Assembly (NCBI GenBank): GCA_943332105.1 | Contig: CALQOD010000011.1 | Location: 1-43,447 of the forward strand | Source of the DNA: Chitinophaga pinensis | Lineage (GTDB): Bacteria; Bacteroidota; Bacteroidia; AKYH767-A; OLB10 | DNA: 43,447 bases | Direction: 5' to 3' | In this document: one piece after another, positions 1 to 43,447 of the stretch | Layout: every line of letters begins with the position of its first letter | Position numbering within the stretch: position 1 is the stretch's first letter | The notes under the pieces: model-generated | What the model saw: the letters and a program-made list of their open reading frames with translations, nothing else | Told to the model about the DNA's origin: nothing | Databases searched by the model: none | Position numbers and translations under genes: made by a program

Positions 1-277
1 TATAAATTGACGAGGTCATATTTATTTTTATGCCTATTGTATCACCTTTTATAGGGATTGATGTACTATCACTATTTCTAAAAGTTAACTTAACAGTATT
101 CGGTCTTGTAATTTTTAAATTTACTGCTGTATCGTATTCACCTGGTAAATGACTGAATTTAATGCCATATCGCTGTGCATTCACCATAGGTGTGAAGTGT
201 TGGCCATTGCTATCTTTTGGAGTGAAATAAAAGATAATAGCTAAAAAAGTTAACTTCAAGTAACTCGATTTTATCAT
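1..277 (-). CDS. Partial exported protein, N-terminus only (runs off window start); resembles the N-terminus of the CotH-type protein at 6398-9715
   Basis: Open reverse frame from ATG at 277-275: MIKSSYLKLTFLAIIFYFTPKDSNGQHFTPMVNAQRYGIKFSHLPGEYDTAVNLKITRPNTVKLTFRNSDSTSIP...; signal-peptide-like start; FKFSHLPGEYDTAV-type segment parallels FKINHLSGFYKSPV of the CotH ORF. Not in the ORF track. Confidence 0.55.
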   Translation of the reverse strand, partial: MIKSSYLKLTFLAIIFYFTPKDSNGQHFTPMVNAQRYGIKFSHLPGEYDTAVNLKITRPNTVKLTFRNSDSTSIPIKGDTIGIKINMTSSIY

Positions 278-451
278 TTGCTGATAAATGAATGTTGTTG
301 TTTCAAGTGGGGCAAATATCATTATTTTATCATTACAAAAGTCAGCATAGCGATTTATCTTATGTTGTTATGGTTTTTTAAAGAACTTAATTGTTTGAAA
401 ATTAGATTTTTATAAAACATCTCCACAAAAAACCGAAGCAATAAATCTTTC

Positions 452-459
452 TATATTTG
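452..459 (+). promoter_or_regulatory. Bacteroidota -7 box TATATTTG upstream of phosphodiester glycosidase
   Basis: TAnnTTTG match. Confidence 0.45.
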
Positions 460-490
460 CCCTTCTAAAAACGGATTTCAAACTATTAGA

Positions 491-1594
491 ATGGGTGATT
501 ATGTAAATATTTTAATTGACGATTTGTGGATGGCGCTGTTAAGGGTTTTCGATCTTCCCTTGGCTTTTCAGGCAATTCTATGGGTTTTATCCTCTTCTGT
601 TTTTTGGATTTTTACATTTTTTATTTTTGGCGTTTTTAAAAAAACACTTATTCAACCAGCACTAAAAATTTATGCATATACATCTTCAACTATCTTCTTT
701 TTAATTATTGGTGTTGTTGCAATCGGCGATTATCAACTACATAAAATAGAAATAGATTCAAAATCTAAAAAGCAAGTTATTCTAGTAAAAGATACAGCTG
801 ATAGCAATTATTACTTAGATCATTATACATCAGAATTAAGAACTCTGTCTTTTGGTAAAGTCCAAGGGGTCGATTTTATTCAAGCTGATGATGGATTGGA
901 AATCATTAAAGTCAACTTAACTGAACCACTTAACGTAGTATTTCTTGCTACTGTTGATTTAACAAAGTATAATGTAAGTCTCGATTCTGCTATTTCAGTT
1001 AAACTTCGTACTGCCAAAGTGGCTAAAAAGAATGATTGGGATATCGCAATTAATGGCGAAGCTGGCTCAGCGCCTGCACGTGAAGCCCCACTTGGTAGCT
1101 GGATTGGAAATTTTATTGTTAATGGTAATCCTATCCTGTTAGAAGATTCAAAGTATCGTCCTTTTATTTATTTTGATAGGCAGAATCAGGTTTATTATTC
1201 TAAGGAAAATGATGTTATTAAAAACCCTTCAGAACAAATGTATAATGTAATCTGGGGTCGCTTTGATATGATGACGAATGGAGAGAATGCAATATCAAAG
1301 CATGACTATACTGCTGATCATTTTTTTCCTCGAACGCTTATTGGTTTGAATAAAGAAGGTAATCGTATTTTTATGATGGTGGTTGATGGAAGAAAGCCGT
1401 TATATAGTATTGGTGTAACCATGCCGCAAGCTGTGGAAGTATTTAAAAAGATTGGTGTATATAATGCAATGACCTGCGATCAGGGTGGAAGTAGTTTAAT
1501 GTATTCAAAGCAACTTGGTGTAATTAATCGCCCAAGTGACGGTGGTGAAAGAGCTGTTTATACTCATTTAGGCTTCAAGAAAAAATCAAACTAA
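491..1594 (+). CDS. Membrane-anchored phosphodiester glycosidase (NAGPA/DUF2233-like)
   Basis: N-terminal TM segments; C-terminal FMMVVDGRKPLYSIGVTMPQAVEVFKKIGVYNAMTCDQGGSSLMYSKQLGVINRPSDGGERAVYTHLGF typical of the family. Confidence 0.8.
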   Translation: MGDYVNILIDDLWMALLRVFDLPLAFQAILWVLSSSVFWIFTFFIFGVFKKTLIQPALKIYAYTSSTIFFLIIGVVAIGDYQLHKIEIDSKSKKQVILVKDTADSNYYLDHYTSELRTLSFGKVQGVDFIQADDGLEIIKVNLTEPLNVVFLATVDLTKYNVSLDSAISVKLRTAKVAKKNDWDIAINGEAGSAPAREAPLGSWIGNFIVNGNPILLEDSKYRPFIYFDRQNQVYYSKENDVIKNPSEQMYNVIWGRFDMMTNGENAISKHDYTADHFFPRTLIGLNKEGNRIFMMVVDGRKPLYSIGVTMPQAVEVFKKIGVYNAMTCDQGGSSLMYSKQLGVINRPSDGGERAVYTHLGFKKKSN

Positions 1595-2733
1595 CGTATC
1601 TGTAATTGTTGCCCTGTTTTAATTACACTATTTTTCTTTATGAAGGGATTTAATCGGTAAATTTCTTTTGTTGTTATATGGTACTTTCTAGAAATGTTGT
1701 AAATGGTTTCTTTAGATGTTACTTCGTGATAATTTGATGTATCGTTCTTTTTTACTGTATGATCAAAAATCACTTGTTTTTCGTTTGTTCTAATTGTATC
1801 GATTAAAGGTAGTGATGATAAATCGAATAATCCTTCTTTATTAAGACGCTCATGAAGCCCTAGTCGATTCAAATAGTTTACTAAATGAAAAGGATAGTCA
1901 GTTTGTATCACGTATGCATTATGTTTAATAAACCAATTCCACGAATTAATAGCATCTATACTTTCTGTATGGCCTCCAGAAATTGAATTAAACAAAGCGT
2001 TATACCATATTTTTACATTCATTTTTTTTAGTGAATCTAGAAAAGCAGGACTCGAATAAATGGAGGTATCATTAGCTAAAAGAAATTCAAATAATGGTGT
2101 TTGGTAACTAAGAATAAAAGAATCGACATTACTTTTAGTACTTAAAATCGGCATATAGTAAATGCTATTTGTATCCTGATTATTCAAATTTTTAAAGTAC
2201 TCTCCCTTACCATTTCCTTTTAATAATACATACTGATTACATCCAAGTGAGTCTATCAGGTTTGTTAGTTCATTGAAGCGACCACTACTTTTATCAATAT
2301 TGACTACTATTTTATCTTTTGTAATCTTTAAAATTGTATCTAAAGTTGGGATTCGATATTCTGATAGGGTATCACCTTTACCTCTTAATTTAAAACGTTG
2401 TAGCTCCTTTAATGTGTAGTCGCTCACTTTACCCTTGCCATTTGTTGTGCGATCTATCTTTGCATCATGCATTAAAATGTATGCGCCATCCTTAGTTCGC
2501 TGAACATCTATTTCAACTATATCAATACCTGTTCCTATGCACGATTGGATTGCTAGAATACTATTTTCAGGGAATTCATTCCAATTACCTCGATGCGCTG
2601 CAACTAATACTTTGTTGTTATTTTGAAAAAGTCTGTTTAATGTAATTACATTTTGACCATACAATGAATAGTTTAATCCAACATTGAAAAAAGTAAATAG
2701 TAATAAAATGCTAAGGTATCTTGTGTTTTTCAT
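1591..2733 (-). CDS. Secreted glycerophosphodiester phosphodiesterase with C-terminal LysM
   Basis: AAHRGNWNEFPENSILAIQSCIGTGIDIVEIDVQRTKDGAYILMHDAKIDRTTNGKGKVSDYTLKEL (GDPD signature); C-term YHEVTSKETIYNISRKYHITTKEIYRLNPFIKKNSVIKTGQQLQIR (LysM). Confidence 0.85.
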   Translation of the reverse strand: MKNTRYLSILLLFTFFNVGLNYSLYGQNVITLNRLFQNNNKVLVAAHRGNWNEFPENSILAIQSCIGTGIDIVEIDVQRTKDGAYILMHDAKIDRTTNGKGKVSDYTLKELQRFKLRGKGDTLSEYRIPTLDTILKITKDKIVVNIDKSSGRFNELTNLIDSLGCNQYVLLKGNGKGEYFKNLNNQDTNSIYYMPILSTKSNVDSFILSYQTPLFEFLLANDTSIYSSPAFLDSLKKMNVKIWYNALFNSISGGHTESIDAINSWNWFIKHNAYVIQTDYPFHLVNYLNRLGLHERLNKEGLFDLSSLPLIDTIRTNEKQVIFDHTVKKNDTSNYHEVTSKETIYNISRKYHITTKEIYRLNPFIKKNSVIKTGQQLQIR

Positions 2734-2809
2734 TGTTGTCGTAAATTTAAAATATAATTCGAATCGTTTTGTTCTCGTCTGGGTTTTAATCTATTTCAAA
2801 TTGAATTAA

Positions 2810-2817
2810 TACATTTG
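2810..2817 (+). promoter_or_regulatory. -7 box TACATTTG upstream of propeller lipoprotein (ATG 2833)
   Basis: TAnnTTTG match. Confidence 0.5.
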
Positions 2818-2832
2818 CATCGCTTTAATAAA

Positions 2833-4581
2833 ATGAGACGCTGCTTTTTTAAATTTATTGTTTGGGGTTGTTTAATTCTGATTTTTGGTTGTAGTAAATC
2901 CGAAAAAAAGAATATTCAGGCTGCTGCAGTCAAGAAAATAGAAGATCCTTATCAGGTAATTATTGGAACATTTCTAGGAGATGAAACAAGAAATTTTTAT
3001 GGCGATTCCTGCTCTGATTCGCTTAATGTAATCTGGAAATTCAAATTAGGCAAAGGTGAAACTATTGTGAATGCGGCCTCTGGCGTTGAGGTTTGGAGTG
3101 GAGCAGGGTGGACAGGTCAGCCGCTAATTACCAAAGAACTTGGTGAGTACTTTATCTATCAAGGCAGTTTTGATCATACATTGAAAAAAATAAAATTATC
3201 TGATGCCAGCCTTATTTGGCAATATGAATTCGATGATATTTTGAAAGGTACGGGTACTATTTGGCGAAACAATAATGACTCAGAAGTAAATCCGTTTTAT
3301 ATTTTTCAAGGTAGTCGTAAAGGTGTTCATTGTTCATTAAAAGATTCTGCTGCTACCAGTTTTAGAGCATTACATTGTGCAGATGGTCGGGAAGTTTGGA
3401 GGATGCCGATGCAAAGAACGAAATGTTATAGCAATGATGTAGATGCATCTCCTCTTTTTGTTAATGATACAGGTTATATTGGCTTAGAGAATGGTTATTG
3501 GGTTTCTTTCGATCCGTTGAAAAATGAAAAATCAAATAGGGGATATTGCTCACCGTTAGTTTATAATAAAACTTTACTTTATTCGAAAGAGGATGCACAT
3601 AAGCATGGTGGAAATCTTGTAACTGAAGCATCGCCTGCTAAACTAGATGATCATTTATATGTTGCATCGGGTTGCGGACATGTATTTGGTTATAATCTGA
3701 AAAAGAAAATTATTGATTGGGATTTTTATATTGGTTCTGATATGGATGGTACGCCCGTCGTGACAGATGATAATTGTTTGTTAATAGCGGTTGAAAAGCA
3801 ATATATCAAAGGGCATGGTGGTGTTTTTAAATTGAATCCAAAACTTCCTCCTCAGCAATGTGTACAATGGTTTTATCCTACAGAAGATAAGAAATATTCT
3901 AGCTGGATTGGAGGCGTTGTAGGGTCTTGTTCTGTGAACGATCGTTATCGAAATAATAAAGACCCTTATCTAGCGGCATTTACTGGAATCGATGGTTATT
4001 TAAATGTTGTTCGATATAAGGAGTTGTCAGATTCACTTGTCCTAGGTCCTGATGGGCAAACAAAGTATCCTTGTCCTAAAGTGCATTTCAGAGAAAAGGT
4101 TTGTACGTCCATATCAACGCCTGTATTTGCTAAAAATAAATTAGTAATGGCCGGATACGGTTTTATTAATATCTATAAAATACTTTCTGATGCTAGCTTT
4201 CAAAAGGTGGCTTCACGAAAAGGGTACTTTGAGTCTACTCCCGTTTGCTTTAATGGTAGTATCTATATTGCTTGTAGAGATGGTAACTTATATCGTTTTG
4301 GAATGCTTGAAAACTCTTCAATTAAAACTACCCGTAAAGAGCAAATTGTAAATGCTATTCCACAGGATGTTAAAAAGCCTAAAAAGGAGAAGGATACTAG
4401 TACTGTTGCAGTAAAATATCCTAAAATGAACATTGATTTAAAGATTTATAAGAAATTAGAATTGTTTTATAATATCAAGCTGGCTCAAAAGCGTGAGGTA
4501 GAGCTTAAAAAAGAAGGTAAAGAGTGCATTTTATACGTAAAAAGGCGACATAAAATCGAGCTTTATATAAAGCGTAAATAA
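2833..4581 (+). CDS. PQQ-like beta-propeller lipoprotein
   Basis: Start revised from TTG 2815 (inside a TAnnTTTG box) to ATG 2833; MRRCFFKFIVWGCLILIFGCSKS lipobox; repeated propeller blades (SLIWQYEFD, REVWRMPMQ, IIDWDFYIGSDMDGTPVV, ESTPVCFNGSIYIACRDGNLYRF). Confidence 0.75.
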   Translation: MRRCFFKFIVWGCLILIFGCSKSEKKNIQAAAVKKIEDPYQVIIGTFLGDETRNFYGDSCSDSLNVIWKFKLGKGETIVNAASGVEVWSGAGWTGQPLITKELGEYFIYQGSFDHTLKKIKLSDASLIWQYEFDDILKGTGTIWRNNNDSEVNPFYIFQGSRKGVHCSLKDSAATSFRALHCADGREVWRMPMQRTKCYSNDVDASPLFVNDTGYIGLENGYWVSFDPLKNEKSNRGYCSPLVYNKTLLYSKEDAHKHGGNLVTEASPAKLDDHLYVASGCGHVFGYNLKKKIIDWDFYIGSDMDGTPVVTDDNCLLIAVEKQYIKGHGGVFKLNPKLPPQQCVQWFYPTEDKKYSSWIGGVVGSCSVNDRYRNNKDPYLAAFTGIDGYLNVVRYKELSDSLVLGPDGQTKYPCPKVHFREKVCTSISTPVFAKNKLVMAGYGFINIYKILSDASFQKVASRKGYFESTPVCFNGSIYIACRDGNLYRFGMLENSSIKTTRKEQIVNAIPQDVKKPKKEKDTSTVAVKYPKMNIDLKIYKKLELFYNIKLAQKREVELKKEGKECILYVKRRHKIELYIKRK

Positions 4582-4638
4582 TTCAGAGCTCCGTTTTCAA
4601 TATTTCACTATTTTCGCATTGGCTTTTAATTCATTAAT

Positions 4639-5379
4639 ATGAAGATTATTTATTGTTTAGCAGGTTTTTTATTCCTGTGTTTTTGCGCGTGTGATTTGGT
4701 TGAAAAAAAAGATCTGGACCTAATTACACAGGATGAGCAAAAAATAGAGGCGAAAGTCGATTCAGTTGAATTGCTAGATTCTGTACCTCATGTAAAAATA
4801 GGGGTGCAGGTTTGGATGTCCAATAACGTTAATGCAACTTCTTTTACAGACAGCAGGGAGATTAAGAAGGTAAAATCTATTAAAGAATGGGTTAAATACA
4901 ACGATCGTAAAATACCTTGTTGTTATTTTATGAAAAATAACGAAGTGCTTTATAATGGTTATGTACTGCTTGATTCCATTTCTGTTTGTCCTAAAGGTTA
5001 TCGCTTGCCTGTGGCTGATGATTATCTTATGTTGGCAGCCTATCTTGGCGGTCGTGAAAAGTTTACCGAAAAGGTAATGACAAAGCTGGCTAAGTATGAT
5101 TGGAGTGTTGAAGACTGGAATGAGGCAGAACAATCCCTTTATTCAAGAAAAGTGGTAAGTAATAATCAATCTGGCTTTGGCGCAAATAAAGGTGGTTATT
5201 TATTTAATGGAGAATTGGTGGAGGGTACTTGCTCATTTTTTTGGGTGAATACACCTACTGATTCAACAAATACTGAGCTTAAAGCACTCTATATTGGCAA
5301 CTGCCAATCTGAGATGGAGCAAGGAATCGGTAACTTTGCTCTTGAAAATGGGTTCTCAATCCGATGTATCAGAAAATAA
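4639..5379 (+). CDS. FISUMP-domain (Fibrobacter succinogenes major paralogous domain) lipoprotein
   Basis: Lipobox FLCFCAC; VKIGVQVWMSNNVNATSF ... CPKGYRLPVADDYLML ... FSIRCIRK. Confidence 0.75.
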   Translation: MKIIYCLAGFLFLCFCACDLVEKKDLDLITQDEQKIEAKVDSVELLDSVPHVKIGVQVWMSNNVNATSFTDSREIKKVKSIKEWVKYNDRKIPCCYFMKNNEVLYNGYVLLDSISVCPKGYRLPVADDYLMLAAYLGGREKFTEKVMTKLAKYDWSVEDWNEAEQSLYSRKVVSNNQSGFGANKGGYLFNGELVEGTCSFFWVNTPTDSTNTELKALYIGNCQSEMEQGIGNFALENGFSIRCIRK

Positions 5380-5381
5380 GT

Positions 5382-6383
5382 ATGCGAATAATGATTTTAA
5401 TCTTATTGAGCTTTAGTTTTCAATTAAGCAATGCTCAGAATTATACCTATGCTCAATTAGATAGTATAGGGAAAAATGTTCCTGTTGAATATGAAGAGTC
5501 AATTGGTAAGTTGGCAAATTACTTTCAAAAAACAACAGATAATAAAAATTATCAGTCGCGTTTAGTTTATTCATGGGTAGCGCATCATATTTTTTATGAT
5601 GATGATGCTTTTAATACTCGGGTTTTTAGTGATCAAAGCGCTGATGCTGTATTTAAATCTAAAAAGGCAGTATGTGCTGGATATAGTTCGATTTTTAAAG
5701 GCATCTGCGATGCGATGAATCTAACATGTATTTCAATTGATGGGTTTGCTAAGGGCTACGGCTATCAGTCAGGTATGCCGGTAAATGGAGCTAATCATTC
5801 TTGGAATGCAGTTAAATACAATGATCAATGGCATTTAATAGATGCTACTTGGGGCAGTGGATATGCTGAAAATATTAACGGTAAAGCGAAATCCAAATCT
5901 GTTTACAATGCTTATTGGTTTGATGTATCTGCAAAGGAGTTTGTTTTTAGCCATTTTCCTGATAGTGCAAATCATCAGTTTCTTATTAAGAAACATACAA
6001 GAGAGCAATTTAGAAAGCTTGTTTATTGCGAATCAAATTTAGTTTTTCAATTAGGGTTTAATGTAGATAGTATTCTTTTAAAATCACAAGCTGATCCTAA
6101 GTTCCGAATGCCCGATGTATATAATCTCGAAAAATCGAGTTTTAAAATTAAAAGCGCACCTTATAATAGAACGATTAAAGTCAAAACAGGTTATTATTTC
6201 GAGATTGAACAATTATCGAATGATACGATTGTTTTGCTTAATAATCAGGAGTTGATTGAATTGGATCCAAAATCAGAAAGGACTTTTTCAAAAACTATTG
6301 AGCAGTTAAATCATGGAGAACTACATATTGGTATTCTAAGGGGTGAAGCAGTTGAATTAATTGTAACTTATAAAGTGATCTAG
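5382..6383 (+). CDS. Secreted transglutaminase-like protein
   Basis: Signal peptide MRIMILILLSFSFQLSNAQ; KAVCAGYSSIFKGICDAMNLTC ... NHSWNAVKYNDQWHLIDATWGSG (C-H-D triad). Confidence 0.82.
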   Translation: MRIMILILLSFSFQLSNAQNYTYAQLDSIGKNVPVEYEESIGKLANYFQKTTDNKNYQSRLVYSWVAHHIFYDDDAFNTRVFSDQSADAVFKSKKAVCAGYSSIFKGICDAMNLTCISIDGFAKGYGYQSGMPVNGANHSWNAVKYNDQWHLIDATWGSGYAENINGKAKSKSVYNAYWFDVSAKEFVFSHFPDSANHQFLIKKHTREQFRKLVYCESNLVFQLGFNVDSILLKSQADPKFRMPDVYNLEKSSFKIKSAPYNRTIKVKTGYYFEIEQLSNDTIVLLNNQELIELDPKSERTFSKTIEQLNHGELHIGILRGEAVELIVTYKVI

Positions 6384-6397
6384 TACCTGTAGTAAAA

Positions 6398-9300
6398 ATG
6401 ATAATGAAACAACGATTATTTTTTCTTTTAATACTACTTAGTCAATTCGCATTCGGACAGGATATTACTCCTGCTAAGGATACGACTTCTCGCAAGCCAT
6501 TAATGATTTATAGTCTGAAGAAGGCAACAACATTTAAAATAAATCATCTTTCAGGATTTTATAAATCTCCAGTTGCAATTTCAATTTCCGGAATTGATAC
6601 ATCCACAGCGAAAATAATTGTATCAAATGAAAAAGGTGAAACATATCCAGGTTTAAATTTTACAATTACAGAAACATCATCTTTATCAATAATTTTAAAG
6701 GGGGAGAATGGAAAAGAAAGTAAATACCTAGGTACTTATTTTATTAATTCTCCTCATCAGCTTCCAATCGTTTCAATTATTGTCGACTCAATCGAGTTTT
6801 TTCCACCTGAAGGAATCTATTATGGTGAAGTAGCTAATCGTAATGAAAAGAAAAAAAATAAAAAAGCAAAAACAAAAGTTGTTGGCAAGGCATGGGATAA
6901 AAAGCCAATATCTTGCTTTGCGCAGTTTTATTTTTACAATGAATTGATTGATGAATTAGCTCTCGATGTTAAGACATATGGAGGGATGACATTAGGCTGG
7001 AAGGAAAAGTCATTACAATTATCCGCAAGAGATAATAAATATGAACGCAGTAAAATAAAAGTAAAACTATTTCAGAATTTACCTTTCAGAGATTATCAGC
7101 ATGTAGTTCTTCGAACATCTGGAAATGACCAACACGCTACGCGAATAAAAGATATTGCAATTAGTCAAGTCGCTGCAGATATTGATTTAAATACAAAAGA
7201 TTTTCGTCAGGTTATATTATATGTAAATGGTATTTATTACGGAATTCACAACTTGCGCGAGAAAATTAACGGCGATTATTTTAAATACCGTTACGATTGG
7301 AAGAAAGGTGATTTTGTTGAATTGCAAGGTTCAGGCGATGAAAGTGCTGAGTACAATTCTTTTGTTTCTTACCTAGTAGAAAGTTCAAACGAGCCTGATT
7401 TTATTAATTTGATAAAAGATAGTATCGATATTGAAAATTATTTCAATTACCAGATTTTTGAAACGTATATTACAAACATTGACTCGCGAGGAAACGTTCG
7501 TTTTTACAAACATAAAGATGGTAAATGGAAATGGGTAGTTTACGATGCTGATCAGGCTTGTGCTTATGCTGAATCGAACTTCATAAAAAACCGATGTTTG
7601 CCTGAAGAGCGACTTTGGTATAATCCACCATTCACAACAACGATACTTGAACATTTATTAAAAAATGATACACTCCGAAATCGTTTTGTGACGCAATATT
7701 GTTATTTGAATGCAACCTATTTGAATGCGGCTTCTTTCGGAGCCAGTTTAGATTTGCGTGCAGAAAAAATAAAAGATGAATTGCCGCGACATTTTAATCG
7801 TAGAAAAAATATTTATAATGAAGATTTAGTGTCATGGACAGAAAAAATCAATAAACTAAAGCAATATTTCTCCGATCGTGATTCTACTTTGTTTAAAGAT
7901 TTGAAAATTACTTTTGCACTTGATTCTACTTATCGATTAATAGTCGGTCAGAACAATAATTTATTCAAAGGCCTTACTGTAAATAATTCGATTGTACATA
8001 CTAATGCTATTCAAGGTTATTTCTTTAAAAGTATTCCGTTTGAATTATCAGCGTTAAATGCAAATCATCAATTTAAATTTGAAGGATGGAGCGATGGAAT
8101 TAAATCAATGAGTAGAAATATACAGCTCAATTCAGATTTAAGCATTACTGCTAATTTCAGTCATATTAAAGCATCATCAAAAAAAGATAGTATCGAGATT
8201 AAAAAATATTATATCAATAATTCAAAGAAAGAGCCTTTATTATTTATTGAATTAGCAAATAAACACATTAATGATATTTCTTTGAAAGGCGTTATGTTGT
8301 ATGAAGATTGCAACGGTTTGTCTTATGATTTAAGTAACGTAATTATTCCTGCATCATCCTCAATTATTCTTGCAAACAACTTGAATTTATTTAATGCCAA
8401 TGTTCAGATTAAAAACTTAAAACCAATTATAGCCTTTGAGTCGACTTCTTTCTTGAATAATGTTCAGTTTAATCTTATTGATACAATAAATCATACCTGG
8501 ATTGATAGTTTGCATTATCTTGTAAGCGATTCGATGTTAGTATTACATGCTGGTTACCTGATTCAAAAAGAAAATGGTAAATTAAATGTCAAGGATATTT
8601 CAATATCGAAACTTAAACAATTAAAATTTGGCATTTCCGTTTATAAGGTAAAGGCTGAAGACAGAACAATTTATATGGCAGCAATTATTTCGGTAGTGCT
8701 TATTATTTTAATTGTGTTATTCCTAGTGCGTAGGAGCAATAATAAAATTACGCATTTACCTATCGTATTATTTTTTTGTTTCATGGTGGCATCTTGTAAT
8801 GGTCAAACTGATAAAGCAGAAAACAACGTTGTTGTAGCAGATTCAACAAAATCCAACTGTGATAGAGGGAATTCGGTTCTTAAACGTTATATTGATAATG
8901 CAGGTAAAGGTGATTCATCAATGTTAGGTACTCGAAATGTTAGAGCCGTTTTCCCAGGATTGTTATATAGAGGCGGAGGAAATAATCTTGATTTGAAAGA
9001 TTCAATTCCGAAGTATTATGTTCAAAATCCCTTACCTTATTATGCAATTGATAATTTGCATTACGCAGGATTTAATAAAATCTATTATCTCTATTCAAAG
9101 AATTTTACGCAACGCTATGAATCATCAAAAATAGATTCGCTTAAAAGTATTGGCTTAGAGTATGATTGCCGTCCAGTAATTTCAGATACGTTTTTAATGG
9201 AGTTCTATACTGATTTGTTAGAAAGAGTCAACAATAAAATTGATAATGAAAAGGAGAAGGTCTACATTCACTGTTGGAATGGCTGGCATCAATCAGGGAT

Positions 9301-9715
9301 GCTTTCTGCGTTATCATTGATGCAGTTTTGTGATTTTAATTCTACGCAAGCTCTAAAATATTGGGAGTTGTGTACCGAGAATAATTATAAAGGATACAAC
9401 AATGTACGTACAAGAATTAAGGAATATAAGCCGCTTCAAGGCTATGAGTTTACCATAAGTCAAAAGAAGATGCTTTGTCCTTGTATGACAGAATTAGATA
9501 CAGCTCATGTTGGAAAACCAATTACCACTCCTAAAGATTCTTTAATGTTATCTAGTACTAATATGATGGAGAAGCAGCATGGTATTTATGTAGTTAAATT
9601 AGGTGAAACGCCTTCCGGTATTAGTAGAAGGATTGGGATTTCTATTAGTGAATTAAGAAAGAAAAACAATTCACGATTGAATGTAATTTACGTAGGGCAA
9701 GAACTAAAATACTAG
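6398..9715 (+). CDS. CotH-kinase-like protein + TM + internal lipoprotein signal + PTP/DSP-like domain + C-terminal LysM
   Basis: YVNGIYYGIHNLREKINGDYF ... YITNIDSRGNVRFYKHKDGKWKWVVYDADQ (CotH); MAAIISVVLIILIVLFLVRRSNNKITHLPIVLFFCFMVASC (TM, loop, lipobox); VYIHCWNGWHQSGMLSALSLMQFC (PTP-like P-loop with Arg->Gln); GIYVVKLGETPSGISRRIGISISELRKKNNSRLNVIYVGQELKY (LysM). Confidence 0.8.
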   Translation: MIMKQRLFFLLILLSQFAFGQDITPAKDTTSRKPLMIYSLKKATTFKINHLSGFYKSPVAISISGIDTSTAKIIVSNEKGETYPGLNFTITETSSLSIILKGENGKESKYLGTYFINSPHQLPIVSIIVDSIEFFPPEGIYYGEVANRNEKKKNKKAKTKVVGKAWDKKPISCFAQFYFYNELIDELALDVKTYGGMTLGWKEKSLQLSARDNKYERSKIKVKLFQNLPFRDYQHVVLRTSGNDQHATRIKDIAISQVAADIDLNTKDFRQVILYVNGIYYGIHNLREKINGDYFKYRYDWKKGDFVELQGSGDESAEYNSFVSYLVESSNEPDFINLIKDSIDIENYFNYQIFETYITNIDSRGNVRFYKHKDGKWKWVVYDADQACAYAESNFIKNRCLPEERLWYNPPFTTTILEHLLKNDTLRNRFVTQYCYLNATYLNAASFGASLDLRAEKIKDELPRHFNRRKNIYNEDLVSWTEKINKLKQYFSDRDSTLFKDLKITFALDSTYRLIVGQNNNLFKGLTVNNSIVHTNAIQGYFFKSIPFELSALNANHQFKFEGWSDGIKSMSRNIQLNSDLSITANFSHIKASSKKDSIEIKKYYINNSKKEPLLFIELANKHINDISLKGVMLYEDCNGLSYDLSNVIIPASSSIILANNLNLFNANVQIKNLKPIIAFESTSFLNNVQFNLIDTINHTWIDSLHYLVSDSMLVLHAGYLIQKENGKLNVKDISISKLKQLKFGISVYKVKAEDRTIYMAAIISVVLIILIVLFLVRRSNNKITHLPIVLFFCFMVASCNGQTDKAENNVVVADSTKSNCDRGNSVLKRYIDNAGKGDSSMLGTRNVRAVFPGLLYRGGGNNLDLKDSIPKYYVQNPLPYYAIDNLHYAGFNKIYYLYSKNFTQRYESSKIDSLKSIGLEYDCRPVISDTFLMEFYTDLLERVNNKIDNEKEKVYIHCWNGWHQSGMLSALSLMQFCDFNSTQALKYWELCTENNYKGYNNVRTRIKEYKPLQGYEFTISQKKMLCPCMTELDTAHVGKPITTPKDSLMLSSTNMMEKQHGIYVVKLGETPSGISRRIGISISELRKKNNSRLNVIYVGQELKY

Positions 9716-9725
9716 TTGATTATTT

Positions 9726-10919
9726 CTAATTCTTCTTTGCTACAAGTTGATTTTGCTTTTTCGATCCCCAATGATAACCTAATGAAAAATTAAGGTCTCC
9801 CAAGTAAGAAGGAGTTTTATAAGTTGAATCTAAATCTTCCTGGTATAAATTATCACTAAAATCTCTTACTGGTTTTTCGTATACACCAAACACACTTACC
9901 TTCCACTGTTCTTTGTTAAAGTATTTATATGGAATGCCTGTATCATCTTGTACAAGGTAATTACTTTTCGATAAAACAAAATCTCTGATAGTAGTAAAAC
10001 TGCCATAGTGCAAAAGATAAGAGGCTGACTTAATAAAAGTGTTGCAGTTAGCACTTATCGATTTATCCATAAATAGCATATTGCCTGAATGAGAGATTAA
10101 TTCATCGTTTGCTAAATCACAGCAGAAGTATGTTACTTTTTGCTGTTTCTTTAATTTTTTATTCCATAAAACAACTTGTACAATGTTACTGCTCTCATGA
10201 TTACTCAACGCAGTAAAGTTTCCATTCTCATCTATTTTTCCAAATGAAACCTGACTGATATCATGTCCAGTTCTCACAGCGCCCCATAAAATTAATGGCA
10301 ACATACCATTTACTTTTGTATTGTGCTTAGTATCGGCACTCATATTTTTTGTGATGAAATAACTTTTACTATAAATGTCACGCAATACAAATTCAATATC
10401 TTTCAAATACTGACTGGTATAGGCAGAATCTTTAGCAAATAAATTAGGAATATCACCTACGTATTCACGAGCAATCATGAAGTATTCGTTTGCATTCGGA
10501 TAAAGCCACGCCATGTGAATAAAATCACCACCAGAAAAAGGATAGAAGACAAAGTTTGTATCATTAGCTCCATTGTTTTTTAGGTTGCTTTCATTCCAAC
10601 TCTTGATTTTTGATAATCGAGTGTTTTCAATGCCGTACATTTTCTGATTTACATTTTTATTGAAGGACTCAATAAAGGTTTTGTCCCACTGAGGCTGGTA
10701 ATAGTTTATAGGGTAGCCCGCAATTAAATGAGATAAATTATTGTATGAAGAATCTATATTGACTTTTACCACTTCAACCTCTGAAGCAGGAGTTGATGAA
10801 CTATCTTGTTTGGTTTCGTTTGTAGATACTGTTATTGGTGAATTCTTTTCTGTTGAATTATTGCAGCTCAGCGCAACAAAACAGAAAGCAATGAGAATAA
10901 ATCGATAAAATGATTTCAT
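9726..10919 (-). CDS. Uncharacterised lipoprotein, FYPFSG family; paralogue of the C-terminal half of 12344-14854
   Basis: Lipobox CFVALSC|NNS; FVFYPFSGGDFIHMAWLYPNANEYFMIAREYVGD ... FIKSASYLLHYGSFTTIRDFVL...VQDDTGIPYKYF. Confidence 0.75.
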   Translation of the reverse strand: MKSFYRFILIAFCFVALSCNNSTEKNSPITVSTNETKQDSSSTPASEVEVVKVNIDSSYNNLSHLIAGYPINYYQPQWDKTFIESFNKNVNQKMYGIENTRLSKIKSWNESNLKNNGANDTNFVFYPFSGGDFIHMAWLYPNANEYFMIAREYVGDIPNLFAKDSAYTSQYLKDIEFVLRDIYSKSYFITKNMSADTKHNTKVNGMLPLILWGAVRTGHDISQVSFGKIDENGNFTALSNHESSNIVQVVLWNKKLKKQQKVTYFCCDLANDELISHSGNMLFMDKSISANCNTFIKSASYLLHYGSFTTIRDFVLSKSNYLVQDDTGIPYKYFNKEQWKVSVFGVYEKPVRDFSDNLYQEDLDSTYKTPSYLGDLNFSLGYHWGSKKQNQLVAKKN

Positions 10920-11088
10920 AATATGTCGTGAACAATTAGTGGTCAGCGAAGGTAATAATCTATTAATTACTGCTCGAAATTATTTAGTTTTGAGATTTAT
11001 TTCTTACTAAAAGTAATCCACAAAAATCCATTTTAGTGTTGATAAATAAACAGGGGCAATTTGTTAAACTGCTTGTTTAAAGCTAGTT

Positions 11089-11595
11089 TTGAATCATAAA
11101 ATATTTATTTCAGTTATGAGAGTAGTATGTTTTTTATTTATAATATTTTGGACTTCTATCTGCGCGGAAGCACAAAATAGTAGATATGGTTATACGAATG
11201 GCAGTAGTATTATTTTACGCGATAATCATTCAACGTCATCATCAAAATTAACGTCCTTGAAAAAAGGAGAATCACTAGAAATTTTGGATGAGTTTTATCC
11301 AACTAACAATACCAATGAAGCTATCTTGAGATATGAAACTCGCTTTTATGATACCTATGATGGAAACTATGTTTTCAAACTACCAGAAGGCAAAGCTGTC
11401 AAGGTAATCGAACATCTAAATGGAAGCAAAGTAAAGATTTCATACACGCAGCACGATAAGAGCAAAGGATATGCTACAATCACTACCGACCGATTGAAGT
11501 TTATTAATGGTGATGCATGGTATAAAGTTAGAACAGAATCAGGAAAGGTAGGTTGGGTGTTTGGACAATTCGTTGATTTAGAAATTGGCGATTAA
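11089..11595 (+). CDS. Secreted SH3-like domain protein (start may be ATG 11116)
   Basis: Signal peptide; NGSSIILRDNHSTSSSKLTSLKKGESLEILDE ... WYKVRTESGKVGWVFGQFV. Confidence 0.7.
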   Translation: MNHKIFISVMRVVCFLFIIFWTSICAEAQNSRYGYTNGSSIILRDNHSTSSSKLTSLKKGESLEILDEFYPTNNTNEAILRYETRFYDTYDGNYVFKLPEGKAVKVIEHLNGSKVKISYTQHDKSKGYATITTDRLKFINGDAWYKVRTESGKVGWVFGQFVDLEIGD

Positions 11596-11597
11596 TC

Positions 11598-12314
11598 ATG
11601 AGTTTCAAATTAATATTTTTGTTATTTTTTGTTTGTTTAATTACTTTTTTTATTCAATCATCTTGTATCGATAAACCTGTTTCTGATAAGGAGCGTTTGA
11701 TGGGTCAATTTAATTATAAAACAGATGCTGCTTTCATTAAATTACCACTTTCTTATTCTACCAAAGAGATTTATTTGCGCAAAACAGTTTACGAAAAGTT
11801 TAAAGCCATGGCCGATTCTGCTGCTAAAGATGGAATTACTTTAAAAGTGCTCTCAGGTACTCGAAGCTATTCAGAACAAAAGACCATTTGGGATAATAAA
11901 TGGAATAATTATTTTAAAAATGACGATAGCGTTGCCTGTATGAGAAAAATACTTTTGTATAGTTCAATGCCCTCTGCCTCTCGGCATCATTGGGGAACAG
12001 ATATCGATATTAATAGCCTAGAGCCCTCTTATTTTGCTTCTGGAAAAGGTTTAAAGGAGTATACTTGGTTAGTTAATAATGCTTCTCGTTTTGGATTTTG
12101 TCAGGTTTATGACGACATGAAAAAAACTGGAAGAACAGGATATCAAGAGGAGAAATGGCATTGGTCTTATTTGCCTGAATCCAATAAAATGTTAAAAGAA
12201 TATAGAACTAAAATCGCTTATTCAGACATTAAAGGTTTTAAAGGAAGTAACTTAGCTTATAAAATTAACTTTATCACTATGTTTGTTGATGGGATAAGTT
12301 TAAAGTGTAAGTAG
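11598..12314 (+). CDS. VanY-type D-Ala-D-Ala carboxypeptidase (M15B) lipoprotein/anchored
   Basis: LSGTRSYSEQKTIWDNKW ... SASRHHWGTDIDINSLEPSYF ... EEKWHWSYLP; N-term QSSCID lipobox-like. Confidence 0.85.
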   Translation: MSFKLIFLLFFVCLITFFIQSSCIDKPVSDKERLMGQFNYKTDAAFIKLPLSYSTKEIYLRKTVYEKFKAMADSAAKDGITLKVLSGTRSYSEQKTIWDNKWNNYFKNDDSVACMRKILLYSSMPSASRHHWGTDIDINSLEPSYFASGKGLKEYTWLVNNASRFGFCQVYDDMKKTGRTGYQEEKWHWSYLPESNKMLKEYRTKIAYSDIKGFKGSNLAYKINFITMFVDGISLKCK

Positions 12315-12343
12315 TGTTATTAATAGGTAATTATAAAACATAA

Positions 12344-14854
12344 GTGACTTCAAAAATAAATTTCGCAACAGCTTTTTCTTTAGTTGTTGCTAATATGATA
12401 GGTGTAGGAATTTTTACTAGCTTAGGTTTTCAACTTTTTGGATTGACCGATTATCGCGTTATCATGTTGTTGTGGATGGTGGGAGGTTTTTTAGCTATTT
12501 TGGGTTCTTTTATTTATTCTGAATTAAGTGCAGCATTCCCTCGCTCTGGTGGCGAATATAATTTTTTGTCGGAAGCATTTGGACGATTTACAGGGTTCTT
12601 GTCTGGATGGATTTCAATTACTCTAGGATTTTCAGCACCCATTGCAGCAGCCGCTCATGCATTTTCTAAATATTTCATTCATCTTTTACCTTTTGAGATA
12701 AATAATAATTTGCTTTCAGTGTTGCTAATTTTTCTTGTAACGTGTATTCATATTTTCAAAAAAAACATTGGCGCTAATTTTCAGGTTATTATTACAGTTG
12801 CTAAAATAGTTTTAATGGTGTTGTTTATTTTATGCGGCTTTTATTTTGCTAATAAAGGCAATAATGTAAGTTATTTGGTAGTAAATCCCAATATTAAAAG
12901 TGAATTATTCAGCTCTGCATTTTGGGTTTCACTGATATATGTATCTTATGCGTATTCAGGATGGAATGCGACGGCTTATATGATAGATGAAATTGATCAA
13001 CCGAAGAGAAATGTCCCACGTTCAATTTTATATGGAACTTTGGTGGTGATGATATTATATGTTCTAATAAATTGTGTTTTTCTTTTATCAGCACCCGCGG
13101 ATGCAATGAGAGGGAAAGAAGATGTTGGATTTGTGGTAGCCAATTTTATTTTTAGTAATCAAGGTGCCATGATTATAGGCGGTCTTATTTCCTTTTTTCT
13201 TATTTCTACTATCAGCTCCATGGTTGTTGTAGGCCCTCGTGTAATTAGTCGTGTGGCCCAAGATTTTTCTGAACTCAGTTACCTATCTAAATTTTCTAAA
13301 AATGATGTTCCAGTAAGAGCTATTATAACCCAATCGTTGATTTCAATACTGATTTTATTGACGACTGATTTTCAATTTATCATAACTTGTATAGGGTTTG
13401 TTTTAACCTTATTTACTACGCTTACTGCTGTTGGATCAATCGTCCTACGGTATACACGTCCAGATGTTGTTCGCCCTGTTAAAATGCCGTTATATCCATT
13501 CCTTCCAATCATCTATATACTATTTAATATTTGGATTATGTATTATCTGTTAATGAATAAGCCTTATGAAAGTGGACTAGGTTTGTTGTTTGTTGCTGTA
13601 GGTGCAGTATTTTATTTTCTATTTTCTAAGAAGAAAAATAGTTTGTTTGTTTCTTTTATCTTGTTTGTTGTGATCTCGTTTAGTTCATGCAATCAAAGCA
13701 ATAGTTCTAATCTTAAAATAGATAGTATAAAAACAAGTAGTTCGGTAAATACGGATTCCTCTAAATTATCTGCTGTAGATTCTACAAAAATTGAAGTTGT
13801 TGGAAATTCTTATCATGACGAAATATTAAAAGATTTCAAATCTAATTCTAATTTAAATGAATGTGCTAGCTACCTCGCTTGTATCGACTCAGCAGCTATT
13901 CCGAAAGATTTTAAAAAATATGCAAGTAAATTAAATAAAGCCTGGTATAAAAAATGCGATAAAATGCTGCATCCTGTAACACGTTGGATGAAAGAAGAGC
14001 ACTTGGATACCTTGGGAGGCAATAACAAACTTGTTTTCTATCCTTTTAGCGGTCCCGACTTCGATTTTGCATATTCTTTTTATCCTAATGCTTCAACCTA
14101 TGTAATGATTGGATTGGAAGGGATTGGTGATTTATCTTTGTTTGAGAAAGATAATACGTACAAGCAAAATAATTTTATAAAAGAGGCTGGGTCTATTTTA
14201 AGAACCACAAATAAGTTAGGATTCTTTGTAACGATACATATGCGCTCAGAAATGCGTGTAAATGGAACTATGTCTTTTATTGCTTTTTATGTAAAGAAAA
14301 TGGGTGGTGAAATAGGTGATATTGTTCCAATGCATTGGGATAAAGATAAGGGCGTTCCTGTGGAATTGTCGAGAGGAGATAAAGGTAATATGTTTAAAAT
14401 GATTTGTAAGATGGAGCCGAACTCAAAACCAATTACAATTTATTATTTTTCAAAAGATATATCTGATCATGGTCTTGAGGGCGAAAACGATTGGTTGGAT
14501 TGGGTAAAGAAAACGGCCGATGGTCAGCCAATAGTTAGTTTAACAAAATCTGCTTCATATCTAATGCATTTAAGTAGTTTTTCAGTAGTAAGAGATTTTA
14601 TTTTAGAAAACTCTGTCCTGCATATACAGGATGATTCAGGAATACCTTTGTCAGATATGGAATCAGATGATGCTGGTGTGAAGCTATATGGAAAGTACAC
14701 ACGAACAATTAAATTATTTGCTGGAAGAGTTCAAAAGGATATGCGAAACCGTTATACAGAGCGTGATAAGGTAGAATCTTTACCATTTGCTATTGGCTAT
14801 AATGTAACGCATCGTGAGTGCAATTTGCAGGTTCGCTCTCCATATTTCAGATGA
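12344..14854 (+). CDS. APC-superfamily amino-acid permease fused to an internal lipoprotein signal and FYPFSG-family domain
   Basis: GTG start; FATAFSLVVANMIGVGIFTSLGFQL ... GGFLAILGSFIYSELSAAFPRSGGEYNFLSEAFG (APC); FSKKKNSLFVSFILFVVISFSSC|NQSNSS; NKLVFYPFSGPDFDFAYSFYPNASTYVMIGLEGIGD ... LTKSASYLMHLSSFSVVRDFIL ... IQDDSGIPL. Confidence 0.85.
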   Translation: MTSKINFATAFSLVVANMIGVGIFTSLGFQLFGLTDYRVIMLLWMVGGFLAILGSFIYSELSAAFPRSGGEYNFLSEAFGRFTGFLSGWISITLGFSAPIAAAAHAFSKYFIHLLPFEINNNLLSVLLIFLVTCIHIFKKNIGANFQVIITVAKIVLMVLFILCGFYFANKGNNVSYLVVNPNIKSELFSSAFWVSLIYVSYAYSGWNATAYMIDEIDQPKRNVPRSILYGTLVVMILYVLINCVFLLSAPADAMRGKEDVGFVVANFIFSNQGAMIIGGLISFFLISTISSMVVVGPRVISRVAQDFSELSYLSKFSKNDVPVRAIITQSLISILILLTTDFQFIITCIGFVLTLFTTLTAVGSIVLRYTRPDVVRPVKMPLYPFLPIIYILFNIWIMYYLLMNKPYESGLGLLFVAVGAVFYFLFSKKKNSLFVSFILFVVISFSSCNQSNSSNLKIDSIKTSSSVNTDSSKLSAVDSTKIEVVGNSYHDEILKDFKSNSNLNECASYLACIDSAAIPKDFKKYASKLNKAWYKKCDKMLHPVTRWMKEEHLDTLGGNNKLVFYPFSGPDFDFAYSFYPNASTYVMIGLEGIGDLSLFEKDNTYKQNNFIKEAGSILRTTNKLGFFVTIHMRSEMRVNGTMSFIAFYVKKMGGEIGDIVPMHWDKDKGVPVELSRGDKGNMFKMICKMEPNSKPITIYYFSKDISDHGLEGENDWLDWVKKTADGQPIVSLTKSASYLMHLSSFSVVRDFILENSVLHIQDDSGIPLSDMESDDAGVKLYGKYTRTIKLFAGRVQKDMRNRYTERDKVESLPFAIGYNVTHRECNLQVRSPYFR

Positions 14855-14855
14855 T

Positions 14856-16052
14856 ATGCGAAAACGCTGGCTGTCGCTAATATCGTTCTGCTTTTTGTTA
14901 GTCCTAAACTTAAATGCGCAGAATCTTCCTAAAAGTAAAATAGACCTTCAGAAAATCGTTGCGCGCTCGCCAGTTACCATCGACCTTTCCCAAAATAAAG
15001 TACAGATTATGGTAGGAGAGGTTCGAAAAAACAAATCCGCGAGTCCAGAAATTACTTATTCTTCACTTGGCCTTAATGCTGAAAATTATTTTTATCCCGC
15101 AAGTTGTGTTAAACTGCCTGTTGTTATCCTCGCGCTTGAGTGGTTGAATGAACATAAAGAAAATGGAATTACAATTAATTCGCCTTTCGAGTTAATATCA
15201 AATAGTAATTGTCATTCCTATAAGTCGCTTGAAGAAACTAAAGACGATATTTTAAGTATTGAAAATTGTATCAAGAAAATGCTTCTGGTAAGCGATAACA
15301 GAAGTTATAATGCTTTATTCGATCTACTTGGTCGAGATTACATCAATTCAAAATTAAAAGCAAAAGGATATACGAAAACGCAAATAGTAAAATCGTTTGC
15401 AGGTTGTCCTGATTCGCTCTTGAATTTTAAACCAGCTTTGAATTTTTTTGATGGTAATCGTGAAATTGTTTTTCATCTCGACAGTATTAGTTACGTAAAT
15501 CCAATTAGTAAATTAACATTTGATGCAAGGGTAGGAGATTCCATAATGATTGATAGCGTAACTACAATTGCGGGCGCAAAAGATTTCTCGTTTAATAATT
15601 ATTTACCACTAGATGAAGGTTTAGATATGTTGGTTCAATTGATCTACCCTTCTAAACAATCTTTATGGAAAATTACAGCTAAACAGCGACAGTTTTTAAT
15701 GTACTGGATGAGTCGTTATCCCAAGGAAAGTAGAATTAAAAATTACACTTCCGGGAAGCAGTATTTTGATGCTTATAAAAAATACTTGATTTATGGTCGG
15801 GAAGAGAAACCAATAAAATCTGATTCGCTGCGTATTTATAATATTGTTGGATTGTCCTATGGCTTCGCGACGGATATCGCTTTTATAAAAGCAACTAAAT
15901 GCAAAACAGCTTTTTTTATTGCAGCAACTACTTATTCGAACAATGATGGAGTAATAAACGATAATAAATACGATTATCAAACAATCGGATTTCCGTTTTT
16001 AAAATATCTTGGGAAGGAAATATTTAACCAATTTAAAATTAATAAAAAGTAA
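14856..16052 (+). CDS. Secreted beta-lactamase-fold (class A-like) serine hydrolase
   Basis: Start revised to ATG 14856, giving signal peptide MRKRWLSLISFCFLLVLNLNAQ; SxxK in YPASCVKLPVVILALEWL; SDN in LLVSDNRSYNALFDLLG; no clear KTG. Confidence 0.75.
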   Translation: MRKRWLSLISFCFLLVLNLNAQNLPKSKIDLQKIVARSPVTIDLSQNKVQIMVGEVRKNKSASPEITYSSLGLNAENYFYPASCVKLPVVILALEWLNEHKENGITINSPFELISNSNCHSYKSLEETKDDILSIENCIKKMLLVSDNRSYNALFDLLGRDYINSKLKAKGYTKTQIVKSFAGCPDSLLNFKPALNFFDGNREIVFHLDSISYVNPISKLTFDARVGDSIMIDSVTTIAGAKDFSFNNYLPLDEGLDMLVQLIYPSKQSLWKITAKQRQFLMYWMSRYPKESRIKNYTSGKQYFDAYKKYLIYGREEKPIKSDSLRIYNIVGLSYGFATDIAFIKATKCKTAFFIAATTYSNNDGVINDNKYDYQTIGFPFLKYLGKEIFNQFKINKK

Positions 16053-16053
16053 A

Positions 16054-16917
16054 TTATCGTAAACGAATAACTCGACCAAGTTTTAAAGTCGTTTCTGGCT
16101 TAATTTTATTTAATCTACAAATTGACTTTACCGATGTTTTGTTTCTAATTGCAATAGCTAATAAGGTATCGCCATTTTTAATTTTATAAGAGTAATTGAA
16201 GTTCTTTTTCTTCGAACCTTTATTAATAGAGGTAAAATTTGAACCATCAAAATTTGTTTTGCCACCTATCACAAAATTATTTTTGGTTAAAATGACCGTT
16301 TCAGAAGTTAGTGATGCGTTTTCAAATGCAATTATGTCAAGCGGGTTAAAGGGCTTGTCTTTATAACGCGTTTCAAAATGTAAATGAGGTCCAGTACATC
16401 TAGATCCTGTACATCCGCCTTCCCCTAATATATCGCCAGCCTTTATAATAGAATTTGGTTCAACATTGATCTTGCTTAAATGCGCATAGTATGTTTCTAA
16501 TCCGTTATAATGACGGATTATAACCAAGTTGCCATATCCACCATTATTGTACTGTGCGTACCTAACAACTCCATCAAATGCAGCTTTTACAGGGTCTCCA
16601 GTCTGTAAATGTAAATCAAGTCCTTTGTGCGGACGATTCCAACGCCATCCAAATTGTGAATTAATCTTAGTCTCAACGGGCATAACAAAGCAACGAAACT
16701 CATCTGTCAATTTAAGTTTGATAGTATCAGGAATGTTTTCAATATTAGAATATGGATACAAATTATCGTTATCCCAGTATTCACAAGTTATTTCTTCAAA
16801 CATGTCAATGCAGGTTGAATCATTTCCTTCAAAACGCGGATTTTTATCTGCATAAATACTTGATGTACTCAGTGCGGTAAAGCATAATAGAAAAAATGAT
16901 CTTCGAAGAAATTGCAT
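16054..16917 (-). CDS. Secreted M23 metallopeptidase with C-terminal LysM
   Basis: RWNRPHKGLDLHLQTGDPVKAAFDGVVRYA ... HLHFETRYKDKPFNPL; YSYKIKNGDTLLAIAIRNKTSVKSICRLNKIKPETTLKLGRVIRLR. Confidence 0.9.
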   Translation of the reverse strand: MQFLRRSFFLLCFTALSTSSIYADKNPRFEGNDSTCIDMFEEITCEYWDNDNLYPYSNIENIPDTIKLKLTDEFRCFVMPVETKINSQFGWRWNRPHKGLDLHLQTGDPVKAAFDGVVRYAQYNNGGYGNLVIIRHYNGLETYYAHLSKINVEPNSIIKAGDILGEGGCTGSRCTGPHLHFETRYKDKPFNPLDIIAFENASLTSETVILTKNNFVIGGKTNFDGSNFTSINKGSKKKNFNYSYKIKNGDTLLAIAIRNKTSVKSICRLNKIKPETTLKLGRVIRLR

Positions 16918-17133
16918 AATTGAATAAAAAATTCTTGATTAATTAACGTTTGTAAAATTCGTCATTCAAATTTTGCCAACCAAGTAATTTAGTCTTGTTC
17001 CCTTTTTATTCATCTTTTGTTCATATTGAGGGAATTATGATATACAAAATAATATCAACTTGTTTGTAAGTAATTGAAATTCAGATTATTTAATGTTAAG
17101 CACTAGTATTCGATTTTTTTAATTTTTGAATTT

Positions 17134-17618
17134 CACGCTCAGTTCTGGAGTTAATATGAATTGTCAGGAGGGAAGAATGCTTGGTGGTTTTGGGATGCTA
17201 TAAAATATACCCAAGGTGATGGTATCCATTTAAATGGTATTGGTTCTGAATTGAAAGGGACATTGCTTTTTCATGCTATTGAAAATAGTTTATCATTAAT
17301 TCGAAGCAATTATATTACTTCGAAACCATTTGAAATTGTTGCCGATAGTTTATTAATGCAAGAGTTTGATACAGCATCCGCTGATTCATTTATTGCCTAT
17401 AAAAATTAAAATCAGCAAAATGATACAGCAATATTTGAGGAAAATAAAACTATAAAAATCAAAAGAAAGAAATTAATTCCTCTGTTTACATTGTCAAAAA
17501 GAATGACATGTTGGGAGCCATTACTTTGAAAACCAAAGTATCCGTTGTTAAACTTAAAAAAATCAATAAGCTTTATGGTGATTTAATTCAGCTAGGTCTA
17601 AAATTACAATTGAAATAA
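17134..17618 (+). pseudogene. Degraded SGNH hydrolase + LysM (C-terminal remnant, in-frame stop and frameshift)
   Basis: Frame 1: HAQFWS*YELSGGKNAWWFWDAIKYTQGDGIHLNGIGSELKGTLLFHAIENSL (SGNH DxxH block); shifted frame from 17481: SVYIVKKNDMLGAITLKTKVSVVKLKKINKLYGDLIQLGLKLQLK* (LysM). Confidence 0.8.
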
Positions 17619-17697
17619 AGATTTAAATCATATCTTCATCAAATATTTTAAGATTATTAAATGAGTAATTGATAATATTGTATTCTTAAAATTTATA

Positions 17698-18462
17698 ATG
17701 ATAAATAGTCGAGAAGATTTTGTTTTCCCTGTTAAAGTACCTTATTCTACAGCCCCAGATATTGTTAAATTAATAGATGAATTTAATTTAACTTCTATTT
17801 CTAACGAGGTGCTTGCATTTAAATTAGAAGAGTTAAATAAATTTCAAGATGATTTAGCCAAAGAAATTTCAAGTGATGAACTTTCACATTCACTAAAAAT
17901 TATTTGTGAGAAATTCAACCTCCCAGATGCTAAAACAATCAAAGATTTAGCAAAATATATTCAGGATGATATAGCAATTTTATCGCTCGGAAAAGTAATT
18001 GCAATTTGTTTTTGTGCTCCTAGTGGATTTATTCCATCTAAAGTTGTAGGTAAGTCATTTTTTGAAATACATCAGCCAATACCAGATTCTGAATTGTTAC
18101 TTAAAATGAGTGATAAGCTTTCTTCAATGCTATCTGATATAAGTCGTGGTCCATATCGCCGTTATATATGGACAATTACTGCCAATCCTTCAATGAGTCA
18201 ACATCCCTCTATGAAAGATAAATTCCATCCTAAATCAATTTTTGATTTGCATTTCAGAAGTGAAACACAAACTACTGTTCCACTTGGTGATGATGTACAT
18301 ATGTTATTTTCTGTTAAGGTTGAAATGACACCGTTGAAAGATATTTGGATGGATACAGTAAAGAAAAACACTATTTTAGAAAGCATAGATACAATGTCAG
18401 AGTCTATGTTAGAATATAAGAATTTGAGAACGATAAAATCAATTTTAAAGCAGGATCTATGA
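17698..18462 (+). CDS. HODM_asu-like/DUF3445 (heme-dependent oxidative N-demethylase-like) protein
   Basis: LGKVIAICFCAPSGFIPSKVVGKSFFEIHQPIPDSE and FDLHFRSETQTTVPLGDDVHMLFSVKVEMTPLKDIW match the remembered family pattern (FPS-W-P-K-G-IH-PVP; LR-E-QT-LP--GA--FTIR-Y--PL). Confidence 0.55.
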   Translation: MINSREDFVFPVKVPYSTAPDIVKLIDEFNLTSISNEVLAFKLEELNKFQDDLAKEISSDELSHSLKIICEKFNLPDAKTIKDLAKYIQDDIAILSLGKVIAICFCAPSGFIPSKVVGKSFFEIHQPIPDSELLLKMSDKLSSMLSDISRGPYRRYIWTITANPSMSQHPSMKDKFHPKSIFDLHFRSETQTTVPLGDDVHMLFSVKVEMTPLKDIWMDTVKKNTILESIDTMSESMLEYKNLRTIKSILKQDL

Positions 18463-19217
18463 GTGAAAATATAATTTATGGTATTATGTCAGCAATGCCA
18501 GAAGAAATAGATGGTGTTATTAGTTTAATTCATGATCCTCAGCATAAAAGTATAGCAGGCCGAACGTATACTACTGGAACAATCAATGATAAAGATGTTG
18601 TTGTTGTTTTTTCGAGGTGGGGAAAGGTTGCAGCTGCGTCTACTGCCACTACGCTGATAGATTATTTTAAGGTAGATAAAATTGTTTTTACTGGCATTGC
18701 AGGCGCTATTCACGATGATTTAAATGTAGGCGATATTGTCGTTGCCGATAGTTGTGTTTTTCATGATTTGGATACTCGTCCACTAAACGAAAGGTTTGTA
18801 GTGCCAATTATCAATAAAAAGTTTTTCGAATTAAATGTTTCAGAATCGTGGTACCTCAAATTGGTAAATACTTTTCATGCTAATAATATCAATCAAATCA
18901 TTGATGAGAATTGGATAAGTTTATTCAATCTGCGTACGGTTCAAGTAGTACGTCGTTCAATTGCTACTGGCGATCAGTTTGTCAATTCAGAAAAGATGAA
19001 AGATGATTTAAGAATCAATTTACCCGTGGTTGCTTGTGTTGAAATGGAAGGTGCTGCTGTTGCACAAATATGTTTTGAGTATAATATCCCCTGTAGTATA
19101 GTTCGTACAATTTCAGATAGTGCCAATAATACAGCGGCTATGGATTTTATGCCATTTGCAAAACATGTGGCTTCGTCTTATTCTGTTGCTATAGTAACTG
19201 CTTTATTATCTGACTGA
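18459..19217 (+). CDS. mtnN: 5'-methylthioadenosine/S-adenosylhomocysteine nucleosidase
   Basis: IMSAMPEEIDGVISLI ... VFTGIAGAIHDDLNVGDIVVAD ... IATGDQFV ... VVACVEMEGAAVAQIC ... VRTISDSAN. Confidence 0.9.
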   Translation: MSENIIYGIMSAMPEEIDGVISLIHDPQHKSIAGRTYTTGTINDKDVVVVFSRWGKVAAASTATTLIDYFKVDKIVFTGIAGAIHDDLNVGDIVVADSCVFHDLDTRPLNERFVVPIINKKFFELNVSESWYLKLVNTFHANNINQIIDENWISLFNLRTVQVVRRSIATGDQFVNSEKMKDDLRINLPVVACVEMEGAAVAQICFEYNIPCSIVRTISDSANNTAAMDFMPFAKHVASSYSVAIVTALLSD

Positions 19218-19236
19218 TTTTAGCTATTTTTAAAGT

Positions 19237-20364
19237 GTGAAAAAATCGCATCTCATTTTATTATTGTTCCTTTGCTTTGCACTCGGATTGTTTGCGCAGC
19301 ATTTTTACGATAGACATTTTGGGAGAGAAGTAATTAATTTAAGTGACCCAAGTTCTCCATATTTTAAACCTAGTGCGTTTGAAAATACCCCGACTGATTC
19401 TATAATCCCTAAGCTTGAAATTCCCCTCATAAAGTCAGGAGATCAAATTGTAGAACACAAAGCTTATACCCTAGATTATATTGAAAAGTACGAGCAAGCC
19501 GAATGGGTGGCTTATGAATTAACGGCTGATGAAACTTTAAAGAAGTTTGAACGAAGTAGTAAATTCTTCTCTGATCCTTCTGTTAAAACGGGGTCAGCTA
19601 ATGATGCTGATTATAAAGGTTCAGGTTATGATAGAGGCCATTTAGCTCCTGCAGGTGATATGAGTTATAGCGAAGAGACGATGTTAGAGTCTTTTTATTA
19701 TAGCAATATGTCGCCTCAAGTGCCATCCTTCAATCGTGGAATATGGAAGCGTTTAGAAGAAAAACTTAGGGATTGGGCTGTGTTATATCAATCTATTTAT
19801 ATTGTAACGGGTCCTGTTTTAACTTCAGGAACTGTAGCGTCTGTTAATGGATTATCGGTACCCACTTATTATTATAAAGTTATTCTCGATTATCATGGTT
19901 CACACCTGCAAGGTATTGGGTTTATTATGCGTAATGAAGGTGCTGATGGTGAATTAAAACAATATGCGGTTACGATTGATAGTGTAGAAAAATTTACTGG
20001 CATCGATTTCTTTCCCAGGCTTCCTGATGCCTCAGAGAATGCCGTAGAGAAACGGGTTTGTTTATCATGTTGGGATTGGAATAATTCTGTTTCCCGTCAT
20101 TCAGATGTTAAAAACCAAGGTGTTTCCGCTCAGTGCAATGGAACAACAAAAGCAGGTGCAAGATGTAGGAAAACAACAAAGGATCCTAGCGGCTTTTGTT
20201 ACCTGCATATAAATCAAACAGGTTCTTCCAGTCCTAGGCAATCCAATATTGAATCTAAGAGTCCCTCTTCAAGTCAATGCTTAGGGACTACTAAAAAAGG
20301 TAGTCGTTGTCGTAGAATGACTCGTAGTCCTAGCGGATATTGTTACCAGCACGGCGGTAACTAA
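19237..20364 (+). CDS. Secreted DNA/RNA non-specific endonuclease (NUC1/EndoG type) with two C-terminal Cys/His (DUF5763-like) repeats
   Basis: GTG start; SGYDRGHLAPAGDMSYSEETMLESFYYSNMSPQVPSFNRGIW; tail SAQCNGTTKAGARCRKTTKDPSGFCYLH and SSQCLGTTKKGSRCRRMTRSPSGYCYQH. Confidence 0.9.
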   Translation: MKKSHLILLLFLCFALGLFAQHFYDRHFGREVINLSDPSSPYFKPSAFENTPTDSIIPKLEIPLIKSGDQIVEHKAYTLDYIEKYEQAEWVAYELTADETLKKFERSSKFFSDPSVKTGSANDADYKGSGYDRGHLAPAGDMSYSEETMLESFYYSNMSPQVPSFNRGIWKRLEEKLRDWAVLYQSIYIVTGPVLTSGTVASVNGLSVPTYYYKVILDYHGSHLQGIGFIMRNEGADGELKQYAVTIDSVEKFTGIDFFPRLPDASENAVEKRVCLSCWDWNNSVSRHSDVKNQGVSAQCNGTTKAGARCRKTTKDPSGFCYLHINQTGSSSPRQSNIESKSPSSSQCLGTTKKGSRCRRMTRSPSGYCYQHGGN

Positions 20365-20388
20365 TCAAAACTCATTAATCAAAGTAAT

Positions 20389-20979
20389 ATGTCAAGCAAC
20401 TTCTTTCGTTCAAATAGCTACTTTATAGACGAGAATGTTAACTTCTTTAAATTCGAAAATACTTACCAATTATATGATGATTTAGGCGTGCATATAGGTG
20501 CAGTATGTCAGAAATTGTCTTTCGGACAGAAGTTATTACGAATGTTACTTAGTAAATCGATGCTTCCATTCTTATTAGAAATTAAAGACCTCGACGGAAA
20601 TGTTCAGGTAAGTATTTCACGCGGTTGGACATTCTGGATGTCGAAAATTACCATTACAGATGGCAATGGTAATATGGCTGGTACAATCAAACAAAAGTTC
20701 AAATTCTTTAAGCCAGAGTTTATAATTTCAGATGCTAATGGTCTGGAAATAGCAATAATAAAAGGTGATTGGAAAGCTTGGAGTTTTGAAATCAACGACC
20801 CCAATCAAAAGCCAATTGGCACTATAAGTAAAAAATGGGCTGGTGCTATGCAGGAGATTTTTACTTCTGCAGACAAATATAATGTGTCCTTAAATTCGGA
20901 AATAACCGATAATTTGCGTAAAATTGCTATTCTATCCGCAGCAATTACCATCGATATGGTGCTTAAAGAAAGCAAATAA
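20389..20979 (+). CDS. Scramblase/LURP-one-related protein
   Basis: Tubby-like beta repeat pattern: LLEIKDLDGNVQVSISRGWTFWMSKITITDGNGNMAGTIKQKFKFFKPEFIISDANGLEIAIIKGDWKAWSFEI. Confidence 0.6.
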   Translation: MSSNFFRSNSYFIDENVNFFKFENTYQLYDDLGVHIGAVCQKLSFGQKLLRMLLSKSMLPFLLEIKDLDGNVQVSISRGWTFWMSKITITDGNGNMAGTIKQKFKFFKPEFIISDANGLEIAIIKGDWKAWSFEINDPNQKPIGTISKKWAGAMQEIFTSADKYNVSLNSEITDNLRKIAILSAAITIDMVLKESK

Positions 20980-21020
20980 TTATAAATAATAGAAACCTAA
21001 AATCATAAACCAAAAACAAA

Positions 21021-21848
21021 ATGAAAAAATTAGTATTAGCATTAGCTATGGTAAGCATTTTATTCAATGCTTGTAAAAAGGATGAGTCAACTCCTGCTTC
21101 TACCGGTTCTACAACATTAACTGTAGAGAAGAAGAACAGAGCAGCAGTAATTTATTTCGGAGAAGACTGGTGTCCTCCATGTGGTTCTTACGGAGGGCCA
21201 ACTTTAGACAGCTGTTTAAAGCAAGAAGGAACATTGTTAACCGGAATGAAAATCAATACAAGTTCAAATAATTCATCGTTGAACTGGTCAACAGGGCAAG
21301 GAATGTGGAATGTTTTTAATACAGGTGTTTTCGCTAGTGCAAACGCGATTCCTTCAATGGCTGTAAATACAACAAAACAAAGTGTTTCAACAAGCGTATC
21401 AAGTAATTATTCTGGTGCAGTTTCTAAGGCAACAACATTCGCTAACGGAACTATTATCGCAGGTATCGCATTAAGAAAAAGTATTTCAGGCGATTCTATG
21501 TCAGTTGATACGAAAGTGAAATTCTTTAGCGACATCGCAACAGGTTCTGATTACCGTTTAGCTGTTTATGTTGTAGAAGATAAAATTATAACATCACAGT
21601 CAACAAGCTCTGGAACAAATGCCAATTACGAATACCGCAATTTAGTTAGAACATGTAATGCTTCTGCTTATTATGGTTTAGAAGTAAATAATGGTGGTGA
21701 TGCAATTGCATTAGACCAAGAGTTTTCTGCTAATTATAAAATGTATTTAAAACCAACTTGGAATAAGAGTAACTTAAAAGTTATTGGAATTTTATGGAAA
21801 ATGGGTGGTTCTCCTGCTCAAATAGTAAATTCGAATGTTGTTAAGTAA
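21021..21848 (+). CDS. Omp28-related thioredoxin-like lipoprotein
   Basis: Lipobox ILFNACKKDE; AAVIYFGEDWCPPCGSYGGPTLDSC. Confidence 0.7.
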   Translation: MKKLVLALAMVSILFNACKKDESTPASTGSTTLTVEKKNRAAVIYFGEDWCPPCGSYGGPTLDSCLKQEGTLLTGMKINTSSNNSSLNWSTGQGMWNVFNTGVFASANAIPSMAVNTTKQSVSTSVSSNYSGAVSKATTFANGTIIAGIALRKSISGDSMSVDTKVKFFSDIATGSDYRLAVYVVEDKIITSQSTSSGTNANYEYRNLVRTCNASAYYGLEVNNGGDAIALDQEFSANYKMYLKPTWNKSNLKVIGILWKMGGSPAQIVNSNVVK

Positions 21849-21864
21849 TTAATCGATATTTTTT

Positions 21865-21896
21865 AAAGTCCCGAGGTTAACTCGGGACTTTTTTAT
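21865..21896 (+). terminator. Rho-independent-type terminator after the Omp28-like gene
   Basis: AAAGTCCCGAG-GTTAA-CTCGGGACTTT perfect 11-bp stem followed by T-rich tract. Confidence 0.85.
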
Positions 21897-21906
21897 TTTT
21901 ACAACT

Positions 21907-22224
21907 ATGGAAATTTTATTTGAAAAGCCATTTCGCAAATTGCTAAATCAAGATGGGGATGGTGTTGTATCATCAGCAGTTTTAATCGCTGTAATTAAAA
22001 TTTCAGACAAATCTCAATTGGCTAATTCGTTTATTGAATACGATACTGATATGGATTATGACATTGTAGAAAACATCCCATTGCTAATGTTGCTCTTTTT
22101 AAAGCCATCAAAAAATAATTCCAAAAATGTTTTTGTTACAATAAGGAATTGGACAGAAGAGAAAGAGATGCTTTATCAGAATCAAATTGGAAAAGAATTC
22201 AAGGTCGCTATTGAAAGCAAATAA
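21907..22224 (+). CDS. Hypothetical protein (105 aa)
   Basis: Intact ORF after terminator; no recognised domain. Confidence 0.5.
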   Translation: MEILFEKPFRKLLNQDGDGVVSSAVLIAVIKISDKSQLANSFIEYDTDMDYDIVENIPLLMLLFLKPSKNNSKNVFVTIRNWTEEKEMLYQNQIGKEFKVAIESK

Positions 22225-22231
22225 AATAAAG

Positions 22232-23245
22232 CTATTTGCCCTTCTTGAAAACACTCTCTGCAATTCCTTTTACCGATACTATGTTCAACGGAAACTCTAG
22301 GAATACATGCAAGAAACTTAAGAAGAACAATACGATGATTCCTGTTCTATAATCATATAAGTAGAAGCTTATACTCGCAATCCAGATTGCTGCAATAATT
22401 CCTAGTCTGGTTTTTGAAATACCCTTGTGCCAACCAATAATAGAGGTTTTAGAAAACCAATTTAGGTAATGAAAAGTATATGCAAAAGCTATAAATATCT
22501 GAATTTTGATTCCTAAAGAAGATAATAAATAAAACGGCTCTGATTTGTTGCTTTTCAGCAAATCGGCTAGTGAATAATTTAATGCCTGAAACCCACTTGC
22601 AAAGAAGTTGTCTTGTATTGACTTACTTAAAACATACTGATCCGTATGAATATTCCCAAAACTCACAATTAAGGGTATACAAGTAAGCAGAATTACGCCT
22701 ATATAACCGGGAGTGCTTTTTGATTTTATTGCTCCAAATAGCATAAATAATAGGGTGAAAAAATAAACATGGATGATGGTTGGCAAAAATACGCTTACTA
22801 GTACAATTGAAAATGATACATACTTTAAAATAAGACATGAAATAAAGATGCTTAATACTAAAAAAAGTAAAGTGTGTTTAATATCCTTTAAAAACACCAA
22901 TCCGATGGAAAATAATAATGCAGCAAGTAAAATAATATTTGAAGAAGAATTAAGTTCTTTTAAAAAGCCTTTTACTATTTCAATTTCATAGATAAAATCG
23001 AAAAATGGCAGGGAAAGCAAAAGCGGTATTGAAATTATCAATCCGAATAAAAAAAAGATGTTAATCCAATTTTTCTTTTTGATAAAATAGTTTCTTTCTT
23101 TTAACCAGTTAATCTCTGTAAGGTAATGTAAAGGCCCTAAAAAGGCATATGAAAATAGAAAGAGTTCAAAAGGGATTTTGTATGCTAATATCAATGAAAT
23201 GATAATCAGAAATATGTTTAGTCGATCTATGTTTTTACTTTCCAT
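22232..23245 (-). CDS. Polytopic membrane protein of unknown function with conserved-looking intramembrane His
   Basis: Many TM segments; YAFLGPLHYLTEINWLKERNYF, TIIHVYFFTLLFMLFG, YTFHYLNWFSKTSIIGWHKG, FLHVFLEFPLN. Confidence 0.65.
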   Translation of the reverse strand: MESKNIDRLNIFLIIISLILAYKIPFELFLFSYAFLGPLHYLTEINWLKERNYFIKKKNWINIFFLFGLIISIPLLLSLPFFDFIYEIEIVKGFLKELNSSSNIILLAALLFSIGLVFLKDIKHTLLFLVLSIFISCLILKYVSFSIVLVSVFLPTIIHVYFFTLLFMLFGAIKSKSTPGYIGVILLTCIPLIVSFGNIHTDQYVLSKSIQDNFFASGFQALNYSLADLLKSNKSEPFYLLSSLGIKIQIFIAFAYTFHYLNWFSKTSIIGWHKGISKTRLGIIAAIWIASISFYLYDYRTGIIVLFFLSFLHVFLEFPLNIVSVKGIAESVFKKGK

Positions 23246-23348
23246 TATGGTATTTTCAAGTCATAAAGTTATCTAATAATTTAATTATTTTCAAATGTGC
23301 TTTTTTAACTAAATTTCATCAATTATTTATTATTTCAATTAAATTATG

Positions 23349-23356
23349 TAAATTTG
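23349..23356 (+). promoter_or_regulatory. -7 box TAAATTTG, 5 nt before DinB ATG
   Basis: TAnnTTTG match. Confidence 0.5.
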
Positions 23357-23361
23357 ATAAA

Positions 23362-23853
23362 ATGCTTATTATGACAAATCTTCAATTCTTTAAAACTTGT
23401 TGGCAAAATGAATTAAATGCTACAATTAACATTTTTGCAGCATTACCAAACGATAAATTAAATTATCGGCCACATGAAATTAATCGTTCTGCATATGAAA
23501 TTGTAGAACATTTAATTGGGCATTCAATCGACCTTGTCACAATTGCATCTTCTAATTCATGCGATGAAACATTGGTCTATAAGTTCGACACATTGCAAGT
23601 CGCTGCTGAGGTTTACCAATCAAAATCTGATGAACTTTCAGTGGTTTTAAATTCTCTTTCAGAAGATCAATGGGAAAATGAAGAGGTCGCATTAACAATA
23701 AATCACAACCCTTTTATCACGTTAAAGCGTAATCAAATGATGTGGTTTTTCTTCTTTGATATCATACATCACAGGGGGCAATTATCAGCTTATGTTCGTC
23801 CGATGGGTGGCAAAAATCCGGCTATTTACGGATATAGTGCAGATACTCAATAA
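23362..23853 (+). CDS. DinB-like family protein (start 23362 or 23371)
   Basis: FFKTCWQNELNATINIFAALPNDKLNYRPHEINRSAYEIVEHLIGH ... DIIHHRGQLSAYVRPMG. Confidence 0.8.
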   Translation: MLIMTNLQFFKTCWQNELNATINIFAALPNDKLNYRPHEINRSAYEIVEHLIGHSIDLVTIASSNSCDETLVYKFDTLQVAAEVYQSKSDELSVVLNSLSEDQWENEEVALTINHNPFITLKRNQMMWFFFFDIIHHRGQLSAYVRPMGGKNPAIYGYSADTQ

Positions 23854-23895
23854 TTTTTTTTTCATTTTTAGGGGCAACATAATATTTTTTTATGT

Positions 23896-23950
23896 CATTC
23901 GTAAAATAATAACATTGACACTGTATTATTAAATCGAATGTTTTTTTTCT
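23896..23950 (+). terminator. AT-rich hairpin followed by T8; possible terminator downstream of the DinB gene
   Basis: CATTCGTAAAATAATA-acattgacactg-TATTATTAAATCGAATG then TTTTTTTT; imperfect inverted repeat. Confidence 0.45.
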
Positions 23951-24076
23951 TAAATTTATATGTCATATAATGACAAACATACTTGTTTATTAATTTAGCT
24001 TCAATTACATTCGCACGCAATACAAAAGTTACATCAAGTATTCGACTTACGGGGGTAATGTCAATTATTAGTAATT

Positions 24077-24661
24077 ATGTTTAGAAACTATCCAGGTGAA
24101 AAATGGGAGACCATTGACGTAGATCATAAGCTGCGCTATAACTATGCGATTTCAAATTATGGTCGTTTGGTTAGTTATTCAGAGTCTATTAAAGAAGGCA
24201 GGATAATTAAACCAGGTAGAGTAGAGGGTTATACAACATTTAGGTACAAGATTTATGCTGGCGCCAAGATTAGATATTTTTCAAAGATGATTCATAATTT
24301 GGTTTCAGATAAGTTTTTAGTTAAGCAGACAACCGAACATTGTTATGTAATTCATCTAGATCGTAATAAGTCAAATAATTATTACAAAAATCTCAAGTGG
24401 GTAACTCGCGAAGAAAGTATTGCATTTAAAAAGGAAAGTCCTGCTGTTAAAGAAGCAATGCGCAAGTTGGTTGAGATAAATAAAAAGCGCGATGGTGCTA
24501 AGCTAACCGAATCAAAAGTTCGCTTGCTAAAGAAAAAGATATTTGATCCTAACAGAAAGACAAGACTTAAAATGATCGCTAAGCAATTTGGCATTAGTGA
24601 AATGCAGCTTTATAGAATTAAGTCGGGTGAAAATTGGGGTCATGTAAAAATAGACGAATAA
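24077..24661 (+). CDS. NUMOD4/HNH-type endonuclease-like protein with C-terminal HTH
   Basis: GEKWETIDVDHKLRYNYAISNYGRLVSY (NUMOD4); MIHNLVSDKFL...HCYVIHLDRNKSNNYYKNLKWVTREE (HNH-like); MIAKQFGISEMQLYRIKSGENWGHV (HTH). Confidence 0.75.
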   Translation: MFRNYPGEKWETIDVDHKLRYNYAISNYGRLVSYSESIKEGRIIKPGRVEGYTTFRYKIYAGAKIRYFSKMIHNLVSDKFLVKQTTEHCYVIHLDRNKSNNYYKNLKWVTREESIAFKKESPAVKEAMRKLVEINKKRDGAKLTESKVRLLKKKIFDPNRKTRLKMIAKQFGISEMQLYRIKSGENWGHVKIDE

Positions 24662-24689
24662 TATTTATCGTCAATTAATTACAATTCGT

Positions 24690-24697
24690 TAGATTTG
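24690..24697 (+). promoter_or_regulatory. -7 box TAGATTTG, 6 nt before ATG 24704
   Basis: TAnnTTTG match. Confidence 0.5.
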
Positions 24698-24703
24698 CTA
24701 GCG

Positions 24704-25246
24704 ATGAGAAAATTTTTATACATTATTTTATTTCTTCCAGTTTTTTCATTTGGCCAGAATGATACCGTTGCGATAATTAAAACTAAAGAACCTGCTGATA
24801 TTTTTTCTGCTGGGCTTGGTTATGGTCAGGATTTGGGTGGTATTGGCGTGAATCTCACCTACTATGCTACAAACAAGATAGGTTTTCAAGGTGGATTAGG
24901 TTATGCAAATCCTGGAATTGGATATAATGTTGGCCTTAAATTTCGATTTTTAAAAGAGGAATTTTTATCACATCGTACCCCTTTTTTTATTGCAATGTAT
25001 GGGTATACTGCGGCTCTTAAAGTAAAAGACAGCCCCAATCTAAATAAAGTTTTTATTGGCCCTTCTCTTGGATTTGGAATGGATTCTAAAGCGATGGGCT
25101 TAAGTCATACTTATTGGTCGTTTGCAGTTTTTTATCCGTTTATTGGGAATGACATCCAAAAATATATTAGTAGTAATCATATCAGTTTGTCAAAAAGCGC
25201 TACTCCAATTACAATTTCAATTTCCTATAAGGTAATTATTCGATAG
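24704..25246 (+). CDS. Secreted small beta-barrel/OMP-like hypothetical protein
   Basis: Start revised to ATG 24704; MRKFLYIILFLPVFSFGQ signal peptide; glycine/aromatic alternating strands. Confidence 0.6.
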   Translation: MRKFLYIILFLPVFSFGQNDTVAIIKTKEPADIFSAGLGYGQDLGGIGVNLTYYATNKIGFQGGLGYANPGIGYNVGLKFRFLKEEFLSHRTPFFIAMYGYTAALKVKDSPNLNKVFIGPSLGFGMDSKAMGLSHTYWSFAVFYPFIGNDIQKYISSNHISLSKSATPITISISYKVIIR

Positions 25247-25304
25247 TATTATCCTTTCTTTTCTAACATGATTTCAAAATCACTTTATTAGTTATATTAG
25301 TGAA

Positions 25305-26297
25305 ATGAATCAAGAACAACCTGGATTTAATCACAGCGCTGTAAATCGCTTGACTGCCTTATGGGCTTTAAATGAATCTGGCTTAGGTGGAGCGTTACAC
25401 GCGGCTAAATTCCCTTTCACAGGGATTTTCGTTGGTGGGTTCGCGGTAATTTTAATTTCGTTGATAGCGCGATATTCAAACTATAGTTTCAAAGCAATTT
25501 TAAAGGCTACTGCAATGGTGTTGATGATTAAAGCTGCTGTTAGTCCGCATTCTCCATTTCCAGCTTACTTGGCCGTTTCATTCCAAGGGCTTTTAGGTGC
25601 TATGCTTTTCTCCTTAACACGAAATTTTAAAATTACGCCTGTTGTTTTCGGTGGATTAGCGCTTCTAGAATCTGCTATTCAAAAAATACTTTTAACGGTT
25701 TTGTTCTTTGGAATGTCTTTTTGGAAATCAGTGGACGATTTTATTTTTTCTACTATAAAGATTTTTCAGTTACCCGCTGATTTTTCTTTTAGTGAATGGA
25801 TTGCTATAAGTTATGTTGTTCTTTACTTTGTTTTGGGATTGGTAATTGGAAAATTTACAAAGCAAATTCCTGATGCTGTTTCTTCTCTTGATTTTTCTAT
25901 GATTAAATTGAAGGATATAGAGCATCCTGTTAAACAAAATCGTAAAAGAAGAAAACGATTAATAGTGATGGTTGCACTTTCAATATTATTTTCTTTTCAG
26001 TTAATTTCTGTTTTTCTTGGTTTGCCATTCGGAAATCTGCTTGCTAGACTAGTATTCTTTATGCTTTTGTTTTATTATGTAGTTGGACCATTAACTACTA
26101 AATTGATTCATATATTATCAAGAAAAAAATCTAAAGAAATTGAGGAACTAAATGAAGAAATGGCAAATCTTCGAATTGCTTTAAAGCCAGTTTTAAAACA
26201 GGTTACTAAAAATTATCATGGAATAAATCGAGTAAAAATGTTTATACTTTATATGGTAGCTATTTCCTTAAATGATGTAAGATTTGATAATGAATAG
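25305..26297 (+). CDS. Polytopic membrane protein of unknown function in a molybdenum-cofactor gene cluster
   Basis: Multiple TM; GLGGALHAAKFPFTGIFVGGF ... KAAVSPHSPFPAYLAVSFQGLLGAMLFSL; overlaps next gene. Confidence 0.65.
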   Translation: MNQEQPGFNHSAVNRLTALWALNESGLGGALHAAKFPFTGIFVGGFAVILISLIARYSNYSFKAILKATAMVLMIKAAVSPHSPFPAYLAVSFQGLLGAMLFSLTRNFKITPVVFGGLALLESAIQKILLTVLFFGMSFWKSVDDFIFSTIKIFQLPADFSFSEWIAISYVVLYFVLGLVIGKFTKQIPDAVSSLDFSMIKLKDIEHPVKQNRKRRKRLIVMVALSILFSFQLISVFLGLPFGNLLARLVFFMLLFYYVVGPLTTKLIHILSRKKSKEIEELNEEMANLRIALKPVLKQVTKNYHGINRVKMFILYMVAISLNDVRFDNE

Positions 26298-27354
26298 GAT
26301 TTTAATTTTATCAGGCACAATTCAAAGTGGAAAGACAACTTCACTTTTTAAACACTTTTCGAAATCTGATACTGTTGGAGGTTTTATTTGTCCTGACGTA
26401 AATGGATTAAGGATGATTTATTTTGCTGCTGAAAAAAGACTTGTTCCTTTTCAATTAAATCAATTAGATAATGTGACTTCAATTGGTAAATTTAATTTCG
26501 ATCAAGAAGTTTTTATCATGGCTTCCGATATTTTAATCAATCCAAAAACGCTAGAAAAAAATTTTGTTATTGTAGATGAAATAGGTCCACTAGAATTAAA
26601 AAATCAAGGATTTTATCATGCATTAGAAACACTAATCGATAATTGGAGAAAAAAAGAATACGGTACATTAATTCTTGTTGTAAGAGAATATTTAATTGCT
26701 GATGTAATTTCAAAATTTAATTTATCTGATTCTAAAATTATATCTAAGGAAGAACTTTTACCGGACATAAATACTTTTCCAGATATACATGGTTTGATTT
26801 TAAGTGGTGGGGAAAGTAGTAGAATGAAATCGGATAAGTTTTTATTAAAATATGATGGAGTAGAACAGTATAAACGGCTACAAAATATGTTTAAAGAGAT
26901 GAGCTTGAATGCTGTTTTATCTTGCAATGAAAATCAATATTCAAACAATAGTTTTGCAATTGATAAAATTCTTGATAATGAAATTTACAGTGAAGCAGGG
27001 CCTTTAACAGGTGTTTTATCTGCTTTTGAAAAGTTGAATTCTGATCTATTAATAGTTGGATGCGATTATCCTCTTTTGTCAATTGAGCATTTGCAAATAT
27101 TAAAACAATTTGCTGGTTACGGATTTAATGAAATAGCGTTTGTAAGAAATAATTCAATTGATGTAGTAGAACCACTCATTTGTTTTCTTTCTAAGCAATC
27201 GTTAAGTTGTTTAAAATTGTTTTATCAGGAGGGAGGTCGATCATTAAATAAATATTTGCAACAAGTAAATCCTTTAAAAATCCAATTACAAAACGATTCA
27301 TTTTTGCGAAGTTTCGATACACCTGAAGATTATTACTCTTATAATAAAAACTAA
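26284..27354 (+). CDS. Fusion: THEP1-like P-loop NTPase + molybdenum cofactor guanylyltransferase (MobA-like)
   Basis: LILSGTIQSGKTTSLFKHF (Walker A), FVIVDEIGPLELKNQGFYHALETLI; then GLILSGGESSRMKSDKFLLKYDG ... AGPLTGVLSAFEKLNSDLLIVGCDYPLL. Confidence 0.8.
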   Translation: MIMNRILILSGTIQSGKTTSLFKHFSKSDTVGGFICPDVNGLRMIYFAAEKRLVPFQLNQLDNVTSIGKFNFDQEVFIMASDILINPKTLEKNFVIVDEIGPLELKNQGFYHALETLIDNWRKKEYGTLILVVREYLIADVISKFNLSDSKIISKEELLPDINTFPDIHGLILSGGESSRMKSDKFLLKYDGVEQYKRLQNMFKEMSLNAVLSCNENQYSNNSFAIDKILDNEIYSEAGPLTGVLSAFEKLNSDLLIVGCDYPLLSIEHLQILKQFAGYGFNEIAFVRNNSIDVVEPLICFLSKQSLSCLKLFYQEGGRSLNKYLQQVNPLKIQLQNDSFLRSFDTPEDYYSYNKN

Positions 27355-27358
27355 TAAT

Positions 27359-28207
27359 ATGAATCAATTATCAGTGCAATCTGTTCGAATTACAAAAGTT
27401 AATGAAATATCAGATCAGCTTAATGATGATATAATTGTAGTGGAAGAGCCTTTAGAAATTCGATTAGGTTACGGTCCTATGGAAATGCGCGACGAAACAA
27501 ATGTTTCAATTACTATGCGAACACCTGGAAATGATTTTGAATTAGCAACTGGTTTTTTATTTACAGAGGGCATAATCAAAAGTTATGAAGATATTTTATC
27601 GGTTAAGTACTGCACTAATCATCAAAAGGTAGCGCAACAATATAATATTGTTAGAGTCGAATTAAGGCCAGATATTGAATTCGAAGCTTCATCATTTAAT
27701 CGTAATTTTTATATGACATCTGCATGTGGTATATGTGGGAGAGCAAGTCTAGATGCAATTGCTATTCATTTCTCAAAGCCAGATTTAGATGATAAGTTAA
27801 AAGTGAATAAAGAAATCATTTTTACATTATCTGAAAAGTTAAAGCATAAGCAAACTATCTTTAATAATACTGGAGGTATTCATGCTGCTGCATTATTTGA
27901 ACTTAATGGCGAATTATTGCTAACTATGGAAGATGTGGGTCGTCATAACGCTTTAGATAAATTAATTGGAAGTTTGTTATCTTTAAACAAATTAAATATA
28001 GCAAAAGAAGCAGTTTTGTTTTTAAGTGGCCGTGCTAGTTTCGAGTTGATGCAAAAAGCAACTATGGCAGGAATAAAAATTGTTTGTGCCGTTGGGGCTC
28101 CATCTTCTTTAGCTGTTAATACAGCCGAAGAATTCGGAATCACCTTAATCGGCTTCCTGAGAACGGGTAGGTTTAATATTTATTCTCATCCTTTCAGAAT
28201 ACTTTAA
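27359..28207 (+). CDS. fdhD: Formate dehydrogenase accessory sulfurtransferase FdhD
   Basis: EEPLEIRLGYGPMEMRDETNVSITMRTPGNDFELATGFLFTEGII; TSACGICGRASLDAI; NNTGGIHAAALF; EDVGRHNALDKLIG. Confidence 0.92.
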   Translation: MNQLSVQSVRITKVNEISDQLNDDIIVVEEPLEIRLGYGPMEMRDETNVSITMRTPGNDFELATGFLFTEGIIKSYEDILSVKYCTNHQKVAQQYNIVRVELRPDIEFEASSFNRNFYMTSACGICGRASLDAIAIHFSKPDLDDKLKVNKEIIFTLSEKLKHKQTIFNNTGGIHAAALFELNGELLLTMEDVGRHNALDKLIGSLLSLNKLNIAKEAVLFLSGRASFELMQKATMAGIKIVCAVGAPSSLAVNTAEEFGITLIGFLRTGRFNIYSHPFRIL

Positions 28208-28214
28208 GCTTTTA

Positions 28215-28222
28215 TATCTTTG
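28215..28222 (+). promoter_or_regulatory. -7 box TATCTTTG upstream of 28241 gene
   Basis: TAnnTTTG match. Confidence 0.45.
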
Positions 28223-28240
28223 TAAGTCAATAACCTTATC

Positions 28241-28609
28241 ATGAAATTAAGAATTAAAGGAAACTCCATTCGTATTCGCGTATCAAAAACCGAAGTTTCT
28301 GATTTTGAAAAGAACGGCGAGCTAAACGAAGCGACTTTTTTTGGTACGAATCATTTTCATTATTGCATGAAGAAAACCAATGCTTCCTCAACGCTTTTCG
28401 CTGATTATCAAAATAACTTTATTACAGTTCATATTCCTGAAGAAATAGCAAACGAGTGGACCTCCACCGATCTGATTGGTTTTAACTATAAAATGCCGCT
28501 AGGAAATGATGAACATTTATTTCTTTTGGTAGAAAAAGATTTTGTTTGTATCGATAATACTTTTGAAGACCAAAGCGACAATTATCCAAATCCTAATGCA
28601 GTGTGTTAA
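28241..28609 (+). CDS. Small conserved-type hypothetical protein between fdhD and fdhF-like genes
   Basis: MKLRIKGNSIRIRVSKTEVSDFEKNGELNEATFFG...; intact ORF with TATCTTTG box upstream. Confidence 0.6.
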   Translation: MKLRIKGNSIRIRVSKTEVSDFEKNGELNEATFFGTNHFHYCMKKTNASSTLFADYQNNFITVHIPEEIANEWTSTDLIGFNYKMPLGNDEHLFLLVEKDFVCIDNTFEDQSDNYPNPNAVC

Positions 28610-28618
28610 TTAGCTTTT

Positions 28619-30937
28619 ATGTCTGAGTTTAACGATAATCATAACCACCCTAATCCAGAAAATCCAGAAAGGTTTACAGGCATTAAGCTAGATCACGCTC
28701 GTAATGCCGCCGCTGGTACTGAAGCTATACTTATTGCAGCGCAACATGTCTTATCCGAAATGGGTCCTTTGCGCGCTATGAAAGCTCTTTTTGCATTAAA
28801 TCAAAAAACGGGTTTTGATTGTCCGGGTTGCGCCTGGCCAGAACATGATAAACATCGCTCTAAACTAGGTGAATATTGTGAGAATGGAGTGAAAGCCATT
28901 GCGGAAGAAGCAACAACAAAAAAATTAACACCTGACTTTTTTAAAAGATATTCAGTAACACAATTATCAGCACTTGATGATTATACTATTGGCAAAAGCG
29001 GGCGTATTGCTCAACCGATGTATCTTCCTGAAGGCGCATCACATTATCAGCCTATATCCTGGTCGGAAGCATTTGCTAAGATTGCTTTTCACCTTAAAAA
29101 ATTAAATACCCCCGACGAAGCTGTTTTTTATACTTCAGGTCGTACAAGTAATGAGGCAGCTTTTTTATATCAGCTAATGATTCGCCAATATGGAACCAAT
29201 AATTTACCTGATTGCTCCAATATGTGTCACGAGAGCAGTGGTGTGGCGTTGAATGAATCAGTGGGGATAGGAAAGGGTTCTGTAACACTTGAAGATTTTT
29301 ATAAGACTGAAGTAATTATTATTCTTGGCCAAAATCCAGGTACTAATCATCCTCGTATGTTAAGTGCATTACAGGAAGCTAAATTAAATGGCGCTACAAT
29401 TATCTCTGTAAATCCTTTACCAGAATCAGGATTGATAAGTTTTAAAAATCCACAACAAATAAAAGGTGCATTAGGTATTAAAGCTAGACTCACTGATATT
29501 TTCTTACAAGTAAAAATAAATGGTGATATGGCTTTGCTTAAAGCCATCATCTTGCGTTTGCATGAGGAAGAATTAAAAGCACCGGGGACCGTTTATGATA
29601 ATGAATTTATCAAAAATAATACATCTAATTACGAAGCATTTATACAGCAGGTAAATAAATATTCGATTGAAGAATTGCTCGAACAAGCAGGTATTTCTCG
29701 TAAACAATTAGAGCAAACAGTAGAGGTTTTAAAATCCAAGAAAAAAATAATTGCTTGCTGGGCAATGGGTTTAACGCAGCATAAAAATGCGGTTGATACG
29801 ATTAAAGAAATTGTTAATTTATTGCTTGTTAAAGGTAGCATTGGTAAAGAGGGAGCGGGCACATGTCCTGTACGCGGACATAGTAATGTACAAGGAGATC
29901 GTACAATGGGCATCTATGAAAAGCCACCTCAAATATTCTTAGACAATATTGAGAAAGCTTTCGGATTTAAACCGCCTCAGCAACATGGATATGATGTAGT
30001 TGATTGTATACATGCTATGCATCAGGAAAAAGCAAAAGTTTTTATTGCTATGGGTGGTAATTTTTTATCAGCTACTCCTGATACAAAGTACACGGCGGAT
30101 GCGCTAAATAAATGTGACTTAACCGTTCAGATTTCAACTAAGCTCAATAGAAGTCATTTGATTACAGGTAAAGAAGCTATAATTCTTCCTGCTTTAGGTC
30201 GTAGCGATAAAGATATTTTAAATGGGGAAGAGCAATTTATTTCTTGCGAGAATTCGATGGGAGTTGTGCAGATGAGCAAAGGAAATCTTACGCCAGTAAG
30301 CCATGAACTAATGAGCGAGCCATCGATTGTTTGCGGTATGGCATCATCGTTATTTGGAGAGCATTCAGTTGTTGATTGGAAATTATTTACTAAGCATTAT
30401 GATTTTATTCGTGATGCAATCGAAAAAACGATTCCGGGTTTTGATAATTTTAATTCGCGCGTGCGTGAATTAGGCGGTTTCTATCTTCCGAATGGATCAC
30501 GTATAGGTAAGTTTAATACAATCACTGGTAAAGCTAATTTCAATGTTGCTGATGTAACCTTCCATCATCTAAAAAAAGATGAATTAGTTATGATGACCAT
30601 CCGAAGTCATGATCAGTTTAATACGACTATTTACGGATTAAACGACCGCTATCGTGGTATTACAAATGAACGACGTGTGATTTTTATGAATAAAAAAGAT
30701 ATTGCTGACTTAGGATTTAAAGCAGGTGATGTTGTTGATTTATTTAATCAATTTAATGCTGTTGAACGAGTAGCGAAGAAGTTTATCATTATCGAATATA
30801 ATATTCCTGAAAAATGTACCGCTACTTATTTTCCTGAGACGAATGTATTGGTGCCAATTGATAGTGTTGCAGAAAAAAGTAATACCCCCACTAGTAAGTA
30901 TATTGTTTTGAAACTACGTAAACATCAAGAGTTTTAA
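28619..30937 (+). CDS. FdhF/YdeP-family molybdopterin oxidoreductase
   Basis: FDCPGCAWPEHDKHRSKLGEYCENG; SGRTSNEAAFLYQLMIRQYGTNNLPDCSNMCHESSGVAL; IILGQNPGTNHPRML; RGHSNVQGDRTMGI; RSHDQFNTTIYGLNDRYRGI. Confidence 0.9.
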   Translation: MSEFNDNHNHPNPENPERFTGIKLDHARNAAAGTEAILIAAQHVLSEMGPLRAMKALFALNQKTGFDCPGCAWPEHDKHRSKLGEYCENGVKAIAEEATTKKLTPDFFKRYSVTQLSALDDYTIGKSGRIAQPMYLPEGASHYQPISWSEAFAKIAFHLKKLNTPDEAVFYTSGRTSNEAAFLYQLMIRQYGTNNLPDCSNMCHESSGVALNESVGIGKGSVTLEDFYKTEVIIILGQNPGTNHPRMLSALQEAKLNGATIISVNPLPESGLISFKNPQQIKGALGIKARLTDIFLQVKINGDMALLKAIILRLHEEELKAPGTVYDNEFIKNNTSNYEAFIQQVNKYSIEELLEQAGISRKQLEQTVEVLKSKKKIIACWAMGLTQHKNAVDTIKEIVNLLLVKGSIGKEGAGTCPVRGHSNVQGDRTMGIYEKPPQIFLDNIEKAFGFKPPQQHGYDVVDCIHAMHQEKAKVFIAMGGNFLSATPDTKYTADALNKCDLTVQISTKLNRSHLITGKEAIILPALGRSDKDILNGEEQFISCENSMGVVQMSKGNLTPVSHELMSEPSIVCGMASSLFGEHSVVDWKLFTKHYDFIRDAIEKTIPGFDNFNSRVRELGGFYLPNGSRIGKFNTITGKANFNVADVTFHHLKKDELVMMTIRSHDQFNTTIYGLNDRYRGITNERRVIFMNKKDIADLGFKAGDVVDLFNQFNAVERVAKKFIIIEYNIPEKCTATYFPETNVLVPIDSVAEKSNTPTSKYIVLKLRKHQEF

Positions 30938-30997
30938 TATCATATTGTTGATTTTCTATGCTGCTAAATATTTTTTTATAACTAATTTTTGATTCCG

Positions 30998-32446
30998 ATG
31001 ATTTCGTTTTTTGAATACTCTTTTGTGCATCCTTGGTTTTTTACTAATTATTCATTCTTGGCAGTGCTCGGTATTTTTTTGATGTTGTATTCTTTTTTTA
31101 AAACCGATTCGAAATGGCGAAAATTATTCGTAATAATTTTTAGTTTGTTTTTTTATTATAAATCTAGTGGGCCATTTTTATTGATTTTTATTTCCATGAT
31201 AATTGCTGATTACCAAATTGCAAAAGCAATTGAGAAGCTTGTTAATGAAAAGACAAGAAAATTGCTGTTAGTAGTCTCGATTTTATTTAGTTTATCTTTC
31301 CTATTTTATTTTAAATATTCGTTTTTTTTTCTTGACATCGTCAATGATTTTTATAATTCAGGATTTCAGATAGAAAAGTTGTTTCTGCCGATAGGGATTT
31401 CATTTTATACTTTTCAATCTATAAGTTATATTGTCGATGTATATCATCGTAAAATTAGTTCCACTAGGAATTTTATCGATTACGCTTTTTACATGACATT
31501 CTTTCCACATCTTGTTGCAGGTCCTATAGTTCGTGCGCGTGATTTTATTCCTCAGATTAATAAGCCGCTTTCGGTTGATACATTTATAATGAAATCGGCC
31601 TTATTTAGAATAATTATAGGTCTCTCTAAAAAAGTCATTATTGCAGACTATCTCGCAAGGTATGTTGATATGGTTCATGCTTCTCCTGGGGCTTATTCAG
31701 GTATTGAAAATTTATTGGCTATGTATGGGTATGCGTGTCAGATTTATTTTGATTTTTCTGGTTATTCAGATATTGCAATAGGTATTGCGCTGTTAATGGG
31801 CTATCAATTAAAGGAGAACTTTAGTAATCCTTATCAAGCACATTCAATTTCTGAATTTTGGCGTCGTTGGCATATTTCATTAAGTACTTGGCTTCGTGAT
31901 TATATTTATATTCCATTGGGTGGTAATAGGTATGGGCTTTTTAAAACATATCTTTTTTTAATGATTACAATGACGATAGGTGGCTTGTGGCATGGTGCAT
32001 CTTGGTGTTTCGTTGTTTGGGGAATGGGTCATGGCTTAGTGCTTGTTTTTCATAAATTATTATTTAATAAAAATTCTAGCTCAATTAAAGGAAGTAAGTG
32101 GTTTAATTTATTTGGAATTCTTATTACTTTTCATTTTGTTTCATTAATGTGGGTGTTTTTTAGAGCAAATGATTTTAAAGATGCATTTACAATTTTTAAT
32201 CAAATAATATTTAAGACAAATGCATTAGATTTGATTGGTTTTATAGTTGATCGGACAGGATTGTTTTTGATGTTAATTATTGGACTAGTTGTTATTTTTA
32301 TTCCTTCATTTGTTAAAATAACAATGGAAAAATATTTTAATAAATTACCTTTATTGATTATTGCTATTATAATGGTTTTGTTTTTTCAAATTGTACTTCA
32401 ACTTAAACTCGCAGAAATAGCACCCTTTATCTATTTTCAATTTTAG
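30998..32446 (+). CDS. MBOAT-family O-acyltransferase (AlgI-like)
   Basis: Start revised to ATG 30998; PIGISFYTFQSISYIVDVYH, FFPHLVAGPIVRARDFIPQI, FSGYSDIAIGIALLMGYQLKENFSNPY, EFWRRWHISLSTWLRDYIYIPLGGNR, GGLWHGASWCFVVWGMGHG. Confidence 0.93.
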   Translation: MISFFEYSFVHPWFFTNYSFLAVLGIFLMLYSFFKTDSKWRKLFVIIFSLFFYYKSSGPFLLIFISMIIADYQIAKAIEKLVNEKTRKLLLVVSILFSLSFLFYFKYSFFFLDIVNDFYNSGFQIEKLFLPIGISFYTFQSISYIVDVYHRKISSTRNFIDYAFYMTFFPHLVAGPIVRARDFIPQINKPLSVDTFIMKSALFRIIIGLSKKVIIADYLARYVDMVHASPGAYSGIENLLAMYGYACQIYFDFSGYSDIAIGIALLMGYQLKENFSNPYQAHSISEFWRRWHISLSTWLRDYIYIPLGGNRYGLFKTYLFLMITMTIGGLWHGASWCFVVWGMGHGLVLVFHKLLFNKNSSSIKGSKWFNLFGILITFHFVSLMWVFFRANDFKDAFTIFNQIIFKTNALDLIGFIVDRTGLFLMLIIGLVVIFIPSFVKITMEKYFNKLPLLIIAIIMVLFFQIVLQLKLAEIAPFIYFQF

Positions 32447-32447
32447 T

Positions 32448-33749
32448 ATGAGAAAAAATATAAGTATTACTTTTATTTTTATTGTTTTATTTTGTTTAAT
32501 CAAAACAAATACATTCAGCCAGTCTGATTCATGCTATGTTGATACTCTTTGCCATGATGAAAATATAATTGAAAATATTGAAGCACTTCAGAACTTTTAT
32601 ATGAAACTAAATTCTCATTTGGAAAACCCTAAACAAATTAGTATTTTGCATTTAGGTGATTCACATATTGAAATGGGATATTTTGTAGAGGAAGTACGTA
32701 GTTGTTTTAAAGTTAATTTTGGATTAGCAGGATTTGGAATGCTATTCCCCTATCAATTAGCGAAATCTGTTCCTTATTTTGTCCAAACCAAAACTACCAA
32801 AGGTGCATGGAATGGCAAATGTTATTTGAAAGCAGAAAGTGATTTTAAGTTTGGGATTGCTGGTTTTACAATCATGACAATGAATAAAGAGGCTGAATTT
32901 GAAATGCAAGCACTTAAATGTGATACATCTATTATTTCAGGTAATAAAGTTGTGGTTTATTCTTCTTCTAATGAAGCTAGTACTATAAATGTATGTGGTA
33001 TGAACTATCCCTTGGATAGTATAAGTAAATTAGACCCTGTTGAAATTGAATCTGAAAAAATTGTGGTTGATGATTTTCAATATAGAAAAACTACTTTTTA
33101 TTTTAATCAACCAATAAATAAATTGATTTTTTCAGTCAGTCAGTCCATAGATAGTATTCCTTTTTTTATTAGTGGTATTCAACTTACCAATCATGAACAA
33201 CCGGGAATCGTATACCATAATTGCGGTGTAGTGGGGGCAACATTTAAACAGCTTAGTAAAAATGCTAGTTTGTCAATTTCACAGATGTTAGATATCAATC
33301 CGGATTTGATCATTTTTTCTTATGGGTCTAATGAGGCTTATGAACCTGATTTTATTTCTAATGATTATTATTTAGCAGTTATCGATTATATCCAACGGGT
33401 AAAAAAAACGTTGCCTAAAGCAGCAATTATTTTAACTACACCGCCTGACACGAGATCTAATGGCAGATTCCCAATTAATAATATGGAGATATGCAATGTA
33501 TTAAAGCAGATAGCTAAAGAACAGAATTTAGCACTGTGGAATTTACATGATCAAATGGGTGGAGCGGGATCTATGATAAAATGGTTCAATAAGGGGTTGG
33601 CATCAAAAGATAAATTGCATTTTAAAAAAATAGGTTATGAATTGCAAGCTAAGATGTTTATGTATGCATTATTAAATGGATTTAAAAAGTTCAATAATTT
33701 AAACAAGGATTTAATTATTCCTGCTTATTCGGATTTTTATAAAAATTAA
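32448..33749 (+). CDS. SGNH/GDSL-type hydrolase, secreted
   Basis: Signal peptide; LHLGDSHIEMGYF; GVVGATF; SYGSNEAY; NLHDQMGGAGSMIKWFNKGLASKDKLHFKKIGYELQAKMF. Confidence 0.82.
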   Translation: MRKNISITFIFIVLFCLIKTNTFSQSDSCYVDTLCHDENIIENIEALQNFYMKLNSHLENPKQISILHLGDSHIEMGYFVEEVRSCFKVNFGLAGFGMLFPYQLAKSVPYFVQTKTTKGAWNGKCYLKAESDFKFGIAGFTIMTMNKEAEFEMQALKCDTSIISGNKVVVYSSSNEASTINVCGMNYPLDSISKLDPVEIESEKIVVDDFQYRKTTFYFNQPINKLIFSVSQSIDSIPFFISGIQLTNHEQPGIVYHNCGVVGATFKQLSKNASLSISQMLDINPDLIIFSYGSNEAYEPDFISNDYYLAVIDYIQRVKKTLPKAAIILTTPPDTRSNGRFPINNMEICNVLKQIAKEQNLALWNLHDQMGGAGSMIKWFNKGLASKDKLHFKKIGYELQAKMFMYALLNGFKKFNNLNKDLIIPAYSDFYKN

Positions 33750-33752
33750 TTC

Positions 33753-34619
33753 GTGAAAAAACACTTTACCAATACTATTTTTATTGCTGGATTTTTATTT
33801 TCAGTTATCATGTTTTTGTTTTTCATTTATGCGAACTGCAATTGTCAGTTTAATTTATTTAATTTAGATTTAGTTAAAAGCAATGAATTACTAATCACAG
33901 ATTTTAAGCATAAGAAAAAAACGAAGTACCAAAAGATAAAAAAGCAAGTTGATAATATTGTTCAAGCGAAAGTTGACACCACGCATAAAAGATTTTTACT
34001 AGTTGGTGATAGCCAGGTGGGAGGATTGATGTATCCATTTTATAATTATTGTAAATATAATGGGCATGATTTGGCTTTAGCTTTAGTTTGTAATAGTGCT
34101 CGAGATGTTACTTTTGCAAATAATGATACGCTGAAATTATTAATTGAAAAATACAAGCCTGATCATATTGTATTGGTTGTTGGTTTAAATCAAGTGTTTC
34201 AAGATAGATTCTCAAAATCGGAGCTGGCTATTGAAAAAATACTATCAACTTTTAACGGCATACCTTATAGTTGGGTTGGTCCTGCAAGCTGGATTCCTGA
34301 TAATGGTATTACTGAGTGCTATCGAAATAATTTAGATGTTGGTTGTTTTTATGCTTCTGATAAATTAATTCTTGATAGAGGCAATGATGGTCGTCATCCT
34401 TCGCCATCAGCTTATTATATTTGGATGGATAGTATTGCTCAGTGGATGCAGAATGAATCAATATATCATATTAAAATGCAAAAGCCACTTCAATTTAATG
34501 CTAATTATGCATTTACGCATCGCTCTTTTAATGCAGGTAGGGTAAAGAAAGATCCCATCACTAAGATTGCTATTGATACGAGTTCAGTGAAAGTTATTAT
34601 CGATTCTTTAGGTAATTAA
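33753..34619 (+). CDS. Second SGNH-like protein of the acyltransferase operon
   Basis: LLVGDSQVGGLMYPF; LVVGLNQVF; GNDGRHPSPSAYYIWMDSIAQWM; N-terminal TM; GTG start. Confidence 0.75.
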   Translation: MKKHFTNTIFIAGFLFSVIMFLFFIYANCNCQFNLFNLDLVKSNELLITDFKHKKKTKYQKIKKQVDNIVQAKVDTTHKRFLLVGDSQVGGLMYPFYNYCKYNGHDLALALVCNSARDVTFANNDTLKLLIEKYKPDHIVLVVGLNQVFQDRFSKSELAIEKILSTFNGIPYSWVGPASWIPDNGITECYRNNLDVGCFYASDKLILDRGNDGRHPSPSAYYIWMDSIAQWMQNESIYHIKMQKPLQFNANYAFTHRSFNAGRVKKDPITKIAIDTSSVKVIIDSLGN

Positions 34620-34881
34620 ATTAAACTATTGCTAATTTAATTTTCAGCATAATCATTTGGGTCATCTAAAATATCGATTTGGTTAATGAGGTGCTAATTA
34701 TACTTTGTTGCAGGCTATGATAAATATTTTTTATTTGGTTTACGGTCGCATTCTTAACAGAAGTGGATTAGTTGCAATATAGATGCGTGAAACGGTTTTG
34801 TATATTTATTTAAACATTAAGGATGGATTATTCGTTGGCAGACAAATACAATGCCTTTAGAAAAAATATAATTTTATTGGC

Positions 34882-34889
34882 TAAATTTG
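34882..34889 (+). promoter_or_regulatory. -7 box TAAATTTG, 4 nt before ATG 34894
   Basis: TAnnTTTG match. Confidence 0.5.
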
Positions 34890-34893
34890 CGAT

Positions 34894-35214
34894 ATGAATT
34901 TTGATGAATTAGAACAACAACTTTCGTCATTGGGTAAATATACTTTTTCAGATCGGAAAGGAATACGATCTTATAAATTTAAAGGTGCTGTTTTTTTAAC
35001 GATTAATAGAAGAGCGTTTCGTATTTGTTTAAGATTGCCGGCTGTCGAACAAAGTATTTTTATTGATTTTGCTCCCGATATTATTTGGAAAGTACCTAAC
35101 CAATGGGGGAATTATGGATGGACATTATTTAGTATTGAAAAGTTGGAGTTGGAGATTGTAAAGGAAGGGGTAATTGCCGCAATGAATTTTGTTTTAATTA
35201 GAAAACAAAGTTAA
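34894..35214 (+). CDS. Small hypothetical protein, MmcQ/YjbR-like by impression
   Basis: AVEQSIFIDFAPDIIWKVPNQWGNYGWTLFSIEKLELEIVKEGVIAAMNFV. Confidence 0.45.
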   Translation: MNFDELEQQLSSLGKYTFSDRKGIRSYKFKGAVFLTINRRAFRICLRLPAVEQSIFIDFAPDIIWKVPNQWGNYGWTLFSIEKLELEIVKEGVIAAMNFVLIRKQS

Positions 35215-35417
35215 TTTGCTCCCTAGGCTTTGGGATGAACTATTTTTTCTATGTGCTAATTTGAAAATGAAAAAACATTGCCTTCTTAAAATATTTATGA
35301 ATTCTACCTTAAAGTGCGATATACAGGATTATATAATCACATACATACTGATTAGGATTAAAAAATAAGATTCGATTTCAAAGGGGGCCACCACTCCTCC
35401 GCCCCAAAAGCAAAATT

Positions 35418-35505
35418 AGTGAGTACAAATTAAGTATTCGGTTGATAAACGTTTATATCCATTTACAAATGTTTACCTCTATTTGCGAATGTTGATTTAC
35501 TCACT
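35418..35505. repeat. Inverted repeat AGTGAGTA...TACTCACT enclosing three 20-bp-phased iteron-like repeats
   Basis: AGTGAGTA 35418-35425 and TACTCACT 35498-35505; AAACGTTTA 35447, AAATGTTTA 35467, GAATGTTGA 35487; 12-bp palindrome ATAAACGTTTAT 35445-35456. Confidence 0.6.
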
Positions 35506-35506
35506 G

Positions 35507-36319
35507 TTAATTTCCTTTCCAGACTTTACAACCTTCGAAATTAAAATCAAGTAAATTTCCTTTATCAAATATTCCAAAAACAGCTGCTCCACTTCCGCTC
35601 ATACTCGCATAATGGGCTCCTGCTTCATATAACTGATTCTTGATTTCACCAATTCGAGGATAATGTTTAATTATAGGTGTTTCAAAATCGTTAATTAAAT
35701 AATTTCTCCAGTCACTGATGGGTAATTGTATGATTTCTGAAATTGATGTAATAGGCTGTTGAGGTGTAACCCAACTATAAGCATCAGCAGTTCCAACAGA
35801 AATATTATTTGGCATAACAATCACAATGTGATAGCTCGATAAATCCATTGCAATAGGGGTTAAAATTTCTCCACGGCCAGTCGCTAAGCAAGGCCTCGAT
35901 TCGATAAAAAAGGGACAATCACTGCCTAATTGTGCAGCATATTCCTTCAGTTTTTGTACGCTAATGCCAAGATTAAACTTCGAATTAAGCAGATTTAGCA
36001 TAAATGCAGCATCCGAAGAGCCTCCGCCTAAGCCAGCCCCCATAGGTAATAATTTATGTAAATGTACCTGAATTGGTGGAAGTTGATGGTCTGATTTGAT
36101 AAGCTGCCAGGCTCTATAAATCAAGTTCGATTGAAGGCTACCTGATATACTTAAACCGCTGATTTTCATATCAAAAGCGTCCTTTATGCCCTCGTTAACT
36201 TCTAATATATCCTTCCAAAAAATAGGGTAAAAAACCGTCTCAATATCATGAAATAAATCTTTTCGCTTTCGAACTACATGAAGCCCTAAATTTATTTTAC
36301 AATGTGGGTATACAATCAT
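35507..36319 (-). CDS. ispE: 4-diphosphocytidyl-2-C-methyl-D-erythritol kinase
   Basis: KINLGLHVVRKRKDLFHDIETVFYPI; LPMGAGLGGGSSDAAFMLNLLN; SMSGSGAAVFGIF. Confidence 0.93.
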   Translation of the reverse strand: MIVYPHCKINLGLHVVRKRKDLFHDIETVFYPIFWKDILEVNEGIKDAFDMKISGLSISGSLQSNLIYRAWQLIKSDHQLPPIQVHLHKLLPMGAGLGGGSSDAAFMLNLLNSKFNLGISVQKLKEYAAQLGSDCPFFIESRPCLATGRGEILTPIAMDLSSYHIVIVMPNNISVGTADAYSWVTPQQPITSISEIIQLPISDWRNYLINDFETPIIKHYPRIGEIKNQLYEAGAHYASMSGSGAAVFGIFDKGNLLDFNFEGCKVWKGN

Positions 36320-36377
36320 ATTTCAGAATCTTGAACAAAGTTTCACCATGCGAATCTACTTTTTTTTTATTTTCAGA

Positions 36378-36385
36378 TATCTTTG
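36378..36385 (+). promoter_or_regulatory. -7 box TATCTTTG upstream of accA
   Basis: TAnnTTTG match. Confidence 0.5.
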
Positions 36386-36408
36386 CGAAGAAATAAAAAT
36401 ATTAAATC

Positions 36409-37371
36409 ATGGGTACAACGTTGATGGATTTTGAGAAACCGCTTGAAGAATTACATGATCAGTTAACAAAAGCGAGGCAGCTTCAAGAGAAGGGAAAAGT
36501 TAATGTTAAATCTGCAATAAAGGATCTTGAAGAAAAGATAGCAAAAACCAAATTAGAGATTTATTCTAATCTTACGCCATGGCAGCGTGTTCAATTATCA
36601 CGTCATCCGGATCGACCTTATACATTGGATTATATTAATGCAATGACTGATGGTAATTTCATGGAGCTTTTTGGTGATCGTCAGGTGAAAGATGACAAAG
36701 CCATGATTGGTGGTTTTGGAGATATTGACGGACAAACTGTAATGTTTGTCGGTCAGCAAAAAGGGAATAATACCAAGCAGCGTCAGTATCGTAATTTCGG
36801 AATGCCTAACCCAGAAGGTTATCGAAAAGCTCTTCGCTTGTTTAAATTAGCAGAGAAGTTCAATAAGCCAATCGTTACGCTCATAGACACTCCCGGTGCT
36901 TATCCTGGATTAGAAGCAGAAGAACGAGGACAGGGTGAAGCAATTGCACGCAATCTTTATGAAATGTCAATATTAAAAGTTCCAGTGATTTGTATTATCA
37001 TTGGAGAAGGTGCTTCTGGTGGTGCTTTAGGCATTGGCATTGGCGATAAGGTTTTAATGCTGGAGAATACGTGGTACTCAGTGATCTCTCCTGAGTCTTG
37101 TTCAAGTATTCTTTGGCGGAATTGGAATAATAAGGAAAGAGCCGCAGAAGCATTGAAATTAACTGCAATAGATATGAATGGTTTGCATCTAATAGATGGT
37201 ATTATTAAAGAACCATTGGGAGGGGCGCATGTCAATCCCGCTGAGGTTTTTGAAACAGTAAAATTGGAAATCATTAAACATCTGACTGATTTAAATAAAT
37301 TAACACCAACAGATAGAGTTAACCAGCGAATCGAGAAATTCTGCTCGATGGGTGTATATAAAAATGATTAA
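36409..37371 (+). CDS. accA: Acetyl-CoA carboxylase carboxyltransferase subunit alpha
   Basis: [79 protein letters not shown]. Confidence 0.95.
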
Positions 37372-37395
37372 TGATTAATTATTTTATTAAATTAC

Positions 37396-37424
37396 AAGCC
37401 GGCTTGAGAAATCGCGCCGGCTTT
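37396..37424 (+). terminator. Hairpin after accA, possible terminator
   Basis: AAGCCGGC-(12 nt)-GCCGGCTT followed by TG; short T tract. Confidence 0.5.
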
Positions 37425-37507
37425 GTTGTCGAAAAGATAAAGTGCTGAAATAAAAGCGTATCCAAATATTGTTAAAAAATAATTTACGAATACTAAAATC
37501 TGAATTG

Positions 37508-37515
37508 TAAATTTG
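37508..37515 (+). promoter_or_regulatory. -7 box TAAATTTG, 4 nt before dnaB ATG
   Basis: TAnnTTTG match. Confidence 0.45.
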
Positions 37516-37519
37516 AATT

Positions 37520-39052
37520 ATGGCAAACGAAAAACCAACTACCAGAAAAAAAATAATACCCTCAACTTCCTTTCCTACTATTGAAGGGGGTAAATTACCA
37601 CCTCAGGCGACTGAGTTAGAACAAGCTGTTTTAGGTGCTTTGTTAATTGATAAAAATGCAGTTGCAGAGGTAATCGATTTATTACACGAAAAGTGTTTTT
37701 ATGTTGATGCTAATCAAAAAATATTTAAGTCGATTGTTTCATTATTTCATGATACAAAACCAATAGATATATTAACAGTAACACAAAAGCTTAGAAGTAC
37801 CGGTGATTTAGAAATAGTAGGTGGGGCTGTTTATATTACTCAGTTAACCAATCGTGTTGCTTCGGCTGCAAATATTGAGTTTCATGCCCGCGTTGTTTTG
37901 CAAAAATTTATTCAACGTGAGTTGATTCGTATTTCTACTGAAACTATTCGCGATGCATTTGAAGAAACTACTGATGTATTAGAATTGCTGGATCGTTCTG
38001 AAAAAAATCTTTTTTCTATAACGGAATCGAATATCCGTAGAAAGTATGAGGATATGCATACCTTAGTAACTAAAGCTATTGATGATGTACAAATTGCTGG
38101 CACATTAAAAGATGGTGTAACTGGAGTTCCTTCTGGATTTACAGAATTGGATCGTCATACTATGGGATGGCAAAAATCAGATTTGATTATCATCGCTGCT
38201 CGACCTGGTATGGGTAAAACAGCTTTTACACTAAGTCTTGCAAAAAATGCAGCGTTAGACGGAAATCATCCAGTTGCATTTTTCTCGTTAGAGATGTCTG
38301 CGTTGCAGCTTGTGAATCGTTTGATTTCTTCTGAAACAGAAATTAGTTCTGCCAAGTTGAGAAAAGGTGATTTGTCGAAAGATGAATGGCAACGATTAAA
38401 TTTAAAAGTAACTAAACTTACGAAAGCACCAATTTATATTGATGATACTCCTGCATTGTCAATTCTAGAATTAAGAGCGAAATGCCGCAGATTAGTCGCA
38501 GAAAAGGAAATTAAATTAATTGTAATTGACTACCTACAACTAATGAGTGGTACGTCAGATGGTAACAGAGGTGGAAATCGTGAACAAGAAATTTCTTATA
38601 TATCCCGATCATTAAAGAGTATTGCAAAAGAATTAAATATTCCTATCATAGCACTTTCTCAGTTAAGTCGTGCAGTAGAAACAAGAGGTACTTCAAAGCG
38701 TCCTCAGTTAAGTGATCTTCGTGAATCCGGTGCAATTGAGCAAGATGCGGATATGGTAATGTTTATTTATCGACCTGAATATTATCAATTGGAAACTATG
38801 GAAGATGGAACACCTACCAAGAATTTAGCAGAAATAATTATTGCGAAAAATCGTGCTGGTTCATTAGCAGATGTGAAGTTGCAATTTATAGGTCACTTAA
38901 CAAAATTCACTGATTTTAACCATTTCGATTTGCAAGATGAGACCGACTTGTCTAAGGATTCTGGTATCACTCCTAATTATTTAGTTGATGATAATAGCGG
39001 GAGTGTAACATTCGCTTCGCGTATGAATACTGATGGAAAGGATTTGTTTTAA
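37520..39052 (+). CDS. dnaB: Replicative DNA helicase
   Basis: PPQATELEQAVLGALLIDKNAV; DLIIIAARPGMGKTAFTLSLAKNAA; LIVIDYLQLMSG; LSQLSRAVETRGTSKRPQLSDLRESGAIEQDADMVMFIYRPEYY. Confidence 0.95.
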   Translation: MANEKPTTRKKIIPSTSFPTIEGGKLPPQATELEQAVLGALLIDKNAVAEVIDLLHEKCFYVDANQKIFKSIVSLFHDTKPIDILTVTQKLRSTGDLEIVGGAVYITQLTNRVASAANIEFHARVVLQKFIQRELIRISTETIRDAFEETTDVLELLDRSEKNLFSITESNIRRKYEDMHTLVTKAIDDVQIAGTLKDGVTGVPSGFTELDRHTMGWQKSDLIIIAARPGMGKTAFTLSLAKNAALDGNHPVAFFSLEMSALQLVNRLISSETEISSAKLRKGDLSKDEWQRLNLKVTKLTKAPIYIDDTPALSILELRAKCRRLVAEKEIKLIVIDYLQLMSGTSDGNRGGNREQEISYISRSLKSIAKELNIPIIALSQLSRAVETRGTSKRPQLSDLRESGAIEQDADMVMFIYRPEYYQLETMEDGTPTKNLAEIIIAKNRAGSLADVKLQFIGHLTKFTDFNHFDLQDETDLSKDSGITPNYLVDDNSGSVTFASRMNTDGKDLF

Positions 39053-39096
39053 ATTATAAGTTGACAACAATTTTAAAATTTAATCATTGTAAACGC

Positions 39097-40359
39097 ATGT
39101 TTAAAAAAATCATTCTTTTAATTTTCGTTTTTTTAAACGGTTTTTTACCTACAAGAGCAGCATATATTTTAATTCCTATGGATGATTCTCAAACGAATCA
39201 TCTAAAAGCATATGGTATTGCCTATTGGGTTTTAACTAACAATGTTGAAGTACAATGGCTATTGAATTACCGTGGTGGTGCTTTTATGATTAAACAAATT
39301 CCTGCATTTGAGAATGAATGTCGCGTGCGTGGAGTAAGTTTTAATGTAATCGCTGATGGACAAGCGGCGAGCATCCTAGATGAAATTGCACAGCCAGAGG
39401 CGAACATGGATATTGTAAAGCTTGAAAAGGCTCCTAAGATGGCCGTTTATTCTCCTAAAGATAAGTTACCGTGGGATGACGCTGTTACGCTTGTACTAAC
39501 TTATTCGGAAATCCCATATGATGTGATTTATGATGATGAAGTAATCTTGGGCGACTTGCCAAAGTACGATTGGTTACATATGCATCACGAAGATTTTACG
39601 GGGCAGTATGGGAAATTTTATGCGGCCTATCATACTGTTTCCTGGTATCAGGAGCAGGTGCGTTCAGAAGAAGCTAAAGCCCATAAATTAGGTTATCAAA
39701 AAGTATCTGAATTGAAATTAGCCGTGGTTAAAAAAATACAAGAGTTTCTATCTGGCGGTGGCTTTTTATTTTCGATGTGCTCAGGTACTGATAGTTATGA
39801 TATAGCATTAGCTGCGGATGGAGTTGATATTTGTGATAAAATTTACGATGGCGATGGTCCTACAGCTAACTATAACTCAAAATTGAATTATGATAATACG
39901 CTTGCCTTTAAAGATTTTAAACTTTCTACTAATCCTTTAGAGTATGAATTCTCGGATATTGATATGACCAATATTCGTAAGGTGCCCCGTAACGAAGATG
40001 TGTTTACTCTTTTTGAATTCTCTGCTAAGTGGGATGTAGTTCCTAGTATGCTTTGTCAGAATCATGAGCAAGTAATTAAAGGATTTATGGGTCAGACAAC
40101 TTCGTTTAATAAAAGTCTAATAAAATCAAATGTGCTTATTTTGGGTGAAAACAAAGCTGCTAGTGAAGCTCGTTATATTCATGGCGAGTTTGGTAAGGGG
40201 ACATGGACATTTTATAGTGGTCATGATCCAGAAGATTATCAGCATATGGTTGGCGATCCACAAACGGATTTAGCCTTACATCCGAATTCTCCCGGCTATC
40301 GTTTAATCCTAAATAATGTACTTTTTCCTGCTGCTAAAAAAAGAAAGCAGAAGACATAA
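39097..40359 (+). CDS. Secreted glutamine-amidotransferase-like protein (family often labelled asparagine synthetase B in Bacteroidota)
   Basis: Start revised to ATG 39097, giving signal peptide MFKKIILLIFVFLNGFLPTRA; MDDSQTNHLKAYGIAYWVLTNNVEVQWLLNYRGGAFMI; FLSGGGFLFSMCSGTDSYDIALAADGVDI. Confidence 0.65.
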   Translation: MFKKIILLIFVFLNGFLPTRAAYILIPMDDSQTNHLKAYGIAYWVLTNNVEVQWLLNYRGGAFMIKQIPAFENECRVRGVSFNVIADGQAASILDEIAQPEANMDIVKLEKAPKMAVYSPKDKLPWDDAVTLVLTYSEIPYDVIYDDEVILGDLPKYDWLHMHHEDFTGQYGKFYAAYHTVSWYQEQVRSEEAKAHKLGYQKVSELKLAVVKKIQEFLSGGGFLFSMCSGTDSYDIALAADGVDICDKIYDGDGPTANYNSKLNYDNTLAFKDFKLSTNPLEYEFSDIDMTNIRKVPRNEDVFTLFEFSAKWDVVPSMLCQNHEQVIKGFMGQTTSFNKSLIKSNVLILGENKAASEARYIHGEFGKGTWTFYSGHDPEDYQHMVGDPQTDLALHPNSPGYRLILNNVLFPAAKKRKQKT

Positions 40360-40420
40360 TCTTGTTGATATATTGTAATTATTATCGATTTTTTGTCTTT
40401 TAAAAAATGATTAAACACGT

Positions 40421-40428
40421 TAGATTTG
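40421..40428 (+). promoter_or_regulatory. -7 box TAGATTTG upstream of OmpA-family lipoprotein
   Basis: TAnnTTTG match. Confidence 0.5.
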
Positions 40429-40447
40429 TAATTGAAAAAAATAATTT

Positions 40448-41290
40448 ATGAAAAAAAGTATTGTATTGTTTTTTGTTGCTGTCTATTTTATGACAGGTTG
40501 TGTAAGTCAGAAAAAGTTTAATACTCAGGTTTCAAAATATGATTCCTTAAAAACAAGTTCCGACAAGGTTGATTTGATGCTTAGTGATTGTATCGAAGAA
40601 TCAAAAAAGAAGCAAAGTCGAATCGGGAATTTAGAAGATGAATTAAGTTTTGTTAAAAAAAGCAGTGGTGCTATGTTGCAGCAATTAAGTGATTTATCTG
40701 TAATAAGTGCAACTCAAGCAGAGAGTATTAAGAAGTCGTTGGATAATATTAATTCGAAAGAAGGATATATCCGTAATCTTCAAACTGAATTGTCTCGAAA
40801 GGACTCTTTGAATATGGCCCTTGTTTTAAATTTAAAAGGAGCACTTAAAGATGTGAATGACGATGATATCAATATTAATGTGGAAGGTAGTGCCGTATTT
40901 ATTTCTATTTCAGATAAGATGTTATTTAAGAGCGGAAGTTATGATATAACACCACGAGCAAAGGACGTTTTAGGCAAGGTAGCTGATGTAATTAAAGCTC
41001 AACCAGATGTTCAGTTTATGGTAGAAGGGCATACAGATAATAAATCGATTACTAATGCAAACATTCGTGATAATTGGGATTTGAGTGTTATGCGTGCCGC
41101 TTCAGTAGTTCGCACTTTGCAGAAGCAATACGGCGTTGATCCGGCTCGTATGATAGCAGCAGGACGCAGTGAGTATGTTCCTGTAGTTAGTAATGATACT
41201 CCTGAAGGGCGTTCAACAAACCGACGTACAAGAATTGTTATCCTTCCGCAATTGGATCAGTTCTTCAAATTGATGGAACCTAAACCGTAA
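40448..41290 (+). CDS. OmpA-family peptidoglycan-binding lipoprotein
   Basis: Lipobox FMTGCVSQ; coiled region; LFKSGSYDITPRAKDVLGKVADVIKAQPDVQFMVEGHTDNKS ... RAASVVRTLQKQYGVDPARMIAAGRSEYVPV ... RSTNRRTRIVILP. Confidence 0.9.
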   Translation: MKKSIVLFFVAVYFMTGCVSQKKFNTQVSKYDSLKTSSDKVDLMLSDCIEESKKKQSRIGNLEDELSFVKKSSGAMLQQLSDLSVISATQAESIKKSLDNINSKEGYIRNLQTELSRKDSLNMALVLNLKGALKDVNDDDININVEGSAVFISISDKMLFKSGSYDITPRAKDVLGKVADVIKAQPDVQFMVEGHTDNKSITNANIRDNWDLSVMRAASVVRTLQKQYGVDPARMIAAGRSEYVPVVSNDTPEGRSTNRRTRIVILPQLDQFFKLMEPKP

Positions 41291-41301
41291 TTATTCTGAT
41301 T

Positions 41302-42057
41302 GTGAATTTATCCCCCGGCAAAAAAATTTACTTTATTAGCGATTTTCATTTAGGTGTACCTAACGCTACGGATAGCCGTAAACGGGAAGATATAATTGTT
41401 TCTTGGTTGAATTCAATTAGTAACGATGCTCAGATTTTATATCTGATGGGTGATGTTTTCGATTACTGGTTCGAATACAAAGAAGTTGTGCCACGTGGAT
41501 ATGTGAGGTTGCTTGGCAAGCTGGCTGAATTAAGTGATGCAGGAGTAGAGTTACATTATTTTGCAGGCAATCACGATATGTGGGTGTTTGATTATTTACC
41601 TAAAGAAATAGGATTACAGATTCATCGCGATCCCATTCAAAAAGATTATAACGGTAAAAAGTTTTTCTTAGGCCATGGAGATGGATTAGGTCCTGGTGAT
41701 TTTGGATATAAGTGTATTAAAAAATTTTTTTCCAATAAGTTGGCGCAATGGCTATTTGCACGCATTCACCCGAATACTGGAATTGGTTTGATGAAATTCT
41801 TTTCGCGTAGAAGTCGTCTTGCTACGGGTACATCAGATGATATTTATTTAGGCGATGATAAAGAATGGTTGATGATTTATAGCCGTGAGATTTTAAAACG
41901 CGAACACTATGATTATTTTATTTTCGGACATCGGCATATGCCTTTAGATAAGCAACTGAATGGTCAGTCGCGTTATATTAACTTAGGTGAGTGGATTAAT
42001 CATTTTACCTATGCTGTTTTTGATGGGCAGGAGTTGATGCTGAAAAAATTTAATTAA
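41302..42057 (+). CDS. lpxH: UDP-2,3-diacylglucosamine diphosphatase (metallophosphoesterase)
   Basis: FISDFHLG; LMGDVFDYWFEYK; FAGNHDMW; FLGHGDGLGPGD; FIFGHRHMP. Confidence 0.85.
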   Translation: MNLSPGKKIYFISDFHLGVPNATDSRKREDIIVSWLNSISNDAQILYLMGDVFDYWFEYKEVVPRGYVRLLGKLAELSDAGVELHYFAGNHDMWVFDYLPKEIGLQIHRDPIQKDYNGKKFFLGHGDGLGPGDFGYKCIKKFFSNKLAQWLFARIHPNTGIGLMKFFSRRSRLATGTSDDIYLGDDKEWLMIYSREILKREHYDYFIFGHRHMPLDKQLNGQSRYINLGEWINHFTYAVFDGQELMLKKFN

Positions 42058-42071
42058 AATTTTCTTTATCG

Positions 42072-42452
42072 ATGAAGAAGCAACTTCGAAATTTATTGCT
42101 TTTTGTTTTTCCTTTTACACTGATGGTTTTAGTAAATCATTTCATCAAGTCTTCTGTGGACCCTATTCCTAATGATGGTAAGTGGAATTCAACACTGCCA
42201 ATAGCAGAGCGATGTACTTGGGCTTGTCATGATAGTACCAATTATTGTATCGAGCATCATGTAAAAATGAACAAATTACTTTTGAAGTTTACTAGGCCTA
42301 TTTACTTTGGTGAAATCACATTGCTACAGATGATCGGCAATTATTCCTTTGCTAATATTTTAATTCTTGTAACGTTAATACCTCTTTATATCTGGTATTT
42401 TCTTGTCAGAATTATAGATGTTTTAATTGCAATAAAGGAGGCGAAGAAATGA
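42072..42452 (+). CDS. Small membrane protein with Cys/His-rich periplasmic segment
   Basis: Two TM segments flanking ERCTWACHDSTNYCIEHHVKMNK; overlaps next ORF by ATGA. Confidence 0.65.
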   Translation: MKKQLRNLLLFVFPFTLMVLVNHFIKSSVDPIPNDGKWNSTLPIAERCTWACHDSTNYCIEHHVKMNKLLLKFTRPIYFGEITLLQMIGNYSFANILILVTLIPLYIWYFLVRIIDVLIAIKEAKK

Positions 42453-42643
42453 TTTTCAAACTGATTTCTATCCTTTATAATTACTGCACCGACTTTGTAA
42501 TTAATCTAGCTAATTACACTAAGCTTTCTTATTACGAAATAAACTTTGTCCTTTTCTGCGTGATTTATCCAGTTCTTATATTTGGCTTCCCTGTTGTTTT
42601 GTTTTATTTGAAAAGGAAGTTGAAAAAAGTTAAGTCTCGATAA
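42449..42643 (+). CDS. Small membrane protein (64 aa), coupled to preceding gene
   Basis: ATGA overlap; single strong TM (FVLFCVIYPVLIFGFPVVLFYL) and basic tail. Confidence 0.6.
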   Translation: MIFKLISILYNYCTDFVINLANYTKLSYYEINFVLFCVIYPVLIFGFPVVLFYLKRKLKKVKSR

Positions 42644-42647
42644 AAAA

Positions 42648-43447
42648 TTAATTCGAAATCTGCTTTCTTAATAACAATGGATTCAATTTAGAAATATCAA
42701 ATTTAAAACGAATGCGTTCAGCAAATTTATAGTCATTAGTTTCAAAGTAGGTGTTAATACTTTTAGATGCTACCAATGGAAAATAAACCTCTGCTACATC
42801 TTTTATCAAAGCAAATGTAATACCTGCTTCATGTACTAAATTTTTTTTGCTTGTTATGTTTCCAGTTGCAATTTCTATTTGATAGCATTCGCTCATACCT
42901 GCATCATAGAAAAAACGAAAGGGTAGTGGAATAGGGCAGTCTGCGGTAATGTTAATGCTGCTAACCCACTTAGCATTATTATTTCCAGGTGTGTATATTT
43001 TAAATCCTCCCTGATCTGTATAAACTTGTTGCGATAAAAAGTTTGTTCGAGGTAAGTTTCTTCCTAAATAGTATTTGTCATAGCCATAATCATAATTATT
43101 GGCTCCATCGCTTAAATTTATTCCGTATCCGTTATTAATATTTTTAAGACTTCCATCTAATAACCCACTTGCATATAATCTAACATAAACACCTTTATTG
43201 ATTTTTTTATAAGAGAATTTATAGGTGTAATCAATGCTGATTTTATTGAATGATTTATTGTTTTCAATTTGCAAATTAGCATTCCATGGATCAAGCGCAC
43301 GATTGTTTTCATAAGAGTAGGTTAGGTGCGTGAATAAATTATCATCGTTCTTCTTGTCGTACCAATAATCTTCTTTTACAGTATTAAAATTCAATTTAAC
43401 CGATTGTCGAACTTTTGATAATCGTTCGCTGTTACGAATGTTGAATA
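42648..43447 (-). CDS. C-terminal part of a large outer-membrane/beta-rich protein (continues past window end); possibly the C-terminal domain of an M1-type metallopeptidase
   Basis: Frame remains open upstream of the listed TTG start (VRQSVKLNFNTV...); C-term YKFAERIRFKFDISKLNPLLLRKQISN. Confidence 0.5.
   Translation of the reverse strand, partial: FNIRNSERLSKVRQSVKLNFNTVKEDYWYDKKNDDNLFTHLTYSYENNRALDPWNANLQIENNKSFNKISIDYTYKFSYKKINKGVYVRLYASGLLDGSLKNINNGYGINLSDGANNYDYGYDKYYLGRNLPRTNFLSQQVYTDQGGFKIYTPGNNNAKWVSSINITADCPIPLPFRFFYDAGMSECYQIEIATGNITSKKNLVHEAGITFALIKDVAEVYFPLVASKSINTYFETNDYKFAERIRFKFDISKLNPLLLRKQISN

Follow-up and report, generated by a model that had tools for sequence, protein, structure and literature searches.

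An open reading frame (ORF) of the window, the whole 43,447-nucleotide stretch of DNA analyzed here, joins an amino acid permease to an exported domain through an internal lipobox, and we consider it probable that this fusion of two operon neighbors acts as a polyprotein, which would be cut at the lipobox into a permease and an ordinary lipoprotein. The frame reads from the permease into the second domain without an internal stop codon. Its N-terminal part is a LAT-type APC permease, predicted to transport amino acids: residues 5 to 400 score 175.6 bits against AA_permease_2 (PF13520), for a cut-off of 27, and residues 4 to 431 of the LAT transporter BasC (PDB 6F2G) align with the permease part end to end (E 2e-46). 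Because this alignment runs through to residue 431, we place the end of the last permease helix in the cytoplasm and read the following KKK as the cytoplasmic tail, in keeping with the orientation established for LAT structures. After the last helix come SKKKNS, LFVSFILFVVISFSS, Cys449, a polar linker and a domain of ∼335 residues. The junction has the features of an SPase II substrate, namely a basic n-region, a short hydrophobic stretch and a small residue at -1 (KKK, then NSLFVSFILFVVISFSS, then C); the residue at -3 is a Phe, less typical than Leu. An earlier note on this DNA had described the permease, the basic loop and the lipobox in this order, and its position for the Cys codon was exact. 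The features are collected in Table 1.

Table 1. Features of the fusion ORF, its neighbors in the window and related fusions in other genomes (positions are those of the window unless a locus is given)
Feature	Position	Strand	Remarks
Fusion ORF: APC/LAT permease, internal lipoprotein signal, exported domain	12344-14854	+	836 aa, GTG start; one ORF also in G004 and G287
AA_permease_2 (PF13520) match, residues 5-400	12356-13543	+	also homologous to BasC (6F2G) up to residue 431
Last permease helix (TM12 by the BasC alignment), residues 411-427	13574-13624	+	
Basic loop KKK, residues 429-431	13628-13636	+	permease cytoplasmic tail, predicted to double as signal-peptide n-region
Internal h-region and lipobox -4 to -1 (SFSS), residues 432-448	13637-13687	+	17 residues separate last Lys and Cys; a TM would usually be longer
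Cys449, predicted lipidated +1 residue	13688-13690	+	invariant in G000 (window genome), G004 and G287
Low-complexity polar linker (S/N/T/K/D), typical lipoprotein tether	13691-13840	+	length varies, by in-frame indels only
Exported domain, unnamed lipoprotein family	13841-14851	+	motifs FYPFSGPDF, KSASYLMH, QDDSGIP
Beta-lactamase2-like protein, conserved operon partner	14857-16052	+	likely ATG 2 nt past the fusion stop
VanY D-Ala-D-Ala carboxypeptidase-like protein, N-terminal lipobox-like signal	11598-12314	+	immediately upstream of the fusion
Stand-alone lipoprotein paralog of the fused domain, VALSC-NN	9726-10919	-	
Second fusion: CotH, TM, basic loop, internal lipobox, DSP-like and LysM	6398-9715	+	Cys800 at 8795-8797
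G344 (another family): CotH, TM, internal SPase I signal, DSP-like, two LysM	L190 7276-10815	+	homolog of the window CotH fusion, 1179 aa
G287: CotH, TM, basic loop, internal AWA-Q SPase I signal, unnamed ∼230-aa domain	L077 5066-8101	-	additional, different fusion

The same fusion is found in two other genomes. A congener (G004) has the same 836-aa ORF, with 77% identity; in G287, which belongs to another family of the class, the version is 815 aa long, with 45% identity and the junction LHKKILKPFTGFWIVSIFLIAC. Between the window genome and G004, synonymous sites are saturated (NG86 dS not estimable) and every indel is in frame; their signal regions share 31% identity, yet the KKK, the hydrophobic core and SSC-NQ are kept. 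Across the three fusions, K430 and K431 are invariant, only I444, C449 and N456 are invariant between K431 and F498, and the last basic residue lies 14 to 17 residues from the Cys, a spacing that is signal-like rather than TM-like. The earlier note had made its reading depend on the presence of the lipobox in close homologs, and there the Cys is invariant (3/3 APC fusions). These three fusions, two of them in one genus, were seen among more than 90 genomes with the domain, a count of fused members that is a lower bound, our genome searches being samples of the class and the phylum. An open frame of 694 aa around the lipoprotein in G098 turned out to be no fusion: it overlaps the permease, but in a different reading frame.

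The exported domain matched no Pfam and no NCBIfam family. It occurs in 93 of the 395 sampled genomes of the class, about a quarter, and those stand-alone homologs whose N termini are readable are almost all N-terminal lipoproteins, mostly with clear lipobox signals. One of them is encoded in the window, as had been pointed out before, and shares 29% identity with the fused C-terminal domain (E 4e-33). The family, recognizable by the three motifs of Table 1, sits in a conserved operon of permease, lipoprotein and beta-lactamase-like genes. In a PDB profile search only the HptS sensor came up, at a marginal E of 0.0035 that we do not trust, and no convincing PDB relative was found; an AlphaFold2 model of the domain built from a three-sequence input had a mean pLDDT of 39 and was set aside.

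As would be expected of a polyprotein, relatives encode the two parts in separate genes that lie side by side. The lipoprotein gene directly follows the permease gene in about 20 loci, which come from many families; a beta-lactamase-like gene usually comes next, and a gene for an M23 peptidase often lies upstream. Where the start of the lipoprotein gene is readable, it is separated from the permease gene by -23 to +94 nt, and the two genes are sometimes in the same frame. Since the unfused loci have a permease adjacent to a lipoprotein with an N-terminal signal, the fusion joins operon neighbors, and this repeated adjacency of the separate genes also indicates that the joined parts are real partners. 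The members of the operon (LAT permease, unnamed lipoprotein, beta-lactamase-like protein, M23 peptidase, VanY, LysM and SH3 proteins) suggest a function in cell-wall turnover linked with the uptake or exchange of amino acids.

In phylogenetic trees, a single clade (100/98) unites the three fused lipoprotein domains, and the permeases of the fused genomes form a clade with those of G001 and of two unfused MAG loci (100/100). G001, another congener, has a permease that nests inside the genus, beside that of G004 (95/83), and that stands alone: it ends with SKQKNNIATENEN and a stop codon, directly overlaps the beta-lactamase-like gene, and the lipoprotein half is missing. The simplest reading is that the fusion arose once and that G001 later lost its lipoprotein half. 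The G287 lineage probably also took part in a horizontal transfer, as donor or recipient, because 41 other genomes of the genus of G287 are without the fusion. Farther along in the window, at 17119-17615, lies a decayed SGNH-hydrolase/LysM gene, of which the C-terminal third alone is recognizable, split across frames. In its place, G004 and G001 have an intact SGNH-hydrolase/LysM gene with MBOAT and DHHW-type acyltransferase genes; these last are missing there in the window, which has a more distant MBOAT/SGNH pair at 31079-33698.

The cluster contains a second ORF of the same design, as the earlier note had recognized, and both ORFs are kept in G004. This CotH fusion has a junction that reads RRSNNK, then PIVLFFCFMVASC, with the lipobox VASC-NG. 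In its homolog from another family (G344), an SPase I site, GASA-Q, stands in place of the lipobox (YSKRKKGMASLILIFIISTGASA-QNSD). A second CotH homolog of the window genome (contig C114:39-2045, L191) is unfused and ends with a TM and AKKKKKQSI. In G344, next to its CotH fusion, at L190 13361-16258, adhesin-like ORFs carry near-identical long tandem repeats with frame breaks between the repeats. The additional CotH fusion of G287 has the junction YRKRRSR...FAWA-QNGD, and the DSP-like protein is encoded there by a separate, overlapping gene. A Gln at +1 is the Q-rule described for SPase I substrates of Bacteroidetes (PMC5837995), and both GASA-QN and AWA-Q fit this rule. Unfused CotH relatives stop just past the TM and a basic tail. 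At least three joinings (APC with a lipoprotein, CotH with DSP-LysM, and CotH with another domain) appear to have taken place, with one layout and two predicted types of cleavage. The suspicion that two ORFs of one design were more than chance is borne out by the APC fusion in G287 and the CotH fusion in G344.

How widespread the design is was assessed with a heuristic scan for a membrane protein followed by a basic loop and an internal signal, with genome stretches as background. Within the cluster, the design was found in 2 of 35 ORFs in the window, 2 of 15 in G004 and 2 of 12 in G287; stretches elsewhere gave none among 305 ORFs of the window genome and none among 145 of G287, and 2 of 495 ORFs from other genomes scored, both being start-site artifacts without an upstream TM. 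The contrast between the cluster and the ∼945 sampled ORFs outside it, where no credible case was seen, is indicative and is not a p-value, because the thresholds were set with the cases in view; the scan also recovered few N-terminal lipoproteins. On the evidence here, we do not see a general Bacteroidota strategy, the fusion being found only in this cluster and in few lineages. Of the recurrent strategy put forward in the earlier note, what stands is a design that is genuine, recurrent and conserved, with parts that are real partners; its generality does not. We would propose, with a little less than even confidence, that the envelope cluster of some Bacteroidota repeatedly combines an inner-membrane protein and its exported partner in a polyprotein that SPase I or II cuts, in which the basic cytoplasmic tail of the membrane protein would be the n-region of the next signal; the partners would be made 1:1 and delivered at the same translocon.

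Why the fusion exists is a question distinct from how it works. The stop between two tightly packed genes may have been lost by a neutral accident, tolerated without any benefit since LspA would cut the product anyway, an origin that is compatible with the polyprotein mechanism. The tight packing in relatives, sometimes in the same frame, the loss of the lipoprotein half that G001 underwent later and the rarity of the fusion, with 3 cases in the more than 90 genomes that have the domain, would all be accounted for in this way. The presence in one cluster of several separate fusions that share a design, with none in ∼945 ORFs elsewhere, and their long persistence across families would hardly be, and we hold an accident without benefit to be possible but somewhat doubtful. 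The benefit of the fusion, if any, may lie in 1:1 synthesis and in delivery at one translocon.

Our working hypothesis for the mechanism is that translation of the fusion ORF would start once, at the permease, whose 12 helices would insert into the membrane and leave the basic tail KKK on the cytoplasmic side, where it would act as n-region for an internal signal peptide of the lipoprotein type. The short hydrophobic stretch would then re-enter the Sec translocon and export the downstream domain, and Lgt would lipidate Cys449 before LspA cuts ahead of it, in the order described for these enzymes (PMC5837995, PMC7857515). The products would be a permease that keeps the signal-peptide helix at its C terminus and a lipoprotein equivalent to the stand-alone homologs. 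The sorting of this lipoprotein is not predictable, because the +2 rule has been reported not to hold in Bacteroidetes (PMC5837995). The CotH ORF would follow the same route and be cut by SPase II in the window and, in relatives, by SPase I. We infer a single start, export, lipidation and cutting because the conserved features are those of a cleavable signal and not of a plain 13th helix. Several points weigh against the hypothesis: the Phe at -3 in the window is less typical than a Leu, the known APC fusions number only three, two of them from a single genus, the Cys could be conserved for another reason, and a permease with a 13th hydrophobic segment is an odd product to predict.

Alternatively, the stretch might be a 13th TM, lipidated or not, and the fused domain might stay tethered as a periplasmic accessory or substrate-capture domain, as in OpuA and GlnPQ. 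The single polypeptide and the partnership of the two genes in ∼20 other loci agree with such a chimera, and a permanent linkage would explain why the fusion was retained in three genomes. We nevertheless find it unlikely, since a tether of the OpuA type would have no cleavage site between its domains and leaves the retained sites unexplained: the Cys and the small -1 residue are kept while the rest of the signal diverges, the stretch is only 14 to 17 residues long, the stand-alone homologs are free lipoproteins, and homologs of the CotH fusion exchange the lipobox for AxA-Q, a switch to be expected only if the site is cut. Because a short signal of the cleavable type is kept, with the Cys in 3/3 APC fusions and a lipobox replaced by a Q-rule site in the CotH homolog, we predict that the parts are separated after co-translation. 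The earlier note had offered tethering or co-translation as the role of the design, and the second is now favored, the first being less likely than stated.

Additional translation starts near the signal, which would yield the lipoprotein as a separate product, are very improbable. The in-frame TTG that the earlier note had singled out lies at 13643-13645, just past the KKK, and a GTG at -26 in G004 and another at -27 in both CotH fusions could indeed give signal peptides. However, the aligned codon is a GTT or a gap in G004, a signal begun at the TTG would lack a basic n-region, no start codon lies from -41 to -3 in G287, and none is common to the three APC fusions, so that the proposal for the TTG does not hold and the signal, with its Cys at residue 449, is not that of an ORF N terminus. 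The window is a single contig from a draft assembly that comprises 147 contigs, but an assembly or sequencing artifact or a frameshift-generated read-through is ruled out for practical purposes, because three independent assemblies contain this fusion, synonymous change is saturated and all indels are in frame.

If the polyprotein mechanism is correct, such proteins are overlooked by lipoprotein prediction limited to N termini, and a signal that forms the final segment of a 12-helix protein is accessible to Lgt and LspA. The fusion would also name a functional partnership, between the permease, the unnamed lipoprotein family and the beta-lactamase-like protein, for a widespread uncharacterized envelope operon. 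To our knowledge, cellular polyproteins split by signal peptidase are very rare in bacteria, and we know of none with an internal lipobox; our literature searches on internal lipoboxes, bacterial polyproteins and fbcH brought up no relevant paper. What appears to be new is an APC permease followed by an internal lipobox, together with several such fusions in one cluster whose cleavage types are interchangeable.

The signal itself resembles those of Bacteroidota lipoproteins handled by Lgt and LspA and of Q-rule substrates of SPase I (PMC5837995), with its lipobox, basic n-region, short h-region and polar linker, and with AxA-Q in the CotH fusions of G287 and G344; in Bacteroidota lipoproteins, however, the signal is N-terminal, whereas here it is internal, at residues 432 to 448. 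The permease part is homologous to BasC end to end (residues 5 to 431), but BasC stops near the start of the internal signal and has no exported domain after it. The OpuA and GlnPQ transporters also have an exported domain, elsewhere a separate lipoprotein, that is covalently joined to the transporter; unlike the fusion described here, they are ABC and not APC transporters, and their fused domain is uncleaved, without an internal cleavage-type signal. The closest parallel is FbcH of Bradyrhizobium, a cytochrome b/c1 polyprotein whose parts are separated by signal peptidase at an internal signal peptide. It differs in belonging to a respiratory complex and in its SPase I-type signal, whereas the window has an internal lipobox (SPase II), an amino acid permease and a second, unrelated fusion in the cluster. 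The design is otherwise the same: one ORF combines a multispanning inner-membrane protein, an internal signal of the cleavable type and an exported partner, and the parts are separate neighboring genes in other bacteria.
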